Positions 1-64,000 of a DNA stretch of 64,000 bases are shown in pieces. Position 1 is the first letter of the stretch. The number at the start of each line of letters is the position of its first letter. The notes beneath the pieces were generated by a model that did no database searches, was not told the origin of the DNA, and saw only the letters and a program-made list of their open reading frames with translations. Both the position numbers and the translations under genes were made by a program. This DNA is from Sipunculus nudus (Eukaryota; Annelida; Sipuncula; Golfingiida; Sipunculidae), in contig CM049308.1 in NCBI GenBank assembly GCA_026874595.1, positions 52,339,624-52,403,623 on the forward strand, given 5' to 3'.

Positions 1-224
1 CAATGCAGCTTGTTCCTGCTGGGGGAAAAGCTCTAAGGACGATCTTGTCCTGAGTTGCAAAAAAAAACGCTTCTACATTATTCTACAAATAACTGAGAGT
101 AGTTTTTCCCTTCCAAGAACTGACAGGTTCCTCGGGCATGGGGAAACGGTGGGATAAAGCAAACAGTTGTGACAACAAACTCAACACCAGTTTGGTTTAT
201 GCATGCAACGGTAGGAATTGAAAT
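1..224. repeat. Tandem repeat A, outer (interrupted) unit
   Basis: This is a partial unit of the ~290-bp tandem repeat that continues at 897-1670. The shared block reads like ACAAACTCAACACCAGTTTG followed by a GATGCATG-like segment, here at about 168-210. The upstream part (TCTTGTCC, TTCTACAAAT, CTGAGAG) also recurs at about 1098-1160 and 1380-1440. The unit is cut off by the window edge on the left and by the left inverted arm at about 225 on the right, so the arm appears to sit inside the array. Confidence 0.75.
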
Positions 225-896
225 AAAAACTTATCTAAATACTAATGATTAATAAACGGCTACTATTACTAACCTTCATATCAAAGTTTTGACAAAGGCT
301 TGTCCATGAAATAGGTTTAAAGTGGATATTTAATATGAAATGGGCACCGTCACGTGTCCACTTGAATATTTCGCAACGTGACTATTGGCGACTGCACGAG
401 TACCCTTGTTTGATACATTTTTGTTTCAACAGGCTAGCAGAATAGCTCCATCTTGATTGGGAACAATTTGAATCATTTTAACGAGTATCATTTTCTATCA
501 AAGGGCGTCCACTGAAATAGTGACAGATATATAGAAAGGACTGGAACATGTTTCGTCATCCTTTTAGACATTCTTTTGCTAAAAAGGCCTTCAGTAAATG
601 TCAAAGTGTCAAGATACCAGTCAGCCATCAGCTTGGGCTTCCAAACAGCACTAAGTTCTACTTCGATTGCTATTCTCGTCGGACAATTGACAAGATACTT
701 GAAGACCCTGACAAATATCTTGTTCATTTGAAGAATAAAGAAATTCACAACATTATCTGTATATCGGGGAACAAATGACTAATGTTCTTCTTTTGTTACC
801 CCTTCTGTTATTGTTGATAAAGCCTTTATGTTTTGGATATTTTAAGTGATTATATTATTTCAACCAGTATGTTGTTTTTTCCATTCCCTAAAGAAC
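225..896 (+). repeat. Left arm of a ~3.4-kb foldback element
   Basis: The sequence from about 225 to 896 matches, in inverted orientation, the stretch at about 2930-3580. Similarity is continuous apart from small gaps and substitutions. A short reading frame at 548-778 (containing KCQSVK, SHQLGLP and DPDKYLVHLKN) is repeated on the minus strand at 3013-3264 with about a dozen differences, so the arms are diverged and this is not a recent duplication. I do not recognise the peptide and do not claim that it is a gene. Confidence 0.85.
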
Positions 897-1670
897 TATA
901 ATAAACAGGCGTAATCAGTGGTGGCACCAAACTCATCACCGGTTTGGTTGATGCATGTAAGAGTAAGTAGGGTCACACAGTCTTTAAGGGAGGGGGGCTT
1001 GGGGTTGATCTTACTCTTTTCAATTAAGCTTTTTCAAGCTTCTCAAGGACCAGCATGTTATTTGAGGGGGGGGGGGGGGGGGGATAAGGTCCATCTTGTC
1101 CTCAGCTGCAAAAAAAAAATAAGCTTTTACCTTATTCTACAAATTATTGAGAGTCGTTTTACCTCTGCAAGATCTGGATGGTTCCTCTAGCATGGGGAAA
1201 CGGATGGATAAAGCAAACAAACTCAACACCAGTTAGGTTGATGCATGTAAGAGTAAGTAATGTAACACAGTCTTCAAGGTTGGGAGGGGGTTTGGGGCTG
1301 ACCTTGCTGTTTCCAATCAAGCTTCCTTGGGCTTCTCCGGGATCATCATGTTATGGTGAAGGGAAAAGGTCTGAAGACAGTCTTGTCCTCCCTTGCAAAC
1401 AAAATGCTTGTACATTATTCTACAAATTACTGAGAGTAGTTTTCCCCTTGCAAGGACTGACAGGTTCCTCGGGCATGGTAAAATGGTTGGATAAAGCAAA
1501 CAGTGGTGGCACCAAACTCAACACCAGTTTGGCTGATGCATGTAAGAGTAAATAGTGTAACAGTCTTGAAAGGAGTGGGATGTTGGGGGGCGACCTTACT
1601 CTTTTCAATTGAGCTTATTCAGGCTTCTCAAGGCCCAAAATATAAGGGGGGGGGGGGGGGGGGGGGAACG
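897..1670. repeat. Tandem repeat A array, ~290-bp units with poly-G
   Basis: Three units begin near 918, 1210 and 1503, each opening with a CACCAAACTCA/AACACCAG-like block, then GATGCATGTAAGAGTAA, then TCAATTAAGCTT-like and TTCTCAAGG segments. The first and third full units carry long G runs (about 1064-1083 and 1647-1666). The intervals are about 290 bases. Short open frames in the array simply follow the repeat. Confidence 0.85.
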
Positions 1671-1754
1671 GTAAGTCTGTGCATGATTTTCTTAAACATA
1701 AAGTTCAGTTCTTACTTCATAATATTACAGATGTCATATGGTTTAGTGGATTTA

Positions 1755-2175
1755 GTCATTAATACTGCAATACTTTTGTAGCATACTGCAGTAAAACTTC
1801 AGGAGGTACAGCAATACTGCAGTATACCTCGGATACTCTGTAGTTCATCTGTTAATATGGTTGTAAACAAAGTGCATAATCCAAGTTGACTCTAGTAAAA
1901 TGGGGTATGCTGCGGTAAATTGTAACATACTGCAATATGACTGCATAACTTAACTTTACTCTTTGCATGATGTTAGTTTACTGCGGTAAACTGAGTTATA
2001 TTGCAGTAAACTGTGGCATACTGCAGTTAACTGTAGTATATTGCAGGATTACTGCAGTCAAGTCTGCATACTGCAAGATTACTACAGTAAACTGTGTTAT
2101 ACTGCAGTAAACTGTGCTATACTACCGGATTACTGTAGTAAACTGCAGGTTTACTGCGGTACACTGCGGTGTTTT
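1755..2175. repeat. Degenerate CTGCAGTAAACTG minisatellite
   Basis: Variants of TACTGCAGTAAACTG recur about every 13-20 bases (for example near 1785, 1985, 2010, 2040, 2070, 2100, 2145 and 2160), interspersed with TACTGCAATATG and TGCGGTA variants. The CTGCAG core is palindromic, so the tract can form many short hairpins. It sits in the core of the foldback structure at 225-3580. Confidence 0.8.
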
Positions 2176-2929
2176 TTACCAGTTCGTCCATAGCAGGCCC
2201 ACCAGTGAATCTCGCCTTCTCTCAGTAATTCATTCCTCTAATGAATATGTTTAAACTTCCAAAGTAATAGACCATTTCGGCATCACGCGACTCGCAATGC
2301 ATGCTAGTCAGGGTCAGAGGTCACCATTACCAAAAGACGTTCCCTGACCAAACACACGGCGGATGGGAAAATCCGCAGGCCATCTTGAATTGTAATGGCA
2401 CATAATTGGTCATATATGGCTCGGCTCTAAATAAATGAAATTTGGGTTCCCATGGAACACTACCTTTTGGAAATAGACAGAGTTAGCTGTCACTTGCTAG
2501 ATCGACAAGACCGTATTCGGACGCGTCTCTCGGCTCTCTCTCTTCGCTTGCATCTTACGCTTGCGGACTTCACAAGACTTCTTGAGTCGATGGCACTTGA
2601 CAGATTTTACTCCACGCCAAGCCAACATTGCTTAAGCAACCACCAAAGGGATCGGTAATTCATTGTATAACTCGGTGTGCCCAACAACAGTCCTTTTCAA
2701 GACTACTCCAATTTTTTTTCGAATTTGGTGCTATTAATTATTCCTTTTTTTTTCAATTTTAATGGCAACCATCCTTGATATATTTTGGGTAATTTATTCT
2801 AGAAGGATGGAACATGTAGACATTTCCTTTGTGAAGCTGAACTCTCTGATTTAATAGTTTATTGAATTTACAGGCCCTTTCGGTTAATGTTTTAACGCAG
2901 ACCTGATTACGTCTGTTTATCACTGTTCT
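2176..2929. other. Foldback core, unrecognised
   Basis: This is non-repetitive sequence between the CTGCAG tract and the right arm. A 68-codon open frame on the plus strand (2452-2658) is rich in R, L and D and has no motif I recognise. The upstream part (2270-2400) has somewhat more CpG than the surroundings. There is nothing here I would call a gene. Confidence 0.5.
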
Positions 2930-3580
2930 TGGGAGAACTGAAAAAAAAATACAACACACTAGTGAAAAATAATATAATCACTTAAAATATCAAAAAAAAA
3001 CTTAAGGCTTTATCAACAATAACAGAAGGGGTAACTAAAGAACGCAAACCCTTTTGTTCCAAGATTAATAGATAATATGATAATTTCTGTATTTTTCAAA
3101 TGAACAAGATATTTGTCAGGGTCTTCAAGTATCTTGTCAAATGTCGGACCAGAATAGCCATCGAAGTTGACCTTACTGCTGCTTGGAAGCCCAAGCTGGT
3201 GGCTTACTTGTCTCTTGACACTTTGACATTTACTGAAGGCCCTTTTAGCAAAAGGCCCTTTCAAAGTGATGACGAACCACGTTCGACTCCTTCCTATATA
3301 TCTGTCAATATTTTAGTGGACGCCCTCAAATAGAAATGATTCAAATTGTTCCTAATCAGATTGGAGCTCTTCTGCTTGCCTGTTTAAACAAAATGTAACA
3401 AACACGGGTACTCGTGCACTCGCCAATAGAGTCACGCTGGTGATATACTCAAGGGGGCACCCATTTATTATTTTAATACCCACATTAAACTTATTTAGGA
3501 AGACAAGCCTTTGTCAAGTCTTTGATATGAAAGTTAAATAGTAACCGTTTATTAATCATGAGTATTGACAAAAGTTTTTT
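2930..3580 (-). repeat. Right arm of the ~3.4-kb foldback element
   Basis: This is the reverse-complement partner of 225-896. The outer edge lies near 3580 (AAAAAC-like end, ATTAATAAACGG block at about 3545-3560) and the inner edge near 2930. No clean target-site duplication was found at the outer edges; on the left the flank is the repeat A unit. Confidence 0.85.
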
Positions 3581-4154
3581 TTAACACGAAACGCATCTTT
3601 ATAACTATCTCAAATGTCGTGATTCTGTGTTAAAAACACTGTTATATTGAAGGCCAGTGTTTCAAGACACCTTTAGAATTTACTAGATAAATTACATGTG
3701 TAGATAATGCTTTAATATTTCATCATAATTGGACTAGGACAAACCGAAAATGTTCCCATAAGAAGCATCGATCTTCACCTTGATGCTCACAGTTTAGCAT
3801 GCAAAACTACTTGCCAATTTATTTGGATTATAAAACAATAAACATATTTCAAAATTACAAGATGTGTGATTAATTCTTGAACTCTGGTGGATAAATATAA
3901 TAGCTTTCGCTGACTTCGGTGAGCATATGGAGACATTAAAAATATATAACAAAGCAAAAATTATAAACATACCATTTTACCCTGTTAATGAGTAAAATTA
4001 TAGTCTTTTTATTTTGAAGATAAGCTAAAGGTTCTACTTCTAACATAACCTGAGAAAATATAATTATATATTAGAAATGTTTTTTTATCAAAGTTTTTCT
4101 TGGAATTTTCATCTCTTTACATGTCCAGAAATATAAAAAAAAAATATATAATAT
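3581..4154. other. AT-rich, nothing recognised
   Basis: AT-rich single-copy-looking DNA with short homopolymers and a (TA)n and (TTA)n tract at its right end (4140-4206). No coding motif, RNA gene or element terminus was seen. Confidence 0.6.
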
Positions 4155-5385
4155 AAAGCTACTGCCAATATATATATATTATTTTTATTATTATTATTAT
4201 TATTATTTGACAGTTTCGTTGTTGATCTTCACAAATAAAGCAGTCTATTTTCAGTAAATAAATATTTTACTTAAACTTAATGCTGTGGAAGAAAGCAGAA
4301 TATATGTATAATATGGACGCTATCTCTTTAGTAAATGCATACTCCTTTTTCAGCATGCATTTTCTCGTTTTTAGTTTTTTATGGTGTTTATTCCACACTG
4401 TAATACATTCTTGCGCCATTTTCAGATACAGTGAAATAAAATTTTACTTGAAGTTGTATACAAAGTGCATTTTATACTTCTGATTACTATACAATTGTTT
4501 GTTCCTGCTGATCATAACGTGTAGTGTCTTACACAGAATACAAATGTTTTTTTTTATAATATGTATGCTCATAATAAAATACTGTTACTTTTAAGTTAAT
4601 ATATTTTACTTCCTATAAGTGCTTTATGACCAGCTGCTGTTATATGTGTACAATACACACCCATATACACTGAATATTAAATGGGCACACCATATTCATG
4701 TGTGTACCTTTGATTTATCAAATACCTTTCATCCATTAATAAACAGCTCATGCTTACTTGGTGTTTTATGCATTAAGAGTTTGGGCGTGTGTTTCTAGGG
4801 AAAAATTAAATATATGTAGTCAATATGAAGCATATTAGGGCAGTTTCCTAGGAACATATAAAATAATGACTGCATAAATCGTTAAAATACCATGCATCAA
4901 ATATAGAATTTGGTGTTAAACATTCAAAGCCTTTGATTTTAATATGTCAATGTAGTCATACAAATTAAAGTATATTATATCTTTCAGATTCAACATTCAT
5001 TGAAATAACTTAAACAGAAGAAAGGGGTGGGGGACCCTGGCTGCCATTCCGTTTGATAGAGATATGTGTCAAGCAATGGTTCTACTTTATTAAAGTAGAA
5101 ACATATTTTTATAATATGCGTGTAAAAGGTGTTATATATTTCCCTCAAGTGTTACTTAATCATCGATACTTCCACTGATCCACTACCTGCCGATTTTTTT
5201 TTCTATTTTGACAAATTAGATTAAAACGACAAGAGTATGCCATTTAAATGTATCTAATTAATTAATTAGACTAAATTATTTTGAACAAAGAACAAACTGA
5301 TCGAATGAAAGGCTGAAAAAAATCACTTTTATATATTTCAATTTTGTTGCATGGCCCATGATTGTTGTTTAGATGATGTTGCAAT
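4155..5385 (+). repeat. 1.2-kb dispersed repeat, copy 1
   Basis: This segment is colinear with 36505-37637 on the same strand. Strong anchors are the TTCACAAATAA block (4229), ACACACCCATATACACTGA (4656) followed by ATTAAATGGGCACACCATAT, ATTTATCAAATACCTTTC (4714) and the GGACCCTGGCTGCCA block (5031). Both copies begin next to an AT microsatellite after GCTACTGC. No terminal repeats or coding motif were found, so the class is unknown. Confidence 0.8.
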
Positions 5386-5757
5386 GAAGCTTTTTGCTTC
5401 AATGAAGCTTTAGCTTGAAGATGTTAATTTCATAGCATGTATGCATATAAATTTCGATGTATTCTGACTGTAATTCAATGAAGATCGTATCTTGTCCGAA
5501 CATTATACAGCATTATTACATGGGCCTTGAACTGGCCGATAGGAATTTAGCTAATATTATGTAAAAAAGGTCAGGGTCCAAATCTGCATATCGACTTGCT
5601 GCGTGTAATATTGACCAGGCCCTATAGTGTAATATGATTACACACGGATGCTTCATTTTACACACCGAAGGCAAAGTTCATTCGATTTTCTACTTCCAGA
5701 TTACATTTATATGGACTTACAAAAACAATAGCACCTACAAGAGGACTATAGTACTAG

Positions 5758-5990
5758 CCGACATGACTACGCGGGCATCCAGGAAAGCAAATGGCAAACA
5801 TGGCAAGTGGGCATTCGACGGCATCAAGGTTGCCCTGGCAGCTGTTAGAGAAATAAAGCTAGGGCCAAACAGAACAGACTTAAAGTATCCCACCAGCCAC
5901 ATTGCTGAGGCACCTCGACAATACAAATAAATATGCCACCGAAGGAAGAAAGCATCTGGGACGACACTGTGACCTTCCCGAAGATATCAG
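5758..5990 (+). pseudogene. pogo-type transposase N-terminus (psq HTH) fragment
   Basis: The frame starting at the ATG at 5764 reads MTTRASRKANGKHGKW then FDGIKVALAAVREIKLG, which is the layout of a psq-type helix-turn-helix at the N-terminus of pogo/Tigger-like transposases and related domesticated proteins. That domain binds the transposon ends. About 55 codons in, the frame closes, but the next bases in another frame give NKYATEGRKHLG and LPEDIS, the usual continuation in this family, so there is at least one frameshift. The catalytic DDE domain is not visible downstream; a poly-G run and a long (AT)n tract follow. The assignment to pogo-like is from recognition of the pattern, not from a search. 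Confidence 0.6.
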
Positions 5991-6051
5991 CGGCTAAGCT
6001 AAATATACTTGGGAGGGGGGGGGGCACTATTTGTTTGGTATATCGGCTATA

Positions 6052-6054
<3 letters not shown>

Positions 6055-6106
<52 letters not shown>
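6055..6106. repeat. (AT)n microsatellite
   Basis: An uninterrupted TA dinucleotide run of about 50 bases, directly after a poly-G run near 6014-6024. Confidence 0.95.
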
Positions 6107-6108
<2 letters not shown>

Positions 6109-6120
6109 AATGTACGCACA

Positions 6121-6254
6121 TAGGGTGGTTGATATAGGGAGGGGGTTGTCTACAGCCCTGTACATGAGAATATACTAACTGCACATGGAAGTATACCGGT
6201 ATTGCTAATGTTTTTCCATTATATATATATATATAGTATTGCTAATGTTTTTCC

Positions 6255-6290
<36 letters not shown>

Positions 6291-6725
6291 AATATATGTA
6301 ACTATTTATCTTACAGTATATACATATGTATTTATATATATATATATAACATATACACATATACATACACACATGTATATAATGTAGGCACATATTGGGT
6401 TGATATGGGGAGGGGGTAGTCCATTAGGCCTGTACAGGAGAAAATACTACACATTGAGGAATACCGGTACTCCTTATGTTTTCCATGATATACACACACA
6501 CACATATACATATACATATATATATATATACAGATGTATACATATATATACTGTTACATACATATAAATATATATACATGTATATACATATATATATATA
6601 TATTATTTATACACACACACACGTACACCCTCACACACACATATATGGGTTCTTATGGGGAGGGGGTAGTCAAATTACAGTCCTGTACAGGTTAATATAC
6701 TAACTGCACATTGAGGAATAAATAA
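6121..6725. repeat. Minisatellite, ~260-bp period with (TA)n spacers
   Basis: Three copies of a ~100-bp block (GGTTGATATRGGGAGGGGGT, then CCTGTACA, then GAATATACTAACTGCACAT and TACCGGTA) begin near 6126, 6396 and 6646, separated by AT and CA-rich microsatellite. A partial extra copy of GTATTGCTAATGTTTTTCC occurs at 6236. Apparent reading frames here are runs of Y, I and T from the dinucleotides. Confidence 0.85.
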
Positions 6726-6790
6726 GAAAACATGTTTGTCTTTTATGTTAGGTGCATGTTCTTCTTCAGGCATTTAGGTAAATAAGAGTG

Positions 6791-7140
6791 TAAGGCCAAA
6801 AAAAATAAAATGTATGTTTCTCAGGCACCGCCCGCATCAATTTTAAACCCCCGCACCAAAAATTTTTATTTTGATTTTCCAAAGTAAGTTACCAATTTTG
6901 AGCTACATCCGCTCGTACGTTTTTTTCAAGAAGATAAAATCATACACTTTCCTTTGTTTTATAGTACTTTTACTTGTTTAGCAAAATAAATCTGTTATTA
7001 TCATGCTTTTCCCTTATCATTTAACATTTTTATCGAAACATACCAACAAATTAAAAATAAAAAAAAAAAACGCCCGCCCACATTGATTTCTGAAAAAAAA
7101 GTACCTGAGAACCATACCTTTTTTTTTTATTTTGGCCTAA
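6791..7140. mobile_element. 350-bp MITE-like inverted repeat element
   Basis: The left end TAAGGCCAAAAAAAATAAAA followed by a TTTCTCAGGCAC segment is mirrored at the right end (7104-7140), which reads in reverse TTAGGCCAAAATAAAA followed by GGTTCTCAGGTAC. The next segment (CCGCCCGCAT at ~6827 and its mirror near 7072) is also inverted. The arms are about 40-50 bases with small gaps. There is no coding content. The superfamily cannot be assigned; a TA or TAA duplication is possible. Confidence 0.6.
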
Positions 7141-7584
7141 AAATAACTTTTTACTTTTGGAAGTGGATTTTAACTTGAATTTAAAATGTTGACTTAACTG
7201 CAGGGTTGTGTTCGGTCTCGTTTACTTTTTGCCTCCAAGCTGTATTTCCAGTGAATATTATCGATATGTGTGTTTAAAACTCTTTTTCTTCCATGATAAA
7301 TTGGAGATCATGCTTGGACTTATGCTTAAATATATGTTCTTCTTCATTATTGGTCAAATAAGAGAATAAAATAATATTTCTGCTTTTTAAGTAGATATTA
7401 ACTTTGATAAAATATGTTTAGGTAATGGTCAAAATTACACATTTGGGTGGTCGATATTACATTCAGAATGTGTAATATGGACCAGAATTAATTATTTTTT
7501 TGTTACTCGCATTAAAGTCGGTAATTCTAATTTTGCAAGTCTACCTTCACAGTAAAGTGTTCATGTATCAGGTTCCTCAATAAA

Positions 7585-8036
7585 CTAGTGGCCTATGGGC
7601 CATGACGCTCAGCTGAATTCAAGAAATGTTGAAAAATGAGCAACAGTGGCCTCTTGGACAGATAACCACTTCACCGGGAGGTCTCTTTAATAGAAAAAAA
7701 AATGTGCGTAAAAATTTGGTAAAAAAAACCCCAAAAAACGGATAGTGCCACCAGTCTGCAGGAACTGATGAAACACTCCATGATCAATAAATATCCAAAG
7801 AATCATGGCTATCAAGGCATTATTAACTCAGATACGGGAGCTTTTGAATTCATTTTTTTTATTATTCTTGGGGGTACGTACAAGCCCCATAGGTCGGATG
7901 ATATGGGTAACAAAGACCTAATTTCAGGTTCCAAGGAGATTTATTATAAGTCTCCATGGGTGTCAAGTTATGAGATTCTAGGTTCAGCGGTAATGAATTG
8001 TGCCGTGTTAACGGACTTACAGTCAGCTGAGCTGAA
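7585..8036 (+). mobile_element. HINE-like element, short (one-unit) copy
   Basis: The 5' end AGTGGCCTATGGGCCATGAC followed by GCTCAGCTGA matches the start of the complete copy at 17739. The 3' end CAGTCAGCTGAGCTGA matches its end. Between them is one internal unit (GCCACCAGTCTGCAGGAACT at 7748). The first 5' part AGTGGCCYATGGGCC is palindromic. See the complete copy for the reasoning on class. Confidence 0.75.
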
Positions 8037-8117
8037 AATTACTTTAAAATATTTGTATAAATATATCTTTAACACTTTCGAATATTTTGTTTAAATGTTC
8101 CAAATTACACGCATTTC

Positions 8118-8168
<51 letters not shown>
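8118..8168. repeat. (AT)n microsatellite
   Basis: A run of about 50 bases of TA dinucleotide. A similar run at 8696-8744 lies inside the MITE at 8260-9074. Confidence 0.95.
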
Positions 8169-8170
<2 letters not shown>

Positions 8171-8259
8171 GTTTCTGTGTGTGTGTTAAGAATGTAAGAG
8201 AGGCTAATAGTAATATGATACTGTACTAGACAATTTACTACTATTACATAACTAATTAC

Positions 8260-8689
8260 GCCGGGGTTACACTACACGACAATCGCTGGTCGCACGGTCC
8301 AACCGATTGTCGTAGCCGGAGGCGCGACAAAATTCAGCGACAAAATCCTGTATACACTTGCCGATTATCGCTGCCGATTTGTACATATACAATTACTATA
8401 CAAAATATAAAAAAAATCAAAATATTTAAAAATAAAATATGTATACATTTCTATATTATATTACCGGTTATTTGTTAATATATTAGAGTATATGTATATA
8501 TATATCTTTATTAATATACAATATAAACATTTTATATATACATACTTATTATAAATACAAAAAAAAGCAATCACATATACTTATGCAAAAATATAGCACT
8601 TGTATATACTCAATTATACATTTTATTACTCTTTATTAATTATATCATATATATATATATATATACACAAACTATGTTTATGTATATAT

Positions 8690-8748
<59 letters not shown>

Positions 8749-9074
8749 TTACTTCAAGGGGTCCTTGGCTGTAAGTTTGACTATTTATAAAGGTGTTTTT
8801 CACTTGGCATTCCCAGTGATTTGATTGACACCAGTGCCATATGACCTGAGGGGCTTTGTACTATAGGATGAGCCACATTTCCCGCCCTTGCGATTGCCGT
8901 AATACTGTTTACACTATATGACCCAACGAAAATCGTAAGGAAAAGGTTTGCCATGTCAGACGATAATTTGTTGCGACACGCGATTATCGCTGAAAAATGC
9001 TGTTTACACGACAATCGCACAGAAATGCTGAAAATTGTGAGCGACAAGTGATTGTCGTGTAGTGTAACCCCGGC
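8260..9074. mobile_element. 0.8-kb MITE with 34-bp terminal inverted repeats
   Basis: The left end (8260-8293) begins GCCGGGGTTACACTACACGA and the right end (9041-9074) is its reverse complement: 25 bases match perfectly and 32 of 34 match overall. The flanks allow a TTA duplication (AATTA before the left end, TTTAG after the right end) if the first base of each arm is mismatched; this would suit a PIF/Harbinger-like element, but it is weak. Subterminal regions carry repeated CGACAATCGC/GCGATTATCGC motifs. The centre is AT-rich with a long microsatellite and no coding content. Confidence 0.8.
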
Positions 9075-9199
9075 TTTAGTATTCACTATGCAACTAAACG
9101 TAGCCACACAATTTGGACAGAATTCCTTTGTGTTTAATTTGTCATTTAAACTTGTAACAATATACTGCGTTATGCCATTTAAACAAAAATCTTAATGTC

Positions 9200-9870
9200 C
9201 GCTGACAACTAGCACCCACACCGCCTTGGTGCATGCGTGCACTGATCAGAACTCGCACCATACATGCTGTTAAAGACCCAACACCCGATCCGGTGGATCG
9301 GGTCGCATGCGCAGTGCGCGTCTACCTTATATGGTAATAGAGGCGGAGCGACATGGTGTTTGGCAACATTATCAAGCACGTGTACTTGCGTGAGCTCGGC
9401 AGATTACCGCAGTGCAGGATTATATAAACAGCAATTAACAAGAAATGTATCCTCGTTAAACGTAATAAACAATCAATTTTTATTTTCTAAACGCTGCTCG
9501 AAGTGTAAGAACTTCGATTTCCCTTTGGATGATGGGATTACGTCAGCCTTCCGGTTTGACATGACCTCGAAATGCGAGAACATGTTGACACTGGGTTACT
9601 CGCGGCCGCATGGCCAATCGAGTGATGTACGCACTAGTTCTTTAACACGTGTGTTTGTAGGAATTTATAAAATGATGTACCAAGTGAAGAAGGTAGGCGC
9701 GTATTGGTGGTCATTACAGAAATTCACATAAATATGTGTCCCATACTGTAATTACAGTCCACACGTGACAGTTGAAAAACGAACATGGCCGCCGGCAGTG
9801 AAAATATGGACATGACCGGCAGCAGCATCGACCTACTTGCGTACTGTATGATTACCGCGCTTTATATGTA
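9200..9870 (+). promoter_or_regulatory. CpG-containing promoter-like stretch
   Basis: Compared with its AT-rich surroundings this stretch has many CpGs, a perfect 9-bp-stem hairpin ACCCGATCC-GGT-GGATCGGGT (9283-9303), a CGCATGCGCAGTGCGC segment (9304-9319) resembling an NRF1 site, a CArG-type CCTTATATGG (9327-9336), and a CACGTG E-box (9377). At 9785 an ATG in ACATGGCC context opens a 28-codon frame (MAAGSENMDMTGSSIDLLAY...). This is suggestive of a host 5' end but no downstream exon could be linked. Confidence 0.3.
9264..9731 (+). CDS. Unrecognised 155-codon open frame
   Basis: An open frame that is long for this region. The first third overlaps the hairpin, NRF1-like and CArG-like sequence and so may be chance. 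The later part contains CSKCKNFDFPLDDGITSAFR, a CxxC pair followed by an acidic-hydrophobic stretch, and could be the remnant of a zinc-binding transposase segment or a host exon. I could not match it to a family. The frame runs into YQVKKVGAYWWSLQKFT and ends before a short GC-rich stretch. Treat as a hypothetical frame only. Confidence 0.2.
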   Translation: MLLKTQHPIRWIGSHAQCASTLYGNRGGATWCLATLSSTCTCVSSADYRSAGLYKQQLTRNVSSLNVINNQFLFSKRCSKCKNFDFPLDDGITSAFRFDMTSKCENMLTLGYSRPHGQSSDVRTSSLTRVFVGIYKMMYQVKKVGAYWWSLQKFT

Positions 9871-9890
9871 GTTTTGAAGACGCTGGCAAA

Positions 9891-10276
9891 TTGAAAGTTT
9901 TGCATGAAATGTATATCATCATGACGGTAGAAACGTTAGTTATTATAAGACAGATGTTTTTTACTGCACTTGCGGGGTTTGCTGAAACAAGGCTTCGTTT
10001 AGAAGCAAGCCATGTGCATGATGACAGATGTGGTATCGAAGATTCCCCCGAGTTTTGTCATTCAAACATTTTTTGAGCAAATATTTAATAAGACCAATAA
10101 AGTTCAATTTACACATTATTGTCTCCATAGAGATTTTAAATTGCCTGATTTGGAATTTTTATATTACCGACCACATGTAAGCCAACTTCTTCATTCACGA
10201 AATATCCATTTTTTACCAAATATAGAAACTGGATATGTGTCGTTGCAACTTTGCATGGACATAAATGAATAAAAAA
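9891..10276 (+). other. Two overlapping unrecognised small frames
   Basis: A 61-codon frame (9891-10076; contains ALAGFAETRLRLEASHVHDD) overlaps an 86-codon frame (10012-10272; HRDFKLPDLEFLYYRPHVSQ) in a different phase. The amino-acid composition looks coding-like and the overlap would fit one frameshifted exon, but no family was recognised and no splice sites are convincing. Confidence 0.2.
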
Positions 10277-10533
10277 TTCACAGAATATGAGTTTTTATTT
10301 TCAGCAATTTTGTTGACATTGTGACATTGCGGTTTTGGTATGTAACAATGTAACACCACTGAGGTTCAACGCGTGCATGCATATACAGATTAAAGTTGGT
10401 TATGACGAGCAGTATGCCTTTTATAAGATCAAAATTACAATTACTTTCCATGAGGCAATGTAATATTAGAGGAGGCTTTTTAAAGGTTCAAAACTGAAAT
10501 TGGACTGTTTTAAGTCCGGGTGAGGAAACCATC

Positions 10534-10574
10534 CCCCCCCCCCCAACAGAAAAAGAAAACGAAGTTTGGAATTC

Positions 10575-10636
<62 letters not shown>

Positions 10637-10715
10637 AATGTATATTAACATACATGTATATATATATACATGTAAATGTATATTAACATACATGTGTACC
10701 TACGTGAATGTATCA
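10534..10715. repeat. Poly-C, (AT)n and a 44-bp duplication
   Basis: A C-run at about 10533-10543 is followed by (TA)n at 10578-10630. Two tandem copies of a ~44-bp unit with ACATGTAAATGTATATTAAC follow, at about 10628 and 10672. The unit is itself partly palindromic. Confidence 0.85.
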
Positions 10716-13080
10716 ATCAGTGTGTGCCAAGAAATATGAGGAAAACTTGTTTATAGTGCCATATGTGTCCACCAAGTAAGACCGATGCAGAAAGAATCCT
10801 GCAACTGCAAATCTCTCCTTGTCACAAGACCTGTCTTTCATCAAGATTTATTACACTGAAGCTATACAAGACAGATAAAAAAAGAAAAAGAGGTGATAAC
10901 ATAACCTCTTTGAAAATGTATACGGGCTTTTTGTAAGTGCTATAATCCAGTGAGGGCCGGAAACCTACACGGACAAACCAGGTATATTTTATAGCTGTCA
11001 TTGTGGACATCTATGTTTTCATAAAATGATGAAGCCCATTGTTAAACTAGCAATTTTGCATAAACAAAATATACATCTTTTAGCAATGCAAAAAAATAAA
11101 AATATTAATTAAAGTGGATAATTAGGTAAACCTTCATTTTATTATTTAGATAAAAAAAATATTTTAAAAATATTTGTGTCATAATTTATAATATTACCAC
11201 AATAGTCGGCACACACATATACTTACCAATACATGTATACATGATCCATTCTTTATTCAGCATACCTGATTCACATATATAAGACCACATACATTTTAAA
11301 AAATAACCTTTTTCTTTGAGTTAATATTTATACAACTTGGTTATTTTTTTGTGATGATGTAAATCATTTTGGGTTTGTATTAGGCCTATCTTAAACTATG
11401 AATCTGATTAATACAGATCCTTATGAGATTGGTCAAATATGAAATGTTGTTTAAATTCTGAGGCTGCAAATTCATTTATTAATCATCAGATGTACAGTCT
11501 CCATGGCGTGAAATTGTTGAATTTACCCTTGTCGTGAAATCAACTGATAGGTGACCCGATCCGTACAGTTTGGAAAAATAAACCAATAGCATTCTTCACA
11601 TGATTGGTATAAGGCGAGGGACTAGAAAATTAATTCACTGAACATGTCTAGTGTCCATTTTTAATGACCATGCGGACGCCATACACTATAAAACACAGAG
11701 AAAAGTTGAGATAACTATTTAGAATAAGTTATTTAAGTTATATACATATATATATATTTATATATATGTGTGGCGATAAATTTGTTTTGTTACACATAAC
11801 ATAAATATATATTGTGAAATTATTTAAAATATGAATAATATCCAATTGTTAAGTCGACAGCGTCATTCCGATTTGTGTGCTTTCTGCAATTAATTATGGT
11901 CATCCTGAATTAATAATATATTTCCTGATTGTTTTTGATGAAATACTAAATAAAAATATTTCCATGCTTACCATCTTAAGATGTTCATAATATCAGCAGT
12001 CGTCCTTCAGTTGAATTTATAATTAAACAGATATATGCCCCAATGAGGTGTTTCAAGAGTAGAAAATTCAGTGGAAGAAGAGGTTGAATGTAACGACACT
12101 GATTCCACAATGTTTTGTGGAGGCAAAAGACCAGGCAACGCCCACTAAAACACGTGCAGTATGTTATTGTTTACATTGGGGGTGTCATGTCACGTGACCC
12201 CCCAACTGCCATTTCAAACCTATGCAATCTGACAGTCCGCCTCGGCACTAGAACTGGGAATATCTAAAAAAAATACTTGATTTTATCACTTTAAAAATGA
12301 GAACAATAATATTTGATGCATCAATAAGGCATACGTTTTTTCTGAGAGAGAAACTCGCTCGACTAAACTAAAATTATCCAGTCTTTCCTAGCCGGGGGCG
12401 ATCGGTGATCGGCACTGACAGCTGGGCGGCTGGTGAGCAACATCGTCAGATATTGGAGAAAATATATAACGTATGATCATTTTAATGGTCACATTAGATT
12501 CCTTGAGTTAAAATGCGTATGTCAGACAAATATTATGCTGAATAATGGCAAAGAATTCAAGCATGATGACTTTCTTCATGATTTCGGGCGATGCGTCTTG
12601 ACAGGTATTTAAATTTCAATGACTGACAGCTACGCCATCTTGCGGCCCCTTTTATACTCCGGGTGGGTCTTTAAAGTGCAGCGGGTTTTTTTTTCACAGA
12701 CCAGCTGGCTCTGTATTCACAAACCATATGTACCATTGATACAATGTTTCACGTCATATGTTAAAGGCACGTTAGCCCAAAGAAACAAGTAACACAGGGC
12801 ATTTGCTTGATCTGACGAACGAAGCAGCATAAGTTTACTTGAATTTTTTTTTTTCAAGCGAAACGCAATCACTGCATTTGCTGATTTATGTGATATTTAT
12901 GCTTTAACAAACAAATTATTTGATGAACAAACCTCGCTTATTGATGTGACACTCACCAATCATATATTCAGTTTTCTTCATACTTGAACCAAGCACATTC
13001 ATATCAGTGCTGGGGATATACTGCGATGAGATGCAGTGCCCCAAGGTATCTACATGTCTTCACTTACCTTTAACTTGTTA
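10716..13080. other. AT-rich, nothing recognised
   Basis: No coding motif or element end was recognised over 2.3 kb. The interval 12130-12720 is less AT-rich and contains a GTCACGTGAC palindrome (12187-12196) and several CpGs, which might mark a regulatory stretch, but nothing around it reads as a gene. Confidence 0.5.
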
Positions 13081-13084
13081 ATTA

Positions 13085-13960
13085 TCACAACTGCTAGGAA
13101 CTGTAACCCGTTATATATCTACCCGTTTAACAAGACAGGTGGTGTCACCTATTATATTTTTACATAAAAATTTTGTTTCTGGCTTTTTCAGCACTTAAAA
13201 TCATTTGGTTGGCCCAAGTCTTCACACTTGTGCCAGTGACACTTTGATGTCTTTGAAGCCATTTCTGTACTGGCCACCAGCATGACCATGCAGACCAGCT
13301 ATTGTCATCAACCCACTTGGGTCTTTGTGCTTTCCGTACACACCAAGTAGCTTGCCTCAAAATCTTTTCTGGTGTTATTGGGACTGATCAGCTTGTTGAT
13401 CTGTCAGGTTTTATAATCCTGTAAACAAATAAATCTATATATTAATAATAATTATTGCTTTTTATCAAGAGCACATTCTAAAGAACAATTTTTCCTTGGA
13501 ACATAAATAAAGCTTTAGATACAAGGTGTTGCCACCAACACTTGTGTTATTGTTCCTTGCAACGGGGGACATTCATTTGGGTTTGTCTGTCCGTCTGTCT
13601 GTCTGTCCGTCACGTTTTCATTTCCTAAATATTATCCAATTTCATTCAAATGTGGGTCAATGATTGCTCTCATGGATACCTTCATTGGGAATGGTTTTGG
13701 AGTGTCTGTCTGAAAATTTATTCTCACCAGCTCCAAAACAAAAAAAAAAAATAAAATTATGACATGCAAATATCTTCAGGGAAAAGTAAACTAAAACATA
13801 TTGACAACATAAGCATGAAGGACAACAAGAGACGAAAGCAGCAGACATAAATTCCACCAATTTGCTTGTTTCCATTAATCTTGAAAAACTCGGTCTGTTG
13901 AACAAGACATGGTATCACCTATTTACCATGGTTACATAAATATTAGTGTCAGGATGAATC
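13085..13960. repeat. Diverged mollusc-style repeat with GTCTGTCC tract
   Basis: The block ACAAGACAGGTGGTGTCACC with a following ACATAAA (13128-13170) recurs in altered form at 13892-13940 (ACAAGACATGGTATCACCTA). Between them is GCAACGGGGGACATTCATTT and a (GTCTGTCC)-type tract at 13584-13612, then a decayed body with TTTCATTCAAATGTGG. The spacing is about 765 bases. The GGTGGTGTCACC core is a variant of the palindrome found in the HINE units. Confidence 0.5.
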
Positions 13961-14119
13961 CTATTTATAAGTCTTGTAAATCTCTGGGGATAATACACTA
14001 TCTCTGATGCCACCATTTCTAGTTTACACACACACACATATATATATATATATATGTAATATATTATATATTTATCTATATATAATCAATTTTATTACTA
14101 CTTTTATTTCAGGGAGAGA

Positions 14120-14690
14120 AATCCTGCAATTCTTGGATCCTGATAACAAGTGAATTCAGCACACCGACATCAACATCTTCGTATGGATTTTTTTACATTT
14201 TTCTCCCCATTTAATACTTTAGCAGATTATTTCTTTTGCTTTTAATTTTTATATCTGTTGGAATTTCATTTCATTTCTCATCATTGGTCAACAATTTGGC
14301 CTGAAAATTTGTTAGCTAGATGGACCACAGAAATTTCCACTCGTTCAGCAAAACAGCTCGTGCCATCTGTAATTTTGTATTTTGTGAATTTAATTTTTTC
14401 TTATATCTCAGTAATTAGTTCACACATTACCCTCAAAATTAATAAGCGCGCATAGAGGACAGCAATATCTACCCATTCAATAATATGGGGGCCACCACCT
14501 GTAGTATTTTTTACGTGAACTTTTTTTCTGATATCTTTCTAATAGGTTGATTAATTGGCCTCAAAATTAGATTGGTGGATACAGCTCCACCAATCTATCT
14601 GCTATTCCTCGAATTTCCAGATCCAAAAAAACCCGTCAACTGAACATGTCGACATCCACATCCTCCTATAGATTTATTTGTTAGAATTTC
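14120..14690. repeat. Degenerate ~490-bp duplication
   Basis: A segment with GGATCCTGATAACAAGTGAA, then GACATCAACATC, then TATGGATTT (14134-14190) reappears diverged as AGATCC..ACTGAACATGTCGACATCCACATCC (about 14619-14670). An internal GGTCAACAATTTGGCCTGAA-like phrase (14284) reappears as GGTTGATTAATTGGCCTCAA (14544). The similarity suggests old tandem units of an element body; no ends were found. Confidence 0.4.
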
Positions 14691-14784
14691 ATTTATATCG
14701 CTCTTAATTTATCTGTAATTTCTCTTTAACATTTATTTTTTTCCACTTCTTAAACAATGAAAAATTAATATTTTCAATACTGCA

Positions 14785-15150
14785 AAATGTTAGTATTGCA
14801 AGTCTAAGTGGAGACAGACGAGGTGCATCACAGTTTACACTGGTCAGCCGTAATTAAAGCATGTAATTTGTTCTTCTGTTTAAACCCTGTATAAGGGTCA
14901 GGTATTGTCTGTGTTTAAATACATGATTGTTAAAAAAAAATCAATCTATTTTAAGCATTTGTCTGCAAAATGTTAGTATTGTAAGTCTGAGTGGAGACAG
15001 ACGAGGTGCACGCGGCTTACACTGGTCAGCCGTAATTAAAACATGTAATTTGTTCTTCTGTTCAAACCCTGCATAAGGGTTTCCTCTGGTCCATGTTAAA
15101 ATATATGATTGTTAAAAAGTAAACCAATGTATTTAAGGCATTTGTCTGTT
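14785..15150. repeat. Two tandem ~183-bp units
   Basis: TGCAAAATGTTAGTATTG opens both units (14784 and 14967). The units share GTGGAGACAGACGAGGTGCA, ACACTGGTCAGCCGTAATTA, TTTGTTCTTCTGTT and ATGATTGTTAAAAA. Differences are scattered, so the duplication is not recent. No RNA-gene signature (A/B box, Sm site) was identified. Confidence 0.85.
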
Positions 15151-17220
15151 TTTATATTCTCAACCAAGATCAAAGTCCAAAAATAAAGATCACTGAATAT
15201 ACCTAGAGGCAGATTCTTCAACCTACAAAACTCTGACAAGTAAATAATACACCATGTAAAAAAAATAGTTCTTTCAAAATTGCTCCGGATTTGGAAAATG
15301 TTCCTATACTCTCCAAGGCAGTTCCCCTGATCCATACACCCCCTCCCCCTTCGTAAAACCACCTATCATCCACTGATACTAATGAATTCACAGAGTTCAT
15401 TTGTATATCATTTAGAAAACCAAGCTTTAAAGCTATCAGAGTACTATAAGTTATATTATGATCCTGTTTATCTGTCTGCCATACCATTCAATTTACATAA
15501 TACGATTCCTTTAAAATTAACCTTGCAACTTTTTTATAACTCTGCTCTGACAATTTCACTGAACAAATCTTTTCCTCCCTCTCCACCATCACACTTGTAA
15601 CTGTTGCCCATGAAAACTACTAAAATCCAGAAATTTCTCCATACTGAAGAGAAAATTAAATCGGACACTATTATCCAACCTACAGGAAAAATCATTATCT
15701 ACATTCTATGAGTTCTGCTGTGCTTATTTGCATTAATGAAGTTCATTGAACCATAGGTGATGGACATGACTGGTGGCACAATCTACATTATCTTAATTTT
15801 GAAAAAAAGTTTTTGTTCAAAGGGCATAAATTGTACCTGTAAAGGCTGGAAACATGTATATTGTCATCCTGAGAATTCCCCAAATGTTCTTTGGAATCGG
15901 AAATTAAGTCACAGTGACCAATATACTCGTCACTAACAATCCATTTTTGAGCACCCTAGAATTAATGTAATATACATACAATTCAGCAGATCCCTCATCA
16001 AAAGTTGGATGCATATTTCCACAGTTGGTTTATGAATTCTCTTGAAATGTTGGTTGCTTGTTAGTTATCCGTGGATGGGTTAGTTTTTTATTTCATCTGA
16101 ACACCATGCTGGCTAAAACTACATTTTAAGTGAACCTGGCACCTATTACAATTTCCCGCGGCATCCGTCATCTCTTCATTAACCCACACTATCTCAAGAA
16201 TGGTTGCACCTAGCATCACAAAATTTTGTGGAAATGTTTGGTTACATAACTAACTTTTGAAATATGTTCTGGTTGTGCCATCTGCATCGACCTATGATTA
16301 ACGGGGCAAGACTGGTATTTTGGCCCCTTTTAGCCACCAACCTTTTAAAATCAGAAAGTGTCAAGAAAACTCACATTTCACAGAAATAATCTTAGTGTAG
16401 TCCTCAAGTTTTTTGGAATAGTTCTGGTTTGGTTATTTTTGACAGAGTTACACAGTCAGCCTGTATTATACCTGAGGCCTTCAATAGCCTTCTTTGTGCA
16501 AAACTTCAGTGCCAAATTCTTATATATCACACAGGATCAATCATTTGCATCAATCTTTTTTGACCTAATTCGAGACTTTTGAACTTAGTCATATGCCATT
16601 AAAGCCTCTTTCTTCTAGTAATCTTCAAAAATCTTCTCCAAAACCATCAAGCCAAATTGTTAAATATTTCACCGAACTTGGCTTAAGGCAGTGCACACTA
16701 GCTGTGCCATAAAATTCTGAAATTATTAGCAAACTACAACCATTCTTTTTAAATGGTTTTGGTTCATTGATTTTTAGCCAAACTATAAGAAGCTGAACTT
16801 ATTCTCCTGTATTTTTTTATGACCGCCTTTAGTCTGCAAAATGTAAATATTGATTCATATTACTCAGGAATGATCTCCAAAATAATAATTCTTTTAATTA
16901 AGTTTAATCAATCCATTTGAATAATTTTGCAGTGAATTATCGGATGTTAACCTCAGTCATTCAACCTTATAGCTTTTTTGTATAAAGATATAACATGTGA
17001 CCTGAAATATTCTATTAATATTTATTATGCTGTACAAAGTTAACTAATATTTATGTATACATAAGATTATTCCACAAATAAGATTTCTGTATTCAGATTT
17101 TGCATTCACTAGCCATCTATAAGACTATAACTATTCCGAATATATTGATGAAAAATGTTAATATATCAGCATGAAAAACTCTTTGTTGGACAAAATAAAT
17201 GTTTGCCAGCTGATACTAGT
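15151..17220. other. AT-rich, nothing recognised
   Basis: No coding motif or repeat end was identified. The stretch 16130-16340 has the wording of a decayed repeat body (GAATGGTTGCACCTAGCATC, TTTGTGGAAATG) like those of other mollusc elements, but I could not delimit it. Confidence 0.5.
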
Positions 17221-17221
17221 A

Positions 17222-17375
17222 TCTATAAATGGGTTTAGTAACATAGTAACAGCAACAGATCTCATCAAGACCTTTAGTCTTTATAAATAGCCTTCACATA
17301 ATGCCAGCACCAGTTCACATCAAGAGTCTTGACATCCATAAATAGCTTTGGCATAATGGCAAGATTAGAAGTGGA
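17222..17375. repeat. Degenerate ~70-bp tandem duplication
   Basis: TCATCAAGACCTTTAGTCTTTA (17262) with TAAATAGCCTTCACATAATG is followed by CACATCAAGAGTCTTGACAT (17317) with TAAATAGCTTTGGCATAATG, giving two diverged units. Confidence 0.6.
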
Positions 17376-18049
17376 GCGCATGTTTTAACCTTCAACTGTT
17401 GCTACAACTTGGTATGCATTTTCATGGTAAGTTAAGTGTATTATTTTAAACCAGTCAATGCAAATTTATTTGTAAGATGTCGCTTTATCATCAGAAATGC
17501 TAAAACCCCATGAAACTGATTTCATGTCAATGTGTCCTCCAGTGTGACACAACTCCTCTACACACACACACATCACCCAAGCACTAAACCTGCTGTTTAT
17601 TCCATTACACGTTTGCATTAGGCCTTGTTATTTTACACAAGAAAAAAAGTAGTTGTTTCGTTTTCTCAACAGCAGGTTTTGTTCTCATGATTGGTATGTT
17701 GCTTTATTATTTATTCATTTTCTGTCCATTCCAGAACAAACAAGTGACCCATGGGTCATGACGCTCAGCTGACTGGGAAGAGATTCGCTAAAGGAAATTT
17801 TATCATCAGAATGGTAGTATATACCCATTCAACTGAAGCATCAAACAGATTAACCAACAGGCCAAGATTTAGTCTGTATTTATATATCTCAAAAATAGAG
17901 AAAAAATGTGTAAACTTTAAAAACTAGAATACGGGTAGCCGACAAGTGACTACGTGTATCCGCCAAAATCAGAGTGGAACGGTTGAAGTGAGGCATGGAT
18001 TGTGTGGCAAGGGGAAATAGAGTAAGGTATGTTGCATATTAGCATGGAT

Positions 18050-18900
18050 GTCTGCAGCCTAAATGTGTATGTAGGTTGTGCCACCTACCACAAATCCAGA
18101 AAGCTGTCCAAGTTGTATACATATGCAAAATTTTAGGCAGAAAAGTCAAACCACTACATGTATATGAGTGATTTTAGCCGACGGCAGACAAACAGACAGA
18201 CGCTGTGCAAAAATGGTTGCAAGTGGCCCCTCCAGTTTTGTGTATGATAAAGACCTATGTGAGATCTATACACATGGAAAATTTTGGCCCAATCGTTCAA
18301 ACGTTCCCGAGATATGAGCTCGGATGTCTGCAGCATAAACTAGAATGTAGGTGGCGCCACCTGTCATTAAATCAAGAAAGCTATCCAGGATGTATAAAAC
18401 TGCAAAATTTTAGGCAGATATGTCAAACCACTGCCGAGATATGAGTGACATCCCACAGCAGAAAACAGACAGACGCTGTGCAAAAATGGTTGCAGGTGGC
18501 GCCACCAGTTTTGCGTATGATAAAGAGCTATGTGATATCTATACACATGCAAAATTTTGGCCCAATCGGTCAAACGGTTCCTGAGATATGAGCTTGGATG
18601 TGATCAGCGTGAACGTGAATGTAGGTGGCGCCATCTGTCATAAAATCAAGAAAGATATCCTGGATGTATATGCATGCCGAATTTCAGGTGAATTAGTCAA
18701 TTCACTGCAGAGATATGAGTGATTTTAACCCAAGGCAGATGAACAGATGGACACTGTGCAAACATGGTTACAGGTGGCGCCACCATTTTTTTGTATGTTA
18801 TAAAGCAATCCAAGGGCTACATTTGTATAAATTTTATTTCCTGATTGGTCAAACGGTTCCCGAGATATGAGGGTTTATGTGTGGATCAGACGCACAAATG
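18050..18900. repeat. Internal array 1, ~275-bp units
   Basis: Repeated landmarks are GTAGGTTGTGCCACCTACC (18071), GTAGGTGGCGCCACCTGTCA (18347) and GTAGGTGGCGCCATCTGTCA (18620), alternating with GGTTGCAAGTGGCCCCTCC (18214), GGTTGCAGGTGGCGCCACC (18488) and GGTTACAGGTGGCGCCACC (18766). Each ~275-bp unit therefore carries two copies of the GGTGGCGCCACC palindrome, and each half is followed by a CAAAATTTT..GAGATATGAG phrase. Confidence 0.85.
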
Positions 18901-19059
18901 GACGCTGGATAGAGGGGAAAGGTCAGAGGTCAACACAAATTGGTTAGGCACTAGTTCACATGTGACTAGATAATTAGTGTAAGTTTCGGAAAAATCGGTC
19001 CATTTTTCTCAGAGGAGCTCTCTGGAAACAAACGTGGCGGCGGCGGAGGAACCCGGTCA

Positions 19060-21100
19060 AAAACATAGTATCTGCAAAACTTCGTTTATGTGGATACAAA
19101 AATACAGGTGGCTCCACCAGTCTGCAGAAACTAATAAAAACACTTAATGGTCAATATCCATGCAAAGAATCATGGTGATCTCTGCATTACTTGTTCAGAT
19201 ACTTCAGCTTTTGTATCAAATTGTCCATTATTCTGAGGGATACTTCCGAGTCCTATAGCTTGAAGGATATGGGTAACAGAGACCTAATTTCAAGTTTCCA
19301 CAGGCACTCTTCATGGGCCTCCTTGTATGACAAGAATGAAGTTTCTAGGTCCAGTTGTTACAATTTGTACCCTGTTGACAGATAACCACATCTTTAAAGG
19401 TCTCAAAAAAAGAAAAAAAAATTCGTAAAAATTTGAAAAAAATAGAGGTGGCGCACCCAGTCTGAAGAAACTGATGGAACAGCTCATGATCCATATGTAT
19501 GCCGAAAATCATGACCATCAGTGTTGTAGTTATTGAGATATTGATGATTTTGTATGAAATTTTTGACTACTCTGGGGGTACTTTGGGGCCCCATAGCTCT
19601 AGGGTTGGGTAACAAAGACCTAATTTCTGGTTTCCATTGAGACTTTTCATAGGTCTCTCAGTGTTTCGAGAATGAAGATTCTAGGTCCAGTTGTTACGAT
19701 TTGTGCCACGCTAACAGATGATAGCATCCTTAAAGGTCTCAAAAATAGAGGAAAAAAATCGTTAAAAAAGCCGAACAAATACAGGTTGTGTCACCAGTCT
19801 GCAAGAACTGATGAAACACCTCTTAATCAATATGTATGCCAAAAATCATGACCATCAGTGATGTAGTTATTGAGATATTAAAGTTTTTGTATGAAATTTT
19901 TGACTACTCTGGGGGGTATATTTGGGGCCCCATATCTCGATGGATATGGGTAACAGAGACCTAATTTCTGGTTTCCATGGAGACTTTTTAAAGGTCTCTC
20001 AGTGTGTCAAGAATGAAGATTCTAGATGCAGTCGTTACGATTTATGCGACGTTAACAGATGACAGCATCCTTAAAGATCTCAAAAATAGAGGAAGAAATC
20101 GTAAAAAAATCAAACAATAAAGGTGGCGCCACCAGTTTGCAGGAACTGATTATACATCTCATGATCAATATGTATGCCGAATATTATGACCATCAGTGAT
20201 GTAGTTATTGAGATATTGAAGTTTTTGTATGAAATTTTTGACTACTCTGGGGGGGGGGTACTTTGGGGCCCCATAGCTCAAAGGATATGGTTAACAGAGA
20301 CCTAATTTCTGGTTTCCAAGGATATTTTTCATGGACCTCTCAGTGTGTCAAGAATTAAGATTCTAGGTCCAGTCTTTACGATTTGTGCCTTGTTAACAGA
20401 TGTTCACATTTTGAAAGGTCTCAAAAATAGAGAAAAAAATTCGTAAAAAATTGAACAATACAGGTGGCGCCACCAGTCTGCAGGAAGTGATGGAACATCT
20501 CATGATCAATATGTATGCCAAAAATCATGACCATCAGTCAAGTATTTAATGAGATATTGAAGTTTTTGCATTAAATTTTTTACTTTTCTGGGGGGTACTT
20601 TGGGGCCCCATAGCTGCAAGGATATGGGTAACAGAGACTTAATTTCTGGTTTCCATGGAGACTTTTCATAGGTCTCTCAGTGTGTCGAGAATGAAGATTC
20701 TAGGTCCAGTCGTTACGATTTGTGCCTTGTTAACAGATGTTCACATTTTTAAAGGTATTAAAAATAGAGAAAAAAAATCGTAAAAAATCGAAAAATACAG
20801 GTGGCGCCACCAGTCCTCAGGAAGTGATGGAACATCTCATGATCAATATGTATGCAAAAAATCATGACCATCAGTCAAGTAGTTAATGAGATATTGAAGT
20901 TTTTGTATGAAATTTTTTACTTTTCTGGGGGGTACTTTGGGGCCCCATAGCTGGAAGGATATGGGTAACAGAGACCTAATTTCTGGTTTCCAAGGAGATT
21001 TTTTATTGACCTCTCAGAATGTAAAGTTACAAGATTCTAAGTCCAGCGGTTACGATTTGTGCCAGGTTAACGGACAGACGGACGACGGACAAAGAGTGAT
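19060..21100. repeat. Internal array 2, six ~340-bp units
   Basis: Unit landmarks ACAGGTGGCGCCACCAGTCT or variants occur near 19103, 19446, 19782, 20121, 20461 and 20799 (spacings 336-343). Each unit continues with ATCAATATGTATGCC, ATCATGACCATCAGT, GAAGTTTTTGTATG, a poly-G run and TTTGGGGCCCCATAGCT. The last three units are most alike, which suggests recent unit amplification at the 3' side. Confidence 0.9.
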
Positions 21101-21105
21101 TGCTA

Positions 21106-21138
21106 TAGCTCAGCATGACTGAAAGTCAGCTGAGCTAA
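21106..21138 (+). terminator. 3' terminal hairpin of the HINE-like element
   Basis: Perfect 9-bp outer stem TAGCTCAGC/GCTGAGCTA and inner 5-bp stem TGACT/AGTCA with a GAA loop and one bulged A; the element stops one base later. In Helitron-type elements the 3' hairpin marks the transposition terminus; that role is inferred here. Confidence 0.7.
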
Positions 21139-21311
21139 TTATGAGAGTGAAAGAGAAAGAAAAGGTGACTGGATGACAGAGAGAGGAGGGACAGAGAAAC
21201 AAAGAACATAACTACGTAAAACAAAATACTAATAATTCATCAATATTTTAAGCAGCAACTTTATTTTAACACGTTTGAAAAGTATAAAATTTTACAAATA
21301 AGCCCTTATAT

Positions 21312-21325
21312 ATATCCTAAAACAT
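21312..21325 (+). repeat. Target-site duplication of the LINE, 5' copy
   Basis: ATATCCTAAAACAT, identical to 26832-26845. It precedes the first base of the LINE. Confidence 0.9.
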
Positions 21326-22847
21326 GCCCGTTCATTCCTTTTCAATCAAGATTAACGTTACAAGCGGCCAAGCATTCATGAATAGGCTACGCTGTGGTTG
21401 GCGAGGTGATTTAGTTGGCGTCTCAGATCTACTAGCGCCATCTACGGGAAGTGAGAAAGACTTATTTTACCAAACTGGGGGTGTTCCGGATAGGAAAGAA
21501 AGGATTGTGGTTAACTAAGACTAAAACATTAGAGGCTCTTTCAGTTCCTGTAAATTAGTCGCCTCCATTTGATTTTCTGATTTCAGGTTATTTCTTACCG
21601 GAAACATAGAACATGTTTGTTTCATTCACCAGAATGTTATGGACACATGGGTATGGACTTTCATGTTTTAAGTCTTTTAAGTTTACAGTAAGTTTATGTT
21701 TTTGGTATTAAGGGGAACTTGTTCTACGGCAGTGACCTGTTTACACTAAATTACAGTTTAGTGAATAGTGTTAGTGTAACTTGTCCGGCGTTAGGATGTA
21801 TATCAGTTCTCACTATATGATTGATAATTAAATTTGAAAGATGTGGCTCGGACCGCTTAGATTATAAATTATAGTATTGTAGGCATTTATATATAACAAA
21901 AAAAAAAAAAAAAACTAAATATGTTTTGGGATTCTCGGGTTTGGGGTGGGGGTGATCAGGGTTATTTGGTTTTCTTGCCCCCCCCCCCCACCCCCTTTCT
22001 TGGATGGGGAGTGGAGTAATAAAATTATAGGCTTACTTCTTATTTCTTTCTGATCAAAGAGGGCCATGGTTTAATGATATTGCTGGAATATAAACTTAAT
22101 TATTGGTATTATATTAATAATTATCAGTGTATACTTTTCAATGCATCATTTTGAAAAAAAAAAAGTTTTATCAGTTATTAGTACTTAATGTTTACTTAAT
22201 TTGATTAAAGCTAATGGTGTAGTTATACATCCAAAACTTTGTTGAAGTCCATCTGTAAAGTTAAAATATATTAAAAAATAATATAAGAACAATTTAGAGT
22301 GAACAGGACATGACATAAATAGAAGATAGGATAGTCAATAGTTTAAGTCCACATATGGTTGTTTATTAACATAGATAATATACATATAAATTTATAAGGA
22401 GTATTAAGCTTAATATAATCACATATGTATATATTTCATTTGTCACAGATTCAGGTGTTAACAATGATAATGATAAACAACAAAGACTTGCATGTATTAA
22501 GATGTGGGGGCCGGCCATGTTGGTACAAGGTGCATATCGGGCTACTTGCATCAGCAGTTAGCTCGATGATGAATCTGCACATTCAGTTGTTAGATGTACA
22601 AATTAAGGAATGTAAACAATATTTTTTTCATTGTTCAAAACTCTGTGCAGAGACATTTATGTTTTGCTGTTGTTTGTGTGTAGTAACAATATCAGGAAAC
22701 ATGTGGGGTAGCAGTATAGTAATATTTATATCTGATATAGGGTTAAATGTTATTTTTATAGTCATTATGTACGCTTTTAAAGATGTGTATTTTTGTATGG
22801 ATAACAGATTATTGTTATTTGAGGGGGCAAAATTTTGATAATAGAGT
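21326..22847 (+). other. LINE 5' region without recognisable ORF1
   Basis: The first 190 bases hold a 64-codon frame in a CpG-containing context (21324-21518), possibly 5' UTR. A poly-A run (21898-21915) and a C run (about 21979-21995) lie further in. A 137-codon frame at 22425-22838 is rich in C, I, M and F and lacks the coiled-coil/RRM look of L1 ORF1, so I do not call it ORF1. Either ORF1 is decayed or this lineage has a long leader. Confidence 0.4.
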
Positions 22848-25800
22848 ATGGTTTATCATTGAGATGAGTATTATGAGCATGAGCTTATTTTTAGTGTTAT
22901 ATTTAATTATAATATAAAATTGTTGAGTATGAATGTCAGAGGGCTGAGAAATTTTAAGAAAAGAAGGGCTATTTTCAGTTGGGTAAGAGAACATAAATCT
23001 AGTATAGCATTAATTTAAGAAACTTATAGTGAAAGTAATGATGAAAATATATGGAAAAATGAATGGGGAGGGAAAACATGTAATGAGCCATGGGTCGAAT
23101 CATAGTAGAGGAGTTGCCTGTTTTATCTCAAATAATCTTAATTTAGAGAATTTAATTACAGTTAAAGACAAGGATGGAAGATTTGTAATTTTGAAATTTA
23201 ATATTGAAAAATACTCATATGTAGTAGTTAACTTGTATTCCCCTAATGATGACAGGCAAAAAGTTTTATTTTATAAGAAAGTTTATAAGGAAATTGAGGA
23301 ATTAATTTTAGATCAAGATCATTATGTTATAATTGGAGGAGATTGGAACACATTGTTGACAGAAATGGATAAGAAAGGTGGACTAATTTATAGTAGGACT
23401 AGAGCAGTAGACGAAATTACAAAAATTCAAACAAAATTAGATTTGCAAGATATATGGAGAATAAAGCACCCTACAGAAAAGAGGTATACATGGCGACAAA
23501 AAACAAAAAAGCTATATAGTAGAATTGATTATTTTTTTAATTTCTACCTTGTTGCAAGACAGAATTTCAGATGTATCAATATTACCTGCTTTTAAATCTG
23601 ATCATTCCGGTATTTCTATTGTAATAAACGAATATGATGAAGAAAAACGGGGAAGGGGATATTGGAAATTTAATAACAGACTTTTGACAGATAAAACTTA
23701 TGTACAGCATATGAAGGATAAACTAGAAGAATGGATAAATGAGAATTATAATTATAATCCCAATTTACAATGGGAACTAATAAAATATAAAATCCGCAAA
23801 GAAACAATAAAATACTCTTAAGCTAAATGTAAAGAAAAAAGGGAAGAAGAAATGTGTATCCTTGGGGAATTACAGGAATTAGAAGATAAAGAAGAATTTA
23901 CAGAAAAATATGAAAATCTTAGTCTCAAATTACAGAAATTATATGAGGAGAAAGTTGAAGGAATAATCACAAGAGCTAAAATTAGGTGGCTAGAAAAAGG
24001 AGAAAAAAGTACTAAATATTTTTATTCATTAGAAAAAAGAAATGGAAAAAAGAAACACATAAAACAACTTAGAGATGAAAATGGAAATTTAATTACAGGC
24101 ATTTGGAATATATTAAAAGAAGAAAAACATTTTTTTGAAAAACTATACTCATCTAAGCACAATGGTACCGAAAAAATTGCTCAAAGTTTATTTTTTTGTA
24201 TGAATAATAATATTCCAAAATTAACTTTGGAAGGACAACAACACTGCGAAGGATACTTATCAACAGAAGAATGCTTTAAAGCAGCAAAGAGTTTCAAAAA
24301 TAACAAGTCTCCTGGTAATGATGGGATAACGGCTGAATTTATAATTTATTTCTGGGGGCAGCTAGCAGATATAATGGTGAACAGCTTTAATTTTTCTATG
24401 GATACTGAAGCTTTAACAGCTTCACAGAGACAAGCAGTGATAACTCTGATAGAAAAAAAAAGGAAAGGATCGATCTTACATAAAAAATTGGCGCCCTATT
24501 TCTTTATTAAACATAGATTATAAAATCATGACAAAAGCAATTTCATTTAGAGTCAAGAAAATTATCTCAAAGTTAATACATAGAAACCAATATGGATTTA
24601 TGAGAAACACATCAATAGCAGAAGCGATCAGAACTATTTTAGATGTTATGTTTTATATGAATGATAAAAAGAAGAGTGGGATATTACTTACAATCGATTA
24701 TGAAAAAGCTTTTGATACTTTGGAATGGAGATTTATATATACAGCCCTAGAAAGTTTTAATTTTGGGACATCTTTAATAAAATGGGTTAAATTATTTTAT
24801 AGCAATGTAGAGGCATGTGTAATAAATAATGGATATTCATCAGGGTACTTTGATGTGAAAAGAGGGGTTAGACAGGGTGATCCATTGTCACCCTACTTGT
24901 TTATTTTGTGCCTAGAGATAATTGCAATTAATATTCGATATAATCCAGATATAAAAGGTATCAAATTTAAAGATCAGGAATTAAAATTGGTGCTGTATGC
25001 TGATGATACCACATTAATATTAAAAGATATAGAATCTGTAACTTTAGTACTGAAAATATTTGAAGAGTTTTCGAGATACTCTGGTTTAAAAATGAATAAA
25101 GAAAAGACGGAAGGAATGTGGTTAGGGAATTTAAAAAATTGTGAGGATCAACCTTTAGGCTTAGATGGTTAAGATGGTTGAAAGGAGTTAAAAGTGTTAG
25201 GATCATACCTGTCATATAACAGTGAATTAATAAATGAATATAATTTTGAACCTAAAATTCAGAGTATTTATGAAATCACTAATATCTGGAAGCAGAGGAA
25301 TTTATCATTATCTGGTAGAAATTTAATAACATAATCGTTATGTTTCTCAAAGTTAAATCATCTTATATGCAATTTTGTTGTGCCAAAAAGCTTTTTGGAG
25401 AGATTAAGTAAAATTATATGGCTTTTTATTTGGAATGGACAAAAAAGAGGTAAAGTACAGAGAAATTTGTTGATAAAGCCATATGAAGAAGGGGGAATGA
25501 ATATGCTTCACATTGAAAGTTTCATTAAAGGGCAGCAAATAATGTGGTTAAAAAGATATATAGACAGCTCAGAAAAGGACTGGAAATTTCTTTTAGATAA
25601 TTTTTGTGATAGATTTGGGGGAACAGAATTACTGTTACAATGTGATTATAGTCAAGAGTATTTGAAGGATAAAATGCCAGAAATTTATGTCCAATTATTT
25701 ATGAATTGGAAAGAGATTCGTTCAGTGGATTAAATGAGCCCTATTGTTTGGAATAATTTAAGAATAACTAGAAAAAACAAACCTTTTTTCTCAAAAAGCT

Positions 25801-26669
25801 TATACGAGTCTGGACTTATTTTCGTAAATGACATTTATCAAGAGAATGGCAAAAATATAAATTTTAAGTACTGTTTAAATCGAGGTGCTAAACAGTTAGA
25901 TTATATGATTTACAGAGCCATAGCAAGTCAGTGTAAAAGGACGTTTTGTCATATTGAATACCATACTGAAGACCAGTACAAGATATTAGATATTACCTCA
26001 GTTAAATGTAAAATAAAAAATGGTACTAGAGAGTATAAAAATATTATATCAAAACAGGCATATGAATATTATGTTGGAAGAGTAAAATTAAATAGTGTTA
26101 TATCTAAGGATAAATATGGATACCTGTATAATGTAAAAGAAGAAGAATGGAGTGTCCTTTATACAAATGGAAATTTGTGCAAAGATAGAAAAATTAGTGA
26201 ATTTCAGTATAAAATATTACATAGATACCTTTGCCTTAAAGGAAAACTTTATAAATATGGTGTATCAGATGATCCTTATTGTAGATATTGTAATAATGAG
26301 GTTGAAGATATTTCACATTTATTTTTTAATTGTGATTTTGTCCAGAGATTTTGGAATGAAATAAGAATTTATTATAATGTTGCTGCAGAGATAATTACTG
26401 AAAAAAATGTAGTCTTAGGTATACCACATAAGGAAAGTAAGAAAGAAAACAAAATCCTTTTACATGGAAAATATTACATTTACAAGACAGAAAAAGCAAA
26501 TAAGTTAAATATTGATCAATTTAAAAATCATATGAATTATCAGCAAAAGATAGAATGTCCTCTGACCACTGAAAGAAATAATAAATTGCGTTTGATTTGG
26601 GATTTAATAGAAAATAATGAAAGGGAAGCAGAGGAAGATGTTATCAATCCACATGGATATCTGTCATAA
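22848..26669 (+). pseudogene. LINE ORF2: endonuclease-reverse transcriptase, broken
   Basis: The probable start is the ATG at 22848 (MVYH, then an early TGA at 22860). The endonuclease begins with KLLSMNVRGLRNFKKRRAIF, includes the SHGSNHSRGVACF and VVNLYSPNDD stretches and the GGDWN catalytic block (23337-23351). The linker shows the WRPIS signature, and the RT has YGF, TIDYEKAFDTLEW, GVRQGDPLSPYLF and the YADD active site (24997-25008). The tail has KPYEEGGMNMLHIESF and a CRYCNNEVEDISHLFFNC knuckle (26278-26331). Lesions include TAA at 23016, frame changes near 23067, 23535 and 24485, and TAA at 23819, 25170, 25332 and 25731. The motifs fit the L1/Tx1 group; the clade is from recognition only. 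Confidence 0.9.
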
Positions 26670-26831
26670 GATTATTATTATATTATTGTTTGTGTATGTA
26701 TAATCAATGTATTGTAATATATGTGATGTCTGAGTTTTTTTTTATGTGAACTGCACACTTTGGTGCTAGTTTTGATTGTATGTTTTCGTTTTGTCAATAA
26801 AAAAAAAATAAAAAAATAAAAATAAAAAAAA

Positions 26832-26845
26832 ATATCCTAAAACAT
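26832..26845 (+). repeat. Target-site duplication of the LINE, 3' copy
   Basis: ATATCCTAAAACAT follows the A-rich tail and matches 21312-21325 exactly. Confidence 0.9.
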
Positions 26846-27111
26846 TACAGATAAATAAACACAATTTTTGACATTTCTGCAAATGTTTGTAAATGCTTGT
26901 TTTGGTAAAATATTTTTTTTTCATAAATAAATTGACCAGCCTTTTCTGGTTCCATAGACCAAACAATTTCATCAGGATTATGCATCTCTTACAGAATCTA
27001 TTATGTCATACATTTGATGTCAAATTATATCTTAGTTTTCATGATCAGAGTGCACAAACCGATTTATTTACTATGTATAAAATCAAAATGTGATATATTC
27101 CCTGATATATT

Positions 27112-28759
27112 CATGCATTGGTTGTTCAGATTCTGGAGCTTTTGTAACAAATTTTCCATTATCCTGGGGGGGGGGGGGGGTAATTACAAGTCCAATAGCT
27201 TGGACAATATGGGTAAAAGAGACCTAATTTCAGGTTTCTATGGAGACTTTTCATGGGTCTCCCTATGCATCAAGAATGAAGATTCTAGGTCCAATTGTTA
27301 TGAATTGTGCCCGGTAAACAGATGTTCATATCTTTAATGGTCTCAAAAATGGAGAAAAAAATCGTAAAAAACCCAAACAAATACAGGTGGTGCCACCAGT
27401 CTGCAAAAACTGATTAAACACTCCATGATCAATATCCATGCAAACAATTATGGTGATCTCTGCATTAGTTGTTCAGATACTTTAGCTTTTGTATCAAATG
27501 TTCCATTATTCCGAGCTGTACTTTAGAGTGCCATAGCTCAAATGATATGGGTAACAGAGACCTAATTTCAGGTGTCCATGGAGACTTTTCATGGGTCTCC
27601 CTGTGTGTCAAGAATAAAGATTCTAGGTCAAGTCATTACAATTTGTACCCTGTTGACAGATAACTACATCCTCAAAGGTCTCATAAATAGAGAAAAAAAA
27701 AAATTGTAAAAAATTGAAAAAATACAGGTGGCACCACCAGTCTGCAGGAAATGATGGAACACCTCTTGATCAATATGTATGCCAAAAATCATGACCATCT
27801 GTATTGTAGTTATTGAGATGTTGCAGTTTTTTTTAATCAAATTTTCCATTATTCTGGGGAGGGGGGGTAATTGGGAGCCCCACAGCTCAAATGATATGGG
27901 TAACAGAGACCTTATTTCAGGTTTCCATGGAGAGTTTTCATAGGTCTCTCACTGTGTCAAGAATGAAGATTCTAGGTCCAGTCTTAACGATTTGTGCCCT
28001 GTTAACAGATGTCCACATTTTTAAAGACCTCAAAAACAGAGAAAACAATTCGTAAAGAATCGAAAAATACAGGTGGCGCCACCAGTCTGCAGAAACTGAT
28101 GAAACCTCTCATGATCAATATGTATGCCAATAATCATGACCATCATTGATGTAGTTAATGAGATACTGAAGTTTTTGTATGAAATTTTTCACTATTCTGG
28201 GGGGGTACTTTGGGGCCCCATAGCTCAAAGGATCTGGGTAACAGAGACCTAATTTCTGGTTTCCATGGAGACTTTTTAAAGGTCTCTCACTGTGTCAAGA
28301 ATGAAGATTCTAGGTCCAGTCTTTACGATTTGTGCCCCGTTAACAGTTGTTCACATTTTTAAAGGTCTCAAAAATAGAGAAAAAAAATCGTAAAAATCTA
28401 AAAATACAGGTGGCGCCACCAGTCTGCAGGAACTGATGGAACATCTCATGATAAATATGTATGCCAAAATTCATGACCATCAGTGATGTAGTTAATGAGA
28501 TATTAAAGTTTTTGTATGAAATTTTTGACTATTCTGGGGGATACTTTGGGGCCCAATAGCTCAAAGGATATGGGTAACAGAGACTTAATTTCTGGTTTCC
28601 TAGGAGATTTTTCATTGACCTCTCAGAATGTAAAGTTACAAGATTCTAAGTCCAGCGATTACGATTTGTGCCAGGTTAACGGACAGACGGACGGACAGAC
28701 GGACGACGGACAAAGAGTGATCGCTATAGCTCAGCATGACTGAAAGTCAGCTGAGCTAA
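27112..28759 (+). mobile_element. HINE-like element, 5'-truncated copy
   Basis: The 3' end (28727-28759) has the same hairpin as the complete copy, ending GCTGAGCTAA, and is preceded by (GGACAGAC)-type short repeats and AAAGAGTGATCGCTATAGCT. Four tandem units start near 27385, 27726, 28069 and 28407 (340-bp spacing). Upstream the homology starts mid-unit near 27112 with TTGTTCAGATTCTGGAGC; no 5' terminal palindrome was found. The truncated 5' side lies 270 bases beyond the LINE. Confidence 0.8.
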
Positions 28760-28895
28760 AAAAAAAACCTTGCAGTTGCACTGTATTTCTAGTCTGTATA
28801 CACAGGATTAACTTGAATGAAACATTGCAGACAGCTTTAAGTGCATGAGTAATATCCTGGAACCAGTTTTTTTTAATAGGAAATATTAAATTTTC
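28760..28895. other. Spacer
   Basis: A poly-A run after the HINE end and AT-rich sequence; nothing recognised. Confidence 0.4.
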
Positions 28896-28899
28896 TCAT

Positions 28900-30090
28900 G
28901 ATTTTTTTATCATTTTAATTATCTTCAGCTTCATTAACATGAGTGAAATATATATATGTGTGTGTGTGCGTGTGGGTGGGTGTGTGTTATTTCTATGATT
29001 CTGACATCCTAAGGAATCTTTTGACATATAATTTGTTTTGGTTGTGCCAAATTGAAAAAAAAATGGTGGTGGTAGCTTCTTGCAGCCTTTATACAAAGCT
29101 GATTTAAATAAAATTTAAAATTCATATGTTTATTTATGTTAATACCAAGTAAGCCTAGTTTAACACAAACTTCACTGTTCAAGGTGCATGGTATTGTAAA
29201 TGTTGATACTGAAATCACTGGATACCTCAGGTTTAGAAAGAAGCATTACCTGGAATTTATCAGGAAAAGCTTCCATTAAATTTATATGAAACCTTTCTAT
29301 AGCTTTCTATACTCCGAAGCGAGGATATGTCTCATATTTTTTTTTGCTACTATCAATGAAAGAAATAGTATTATTCATCGGCCTAATTTGCCAGATCAGC
29401 AACTGTAATGAAACCAAATATATCTTTTTATAAAAATGTTTAATAGGGCTGGCACCAGAACCGAAATCCAAGGAACGCCCTTCCCATTATCAAGCCAGTC
29501 ACTATATGTATTAGAAAGTTGTTTCCGTTCTGTAAGATAGCTGTATAGCAGTATAGAACATACCATATATACTTAGTTTTCCAATTAGAAGTGACAAAGG
29601 CATACCGTCAAACGCCTTTGACAAGTCTATCAGTTCAGTATCGAAGTACCCGCCTCTGTCAAATTCATGTCCCCACTCCATCTGTCACAAGAGGACAGAC
29701 TCACAACCATGTTTCTTTCTAAATGCAGAAATAAATGGATGAAATATTTGATTTTGAAATGTTTCTAGCTGTTTTTTTATAATTTTTAAAAAAATCGTTG
29801 AAATAGAGATCACGATACTGACTGGACGGTAGTTTTTCTTTATAAGTGGATTATCTGTTTTAAAAACCGGTGTGATATTTGCATATTTCATCAAATTTGG
29901 AAAGACACTGCTTCTAATGCAGTTATTAAACAAAATAGGATTGGCAATCTAAAGAACCTTAGCAGATCGGCCATCATAACCAGTGGCCTTCTTAGAATGT
30001 AGATTGTTAATAATTTCGAACATGTCATAAGTGAAATATGAGAACATAAAGTCTTTACACATAGTAAAATCATTTTCAATTACATTTTTG
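28900..30090 (-). pseudogene. CR1/jockey-like LINE, RT remnant
   Basis: Read on the minus strand, in order: KYANITPVFKTDNPLIKKNY then RPVSIV (from 29933 down), a segment giving DLSKAFDGMP (about 29590-29625), GVPWISVLVPALLN (a decayed GVPQGSVLGPLLF, about 29450-29500), a decayed YADD neighbourhood (about 29370-29400), then NPDKFQVMLLSK (about 29250-29275) and VKLGLLGININKHMNFKFYL (about 29110-29170). These are the RT motifs of non-LTR elements of the CR1/jockey/I kind, in the right order. They lie in different frames with several stops and shifts, so the copy is old. No poly-A or 3' end was delimited; a (CA)n tract lies at 28955-28985. Confidence 0.75.
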
Positions 30091-30149
30091 ATCTGGTTGT
30101 TACGAACATATGAGATTGACTGATCTATAAAACCTTTTCATACTGTTAA

Positions 30150-30840
30150 CATGTTTTTTTTTTCATTTCATCCACACTCAATTTACTTTCAAAGGCTTAA
30201 ATCCAGATAAAGTTTAAAAAGTTTAATTCAGACACATAAAGATTTAGAACACAGCAAATTACAATAAGAAAAACTGGTATTAAATTAAAATATATAAAAT
30301 AGAACATGCAAACATTAATAATTTAAAACAGTAAATGACAATCAGAAGAACTTGTAATAAATTTAAATATATAAATGGAACATGTAAACATTACACTTAA
30401 CAACAGCATTTTTACATAATGTACAATATATTTACATTAATTATTCACAGTATATACATTTATTTACAAGTAAGTTTACATTCACAAATATATTACTTTT
30501 TTTTACAATAAACACAAATATATTACTTTCATAAAACAACTAAAACAAATCATTGGGACCAGTCTTCACTCCTCTCCTCTTCATATTAAAAAAAAATACA
30601 TACACAGTTGAAATGATGTAGACGTATTCACATGAGAGCTGAAAAATAAAGAATCATTCAAACAGCTCAATAAATCAACCAACCCATCAGAATTAAACTC
30701 GTTTACAATGGTTCCCCCCTCTACTATAAAAGCCCCCCCCCCCCCCCTCAAAATAATATATTTCTCCTCTGGGGTCAAGTCCATTTCTTTTATTTTTTTA
30801 TTTTTTTTATTTTTTTTTAGTTTACAACTGGCTTGAATTC
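30150..30840. repeat. AT-rich low-complexity and mini-repeats
   Basis: Repeated phrases such as ATAGAACATGCAAACATTA and ATGGAACATGTAAACATTAC (30298 and 30375) and CACAAATATATTACTTT (30484, 30514) occur in AT-rich DNA. A C run (about 30726-30747) and a long T tract (30788-30820) follow. No coding content. Confidence 0.6.
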
Positions 30841-30855
30841 ATGTAATGAAGAAGT

Positions 30856-30862
30856 ATAAGAG
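30856..30862 (+). repeat. Candidate 7-bp target duplication, left
   Basis: ATAAGAG just before the left arm; the right flank has GTAAGAG at 35509-35515 (6 of 7 identical). Confidence 0.55.
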
Positions 30863-31965
30863 TTAGGCCATGGGCTAGTGGGGGTCATAGTGCACCCCCC
30901 TTGTGATTTACTTTAATAGGTATTTTCATGTAGCCCTAGGTCTAACAATTCAGAAAATTGATGTTGCCACAAAAAAAACTGGGATGGAAGATACCTCCCA
31001 TGGACTTTTTAACCACGCCTACTTTTACAGCTGGAGGCAGATAATTAGGGGTATGGAAAATCCAAACAACCCTAACTTTGCAACTCTTGACCAAAATATT
31101 TCAAATGACCACTTAAAATGTTCGCCTTGTCAAGATCTACCAGTTCATGCAAATGACATGCAAATTTATTTTGCGAAAAGGTCACTAGAGGTCAAAAGGT
31201 CACAAACTTTGACCTTTCCCTATAATTTCTAGTATTATCAGGGTAAATTTATCGCCAAGACCATATAAAGTTGTTTTTAATTGAAAATTAATTAAAATGA
31301 AGGTTTACATGTGCTTTGTAATACCAGGAGTCAAAACGTTTGAAAAGAAGTAGTGATTTCCCTGCGGTGAGCGAGATATTTCTGCACTTTTACAAACTTT
31401 TTGTATGTATTGCTGAATGTGCCAAATAGGAGTAAGGCAAAATCTAACAATGGTACTTTGAAATCTTTCATTGAATCTTTGCAAATGACCATAAAAGATT
31501 ATATTTGTGTGTTCTATAAAATGAAACATAAATTATGCATATATTTTCATCGAAGCGTTTGTTGGAGTCAAAAGTAAGCAAAGGTTGACCTCACCAACAC
31601 CATAGCTGTTTGTTACACAGATTAGTTATGAAGCCTGCCACGAAATTTTAATATTGAAACAAATGTATGTTTCTTTCTTTCTTTCAATTAACACATTTCC
31701 TGTTAACATTCATCCTAATTTTTACCAGTTTGTATCTTATTTTATGACAGTTACATATGTTCTTAGATAGTTGTCACTGGTTCATTGATCTCTGTTAACA
31801 AAAAATCCCTAATTTTAATTTGACTAGTAACAGCCAATGTATTATTTGTTGCATAAATACATGTACCCTTATATCACATATATCAATTTCTATTACTAGT
31901 GGAAAATATATTAGTTATTATAATTAATATAATAATTAATAATTAATTCTCTCAATAAATAGAGG
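30863..31965 (+). repeat. Left arm of the composite foldback
   Basis: Inverted copy of about 34395-35508. A 66-residue frame (from 30909, MIYFNRYFHVALGLTIQKID then VATKKTGMEDTSHG) is identical to one on the minus strand at 35268-35468; since the bases are also identical this reflects DNA identity, not protein selection. After about 31100 the arms diverge (single-base gaps, substitutions, TTCTTTC repeat length). The arm ends in an AT-rich ATTAATTCTCT segment near 31960. Confidence 0.9.
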
Positions 31966-32029
31966 ACCTGGTTTTGTGACACAAAAAAGATATATGTCTC
32001 CCCTCACTACGGGCCTCACTTTCCCAAAT

Positions 32030-32990
32030 TTGAGGGAAAAATGGACCCCTTCAAAAGTTTGGTGTTAACTTAAATCCTGCATTTCTAAAGATTTAACCTT
32101 GTATGATGATGATCAAGGTGACCAAGTTATGATCTGATCTGAGATTTTATTTTTTATTCTGGTTGATTTAACCTTGAAGATTCAGTTCAAGGTCACAGTT
32201 ATCAAGCTCCTCAAGAAACTCTATTAATAAATAGTGTTTCAAATTTGAGGGAAAATATGTGATACTTCAAAAGGTATCGGATTCACAATTTTTTTTATTT
32301 CATCCAATATAACCTTGATGATGAAGGTCAAGGTCACCAGATTTTTAACTGGTCCGAGATACAGGTAGAGACATTTCACAAGTTGAATTTCATGAAAATA
32401 TATCAAGTGATTAAAAAGTTATAGCATTCAAAATAATTTCTGTTCTTGCTGATTTGACCTTGAATATCCAGATCAAGGTCACCAGTGATCGAGCTATTCA
32501 AGGGACTTAATTAAATCACTGGTGTTTCAAATTTGAGGAAAAAATATGCGCTACTTCTAAAGTTATCGGGTTCACAAATAATTCTATTTCAGCCTATTTG
32601 ACCATGATGTTGAAGGTCAAGGTCACCAGTTTTCGAACTTGTCCGAGATTTTGGCAGAGACATTCCACAAGTCAAATTCCATGAAAATATATTGGGTGGT
32701 TCAAAAGTAATAATGTTCACAAATACTTTCTATTCTGTCTGATTTGACCTTGAAGATCCAGGTCAAGGTCACCAGGTTTCAAGCTCTTTAAGGAACTTGA
32801 TTTAAACAATAAGTGTTTCAAATTTTAGGAAAAAAATATACAATACTTCAAAATTATTGGGGATAATGAAGGATAAGGTCACCGGTTTTTGAACTCCTAC
32901 GAGATTTTGGTAGAAACAATTTAAATTTTGAATTTCAGGAAAAAATTATTGAGTCGTTCAAATGTTATCACATTCACAAAATATGACACA
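32030..32990. repeat. Tandem array with TCAAGGTCACC, ~145/290-bp units
   Basis: Blocks with AAGGTCAAGGTCACCAG or CAGGTCAAGGTCACCAG recur near 32187, 32323, 32468, 32610, 32759 and 32870 (about 145 bases apart). Alternate blocks share GTGTTTCAAATTTGAGG and TTCCATGAAAATAT, giving a full unit near 290 bp. It fills the left part of the foldback core. Confidence 0.85.
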
Positions 32991-33199
32991 GACGATGACG
33001 ATAGTATGATAATTGTGATAACTGATTAAAATTGCAATTTTAGAAATAAAGCAATCTTTATATTTATGGCCCAGGGAATAAGCTCACCAAAGTGTGACTC
33101 CTGAGATAATTAATCTTATGCTGATAGCAGAACGTTCTTAAGAGGGGATGTGTTACAGGTTCACATAAAAGCAAACCGAACTGTCTCGCTAGTGAAGCT

Positions 33200-33275
33200 T
33201 ACTTTTCTAGCGAAGCGATTGGAACGCCGGGCATGTGCCCCACCGACATGGGTTAGAATCCCGGATCGGTCCAGA
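33200..33275 (+). repeat. tRNA-like (SINE head-like) module
   Basis: TAGCGAAGCGATTGG (33208-33222) fits a pol III A box and GGTTAGAATCC (33251-33261) fits a B box with one mismatch to GGTTCGANTCC. A GGG-TTAGAAT-CCC T-arm-like hairpin and a GGGCA-TG-TGCCC hairpin lie between and around them. There is no proper acceptor stem and no gene-like tRNA fold, so a tRNA-derived SINE fragment is the likeliest reading. Confidence 0.4.
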
Positions 33276-33331
33276 ATTTTCCCCTAAAAAATTGTCTTCG
33301 TAACAGTATTCGAGCAACTGCATAGTCCATT

Positions 33332-33964
33332 GAAAAATACAGAAACACTGCCTGTGGGGTTGCCAGTCAGTCAGGCTACCATGGATAGTCAGTAGATAGT
33401 CAGAAGGGACAGTCAGATAAACCTACACAGATTTTTCAGGCAGTCACTGATATCTGATTTGATTTTGACTAGCAATTTCCACCACCTGGCTATGACTCTA
33501 GATGTTCATCTGTCATGGTCTTTCTGACTGACCTGCTCTCTAAAGGCCAGCCTGTATTTCATTATTTATCTGGTGTGTTGTCTCCTAGACGATTAGTAAG
33601 CTAGTTCTCTGGAAGGATATATACCTGATAGTCAGACTGATGACTAAAGCTCTGGCTCTAGCATGCATGTATCGTTGAACAAAGGGGACACCGTCTTGTT
33701 GATTACCAGTCTGGTAGTCAGAAAATAACTGACCACCTGTCGACCAGAAACATTGGTATAAAGACAACTGGACTACCAGTGTTGGCTAATTTATCAAACA
33801 GACTGAAAACCGCTAGAGCTATAGTCATCAACCTGACTATCAGGCAAATATCCTCCCAGAGATATAGCTGGTCTGACTGTCGTATCTGACTATCTACTGA
33901 CTATGTGTGATAATCTGACTTACTACCAATCCAAATGGCAGTGTTTCTGTATTTTTATGGACTA
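33332..33964. mobile_element. Nested ~630-bp palindromic element
   Basis: The ends CCATTGAAAAATACAGAAAC (33332) and its inverse near 33933-33962 are reverse complements apart from two changes. Inner segments also pair: GTCAGTAGATAGTCAGA (33389) with the inverse at 33885-33905, and GGATATATACCTGATAGTCAG (33617-33637) with about 33830-33852. The left side has ~175 extra bases, so one arm gained or lost sequence. The composition is dominated by AGTCAG/CTGACT words. No coding content. Confidence 0.75.
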
Positions 33965-34394
33965 TTCAGTGGTTCGATTACTAAAAACACAAACTGTCTG
34001 TCAGTCAGACATTTAGTCAGAGAGATAGACATTAACTCAAACAGGAAGTATGATGTACCACAGGAGAGAGAGTCATTTGATCAGAGTCAAAATGAGAAAC
34101 AGGTGTACCGGTTAGATAGTAAGCCAGCCTGTTAGAGAGTTTTTTCGTTCAAGATGATAGTCAATAGACATGACATGCGAACGAATAGACTTACAGACAG
34201 TCATATGTAAAAAGAATGACTGACAGAGGTCCATATATAAAATAAACTAGACTACCAAAGTCGCCAAAATGCACGGAGGCAGGCCATTAATGTATAAGTA
34301 TAAAAAATGGCTTCATTAATAAAACTGCAATCTTTAATCAATTATCACAATTATTATACTTTGACAAACTCAGTAATATATCCAGGTGAGATAT
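33965..34394. other. Foldback core, GTCAGA-rich
   Basis: A continuation of CAGTCAGAC-rich sequence to about 34235, then AT-rich DNA to the right arm. A 66-codon frame at 33935-34135 follows the repeats. Nothing recognised. Confidence 0.5.
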
Positions 34395-35508
34395 AATATT
34401 AATCATATGTAATTAATTAGAGAATTAATTATCAATTATAATATGAATTATAATAACTTATATATTGTATACTAGTGATAGAAATGGATATATGTGATAT
34501 AAGCGTATTTTCCACCCCCCTCCCCCCCAATAATATTTTGGCTGTTACTAGTCAAATTAAAATAAGGGTTTTGCTGTTAACAGAGATTAATGAACCAGTG
34601 ACAAATATCTAAGAACATATAACTGTCATGATATATGATACAAACCGGTAAGAATTAGCATGAATGTTAACTGGAAATGTGTTCATTGAAAGAAAGAAAG
34701 TAACATACATTTGTTTCAAAATTAAAATTTCATGGGACGCCTTATATTGACCATGTGTAACAAACAGCTATGGTGTTGGTGAGGTCACTCTTTGTTTACT
34801 TTTGACTCCAACAAACGCTTCGATGAAAATATTTGCATAATTTAAGTTTCATTTTATAGTAACACACAAATATAACCTTTTGTGGTCATTTGCACAGATT
34901 CAATGAACGATTTCAAAGTACCATTGTTAGATTTTGCCTACTCCTATTCGACACATCCAGCAATACATACAAGAAGTATGTAAAAGTGCAGAAATATCTT
35001 ACAAACCGCGGGGTAATCACTACTTCTTTTCAAACTTTTTGACTCCAAGTATTACAAAGCACATGTAAACCTTCATTTAATTTATCATTAATAAAGAATA
35101 AACTTTATATGGTCTTGGCGATAAATAAACCCTGATAATGCGAGAAATTATAGGTAAAGGTCAAAGTTTGTGACCTTTTGACCTCTATTGACCTTTCACA
35201 AAATAAATTTGAATATCATTTGCATGAACTGGTAGATCTTGACAAGGAAAACATTTTAAGTGGTCATTTAAATATTTTGGTCAAGAGTTGCAAAGTTAGG
35301 GTTGTTTGGATTTTCCATACCCCTAATTATCTGCCTCCAGCTGTAAAAGTAGGCGTGGTTAAAAAGTCCATGGGAGGTATCTTCCATCCCAGTTTTTTTT
35401 GTGGCAACATCAATTTTCTGAATTGTTAGACCTAGGGCTACATGAAAATACCTATTAAAGTAAATCACAAGGGGGGTGCACTATGACCCCCACTAGCCCA
35501 TGGCCTAA
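34395..35508 (-). repeat. Right arm of the composite foldback
   Basis: Reverse complement of the left arm. It differs from the left by a C/G run insertion near 34514-34528 in its inner half and by scattered substitutions inward of about 35270; outward of that it is identical. Confidence 0.9.
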
Positions 35509-35515
35509 GTAAGAG

Positions 35516-36504
35516 AAGAGCAGATAAAAGCAAGTTGCTAATTCAAGACACAAGCAGATGGATATAAAAACGTTTTCTTTTCACACAAGTGTCATGTTTT
35601 AAACAGGTGTGTGAATTATTCCGTAGTGGTGCCTAAATTATGTCTAGTTATAGAATATATTATTAAAATATTATCATTGATAATGAAGGAGATGCTCCAT
35701 ATGTCCAGAAATAATATTAAATATATTATTTGTAATATAGACAATGAAAAGCTGTATGGATAATTACTAAGGGTTTCGACAGAAGTGGTAGCACGGGTTA
35801 AATAATTAAGAACTATGACTACAGAATATTAATTAGGTACCCATGATCGTCTTCAAATTAGAGTTAGGGTGGTGCTCGCTAAAAAGTACAAACAGAACCG
35901 GAACAACCAAGGATGTCCGGAACAAGAATTTTTAGTCTTTATTTATTTTTAACACCCTTTGGAGCCAACACTTTACTATTGCTATCTTCTGACATGCCAA
36001 CGATGCGTTGTCAGAGATTTGGGTTATGACTTTTCTGCCCCAGAATTTACAACAATTGATAAAAATGGTTTAATATGCTACAAAATCGTCCGATCAGAGG
36101 TGTGATTATTTAGGCAGCTGTAGTGTGTGATAAAGAAAGTAGCGTATATTAAATTACATATTATTTTTTGTAAAAAATTTAAAATAAGTCCATTTTGGAC
36201 TAAAAAATTGGAAATTAACACTGACTCGCGGATCTCATAAACCACTGTAACTTATTGTGTAACAATTTCCTTATACATATTTTATCATGACGTTTAGGCA
36301 AAACATCCATGTGATATAGTTAGTGTTTCTTATCTGTATTTTCACATTCATTTCTTTTTTATTTCTATTTTTGTTTTCTATTTTTTCCATATGTCTACGT
36401 CTTTTGAAAAAGAATTTAACAGGTAAATTAAGTAAATATATAAAATATTAATTCTTGCATATAACGTCGGTTGAAATGCAAATAACTAACAATTATATAA
36501 CAAC
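35516..36504. other. AT-rich, nothing recognised
   Basis: No coding motif or terminus was seen. It ends in an (AT)n run at 36518-36552 which belongs to the edge of the next repeat. Confidence 0.5.
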
Positions 36505-36512
36505 TAAGCTAC

Positions 36513-36555
<43 letters not shown>

Positions 36556-37637
36556 TTGACCGTTTCATTGTTGAACTTCACAAATAATGCAGACTTCTTT
36601 CAGTAAATAAATATTTTTCACTAACTTTAAGATGACATGTCAGTTGTAAGATATATATTATTACTAAAATGCGGTGGAAGAAAGCAGAATATAAATATGA
36701 TATGGAAGTTCTATAATAGTAAAAGCATACACCTTTTTCAGAATGCATTTTTTAGTAATTTGTGTACAAAGTGCATTTTATACTTCTGATTCCTTACAAA
36801 TGTTTGTTCAGGCTGAATATAACGTGTGAGGCCATACACAGAATACAGTGTTATTATATTTATAATATGTATGCTAATAATAATATATTACTTTTGCATT
36901 AATAAATTTGACTTCATACAAGTACCTTGGACCAGCTGCTGTTAGATAAGAGTACAATACACACCCATATACACTGAGTATTAAATGGGCACACCATATG
37001 TACGCGTGTACCTTTGATTTATCAAATACCTTTCATCCATCAATAAACAGCTCATGCTAACTTGGGGTTTAATTTATGCATGGAGAGTCTGGGAGTGTGT
37101 TGCCTCCCCTTTTATATTTGGGGGGGGGGGGGGGAATTAAATATATATAGTCAATATGAAGCATATTAGGCAAGTTTCTTTGGACTGTATATAAAATATT
37201 GACTGCATAATTGACTATAATACCATGCACAAATTATAGAATTTGGTGTTAATACGTGCAAAGCCATTGATTTTTAGGGGGGGGGGGGGGGGAGGAGGAC
37301 CCTGGCTGCCAATTCTATTTATAGATATGTATCACTGGTTATAGTTATTATACATGGTTATAGTTATTAAAGAGCTGAAATAATATATGGATGTAAACGT
37401 GTAATATATTTCACTCATGTCTTACTTAATCATCCATAATCCTTTAAATCCACCACCTACAGAAAATTTTCTTTTTTGACAAAATAGAAAAAAACGACGA
37501 GTATGCCATTTAAACATATGTTATTAATTAATTTTAAACAATGTACAAACTGATCGAAACACAAGCCAAAAAGAACCACACTTTTTATATATTGCAAAAT
37601 GGCACATGACTGTTATTTAGAGGATGCTGCAATGAAA
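36505..37637 (+). repeat. 1.2-kb dispersed repeat, copy 2
   Basis: Colinear with 4155-5385 in the same orientation, with an estimated 80-85% similarity by eye. It has gained poly-G runs at 37121-37133 and 37277-37292 that are absent or shorter in copy 1. Anchors: ACACACCCATATACACTGAG (36960) and ATTTATCAAATACCTTTC (37018). Confidence 0.8.
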
Positions 37638-39800
37638 ATTTTATCTTTCTTATCCCCTCCTCACCGTCCCCATGGGTATCAAAATACCCACCCCTTACTA
37701 GAAACTCGGTATCAGGCATAGATAAATAAGACTGGCGTGGACCCCCCCCCCCCCTTTTTGTATTTTTAATGTGTTTAAGTGATGTATTTTTCTTTTTTTA
37801 AGTGATATTTTAATTTTAACTATAACCATTTAACTTACAATCGTTATTACCGAGTCTGACAGATTTATTAATCGAAATGATTAGCGAAATGAAGCTGAAG
37901 TGAAGATGCGTGGTTGCCTGTTTGTTTTGGACATTGTATGGTAGAAAGTGCACGAATTAGGATTGGCAATACAACTCAATTGCTGTGCAACCCGCTAGTT
38001 TCAAGGGACACGTGGGCATGCAGTTATTAACAGTTGATTCGAACAGACTCGTGTTATTCAATCCAAAATGAAGAAAATTGAATAAGACAGTGCTTCATAA
38101 ATGTTACTGTGACATTTTGGACTCTTCATTGTGTCTTAGTAACGGTTGTATGGATCTTTCTGAAATATTTGGTATGTGCTTATTGCCCATGGACAACTCT
38201 TTAAGGTATGGAAGACTGGGGTCATCATCTATTTTTCTTTTTATTTTAACGTATTTTAATCATATTTTCCATATTCTAAATCAGAGTTGACATGTTACAA
38301 TGGGAGCCCAGAAAATACATTCTATATATTGTAAACACAAGCTGGGTCACTTTTCCTCACATTCGTTGCGTTTTAATGATTGTAAACACCTGCCTATATT
38401 GTTTAACATTCAGATGACTGGCTATTTCGATAAAGTTGATTATTTCAATATTTGATCCAGTGATGCAGTTCAGTTCAGATATGGCAGACTGGCTGAACCA
38501 AAGTCATGCTCAGCACCAAAACCTCTAAGATGCACGTCAGTCTACACATTCATTTGTAATATTTGTGAGATAAAAGTACCCTTGGGAATGCTTTAATGAA
38601 ATTAACTGGAAAACACGTCACTGAAGCACCGTCAGGTTAATAGGACCAGTTGTGACACTGAAATGTACAAGCTGACTCCCGATATTGTTGTCAATTTCAG
38701 TACCTGGATGTTAAAGTACAGCTGAACTGAAGGGTGATATCGACTAGTCAGGAAACAAAATTGGTAAAAGTGCTCAAGAAAATGAGTTAATTGTTCCTAA
38801 CAGTACTACAAATGTCAGGATTATTTTTATTAACAATAGGCATTGATAAGTCAATTTATTAAGGTCTGCTCGGGATCTGCTCTTGAAAAAGGTTTCATAT
38901 CTATTGACAAAATGAGCTTGTCGCAGAAAAATCAGAATTTCAACTGAACCGACTTATGAACATCTTTAAGTCCATAACTCAGCCTGAAAGTAATCATTTC
39001 ATGTAATGTCTTGTTAGGAAGGTGGGAATATGTACGTTTATATAAAAACTCATTTTAGAAACTTACAGGCAAATTGAAAAATGTAGTAACAATTACCGAA
39101 TACTTTTAAGATTTTGTGAACATAAGAGGTTTCTTGAGCGACCCAATATGAGGATCAGAATTTTTTTTTTTCAATTCAGCACCAGCTAGATATCTTAAAT
39201 TAAAATGCATAGTGTTTTTAGTCTTATGTTACCTTCATGAGACATTGAGTAAAAGTTCACAAAAAAATAGAGATAATCTGATATAAATCTGATTGCATAT
39301 ATTTGTTCAGTGGTTACTTCCAAGTCGCTGCTGTTCTTAAGACAGGGCGACAAATATGGTATCAATGGATAACTTAAGCCACGGGCATATTAATGAATAT
39401 ATATATTTTAGAAATCCTGTATAAATGTTGATAAAAAAAAACAAGACATCCCCTACCCCTTAATTTATTTTCAGTGTATGAAATAATGAGTAACACTGCA
39501 GTTGGCCACCTGTTAAAGTATGTAGGCGTTCACCCATGCCCAACGTTGAAGCCGGTATATTTACGAATTTGTCCAGTATAAAAAATATTCATTGGGGGGG
39601 GGGGTTGCTTTTTTTAACTTATAAAAGACAAACACATCTTTAATCTACATATGAAAATAACACATGAGAGTGCTTTACTTACCAAACGATAAAAGTATTG
39701 CAAACATTAATTATGTGATTTTTAATAAAACTAGGTATTCTGCACATTATCCAGATTGAACATCCGTGTTTATTTATATTATGTTATGAGAATGAAAAAT
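37638..39800. other. AT-rich, nothing recognised
   Basis: It contains a C run (37741-37754) and a G run (39594-39603). A 70-codon plus-strand frame (38078-38290) has no motif. No gene is supported over 2.1 kb. Confidence 0.5.
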
Positions 39801-39805
39801 TTGAT

Positions 39806-39980
39806 ATGGTCATGTTTTCTTCGGATTTCCTCAACTATATATTTAATATAACACCACAGGTCATCAACCATACAGTCCTGGCCCTCTCCAGGTATGGTCA
39901 TGTTTTCTTGGGATTTCTTCAACTATATATTTAATATAATACCACAGGTCATCAACCATAAAGTCCTGGCCTTCTCCGGG
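39806..39980. repeat. Tandem duplication, ~88-bp unit
   Basis: ATGGTCATGTTTTCTTCGGA starts the first unit (39807) and ATGGTCATGTTTTCTTGGGA the second (39894). Both units continue with CTCAACTATATATTTAATAT or a near match and end in CCTGGCC.TCTCC.GGTATG. Read on the minus strand one frame gives PGEGQDFMVDDLWYYIKYIV twice, so the duplication may lie in an old exon. Confidence 0.85.
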
Positions 39981-40628
39981 TATGTAGGCCTTGCCCATTT
40001 CCCAGGCTCAGCTGTCCACATACATAAAACAATGCAAAAAGAAGCACATATCTGGTTCAGATTTGGTCCTCCACGATACTATCAAGTTCCAGTTTTGGCG
40101 CCTTTTCCAAATCGTCTTTATTTGGCGTGTACCTTCTCTTTGGAGTACGTTCGATATCCTTGCCTTGTCCAACTTCCCAACCAGTAGCGTCATCCTCTTA
40201 ATTACCGCAGTTGACGGAGGACCTATGTTCAATTTCACCATGAAACTAGGATTAACAATATCCTGAATCGGAAACCTGCAATAATTATTTTCTCATTATT
40301 AAAACGTGAACTATACGGACTGCAATTTCTCCGACGCAATTAGAGGAATTAAGCATGATCGATATATCATGACACTCGCCTATAATACATGAATTTATAG
40401 GCCAATTTATACATTACAGGGAAATAGAAACGTGTTTCTAAGCTTGGCTATATTTTCCAACGGGAAATTGTCAAGTATGGCCTCTCTATAATAGATAATA
40501 CCACCAGAGATAACTTTGTGAAACAGTGTTTTCATATACTCGTGTGGTTTAGGTTTCTGGTGCCATGATGACATACATATATGCTCTGCCAGGCTACTTG
40601 GCACAACTTCCTTACTGTTGCCACACAT
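39810..40628 (-). pseudogene. Possible decayed gene fragment, unrecognised
   Basis: Three minus-strand stretches have coding-like composition in different frames: 40407-40628 (MSSWHQKPKPHEYMKTLFHK, GGIIYYREAILDNFPLENIA), 40008-40260 (IVNPSFMVKLNIGPPSTA, MTLLVGKLDKARISNVLQRE) and 39810-39990 (MGKAYIPGEGQDFMVDDLWY). A TGCAG at about 40277-40281 on the minus strand could be a splice acceptor before the middle piece. I could not identify the family, and stops separate the parts. It could equally be chance. Confidence 0.3.
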
Positions 40629-40648
40629 TCAGGACAGAGGCAGCGACG

Positions 40649-40670
40649 CCCCCCCCCCCCCCCCCCCCCA
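40649..40670. repeat. Poly-C tract
   Basis: About 22 consecutive C residues. Confidence 0.95.
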
Positions 40671-41044
40671 ATTCTGCCATTTTCCCATAACACATTACAA
40701 CAAGACACATGTTGGGGTCCTTCATAAGTTAAATGATCTCCGCAGCCCTACCGAGTTCTTCCATAAAGAATTCATGGACCTCGAGCGTGCTTGTATATGT
40801 TCTGAAACATTAATAAAATGTTCAGTTATTATGAGCCCTTGTATGTAGAGATACATGTTTTAACATATCATTTTTATTGAATACATGAAAATAGGCCCCT
40901 TCGATCAGAAATACAAAAAATGCCAAGACAAGACAACAGCAGGTAAAATGAAGCGATGGCTTAAAATTTCCTCGCCTTTTAAATAGTCATTCCTGAACTC
41001 TGTTTTCCACTCTTCGTTACTTGGCTCATTGTTGGCGATGATTC

Positions 41045-41392
41045 TATTTATCATGAATATATAAAATAACTCTACCGCAATCCTTCTGTGTGTAACATGG
41101 TTCCGCCAATATAATAACTAAATTTATGACTTCACAATCCTACTAATAGCATAATTATATATATTGACTCTACCACAAACCTACGTGTCACATGGTTCCA
41201 CCAAAATCATACATATATATAATAACTCTACCACAAACCTACGTGTCACATGGTTCCACCAAAATCATACATATATATAATAACTCTACCACAATCCAAC
41301 GTGTCACATGGTTCTTCCAATATCATAAATATATAAAATAACTCTACCACAATCCTACGTGTCACATGGTTCAACCAATATCATACAATGAT
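41045..41392. repeat. Minisatellite, ~60-bp units
   Basis: ACTCTACCACAAACCTACGT followed by GTCACATGGTTCCACCAA, CATA and an AT tract repeats near 41165, 41225, 41285 and 41341, with a diverged first unit near 41071. Confidence 0.9.
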
Positions 41393-41807
41393 TATAATCT
41401 GATTAATAAAAATTAAGTTTCATAGTCCCCAAGGTTAGGTTGGAGCTATATTCCAACATATTCACTGTCTATTGTTCATTTGCGATATCTATCTTTGAAA
41501 GGGAACATAGATTTGCCAGTGTAACATTACATAAGGCTAAGATTCAAGGCTGAAGAAAAGTTAATGATTATTTGTAGGGATCTTGGTGAAATTTTCAAAC
41601 TTATTATTTCCCATGATGCACATCAAGTGATAGATCTCGGTGAGAATAATCTTTTGGCGTTTAGTTTTTGAAAATTGGTTGAACGGTTAGGAAGATACGG
41701 CAATTTAAAGGTCCAAATTTGGGGTCATTATTTGACAATTGCTTAACCATTATGGCCCAAAAATATGAAAAAGAGCTTATTTCATTTTTCATTGCCCTAT
41801 TATTGTA

Positions 41808-42918
41808 TCGCCAGACAAAGTCTGGAGATACTATGGTTTAGGCACGGTTGCGCCGCCGCCGCCGCAGAGATTTCTTTTGGACACAATAACTCAAAAAATA
41901 TTTCAAGGATCTTTTTCAAACTTGACACATTTATAGATGTAGGTGAGAGGACGAAGCCTATTTAAAATGGGGTCATGACCTCAACTAGGAGAGTGACCTT
42001 GACCTTGAATAAATCCATTTTTGGGGAAAATCACACAAATTCTTAAATATCTCAAGAAATCTTTCATGGATTTATCCAAAAATCAAGTTGGACAAAGATC
42101 TTGGATAGTGATGTCATGTACCGGAAACTGGTGGTGCCACCTAGTATCCTTTTCTTGTTTTTGTGCCGTTTAATACCCCGATCATTGCCACTTGACAGTA
42201 CTTTTAGCATCACAAGTCAAAAACTGATTGACAGATTTCTTTAATATTATGCATGTACATAGGTATGGGTTATGAGATGATGTATATTAAAATTGGGGTC
42301 ATGACCTTTCCTTTGAGAGTGGCTTTGACCTTGAATATTACCATATATGGTGAAAATCACATAAAATCATGAATATCTTAAAAAGGGATGCATGGATTGG
42401 TCCAAAAATCAAGTTGATCTTGGATAGTTTTGTCTTTTGCAGAAGATAGGTGGCGCCACCTGTTGTCCTTTTCTTGTTTTTTTGCGCCTTTGAATACCCC
42501 ATCATTGCCACTTGACAGTATATACTGTGAGCATTATAAGTCAAACAGTAATGGACAGATTTCTTTCATGTTATGCAGGTATATAGATATGGTTTATGGA
42601 ATGAGGTATATTTAATTTTAAATTTAATTTTAAAATTTAATTTAATTTAAATTATTTTTTTTAAATTTAATTTTTTTTTCAAATGTTGGATATTTTGGAA
42701 TGCAGTTTATTGATTTTGGGTCATGACCGTGACTATGAGAGTTACCTTGACCTTGAATATTCCCATATTTGGTGAAAAACATAAAATCATGAATATCTTA
42801 AAAAGGGCCACTTGACAGCACTGTGAGCATTATAAGTCAAAAACTAATGGACAGATTTCTTTTATATTATGCATATACTGGCGATACTATGGCACCAGCG
42901 GTGCCAAGAAATGTCTAG
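41808..42918 (+). mobile_element. Non-autonomous Helitron, 1.1 kb
   Basis: It starts with TCGCCAGACAAAGTCTGG (the 15-bp CCAGACAAAGTCTGG is a hairpin) directly after an A, and ends with CTAG (42915-42918) directly before a T. A perfect 3' hairpin GGCACCAGCGGTGCC (42891-42905) lies 9 bases before the CTAG. TC start, CTRR end, hairpin just upstream and insertion between A and T are the defining features of Helitrons. The core has three diverged 300-420-bp units (GGGGTCATGACC then GACCTTGAATA near 41970, 42294 and 42718). No RepHel protein is encoded, so it depends on a partner for movement. Confidence 0.85.
42891..42918 (+). terminator. Helitron 3' terminus: hairpin plus CTAG
   Basis: GGCACC-AGC-GGTGCC stem-loop, nine bases, then CTAG followed by T. 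The spacing matches the known Helitron 3' signal. Confidence 0.85.
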
Positions 42919-43189
42919 TTTAATAAATAGGTGACAAGGAAAGGTTTTTAAGCTAAAAATTGCATGAAATATAATATTTTTGAACTTCAATTCAAAATAA
43001 AAGTAGATATGAGCCCAACGTGTAAGATAATTTGATGACTAAATAATGGAAATATTTTTTGGACTTAGTCATTTTTTCAAATGGCACACAAAAGGATACA
43101 AAAATGAAAGAAATTTAAGCAAATTTCACTCCTCCCTAATTTTAAAAATATTTATGGTAAACACACAATGCCTTAAATTTCACTACAAC

Positions 43190-43470
43190 TGAAAAAGTTG
43201 CATTTATTAATTATGCAAATAATTATGTATCTTGTATATTTAATCTTAATTTGCATATGCAAATTAGGCAAAATGATCATTCCTCTCAAAAGCACAGAAA
43301 ACACGGTGAAAGTGTGCCCGCATCTATTTTTATGTATCAATTTCATTATTGTAGTTAAGTTTGTACATTTTTCTGTATTATCAAACTAACACAGCATATA
43401 ATTAAATATGCAAATGAAAAATCAGGGATATGATTATGTAATTAACAAATTTGCATATGCAAATGAGGCA
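43190..43470. promoter_or_regulatory. Two ~200-bp units with octamer palindromes
   Basis: AATTTGCATATGCAAATT (43249-43266, 18-bp perfect palindrome) and ATTTGCATATGCAAAT (43449-43464, 16-bp) are 200 bases apart, each preceded by another ATGCAAAT (43213, 43410). ATTTGCAT/ATGCAAAT is the POU octamer. The surrounding sequence is similar between the two units (GATTATGTA/AATTATGTA, GAGGCA/TAGGCA), so this is a diverged duplication. Binding is inferred from sequence only. Confidence 0.45.
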
Positions 43471-44227
43471 CTGTCCATGTTTTTCGGATATCGAAAATTT
43501 ACAAGTTTATGTATCTCAGCAACCGTTTGATGAAATTTAATGTGTGATACATGAAAATGTCGGTCTTGAATAGCTCTATCAAACTAGGCTATTTTCCAAA
43601 CCCCATTTATAATATGAAAATTTGCTAAATTTTACCTGCTGTGTTAAATGAGTTACCATCTTGGTTCACAAGGACATGAAAACAAGTCATTTTTCGCCCC
43701 GGGGCATAACATTTTGGCTTGGTGGCCATCTTACAAGTCGCAATGGGTGTTCGCGTTCATGTGAACACAAGTTTTGTAATATGAAATGTTTGTAGGATTC
43801 ATTGTTACACTTATCCTCATGCAAGCTTACAGAGTAATCACATCACTGATTTTCTCTTTCATGAATCAGCCATGAAAACTTGGGAAAGGACATGAAATTC
43901 ACTTCAAGTAAATTGCTGATATAACCGGACAAGATTTTTGGAGGATTCATATAATAATGCAGTCTGGTTTCTGTATCGGGGAAATGTCTTGCATACTTTT
44001 ACAAGCACTCATCCTTGATCTCGATGCTTTCACAACTCACCAGCAATCGATCCTGATGCTCTCAACAATTAACAGAGTAATAACTGCATGTATATTAATA
44101 TTAATCAATTTATTCTGAAAAGATAACTACATTTAACACAATTTTGTGTATACAATGTAATGAGGTTGATGAAGTCAGAGAAATAAAATTTACATTTGGA
44201 TAAATATATTTTTCTTGACCATAACTG
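43471..44227. other. Nothing recognised
   Basis: AT-rich sequence with phrases typical of decayed element bodies (CAGCAACCGTTTGATGAAAT at 43519). Nothing reads as a gene. Confidence 0.4.
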
Positions 44228-44632
44228 ATCTGGTACTTAGCACCGCCATGGTGTCTTTCCCAAATGTCAACACAAAGAACAAACCATACAAAATAATAAA
44301 ACAAATCATATAATTTACTTAAATGATTTGGTACTTAGCACTGCCATAGCGTCTTTCCCAAATGTCAACATAAAGAAATAAAAATTATACTGACTTAAAT
44401 GATTTGGTACTTAGCACCACCACAGTCTTTCCCAAATGTCAACATAAAGAACCAAAAAAATCATACTGACTTAAATGATTTGGTACTTAGCACCACCACA
44501 GTGTCTTTCCCAAATGTCAACATAAAGAACCAAAAAAATCATACTGGCTCAAATGATTTGGTACTAAGCACCACCACAGTGTCTTTCCCAAATGTCAACA
44601 TAAAGAACAAAAATAAATAAAACAAATGATAT
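44228..44632. repeat. Minisatellite, ~78-bp units
   Basis: TTTGGTACTTAGCACC..CA..GTCTTTCCCAAATGTCAACA recurs near 44228, 44327, 44401, 44479 and 44557 (spacings 99, 74, 78, 78). Later units are most alike. It lies about 250 bases beyond the 3' end of the transposase-like gene. Confidence 0.9.
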
Positions 44633-44876
44633 GTACATCAAAATCATTTGGAAATAAGCATCACTGCATAAAATAATTAAAAATGATTACATGATGACAG
44701 GACTATCAGGGTAACAACACAAAAGCCTTTCATAATATAATGGGACCAACATATTGTTAATAAATTCATATCAGGCCATCTGACAAAGTTACAATCAGAT
44801 TATATAATATATTAAAAAGTGAAGTCCATATTCCTTAAACAAAATTCATAACATTAAGCTTGTCTTATTAACATTA

Positions 44877-45623
44877 TTAACATCCCCCTGATAAGAGACA
44901 CGTACACAACCACTGCCAAAACACACGCAAATCACCAGACATATAATCATCAAACAAACTGAACCTCCACTCCCCATCCCCATCCTCATCCTCTTCCTCA
45001 CTCTCCTCATATAAAACAACAAACTCGGGACTCTTACCACCTTTCTTACCAACAACATCCAGCACTCTGCCCTTCCACCAACTTTCACATCCATCATCCA
45101 CAAACCTCTGCTCAACATTCATTCCAACTAAATCTGAACTCACCAAACTCACCAAACGTAAAACACCACATTTCAAACCATTCACTAAATCACATTCAAA
45201 CGATTCACCACCAACATTCTTCAAAACCCCAACAAACAACCGCTCACTCCCAACACATTCTTTCATCTCATTCACACAACATCTCTCCCATTCAGACTCA
45301 TTCAATCTTTCAATCACCTTCCCCAGAAAATCATCCACACAGTGAATAAAAGGCAAATCTCGCTTACACATTCTCCTACCTTCATTCACACTCTCATTCT
45401 CAGCCACTGTCAAAAACTTCTCTTTCTCATCATCAAGCTCACTATCAGGCACACACACACACCAGTAAACGAAACATCTGCACTCTTCACATTCTCGCGA
45501 TCCAGCCTTCTTCAAATTCACCACAAGCTCATCATACGTATACATACGACCTCCCTTGCTGAAATTCAGACATCCATCCACATTCACACACTTCAGCACA
45601 TATTTTCGAAAACGCATTTGCAC
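44877..45623 (-). CDS. C-terminal segment with Tudor-like domain
   Basis: A 248-codon segment with a Cys-rich patch (CEECRCFVYWCVCVPDSE, 45-62) and, at 167-235, GMNVEQRFVDDGCESWWKGR then VLDV, FVVLYEESEEEDEDGDGEWR and FSLFDDYMSGDLRV. The pattern (basic-aromatic WWKGRV, VLYE with an acidic loop, then F.L..DY..GDL) fits the small Tudor/SAWADEE-like beta-barrels found at the end of this protein family; such folds often read methylated lysine or arginine. The reading role is inferred. The final codons (WQWLCTCLLSGGC) precede an AT-rich flank and the 78-bp minisatellite. Confidence 0.6.
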   Translation of the reverse strand: MQMRFRKYVLKCVNVDGCLNFSKGGRMYTYDELVVNLKKAGSRECEECRCFVYWCVCVPDSELDDEKEKFLTVAENESVNEGRRMCKRDLPFIHCVDDFLGKVIERLNESEWERCCVNEMKECVGSERLFVGVLKNVGGESFECDLVNGLKCGVLRLVSLVSSDLVGMNVEQRFVDDGCESWWKGRVLDVVGKKGGKSPEFVVLYEESEEEDEDGDGEWRFSLFDDYMSGDLRVFWQWLCTCLLSGGC

Positions 45624-46087
45624 CTCAACCGCACGTCCCTTCTGTCAACCATGCATTCACACAACCTTTCATCCACCTCTCTCTCACTCATCCACAACCC
45701 CCTGAACTCATTCAACTCCACAGTCAAATCATCTGCTTTCACTCTGTCACGCGTCTCCTTTCTCTCCTGCACACACCGTTTCTCCCTCATTCACTCCGCT
45801 CTTCTTGCACCCACAACCGCTCTCCTCTTCCGAAACTCGCTCACCTGCTCTTTCACACTACGCCTCGCTCGCTCTACATGCTCTCTCAACTGATCATCAC
45901 CCATACTCCGCAGCCAACCCCGGGTATCATTCCTTCGAAACATAATGACACCCTCCATTGCACACGTACTTGCGTTCGGTCTTTCACGCATCAGGTAATC
46001 AAGCATACCAAAATCTCTTTCACACCTTACATTCGTCATGGGCACACTGGCAGTCTCACTCATTCTCTCACTCAGATCAGCATTCAC
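45593..46087 (-). CDS. ERDFGMLD segment with an internal stop
   Basis: 45791-46087 reads MSETASVPMTNVRCERDFGM followed by LDYLMRERPNASTCAMEGVI, a block that in the family precedes a basic, likely DNA-contacting stretch (ARRSVKEQVSEFRKRRAVVG). A single TGA at 45791-45793 is followed in the same frame by 45593-45790 (KRCVQERKETRDRVKADDLT), so the stop may be one substitution. Confidence 0.65.
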
Positions 46088-46310
46088 TCCACCTCGTTAC
46101 TGATCTTGAAGCAACTTCTGGGTCTTACTGAAGAAAGATGCCAGAAGCAGCTCCAAGACCTGCTGAGTCATACGATCATTCTCACACTCTTTCACCAAAG
46201 CATCATATACCCAGTCCTTTCTGACATTGACAACCTCATACAAACACTCTGATCCTTTCATCAAACTACTTGCATCCTGAGCCCATGACTGTAAACACAC
46301 CAGTAACCTT

Positions 46311-46781
46311 TCAGACCTGGCATTCAGTCCACTCGTGCGTCTCACTCTCAATCACTCTCCACAACGGCCCAGTCAGCAACTTGTCGATCAGCCCCAAAGC
46401 ACGCACTCCACACACAAACTGCTCCACACCCAGGTCAGCATGCAACGCTTTCATCAACAGGTTCTCATCTTTCACGTACTCAAAAAACTCGCACAAGGGG
46501 TAAAGAGCATATACCCCTGCACCATTATGGAACAGTATATTAAATCTGTTCCCTCTGAATGGTGCAAGGGGTATATGCCCCTTCCCATCTCTCACACGCA
46601 TAAACTCACGAAACCACACAGGCTTTCCACTCTTCTCACACCCTCTATCTTGCACAGCCTTGCATACCGTTCTGACCATACGTACAGTTCCACTCTCGCC
46701 CTTCCGACTCTTACATCCTTTCGCAACAGCACCCACCGCACTCTCACCAAATATCAAACTCTCCCACATACACAGAGTCAC
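46311..46781 (-). CDS. Middle segment: FRGNRFNILF motif
   Basis: A 156-codon open segment with KSGKPVWFREFMRV, then PLAPFRGNRFNILFHNGAGV (71-90), MKALHADLGVEQFVCGVRAL (110-129) and GLIDKLLTGPLWRVIES. In the family this block follows the MSDR region directly; the missing link (FCGLHYLVGLAEQAG) is readable just upstream in a neighbouring frame (about 46775-46825). Continued by 46097-46351 (QSWAQDASSLMKGSECLYEV) after one frame change. No intron signals are needed, so it looks like one original exon. Confidence 0.7.
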   Translation of the reverse strand: MTLCMWESLIFGESAVGAVAKGCKSRKGESGTVRMVRTVCKAVQDRGCEKSGKPVWFREFMRVRDGKGHIPLAPFRGNRFNILFHNGAGVYALYPLCEFFEYVKDENLLMKALHADLGVEQFVCGVRALGLIDKLLTGPLWRVIESETHEWTECQV

Positions 46782-46869
46782 ACCGGCCTGCTCAGCTAAA
46801 CCAACAAGGTAGTGCAGGCCACAAAAACAAAATCATTCATTCTTACACATCTCTCACGCTCACTGTCAC

Positions 46870-47706
46870 TCATCCCATTCCATTCATTAACACATGCGGC
46901 AACACATCTCTCCTGTAGTCATACAACAACTCACAAAACTTCTTTCCTGCAGCAGCCCTATCACTCATAGTATTCTTCATACTTACAATCATGCCCTGCA
47001 CACGCGTACACACATCTCCTCCTTTCATGCTAGCCACATCCATCAAAATCTCACGCAGCACACACAACAGGCTTTCAGCATCCCCACTCGCAACATCTCT
47101 CACACCCAGAGTCAGACTCTCACCAGCCGCTGTTCTTACACCCAGACTTTCATAATGACTGCCATACTTTGTCGTTCCATCACTCATCAAAGTCACATTC
47201 CCACTCTCTAAACATTCACTCAACTGCATCCATGCCAGCGCTCTACATTCATACACCATTCTCTCAGCACACGTCTCTCTCGGCAATCTATCCACACTCT
47301 TTCCCAGACCTTCAATCACACATCTCACAATCGACTCACACTTGCTCGCACTCACACCCATACCAATCAGCTCTATATAAACTCCTCTGATCTCACTTGT
47401 ATACATTCCTCCCTGAAAACAACGCACACAGTCACTCCGCACAAAATCTTCCAACCTCTCTTCCAACATACACTTCTCATTCTCCAAATCACGCACTCTC
47501 TCACTCAGGCAAACCAGCTTGTCATTAACACACTCTACACTTTCACAGGCACTCCTCCTATACCAGAGTGCCTTTCTTGAAGCGTCATACTTACTTCTCA
47601 GACATGCGTACCTTTCACACTGTTCATTCACTTCCACACATGCATCCACATACAGGTCATCAAGCTCACTCTCTAGTCTCACACGCTCACCCTCGCATTC
47701 ACTCAA
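46870..47706 (-). CDS. Core segment: coiled coil plus SDGTTK...MSDR
   Basis: A 278-codon open segment. Residues 1-90 are heptad-rich and charged (LESELDDLYVDACVEVNEQC, LENEKCMLEERLEDF). A helical region with LPRETCAERM and ECRALAWMQL follows at 140-165, then LMSDGTTKYGSHYESLGV (173-190), GVRDVASGDAESLLCVLREI (201-220) and MKNTMSDRAAAGKKF (243-257), ending LLYDYRRDVLPHV. This order is characteristic of the family. The D of SDGT and the D of MSDR are candidate catalytic acids of an RNase H-like fold; the third acid is not placed. The frame ends early; the next bases in another frame continue the expected sequence (MSDSERERCVRMND). Confidence 0.7.
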   Translation of the reverse strand: MSECEGERVRLESELDDLYVDACVEVNEQCERYACLRSKYDASRKALWYRRSACESVECVNDKLVCLSERVRDLENEKCMLEERLEDFVRSDCVRCFQGGMYTSEIRGVYIELIGMGVSASKCESIVRCVIEGLGKSVDRLPRETCAERMVYECRALAWMQLSECLESGNVTLMSDGTTKYGSHYESLGVRTAAGESLTLGVRDVASGDAESLLCVLREILMDVASMKGGDVCTRVQGMIVSMKNTMSDRAAAGKKFCELLYDYRRDVLPHVLMNGMG

Positions 47707-48138
47707 CCTGGCCTAAAGTTAAAAAATTTGGCCATCCCTCTCATTCAACTCATCCTTCAACTCTGCAATCATACTATCTCTTCTCGCAAGTTTCTTTCTA
47801 AAGTTTCTCACACACACTCTCCTTTCTTTCACACTTACATCCATCTGCATCTTTCTCACCATCTCAACCAGCTCCTTCTCCCGCTCATACATAACCTCCA
47901 CACCGCTCTCATGACCTGACTCTGCCCCCACCCGACCCTCAAGCTCCCTCCCCCCCCCCCATTCCACTCTGCACACACACTATCCTCACTCCCCTCCATT
48001 CCACTCTGCACACACACACACTATCCCCACTCCCCTCCATTCCACTCTGCACACACACACAATCCCCACTCCCCGGCAAATGAAACACGCCATTCAGAAA
48101 CTCATGCCTCATACCTTTCTTTCGTGCCTTGGTCAACT

Positions 48139-48611
48139 CAAGGGGCGTTCACACCTGTCCGTTCTTTCCTTCCGCACCCGCACCCGCTTCCGTCATCCGT
48201 CAAATTCGAGTCAGTTAAAATTACATAGGGCATTCATACCTATCCGCTTCCGCACCCGTCACACCGTCCGCACAAATCGGTCTGGGACCGATTCACGACG
48301 GAAGCGGACGACGGGTGCGGACGGGAATCCATACTATGACCTAATATAATAGGGGATATTCTGGAATGTCCTTGTGTCTTCTCCTTGATAGCTCCTGGTA
48401 ACACATTATTTGTTATTAGATTAGATTCGATATATATATATATATATATGTGTGAAAGATAATAGTGTATTTTATATAAAACAAAGGCGATGAGTGCGGG
48501 TGCGGATGGAAAAAGCGCGGATAGGTGTGAACAGAGACAACGGATGGCGGACGACGGATGACGGAAGCGGGTGCGGAAGGAAAAAAACGGATAGGTGTGA
48601 ACCCCCCTTCA
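48139..48611. mobile_element. 0.47-kb MITE inside the transposase-like gene
   Basis: The left end AAGGGGCGTTCACACCTGTC followed by CGTTCTTTCC and CGCACCCGC matches the inverse of the right end (GCGGGTGCGGAAGGAAAAAA then CGGATAGGTGTGAACCCCCC, ending at about 48611). Internal copies of GTTCACACC-like and CGCATCCGT-like words extend the arms to 60-80 bases. TCAA occurs on both flanks (48136-48139 and 48612-48615 or one base off), a possible short duplication. The minus-strand coding sequence breaks at its edges (KCKFE on one side, LTKARKKGM on the other), so it inserted into an exon. Confidence 0.75.
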
Positions 48612-49876
48612 AACTTACATTTCCCATACCAGTAATGAAACGCACGCACACTCATCCACAGACTCATATCTCATCAACCTGCCAAGGCACTTCACAACAT
48701 GCAACTCACTCCTACATTCCATCACACACTCTTACACCTCCATCACAAACCCATTCGTCAATTCATTCTCACACACAGAAGAAACCCCCCATCACAAAGA
48801 GAACTTATCAAATTTCTTGATATTCCAAGTTTTTCAGAAAATGGCCCTGGCCAATCATTTCTTCAACTTTGCCCTGCAATTACATAAATAGAAAAAAAAA
48901 TGGTTACTTATTTGACAATCCAAATCTTTGTCATTTTCTTAAGAGCCTGATTTGCTCAAATGGGATAATCGTTTAATTTGGGGGGGGGGGGCACTTTAAA
49001 CAACTATGAATCTTTAAACAATGAAACAATGTTTATTAATATTTCATGCTATGAAATGGTGAAATATGTGTATACCGTTTCACTAACCAAAAATCACCTG
49101 TGACACCTTTGTTAATTGTCAAGACCTATTTGGCAAGCCTACACATGAAAATACATAAAATACTTTGGTTAAAAAAGTCTCATATAGTCTTTGACATAAA
49201 TTGCTGTAACCTGGCACTATTTTTGTGATTAAATTTGATAAAATCCTCTAAATTTAAACCCATTTAAAATATAAAAAAGGCCATCTGAGATCATTGAACA
49301 GGATCCATTTTTTTTTAATTTTTTTTAAGAGAGAAAAGTTCTTCCCCCATTAAAAATTGATACAGAAATACAATATTAATTAATATTCTTATTTTCTACC
49401 CACCCCCACCTCAAAACATTATCTAGCAATATTAATAAATAACTAGAACATTTATTTACCTGTCATCAGTACAAAACAAATGTGAAAGATTTTCTACATT
49501 AACTTGGTTCCAGAATCACAAAGAAAACAATTTTCATTTTCTTAACTTCACAAATTTAAGACATACAATAGACACTTAATGAAAAAAATTATTAACTTGC
49601 AAAAGAAAAGGTGAAAACTTAAACATCCATTCATATTTTATAATTTATAATTTTCCTGAGGGAAAAATGACTAATATATTATGATAGTGAATATCACTTT
49701 TTATCAGCTTAATGAAAACAGGTCCATATCATGTATACAAAGCACCACTTATAACCATGGCATTGCTTTCTCCCCTATTATCGCTCACCAAAACATCACG
49801 CATCCCTTTTATAAATTATATTTTTGTGGCGTTTATAAAACACGCCAGAAAATAAATAAAATTCATTTTATGCAAA
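48612..49876. other. 5' flank of the transposase-like gene; AT-rich
   Basis: 48612-48890 may contain more of its N-terminal coding region on the minus strand, preceded by a possible TTGCAG acceptor (about 48872-48877). Beyond that there is a G run (48980-48990) and AT-rich DNA with nothing recognised. Confidence 0.35.
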
Positions 49877-50166
49877 ATAAACATATCCCCACATGAAAGC
49901 AATGAAAAATCTTTAAAATTTAATTGAAGACGGGTGCCTGTGTTTTCATTCAAAATTGCCGCTTCACACAGCTCATTTGTTTTGAACCACAGCAATAACG
50001 GCCATCTCTTGAAACAAATATTATCATAAAAAGGAAGTTTTTCATATTTAGGGGTGTCGCAGCTGGAATAAACGTTCTGGAATTCGCGGTTAGTGTAGAG
50101 AACTTCTATTTTTGGAAGTTTAGTCTTGTTAATAAAGATGTTTTCAACGAAAAGGCGTGCGATCAT
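49816..50166 (-). CDS. Unrecognised frame, possible first coding exon
   Basis: A 116-codon frame opening MIARLFVENIFINKTKLPKI followed by EVLYTNREFQNVYSSCDTPK and CFKRWPLLLWFKTNELCEAA. The first ~97 residues have balanced, protein-like composition; the last 20 are hydrophobic and AT-driven, so a splice donor near 49880 is plausible. The upstream sequence on this strand (50170-50700) is richer in CpG than the surroundings. No family was recognised, so this could be a host gene start or chance. Confidence 0.3.
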   Translation of the reverse strand: MIARLFVENIFINKTKLPKIEVLYTNREFQNVYSSCDTPKYEKLPFYDNICFKRWPLLLWFKTNELCEAAILNENTGTRLQLNFKDFSLLSCGDMFILHKMNFIYFLACFINATKI

Positions 50167-50858
50167 GCTTGTGAAGCGGATAATTCTCCGTTATTCGGAC
50201 TTGTGAAAAAAAGTTGTCTCGCCCGCGTAGCGGTGGAGTTCATTACCTTGTTCTTTTATAATGGGTATATCGCCCATACTCAATGTGTTTATGGTTTCCA
50301 GGCCATTTTAGTGCTGGAAAGGAGTGCCTGTTATTGCTATTTGTGAATACATGACTTTTCAAGTTATTTAGGGTATGGTATATAGCCCTTATAATAGCAC
50401 TTACGTACAGGTGATCCCCTTCTTGTCCGTATTCTCAGTTATGTCTCTCCAGAGGCTTTTTTTGTAGCTGGAAGTCGCGGAAATCTAATTTGGAGGAATC
50501 ATAGACACATGGCCGGTTCCTCACGAGATCTATCAGCTTTTCATACTGGCCAGTGCTGAACTTCATTGCCACGTTCTTGAAGTAACTCGGGAAGGGATAT
50601 TCTAGTATCCAGGGACTTCATTATGGAATTCCCTAGCAAACTCTATAAAAGCCGCGCAAGCACGCGTATAAAAATCGCTTCATCTAGCGGTCTTTTATAT
50701 TTGTATCATTGTTTACACCTCTACAAACAAACATAATTCGACAGTTGTAAGAATACATTGAGAGGATATTTAGATCAAGCATTTGCATTAGAGTTGAAGA
50801 AAATTAAATTGAACGATACAAACATTTTTCAGATGTTATGCCATGTTTAACTGACTCT
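50167..50858. other. Mixed-composition spacer
   Basis: Contains CCCGCGTAGCGGTGGAG (50222) and GCCGCGCAAGCACGCG (50650) with several CpGs. Possible promoter of the minus-strand frame at 49816-50166; no TATA or defined element was identified. Confidence 0.25.
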
Positions 50859-50859
50859 A

Positions 50860-51872
50860 GTGACCAAGGGGTCATGACGCTTAGCTGACTAGGAATACAT
50901 TCACAAAGGGATTTTTATCAATGCCAAATTTTGTAGGTGGTATCCCAATTCAGCTTAAGGGTAGCTCAGAGGATATGGATGACAGAGACCTAATTTCAGA
51001 TTTCCAAGCAGATTTTTCATGGACCTCCCTGGATGTCAAATTAGAAGATTTTAGGTCCAATGGTTACATTTTGTGCCCTGTTAAATGGCACAAATTGTGC
51101 CCTGTTTACAGATGACCATATCTATGAATGTCTATTAAATAGAGGAAAAAATGGGTAAAAATTTGAAGAAAAAAAAATCCAGGTGGCGCCACCAGTCTGC
51201 AGGAACTAATGAAAGACTCCATGATTAATATCCATGCAAAGAATCACGGTGGTCTATGCAATTGTTGTTCAGATACTTGAGCTTTTGTATCAAATTTTCC
51301 ATTATTCTGGGGGATACGTCAGAGCCCCATAGCTCAGAGTATATGCCGAACAGAGACCTAATTTCAAGTTACCACAGATATTTTTCATGGGCCTCCCTGC
51401 ATGTCAAGAGAGAAGATTCTAGGTAGAGTCTTTACGATTTGTGCCCTGATAACTGATGACCGCATCATTTAAGGTCTCAAAAATAGAGAAAAAAATCGTT
51501 AAAAAAATTTTAAAAAAATACAGGTAGCCCAACTAGTCTGCAGAAACTGATGACACACTCCATGATCAATATCTATGGAAAGAATCATGGTGAAGAATGC
51601 ATTAGTTGTTCAGATACTTGAGCTTTTGTATCAGATTTTCCATTATTCTTGCGGGTAATTTGGAGCCCCATAGCTCGAAGAAAAAACATAACAGATACCT
51701 TAATCCTGGTTTATTAGGAGATTTTTCACTGACGTCCCTGGATGTCAAGTAAAAAGATTCCAGGTCTAGTGGTTACGATTTGTGCCCTGTTAACGGACAG
51801 AAGGCCGGAAGGACAACGGACAAAGGGTGATCGCTATAGCTCAGATGACTTAATTACAGTTATCTGCGCTAA
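50860..51872 (+). mobile_element. HINE-like element, two-unit copy
   Basis: The 5' end TAGTGACCAAGGGGTCATGA then CGCTTAGCTGACTA matches the complete copy. Units start near 51180 (AGGTGGCGCCACCAGTCTGC) and 51523 (CAGGTAGCCCAACTAGTCTG). The 3' end has GTGATCGCTATAGCTCAGAT then a decayed hairpin and GCGCTAA (51866-51872). It is more diverged than the copies at 17.7 and 27.1 kb, so it is older. Confidence 0.8.
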
Positions 51873-52191
51873 AAAACGGACTTGATCTGGGAAATGATCA
51901 CATCATTGGGGATGCCAGCGTAGATTTTCAGAATCCCGTTCTTCTGTGGAGCTGCAAGAAATGCAGAGAAACATGCAAATTGCGCGATTTTTTTTTTAAA
52001 GTTATGAGTGACTCTGGCACACCAGGAAGGCATTCTTCTCAGATACGTCATCGCGAAAGACGTGAACCACAGGGGACGAGACGAATTCGGACAGGCCCGG
52101 ACCGGAAATCCTGGAGTGTCCGCAACCACGCGTCCTGCTGCAGCTCCTGTCTTGAACGGGTAGCACACAGAGCGGACCAGATTGCTCAAAA
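51873..52191. other. CpG-bearing stretch, unrecognised
   Basis: A minus-strand frame (51869-52270) includes FSAFLAAPQKNGILKIYAGI but also runs into the HINE end, so it cannot be a single real gene. The part 52020-52190 is GC-rich and may be a transposon terminus: GTAGCACACAGAGCGGACCA (52160-52179) resembles the inverse of the GC-rich block near 53250. Confidence 0.3.
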
Positions 52192-52200
52192 TTGATTCAA

Positions 52201-52419
52201 CTAGTGAAAATGTCAGGTGTTCTAAGCAGAACTCGAAACAGAAACAGAAAGAAACGTATTGCTTTAGCATTATTACTTCTTGATGATGAGATAGATATGA
52301 GGGAATCAGCTAGTGATGTACCAGTCCGTGTTCATGAATTCCATTTTAACGCTTCTAGAGATAATACTATGTGGACGTCTTGTGCAATCTATAGAGGACA
52401 TTTTTATTTGCAAGTGTAA
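52201..52419 (+). CDS. Small frame, possible transposon N-terminus
   Basis: From the ATG at 52210, the frame reads MSGVLSRTRNRNRKKRIALA followed by LLLLDDEIDMRES, then VPVRVHEFHFNASRDNTMWT and ends after 70 codons. A basic stretch followed by leucines and acids is often seen at the start of Harbinger-type nucleases, but this is a weak resemblance. It sits between two GC-rich blocks with similar inverted words, so it may be the payload of a small DNA transposon. Confidence 0.25.
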   Translation, partial: LVKMSGVLSRTRNRNRKKRIALALLLLDDEIDMRESASDVPVRVHEFHFNASRDNTMWTSCAIYRGHFYLQV

Positions 52420-52504
52420 TTAAATTAAACATATATTTATTAGGTTTCACGGATATATTTAAAAAAGGAAGTTAAAATGTTTTACACTCTTCTGGCAGAT
52501 GATC

Positions 52505-52506
<2 letters not shown>

Positions 52507-52553
<47 letters not shown>
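52507..52553. repeat. (AT)n microsatellite
   Basis: A TA run of about 45 bases; a second AT-rich microsatellite block lies at 52730-52850. Confidence 0.95.
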
Positions 52554-52563
<10 letters not shown>

Positions 52564-52587
52564 ACTCCGGTAAAATATATAATTATT

Positions 52588-52715
52588 ATATATAAAAGCT
52601 CAAAATCGGTCACCAAATGGTTCGAAGACATTCCGGATAAGCAACAATGCTCTTTCTTTGGCTTCGACGTGGTGAAACTTTATCCTTCGAATAGCAAGGA
52701 GTCCCTACCAACAAT
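52588..52715 (+). pseudogene. Short reverse-transcriptase-like fragment
   Basis: Between two microsatellites an open frame gives KSSKSVTKWFEDIPDKQQCS then FFGFDVVKLYPSNSKESLP. The FxFDxVxxYPS pattern with WF..IP.K upstream is what I recall from a group of reverse-transcriptase-type mobile-element proteins in cnidarians and molluscs. Only about 40 residues remain. Low certainty; family not assigned. Confidence 0.35.
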
Positions 52716-52801
52716 GAATACTCATTTATATACTTATATATATATATATATATACTTATATATATATATATACTTATATATATATATATATTATATATAT
52801 A

Positions 52802-52849
<48 letters not shown>

Positions 52850-53044
52850 TCCGAGATTTGTAACGTACAATAGATTTATTATAATTAAGATAATCCTTTT
52901 AAATAAATTGTCTATTAATGTTTGAATGAAGCTCAGGAAAAAAAAAACATTTACAGTATAATATACTAGTATTTAATATGCAAAATACCATAACAAAGTT
53001 TCATGTCAATTCCGGCTAATAAGCTAATTTTAATAATTTAAAGC

Positions 53045-53275
53045 TATACCGATCCTGAGTTGCTCCTGTGCAGTCCTAAAACCGCCGCAAACAGAGTGGA
53101 CTCAAGCAGACCGGACCACTCAGGACCGGTCCTGAAATATCAAAACATTTTGATATGGTCAGGATCGCTCAGGACTTGGTCCGGAGCGGTCCCGGACTGG
53201 CAGTCCGGTCCGCAAACTGAGCGGACCGATCCGGTCCGATCTTTAGTGTGCGGCCTACTTAACTCCAGTTGCTAG
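53045..53275. repeat. GC-rich palindromic block, GGTCCGG-rich
   Basis: A sharp GC island in AT-rich DNA with repeated GGACCGGTCC, GGTCCGGA and CAGGACCGG words. A hairpin ATATCAAAA-CA-TTTTGATAT (53139-53158) lies at its centre with CAGGACCGGTCCTG and GGTCAGGATC arms around it. It ends CGGTCCGATCTTTAGTGTGC, resembling the inverse of 52160-52180, so it may be the right end of a ~1.1-kb element. Confidence 0.5.
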
Positions 53276-53279
53276 CATT

Positions 53280-54910
53280 GAAAAACAACTGGAGAATGCT
53301 AGAGGTGAGGGTGTTATAAATGCTATGGGGAAGGCGCTCAGAATTGTGGCATTGACCTTGAGAACATTAACGATGAATCATCTCCGAAACTCATTTATGT
53401 TTAATTGGATGGGGCAGCTATAAACATGGAAGCAAAGAATGGTTTTCCCATACCATTTAGTGACTGTGAACAATAAGGTTTTGGTTACTCGTGTGGCCCA
53501 TAAACTAGAATTTGGTGTGCTTGATTGTGTGAAATAGGTTGATTATTTTAAGAAGTTTATGGAAACAAAAGAATATGTAAATATTATTCCTTCTCTCCAA
53601 AAAGGCGACAAGAACTCGTGAACCTTGCATCAGTGTTGGATGAAAGTGTAATTGCACAGTGAAATCAAGGCCATCATATAGGTTTTATCAAAACTTCGAG
53701 CTCTAAACGCAGTTTGTAAAACACCATGTCACTCCGCCCCTATTACCATATAAGGCATATGCCCTGTTGGATCTATAAGAGAAAGGTAGGTGAAGGATCC
53801 ATGATTAAGCAGTAAAACCAAATTAATAATATGAACATATCATGAGCAGTGGAATGGGGCCAAATGACTGGATGTTACAAGAAGAAAGAATATAAAATGA
53901 TCATGAAGGGAAACAAAAACATTATATGTCCAGTTTGTAAACATTCTCATGCTCAACCTTTTGAAGGCTATGATGCTCAACATATTGAACTGCTTCGTCT
54001 TAAGGAAATATTTACCGGTGTAGTTTGTAGCCTTTGTAAAGAATCGGAAGAATGGTCGGGGGGGGGGGGGGGGGGGGGGGGGACCTAACGGCTACCTGGC
54101 TATACTACTTTTCCACGCAATATCAGTCGCTTGCGACCAGGATGCTGTTTTGCCTTGCCCTCCCAAAAGTCAATACCCTTTTCCGGTTATTTTAGGGTAC
54201 GGATTTGGACTTAACTGAGGCAAGCAAGCTCAAGGACTCGACCTTGCAGGCAGATAAACGATGCCCATTTAGGAGACAGTTTAAACATAACGAACTACGA
54301 GCATTCGTAGGAAACCTGAATCAGCAGACATTAATGTTAGATATAAACAAGGCCAGAGGCTGTAGTTTGACCATGAGTGAAACTCATGGCAGGTTCGTCA
54401 AAAATGTGAAGCAACCATTCCTGACCAACCTGACTGGTATGGTAATATAAAGAATGTTTTGTTAATAATGATATCATGATGGCGTTCATTGGGTGTTCGA
54501 TCCAGCTTAGATGGAAAAGGGGGGGCTGAGGCTTACGGCGACGAATACATCAAACTGCTACTCCAAGGAACTGATGGGTTCACAGCTAGCGCTGCATTGA
54601 CCGAATGGCACCTTTTTCGACGCTACTAAAATGACCATATGGCCTCATATCCTGTATACAAAGTTGCTGAATCGTTGTGCAAAGGCTCTCCTTTTCCCAA
54701 TGATGTCATACTTGGCTGGCTGTTTAAGGACACTCACTTCGCAAACGCCTGACTGCAAAAGTGATTTGTTTTTCGCAACTAAAATTAAGTCTGTTCTACG
54801 GAACATGATGACTGAATTACATTAGACTATATTATGCAAATTGTTTGGAGAGATTTGACTGAACAGATAATAAATTGGGCACAGACTACTGAAGCTGAAC
54901 TAAAGAAGAG
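53280..54910 (+). pseudogene. hAT-superfamily transposase relic (ZNF862-like)
   Basis: In different frames but in the right order: LDGAAINMEAKNGF (53405-53446), VTRVAHKLEFGVLDCVK (about 53484-53535), DYFKKFMETKEYVN, RQELVNLASVLDESV (about 53609-53653), VLSKLRALNAVCK (about 53682-53720), then downstream a C-terminal block with FPMMSYLAGCLRTLTSQTPD (about 54700-54755) and IKSVLRNMM. These are the catalytic-neighbourhood and dimerisation blocks of hAT transposases of the kind behind ZNF862/KIAA1586-type genes. Many stops and shifts; old. A Cys-rich piece (CPVCKHSHAQPFEGYDAQHI with CSLCKES, 53931-54045) and a poly-G run (54058-54082) lie between the blocks. No terminal repeats found. Confidence 0.65.
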
Positions 54911-56640
54911 TCTTTGCAAAGAAGAATCTTTCTATTGTTTATAAAAACAGAATGGTTATATGCACTGAAGGCTTTTAGACTCCTATTTAAAAATGTCGCT
55001 CTCCTAAAACTACACTAGTTAGCTGATTTTACTCCGACTTAGCTATCGCGCACACGGAACTTTTGAAAACTTTTGTTTTTCAGTCCCGATTTTATTTGCC
55101 GGGTTTTTTTTCCGTATCTATTTTTTTTACGGTTATGACCGACATTGTTAAGAAATTACGTTTCCTGTACATGCAGGAGGCACTGGCGTACGTCTTTCAT
55201 ATAGGCTTGGTACTGGATATACTGGCGTAGGTATCCGGGTTCATTTTTTTTCTCCTAATGAACACTTGGTGAAGACATTATTTCTGCATATCGATTATAC
55301 AATTTTACCCAATCCGACATTATTTCTGCATATCGATAATACAATTTTACCCAATCCTAAATGGAGGTACAACTTAAAGTAAAGTTGCACATAGATTAAT
55401 TTTAACAAAAATATGTGTTTGTATTTTATTTTTACATTTCTTCCTTTATCTTTTTATGTTGAGCCGTTCATTCAGCATTTTGTATGGTCTCTGTATTTTA
55501 CAAATAAATTTTTCCACCGGAAGATCATAACAACTAGAACCCTTTGATACTTTCATTCAAGATATACAAGGCCCGTCGACAAGTAAAAGTACGTGCCTCT
55601 GTGGCCGAGAAACCAGGATAACCAAGATAATCCGTCTCCATTGGCCGCCACTCGGCGCTGATCTTATTGTTTCGGTTTGCCCTCTGACAGTACATATCTG
55701 GAGGCCATTATGAAGGTAAGAAGGGTCTGTTAAAAAGCGTGTAAGTTTTACCGGTGGCGGCACCTATTGTCTGAATCGCTGTTGTTTTCGTTCGTAAAGT
55801 AGGGTTTTCTCACTGGTATAGCAGGACCTCCTCTGTGTAACTTATCCCCTTACACGTGTCACAACACCACCGTGGCTCTTGCTCTTCAGGAACTGTTTCT
55901 AAATCCTTGCAGGAGTGGTGGAACCATTTGCCATACAAACATGACGGGTTACACCACTACAACATCTCGTGATCTGTGTCTTAAACGACAAAAAAAAGAG
56001 GAAATTTCAATGCATGTTATTAGGTTTACATTCTCACAATGAGGCAAGGTTGCAGATAGGTGTAAGCTCGGACTCTATTTAATATTATAATTGTCATATT
56101 CATCAAGGGTAAACAGTTGTTGTTGCTCCGGAAATATAACCAGGTTAAGTGTCCCTGAAAGAGCCACAAACATCTCTCAGTTCCTCTCTGTTTCTTGTAT
56201 CTCTCTCTCCTTTTTTTCTCTCTTTTCTGATATAAAGTATATATAATTACAGCATATATATAGTATGCAGCATGTATTCATAAATACTTGTACATGAGTT
56301 CATAAAATGCATTAATGTCACTACCCGCAGGTTTCGTGCTCACTGCAGTTCAAATTCAGCCATGTATTCATACATTTTGCGTTGCATGAGCTTTCGACAG
56401 ACAGAAATATGTCAAAGAATAATTTCGCTGTTCAATGACTGACCATTCATTTTGCATTAAGGCAAATAATTCTGTGGAAGCCGTTTCCAAAACACACTCT
56501 TTGAAGAAGCCTTTCAACTGATAAAAACATCCGCAAATAAGTTCGTCGGGAAAAACCCTGACAGAGATTTTACTCGGAGGTCAGAAGCCACAACATGAGC
56601 AGGAACGATGTGGATCGTTTAACATGAGCAGGAACGATGT
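54911..56640. other. Mostly unrecognised; small duplications
   Basis: A 42-bp tandem duplication (GACATTATTTCTGCATATCG units at 55275 and 55317) and a GGTGGCGGCACC variant of the shared palindrome (55753-55764) are the only features noted. A minus-strand frame at 55557-55763 has no motif. A 28-bp tandem duplication (ACATGAGCAGGAACGATGTG at 56593 and 56621) lies at the right edge. Confidence 0.5.
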
Positions 56641-57075
56641 GGATCTGAATTCAAATAAACAATTGCTCCAATGGTTCAAGTCATATTTTACTAACTCAGT
56701 GCAAAAAGTTCTGATAAAAGTGGAATCGTCAGCATACCTAGAGCTGGGTACCCGCAAGGGACTGTTGTGGGACCCATACTATTCCTTATTTTCATAAATG
56801 ACATTACAACTAGAATGATCACAAATATTAGGCTTTTTGCTGATGACGCAACACTCATCATGGAAACTGATGACTCACCTGCTTGCCTATGGAATACAAG
56901 TATGCTCATATCACGATTTTTCAGCACCTGTGTAATGCTGGCAAAGAAATGCCGGACAAAACAACTTGAGTATCATTGTTTGAGTGAGGTGCTGGATAGT
57001 GGGACAGTGGCTGTAGTCATCAATGCATGTTCCATAAAATTTGACAGATCACTGAGGGCTACGGGTGATACAAGC
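56640..57075 (+). pseudogene. Non-LTR retrotransposon RT fragment
   Basis: Translation gives LLQWFKSYFTN then VQKVLIKVESSAYLELG, QGTVVGPILFLIFINDITTR (56758-56817) and IRLFADDATLIMETDDSPA (56826-56885), i.e. the RT region from motif 4 to the FADD active site of a CR1/jockey/I-type LINE. A frame change lies near 56755 before QGTVVGP. Downstream sequence (KKCRTKQLEYHCLSEVLDSG) loses similarity. A fragment only, with no ends. Confidence 0.75.
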
Positions 57076-57083
57076 TAAATAAT

Positions 57084-57140
57084 AACAAGTGACCCATGGG
57101 TCATGATGCTCCGCTGACTAGCATTACATGGCCAAATATT
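57084..57140 (+). mobile_element. HINE-like element, 5' terminus
   Basis: AAGTGACCCATGGGTCATGA then TGCTCCGCTGACTAGCATTA matches the 5' end of the complete copy with two substitutions, including the 14-bp palindrome. The matching 3' terminus lies at about 60300-60356. Confidence 0.75.
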
Positions 57141-57719
57141 TACAACTGTTTTCCGAGTTTACAGAAACTGGTAGGAAGTGTTGTTTTCAGCCCATCATAG
57201 CTTGCAGAATATCAGCTTGATATCTCGGCTTCCATTACATCAACTCTACTGCGCATGTCCAGGAGCTGGTACTGGGACGTCTAAATGCAGAGGTCCACAT
57301 TCGGCGCCAGTGTTTTCTCAACATTTATTTCATTCCTTTCCCTCTTGAAACACAAGCTCATATAGTGGAAACAAATGGAGATAATCAAAATATATATGCA
57401 AAATGAGATGCATGTCAACACCACAAATGTAAGGAAGACTATTAGCCCTAAATATTACCCATTATAGCTTAGTGCTCTGTACATAGAAAACACTTATAAT
57501 AAACAGTGAGAATTTAAAGAGCCAGCCGCCTTGGTCCTCTAGCTTGGTCGACTGGACCAAGTCAGTATTTGCATGTAAGATGTGACTCTTCGGCTAGACT
57601 AACGAGTTAAGATAACTACCTTAACAAAAACAAGCACCCCTTTACTGAACATAGTCATACAGCCGAGCAGCGTTGCTGTTAAGTTGCTGGAGTAGGAAAA
57701 AGAGTGGAACCCGTTTGAT
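57141..57719. other. Unrecognised, within the split HINE
   Basis: No motif found. Contains GCGCATGTCCAGGAGCTGG (57251) and a CTTGGTCGACTGGACCAAG palindrome (57544-57562). Confidence 0.4.
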
Positions 57720-59420
57720 TTTACTCAACCCCGCTAAGATGGGGAGGATGTCCCATGTCGATCGGGACAGATAGGGAAATCTGATTGCACAAAAAGTTTT
57801 TTTCCTGCGGGAAGGCCTGAATTGCTGCCCTCAGGAGGTCCACCTTAAACAAGAGGTTGGTGATTCCAAAGTAGCAGTTCGGGAGCGTGGCTAGCCAGGA
57901 AGCGGCTTCCTCTTCACCTCCGGTGAAACAATGCCTCTGTTTCTTTTGCTCCTGTAGATTTCTGCCTTGTATCAGACGTAACACTTGCCTAGCAGCGGAG
58001 CCGTCGCCCTTATCCCGACAATGTAGAATCGGCACTGCTTGGTAAACGTACAGCGATTTGGAATAGACTATTAAGAAACTGACGCTGAACAAGACAGCTG
58101 CAGTAGAGGAACTTTTTAAAGTCGAGTCCAACTTCCCCGATAGCGATACAATGTGGGAACCTTAACATTTTGGTCAGCCTACAATTATAATCGTCAATGC
58201 GGTGGCTGTCTTGTAAAAGTCTGGGATGGACCCCAAAAGAACACCGCACTCCATTATCTTGCCTGATATAAAGATGGTCTGGCCATTGGTCCGGGTACAC
58301 GAAGTAAGCGACTTTTCCCCGAGGTACTGATCCCAGCACTGGTATGAGACTCGAGGGAGGCAAGGCTGTTAGATCTTGTTCAACTAAGTATCATGGCCAG
58401 TTGTGCACATGTATCGCTGAGGACTGGATGAGAAAAGGCGTCTGAACTTTGGAAAGGTATCAATAATGGCCCTCGGTAGCCGGCTACAAAGGAGAGCCAG
58501 GGTTTCCCAATGTAGCAGGCCCGCGAATCAAATGAGTTGATTGGCTGACATTGATCCACTGGGGCTCCCCCACTTACGGGTGGCACACAAGGTGGACAGA
58601 CGGACTTGTTCGTTAGGTGAGATTTTTTTCCAGGCCACCCCGCACTACAAACTGTCCAAGGTCCCCCAAGGAGGTTTTACCGCAATAGCTGGACGCACGT
58701 AAGGAGCTTTCTGCATCCCATGTCCCATTGTTCACTTTCTTGAGGGCTGATCGTATGTTCGTGCTTCCTAAGAAATGAAACATGGCCCTCCTGGACGTTG
58801 CAGGCCCCCACATGACGTCTCAGAGTCCTGGGTTTTGCAGATGTGGCATAGTATGATCTGTTTGCGTTTTCTCATCTTTTTGACTGAAGCAGGGACAACT
58901 GGGGGCAGTTCTTCCACCATTTCCTCCTCGTAATCTGAACAGAACTACAACTCTTCAGATAGCCATACCTCAACTGGAGTTCGTGCCCCCCCCCCCCCCC
59001 CCCCTTTTTTTTTTTACGAACAAGTATAAGCATGCCCCAGCAACCCTGCAAGAAATAGAAGAAAACTTACGCAATTTTTTGGGGTTTATTCCTTGAAGTT
59101 ATCCTACCTTTAAATAGATGAATAAGGACATACCAACTAATAACGATGGCACATCCATATTGTAATCTTGGAACCGCCCTGAGCGCCTTATTATCCTTCC
59201 CCTTCTTGGCACGGTTGACTATGGACCTGAGAGCCATACTAAGGTTAGGAAGATCTTTATCCCAGCCCTTCACATTATCTCGGATTTAGCACCTGATCAT
59301 TTGCATCAGTGTCCTACTCTGGCGTTCCACCTAACCGTTAGATGCTCGATGGTAAGGTGAAGTCCGAGTCTTTCCTTTATCCATCAATTTACAGAATTCC
59401 TTAACAGGCTCAATTCAAAA
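57720..59420 (-). mobile_element. Fossil Ty3/Gypsy segment with TatD-type nuclease part
   Basis: Read on the minus strand. The upstream part (about 59080-59420) shows the C-terminal part of a Ty3/Gypsy integrase core, with TSPYHRASNG-type and KGWDKDLPNLSMALRS signatures. The downstream part (57720-58363) shows TatD-family metal-dependent DNase signatures: FGVHPR, AIGEVGLDF, LHCRDKG, HCFTGGEEEAASWL and LPNCYFGITNLLF. In the TatD family these surround metal-binding His/Glu residues. Between them are stretches (58380-58813) of unassigned coding look and a C/T run near 58988. No LTRs or gag/RT were recognised, so this is a partial fossil; broken in several places (at least about five) and apparently old. 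Whether the TatD part belonged to the element or to a neighbouring gene is open. Confidence 0.6.
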
Positions 59421-59880
59421 TTTGCTCCTTGGAGAGGTACACATTCAACACTTTTCGAAAACTGATCTGTTTTTATTGTCACCAGAGGACTGACTTTTTG
59501 TAAACATATTAAGATATAAAGTTTGATCAGATAATTTTTTTTGCTGATTATATTTTTATCTTATTTAATATCATGTTTAGCCATCATTGTGGGAGGAGTA
59601 GCGCCTGGTTTGTTGATATTGACATCAGAGTGATTTAGTAATCAGTGTGGCTGCCGCAGTAACGATGCGGTATACTTGGATTTAACATCCCCTTTATTTG
59701 TATTTCTACCGTAAAATATGTCTCTAACGATATCGGAACTGGAGATACACTTGTGAGAAAAGATGAAGAAACATTATTACGTGGCTTGTATACGTTGCAC
59801 TTTACAAAAAAATAACTCTAAAAGCCTTAGGTTACCGAATGTAACTTGGTTTTATTGATGGAGAAACACTATTACCCGTT
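59421..59880. other. Unrecognised
   Basis: AT-rich with nothing coding-like. Could hold the 5' portion of the fossil element but no motif was seen. Confidence 0.35.
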
Positions 59881-60356
59881 CTGGTTCATTTTTCATCGGT
59901 TTGACCCTGAAAATGAACCTTACAGTGTAAGATAACATCCACCGTCACTGTTTGGTTGATTGATCTGGCAGAGATCGCTGATATTATCAAGCAGTGAAAA
60001 AAAAATCGATCTTGGCTGTCCATTTTTCCGTTTGACCTTGAAATTCAAAATTTCAGGTGGCATCCTCCCACACTTTTTCCTTAAATCTATGGCTGATTGG
60101 TCTAGCATGGATACCTACTATTACCAAGCAATGCCCTTAAAAGTAAAAAAAAAATAACTTTGGATGGCTCATTATACGTCGCAGGGACCTAATTACAGGT
60201 TCCCAAAGAATATTTTTATGAACCTCCAAGGGGTTTTCAGCTGGAAGTTTCTAGTTTCAGTGCTCATGATTTGTGCCCTATCAATGGCGACCGGACGTTC
60301 TCAGGAACAAGAGTGATCGCTATAGCTCAGATGACTTTGTCAGTTGGGCTTTAATT
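59881..60356 (+). mobile_element. HINE-like element, 3' portion
   Basis: Contains TTTCAGGTGGCATCCTCCCA (60052), a decayed unit core, then GCAGGGACCTAATTACAGGT (60181; compare CAGAGACCTAATTTC-GGT in the other copies) and GATTTGTGCCCTATCAATGG. It ends AAGAGTGATCGCTATAGCTC, then AGATGACTTTGTCAG and TGGGCTTTAA, a decayed form of the 3' hairpin. It probably belongs with the 5' terminus at 57084 as one element split by the sequence between. Confidence 0.65.
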
Positions 60357-60789
60357 ATTCACAGATATGAGTTTAGTTTAATTTGCATATTATTTGCAAA
60401 TTTGCAATATCTAACAGATAAATATTTAACTATGTTGATCATCAAGTGTAATTGAGGCAATCATACATTCATTGCTTGCTTTTTCGCTTTTCATTCTTTT
60501 GTGGTTATTTGGATTTCTGAGGGGAGGTATCTTTGGATCGACCAATGCAAAATAAAAGAGAATTTAAAGAAAATAAAGCTGAGAAATAAATTACTGCTAG
60601 TTCCTTACCGGCAGCAACTGTTTTTAAAAAAATATATATCAAATGTTGTTTTAACATAAACGAGGAACATAAACGAGGGTGTTCCAAACTATTTATACGT
60701 TGACTTTCACTCGACAAAATACAACACGCAAAAATGAGTCAGCACATAACCCTGAGATGGGGTTCTCGTCGGACTATTAATCGCAGAGG

Positions 60790-61320
60790 AAAAGCCGATT
60801 TCATTTGCAAAAAAATAAATTGAAAGAACAGAAGACTGCAAGTTCAACCTTAGAATCAGCATCACACCTTTTACCTAAGACAAGTTTCGCTAATGTTTCT
60901 GAACCTGTGCCTTCAGATGATTATTTAAATCAAATCATGTTAGATAACATTCCCTCTCATGAGGCTGAATTTACATCAATTAATCACTATCAAACAGATG
61001 ATATCGATGTCAGAATATTCATGCTGACTCGATTGGCGTAATCAGAGATGACAATGAGCCCCAAAGAGCATGTTTTGATTTAGAGTCTGAACTTGAAAAT
61101 GATAACACTGACAACATTGGAGAAATTTACAAGGACAAAATAGATCAGCGGGCTATTGATGTACATATACCACAAACAGCACTAAGGTTTCTCTTTGACA
61201 TACTGCATGTGGACAATTCTGATATAACAAAAGATCCCATTCTTTTGTTGAAAAGAAATCTAAACTACAACATCACAGATATACGAGGTGGTTCAAATTG
61301 GGATGTCCAATGGTATACTC
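60790..61320 (+). pseudogene. Transposon-associated N-terminal domain relic
   Basis: An open frame at 60805-61041 (KTASSTLESASHLLPKTSFA, DNIPSHEAEFTSINHYQTDD) is followed in another frame by RACFDLESELENDNTDNIGE, KIDQRAIDVHIPQTALRFLF then DILHVDNSDITKDPILLLKR and NLNYNITDIRGGSNWD. The second part resembles a conserved domain (W..NI...A...LL.IL......LPKD.RTLL.T) found upstream of the catalytic part in several uncharacterised invertebrate transposon proteins. One frame change near 61040 joins the two. No catalytic region follows within 1 kb. Confidence 0.35.
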
Positions 61321-62500
61321 ACGAGACATAATGCCAATCATATGGAATTTTCCACTAATGATACTTGAAATATACAGCTCAATAAACATGGTTTGAAATT
61401 ATACAAAAAAAAATCAATTTTGGCCAAAACAAGGCATTATTGAGCATATAAAAATCAAGGAACCTTTCATTGCTGGATTGTTTTCTGGAAAGTCCTAACA
61501 TAAATGTGTTCATCGATTCCTAAAACCAATGTTTATAAGATCATTCCTATTGCATTGATAAAAAATATGGCTATATGTATGAGAACAAGATGCTACGTGT
61601 AAATCTGTTACCCCTTAATGACTGTCATGGTGACATGTGCCATGTAGCTGCCATCTCTCGCCCCATTCCAGGGCATTTTAGGTTGTCCATGCGTCTCAGT
61701 ATAATCCCATTTTTCAAAATTTCTTTCCCTTTCATGCTGATTATGATCACTTATTTTCCTCCTTGCAGGACTACCACCTTTTCGTGGTTGGGGAGCTTGA
61801 GTATTTCTGTGACCCTGCGAGCTCTACTGGTGGAGCGTTTGGCTACATTTAGGGACACCTATGCCAGATAGATTAACGGGTAGAAGTCAGACGAAGAGTA
61901 GTCTAAAAAACACGCACAAGGACCTCACTTTCCACAGATCTCATGTTTTGATTAATATTGTTGCTTTTTTTTTTTTTTTTTAATTTTTTTTTTTATAAAT
62001 AAAGTCTATATCCGCTTCACGATTTCTTCTTCTGTTGAGCTGTAAATGTGATCATTGCATGCATACATGTTAGAAAAACGAATGCCTGTATAACCAAAAA
62101 AATTGATGCTGTTGATATGTAAGCCCCCTTCCCTGTTTCATTTTAAGTTCACACCATTTTCTAAGCAAATGTCTATACATATGATCCCAAATACTTTTAT
62201 TTTCTTTCATTCCAATCTCAATTGAGGATTTGAGATGTGGTAACAAGTACCTGCTCAGGTATATGGGGCATAAACGGTAGGGGCTTTATCTCGGTAAGAT
62301 GGCAGACAAAGGGAGTTTCAAGAACATTATAAATTACTTCATTCCAAACCCGGAACTAAAGCCCGAAAAGCATACTTGCCTTAGTCCCCGAATCAGTCCG
62401 ATCCAATAACACTTGTTTAGCAAAGCCCGAATTAGGTCTTGCAATTCCCCTTTTTGAAAGCCACCTGTCGGTTGGCGGCACACTTGCAGTTGAGCAGACG
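61321..62500. other. Unrecognised; poly-T tract at 61967-61993
   Basis: Contains a TTGCAG/GACTACCACC boundary (61763-61770) that could be a splice acceptor and a 98-codon frame (61575-61871) without a motif. A long T run and an AATAAAGTC follow at 61966-62007. Confidence 0.4.
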
Positions 62501-62502
62501 AC

Positions 62503-62815
62503 ATGGCAACATTTGCAATGGAAGCTCCAACAAAGCAAAGGCGGCCAATCTTTTTAGAGATAGAAGTTTTGAGACTAATTGAAGAGGTGAAAAACTTTCA
62601 GACCATAACTGGGCCACTATCTCGCACCCTGACGTCTGACGGGGAAAAAAGTGCTGGGAGGAGATGACCGAACATCTTAATGCAGATAGCCTGTTCAACG
62701 AACCGTCTGTGAGGTTAAAAAGACCGTCTGTGAGGTTAAAAAGAAGTGGAAAAACATCTGGTCCGAGGCCAAGAAAGGATTCGGGGAGTTAATATAATTA
62801 AATGTGATATAAATA
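62503..62815 (+). pseudogene. Myb/SANT-like DNA-binding domain relic
   Basis: From the ATG at 62503: MATFAMEAPTKQRRPIFLEI then EVLRLIEEVKNFQTITGPLS and RTLTSDGEKSA, after which a frame change leads to the phase giving EEMTEHLNADSLFNEPSV and then the phase giving CEVKKKWKNIWSEAKKGFGE. This is the layout of the Myb/SANT-like domain (tri-helix with W/F core, e.g. MSANTD3/4 or FSBP types) that also serves as the accessory DNA-binding protein of PIF/Harbinger transposons. A 21-bp tandem duplication (ACCGTCTGTGAGGTTAAAAA units at 62700 and 62721) interrupts the third helix. Two or three lesions in ~100 codons. Confidence 0.6.
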
Positions 62816-63010
62816 CCGATGTAAATACAAAGGTTTACTGGTTAAATAGGATATGTTGGAGTCCCCTAAATACAGTCGAATGTCTAATTCTGGTAATCGT
62901 GCCGAAGCAACTGTCAAGTGTTGTTTATATGGGTGATAATACGGGACCAAGTGGGTTTTATTTTATTTTTTATCATGGGAAGTTTGAGAATTCCATCATA
63001 TTACTAGGTA

Positions 63011-63104
63011 AAGTGAAACCCCGCTAACGCGACCACCTGCGGGACCAGGCAAAGTGGTCGTGTTAGCGGGGTGGTCGTAAAAGCGGGATGCTTGTACATT
63101 AGTC
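63011..63104 (+). mobile_element. pogo-like transposon terminus with hairpin
   Basis: AGTGAAACCCCGCTAACGCG leads into CACC, a GCGGGACCAGGCAAA spacer, then GTGGTCGTGTTAGCGGGGT and a further GTGGTCGTAAAAGCGGG. ACCCCGCTAACGCGACCAC and its inverse pair over 19 bases with one mismatch. CAGTGAAACC-type starts followed by repeated inverted TTAGCG/TCCG modules are typical of pogo/Tigger-like ends. The opposite end is not in the window. Confidence 0.55.
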
Positions 63105-63446
63105 TCCGAAATTTACGCAAGCGATAATATGGGTATTTCAAGTAAATGTTACGTTTTTGTCCTTGTTTAATTTAAATTTCAAAATGTAAAGAAAAATAAA
63201 AATAAAAACAAATATGAATATGAATCATATAGAGATAAAACACACAAATGAAACAGATTGACTAAGCCATAATACTCTTAGTGAGAACAGAATGAACACA
63301 TCAGATTCTAAATGTTATTTATATGGTTCCTGCTTGATCATTGAAATGTGATTTCTGCGCTTCAGTTCCGGTTATGTTGGTACACCCGTTGCTGGTCGGA
63401 AGTGAGTTTAATATTTCTTATGTGTGATGTATTGTATGTATTCTTG
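63105..63446. other. Unrecognised
   Basis: AT-rich sequence following the pogo-like terminus; may be its body. No coding motif. Confidence 0.35.
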
Positions 63447-63660
63447 AAGAGTTTGATGCTTCACCCCATATAGTTAGTGGGTGGGGACAGTGAAGATTTA
63501 ATCCCTGTTTTATGGTTCACCATTGATATTGGTTTGGGTTACAGTAAGAGTTTGATGGACTAGTGGTTGGTGGGGAGGGAGTATGAGGATTCAAACCCTA
63601 TTAATTGGTTCGATATGTGGTTGGTAGGGAAAGGGATTTTTACTTATACTATCAAGGTTA
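63447..63660. repeat. Degenerate ~100-bp tandem repeat
   Basis: AAGAGTTTGATGCTTCACC then TAGTGGGTGGGGACAGTGAA and GATTTAATCCCTGTT (63447-63510) reappears as AAGAGTTTGATGGACTAGTG, GTGGGGAGGGAGTATGAGGA and TTCAAACCCTATT (63547-63603). A third partial copy starts at 63610 (TTCGATATGTGGTTGGTAGG). Confidence 0.6.
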
Positions 63661-64000
63661 ACGGGACTAAATTGGAAGTTGTAATTGCTGGGATGTCACT
63701 TAAATAATTAACCAGTAAACTGAAACTTGATGATCTGTCTTTTAGGGGTGGGGGCTTATCATGATGTTTGATGATTTAGATGATGTTACAAAACCAGTTT
63801 ACAACACCCGGATTAAAAAATTGCATGTTAAATTGTTATGTAGGGCAAGCAGGGCCCTTGCGCGTAGTTGACGTTTGTGTTACCGTGATAAAATCTAGTC
63901 AGTTAGTGCTCAAGCTGGCTCAAATAAACATCGTATACCGTCTACTGTGGAATTCAACTGCAGAATGCATGTGTGAATGAGAACTCCTCTATACATGAGA
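63661..64000. other. Unrecognised to window end
   Basis: A 66-codon frame (63780-63980) without a motif; nothing else seen. Confidence 0.4.

Follow-up and report, generated by a model that had tools for sequence, protein, structure and literature searches.

A new family of non-autonomous, foldback-type DNA transposons with a 3-bp target-site duplication in Sipunculus nudus

The window analysed here, a stretch of 64,000 nucleotides, corresponds to C3:52339624-52403623 of the 1.43-Gb Sipunculus nudus genome. At positions 30864-35507 of its forward strand it harbors a non-autonomous foldback transposon of 4,644 bp with the termini TAGGCC...GGCCTA, its limits being set by other copies and by the empty sites of three of them. 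Comparison of flanks across copies places a 3-bp target-site duplication (TSD), AGT, immediately outside these limits, at 30861-30863 on the left and 35508-35510 on the right. The first-pass annotation of this DNA had drawn the element from 30856 to 35515; a transposon does lie there, with its limits corrected as given, and the 20-bp end that was proposed is correct to within one base.

The element is bounded by two inverted arms, the left at 30864-31961 (forward strand) and the right at 34410-35507 (reverse strand). Their inverted alignment runs over 1,105 columns at 90.2%, confirming the annotated pair of ~1.1-kb arms. Very long inverted arms, here 1.1 kb at 90%, are a mark of foldback elements; tandem repeats inside the arms, another such mark, are absent. 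The intervals 30863-31104 and 35267-35508 pair with 100% complementarity along 242 nt. As the outermost base pair of this match is part of the flanking duplication, 241 bp lie within the element, in agreement with the ~235 bp of identical outermost sequence reported before. At the very ends, comparison with other ends delimits a terminal signature of 37 bp that is common to another family, at 30864-30900 on the forward strand and, for the right end, at 35471-35507 on the reverse strand.

Four further parts lie inward of the left arm, in this order: tandem array, short inverted pair, tRNA-like stretch and central inverted repeat. The array (32148-32946, forward strand) has a unit spacing of 141-146 bp with a ~289-bp dimer pattern; it is present on one side only, between the left arm and the centre, and is thus enclosed by the arms as annotated. 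Inward of it, 33003-33067 (forward strand) forms the short inverted pair with 34294-34360. The tRNA-like stretch occupies 33150-33320 (forward strand; module limits approximate). The second, nested palindrome described earlier was recovered as the central inverted repeat at 33305-33982, with arms 33305-33417/33872-33982 and 33599-33656/33812-33869.

A 32-base end pattern, allowing up to 3 mismatches, matches the genome at 204 places (97 + 107), with 0 matches for the control. From a search with the outer arm, in which the best 40 of 239 candidate places were scored, we took the 20 loci surrounding the best matches (first set, window copy included), and added 11 loci with both ends among the matches listed (second set). 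The resulting 31 paired copies form a sample that favors complete copies. The annotation had asked whether full copies share both ends and had regarded copies ending elsewhere as evidence against its proposal. Apart from L037, whose ends are mutated, and one mutated end of L039, all 31 copies terminate at TAGGCC/GGCCTA, so that the ends are fixed. Recurrence of the same inverted termini in many copies is what characterises DNA transposons with terminal inverted repeats (TIRs). The whole first set (20/20 copies) contains the array region, with 90-100% identity and in either orientation. Three copies of the second set depart from the usual layout. In L046 the array is missing. L041 and L042 have diverged further; the tRNA-like module is absent from both, and their inner inverted repeats are different. 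A division into two core types was considered and dropped, as L022 and others proved to be the same element in reverse orientation. Since these arms and this core are found repeatedly throughout the genome, the structure goes beyond chance, and the window structure is one copy of a repeated transposon family.

The tRNA-like module carries an A box (33208-33218) and a B box (33251-33261), each with 1 mismatch in the window copy. Taken alone the boxes are weak evidence: 3 further A-like sites occur in the same 250 bases and 4 B-like sites window-wide. The canonical B box GGTTCGAATCC is present in 17/29 module-bearing copies, the window copy differing from it by one change. A 31-base piece of the module has 926 genome matches (488 + 438; control 0) versus 204 element ends, indicating that the module is dispersed independently of the element, as a SINE would be. 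Neither ARAGORN nor Rfam calls a tRNA at the module, which led us to reject a tRNA gene, and the fold of the window-copy module is not better than that of shuffled sequences (z -0.23). The label SINE rests on pol III boxes and dispersal, and our reading is that the module represents a SINE-like dispersed repeat carried by the foldback family. Its absence from L041 and L042 suggests that it was probably captured after these copies had diverged.

An exact 3-bp duplication flanks 29/31 paired copies, a fixed length of the kind that transposition produces. Within the first set, 18/20 copies match at 3 bp, while re-paired flanks average 1.9 matching copies and reach 8 at most (5,000 shuffles). All 11 copies of the second set have a 3-bp TSD when the outer ends are taken for three composite copies; with the inner end pairings of these three, the flanks differ. 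Two copies fall outside this pattern: L026, a truncated composite for which the ends taken show no TSD, and L037, whose mutated ends are flanked by CAGT/CAGT in the frame used. A 7-bp flanking duplication with one mismatch (ATAAGAG/GTAAGAG) had been suggested; the duplication is instead 3 bp long, and 0/20 copies match at 5 bp or more. TA as target duplication was ruled out by the 3-bp match outside TA and by the empty sites. The latter could be found for L030, L034 and L024 because these copies sit in repeats, so that relatives of their empty sites exist, with which their joined flanks, one TSD copy kept, were compared. The L030 site is 98.3% identical to a neighboring repeat unit and the L034 site 92.5% identical to a unit beside L024, both ungapped; the L024 site reaches 81-83% to other units, with small gaps of which none falls at the join. 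The empty sites fit with one 3-bp copy, and this determines where the element ends and that 3 bp are duplicated.

These observations bear on the simplest alternative, namely that the arms are unrelated dispersed repeats inverted by chance, or a segmental inverted duplication. Many end matches do appear partnerless among the matches listed, and the SINE-like module does occur independently. However, the same arms and core in 20 copies, the 3-bp TSDs of 29/31 copies and the empty sites form a shared architecture with TSDs that refutes this explanation, and we consider it extremely improbable. The P-type affinity raised in the annotation is unsupported, given the 3-bp duplication in 29/31 copies. 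Galileo has a P-type transposase, P and Galileo elements have TSDs of 7-8 bp, and those of FB and Galileo are longer than 3 bp; the window family, unlike P and Galileo, has no 7-8-bp TSD.

Composites account for 5/31 copies (L029, L040, L043, L045 and L050). Each consists of a complete copy, followed by TGT and then by ~0.8 kb from the outer part of a further right arm. Intact arms read ...AAATGTGTTAATTG... at the junction, and the composites GGCCTA-TGTTAATTG. L026 displays the same junction, with a second arm of just 44 bp. One copy had thus entered the right arm of a second copy, at TGT. Each of the five composites lies at a place of its own and has its own TSD (ATA, CTA, TAT, ATT and AGT), so that the 5.3-kb unit has moved again with mixed ends. 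In this movement one parent supplied the left end and the second parent the right end, the inner right end being skipped.

In a tree of 20/31 copies, from which 11 composite, inserted, rearranged or diverged copies were excluded, L021 is the neighbor of the window copy, whose private branch measures 0.2%. The window copy is thus young, and the family has recently been active. Inner left and right arms differ by ~3-24% depending on the bin (16 copies aligned), equally within and between copies, and the outer ~240 bp are alike throughout the 16-copy alignment. Across 29 copies, the left and right outer arms of one copy differ by 2.1%, as against 3.75% between copies, with 0/5,000 permutations as low; the value is also below that for left versus left arms (3.4%). 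Subfamily structure contributes to this own-arm similarity signal. Own arms are closer in bin 245-330 as well (5.75% versus 7.2%), which weighs against a sharp terminal effect, and the nearest (or tied) arm is the copy's own arm in just 16/58 cases. With moderate confidence, we take the pattern to mean that the arm ends have been homogenised repeatedly.

A scan of 19/31 copies, namely those of the first set other than L023, found no open frame above 140 codons; genes split by introns would be missed by it. Against Pfam, the 10 frames of the window copy gave only matches below cut-off. The annotated lack of a transposase is thereby borne out for the copies scanned, and the proposal of a new non-autonomous foldback family is supported by shared ends, many copies and the lack of detected coding capacity. 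An autonomous copy between the same ends, which the annotation had suggested looking for, was not found among the end matches listed. A low-copy end type at C2:85908280 was considered as an autonomous copy and rejected, as the 1.35 kb read there contain no open frame above 67 codons.

For the enzyme, we assembled 56 end pairs of three end kinds from the matches listed and asked which transposase hits lie inside them. None of the 150 scored hits for PF13359 (Harbinger, DDE_Tnp_4; 701 candidates) does so, nor do any of the 8 hits for PF07592/PF02992: Transposase_21 (CACTA/EnSpm) has 0/7 hits inside, and the single PF07592 hit in the genome (ISAzo13-like, Zator; C7:75738369) lies outside all 56. 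As far as the listed ends and the 150 of 701 scored candidates reach, these counts speak against the family being a derivative of Harbinger, CACTA or Zator, moved by such a transposase; a partner may have been missed. CACTA/EnSpm elements have 3-bp TSDs and CACTA/CACTG termini, and PIF/Harbinger elements target TWA; in the window family the termini are TAGGCC...GGCCTA rather than CACTA, and TTA/TAA makes up 4/29 TSDs, so that its targets are not TWA. What agrees with such an origin is the 3-bp duplication itself, given a TSD of 3 bp for Zator (excerpt of PMC10045372) and typically 2 or 3 bp for Harbinger (excerpt of PMC3627910). Overall, this derivation is unlikely.

Ends that share TAGGCCATGGGCTA and then diverge have 34 matches (control 1), some of which are mutated window-type ends. 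Two copies read belong to a different kind of element: L052, of 2,543 bp with TSD GAG/GAG, and L053, of 5,336 bp with TSD ATT/ATT and its own inverted arms of ~670 bp. Their alignment with the window element is limited to the ~37-bp ends. As this second family, known from these two copies, shares little beyond the ~37-bp end, one transposase probably moves both families. A looser end pattern has 109 + 113 matches (control 0), and the majority of those listed with their letters have TAGTCCATGGGCTAGGAGGGGTCACCGTGCACCCC (TAGTCC type), 5/35 bases off the window end. The matches listed yield 16 TAGTCC end pairs with a median length of 5,642 bp.

This length touches on membership in the Academ superfamily, whose TSDs measure 3-4 bp and would suit the 3-bp duplication. 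According to the excerpt consulted, Academ elements are amplified in bivalves and long, with a mean of 5,565 bp, near the TAGTCC median, and Academ and Zator are confined to bivalves among the molluscs surveyed there (PMC10294476). The likeness of the window family to Zator and Academ is, as far as seen, one of TSD and not of transposase; the comparison with Academ covered TSD, element length and host range. Membership is conceivable, though we regard it as doubtful.

The carrier enzyme might alternatively be a DUF6589 protein encoded within a 12.7-kb TAGTCC pair at C3:52476334-52489027. For this hand-picked profile, 1/26 PF20231 hits falls inside the 56 pairs from the matches listed, an outcome with a chance of 0.5% for this family alone if hits are spread evenly, and of ~2% after the four families tried. 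But the hit is weak (27.9 bits versus a cut-off of 27; open frame of 321 aa), one end of the pair is a 2-mismatch match, and the remaining 25 hits lie outside every pair from the matches listed. Moreover, the pair is the longest of the 16 TAGTCC pairs, and a nested insertion may account for the gene. The pair lies 73 kb past the right end of the window. No mention of DUF6589 was found in the literature searched. The match is improbable as the enzyme and serves as a weak lead only.

Fixed ends, a 3-bp duplication, empty sites, many copies and a second family with the same ends are all observed, and we are highly confident in reading the element as a DNA transposon that has long inverted ends, is non-autonomous and is mobilised in trans via its ~37-bp terminal signature with a 3-bp duplication. 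On the other side, neither a footprint of excision nor any polymorphism was seen. A transposase supplied in trans would recognise the signature TAGGCCATGGGCTA...GTGCACCCCC and join the element to a staggered target cut, whereby 3 bp would be duplicated. The enzyme may be of DDE type, come from a related family and act by cut-and-paste. Pairing of the arms would not be required, but would result incidentally as palindromes grow and are homogenised. A bolder and considerably less probable extension holds that TAGKCCATGGGCTA...GTGCAYCCCC ends, together with a 3-bp duplication of free sequence, define a superfamily or lineage of DNA transposons not described so far. Its enzyme, perhaps a DUF6589 protein, would move several foldback families, with nested copies swapping ends to yield new composites.

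The family records several events that can be read from its copies: SINE capture, a satellite-like core, likely end homogenisation, nested insertion and movement with mixed ends. It illustrates how long palindromic elements grow via added modules, with the ~37-bp ends remaining the functional part, and its shared ends suggest that several high-copy families are probably served by one common candidate enzyme. A literature search, mostly by description and including a piece of the end sequence, found this foldback family named nowhere. We conclude that it is a new, recently active non-autonomous family of foldback-type DNA transposons, a kind that is itself already known.

FB elements of Drosophila have long inverted ends with tandem repeats, and the window family resembles FB and Galileo in having both. 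To our knowledge, pearl-type elements have no kilobase inverted arms, a difference from the window family. Bivalve tandem-repeat MITEs and pearl-type elements are, like the window family, non-autonomous with internal repeats, which in the bivalve elements resemble satellite monomers (excerpt of PMC5139131). Galileo is described as having repeats and a transposase with a THAP domain, and the same source describes Tetris of Drosophila virilis, whose TIRs reach 1,735 bp and which has internal tandem repeats, including ~220-bp repeats inside the TIRs, TSDs of 8-10 bp and ends common with the DAIBAM family; the excerpt reports no conserved ORFs and no autonomous copy found (PMC4079207). The window family shares with Tetris the long TIRs, the tandem repeats, the lack of conserved ORFs, the ends in common with another family and an autonomous copy not found, and differs from it in its 3-bp TSD, one-sided core array and SINE-like module.

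The three-base target-site duplications that flank copies of the foldback family are biased in base composition. Among the 29 copies with an exact duplication, the third base, read on the plus strand of the genome, is A or T in every case (18 copies of the first set and 11 of the second); at the first position 24 of the 29 have A or T, a difference between left and right. This bias probably reflects a preference for A/T adjoining the element ends, within a genome that is AT-rich.

Two other genomic copies of the family carry a duplication or an insertion. At locus L023, the left flank together with the outer left arm is directly duplicated with a period of 1,656 bp (local positions 1036-2692). 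The copy at locus L030 harbors an insertion of 2.85 kb at about 4387-7240, and the longest open frame across this whole copy comprises 113 codons. Beyond the window, on the same contig of the host genome, sister-type ends (TAGTCC...) are paired 12.7 kb apart at 52476334-52489027, and a weak DUF6589 match lies inside this pair, at 52481001-52481558.

Within the window, a further inverted pair of 173 nt (573-745 and 3082-3254), 91% complementary and spaced by 2.3 kb, is possibly a second inverted-repeat element. A region of some 5 kb (44001-49000) displays a strong GC skew of about -0.4 to -0.56. Related tandem repeats of ~338 bp form dispersed arrays at 19100-21071, 27207-28680 and about 50962-51811. 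Diverged repeats at 41888-42871 resemble those flanking the family copies at loci L026 and L034.
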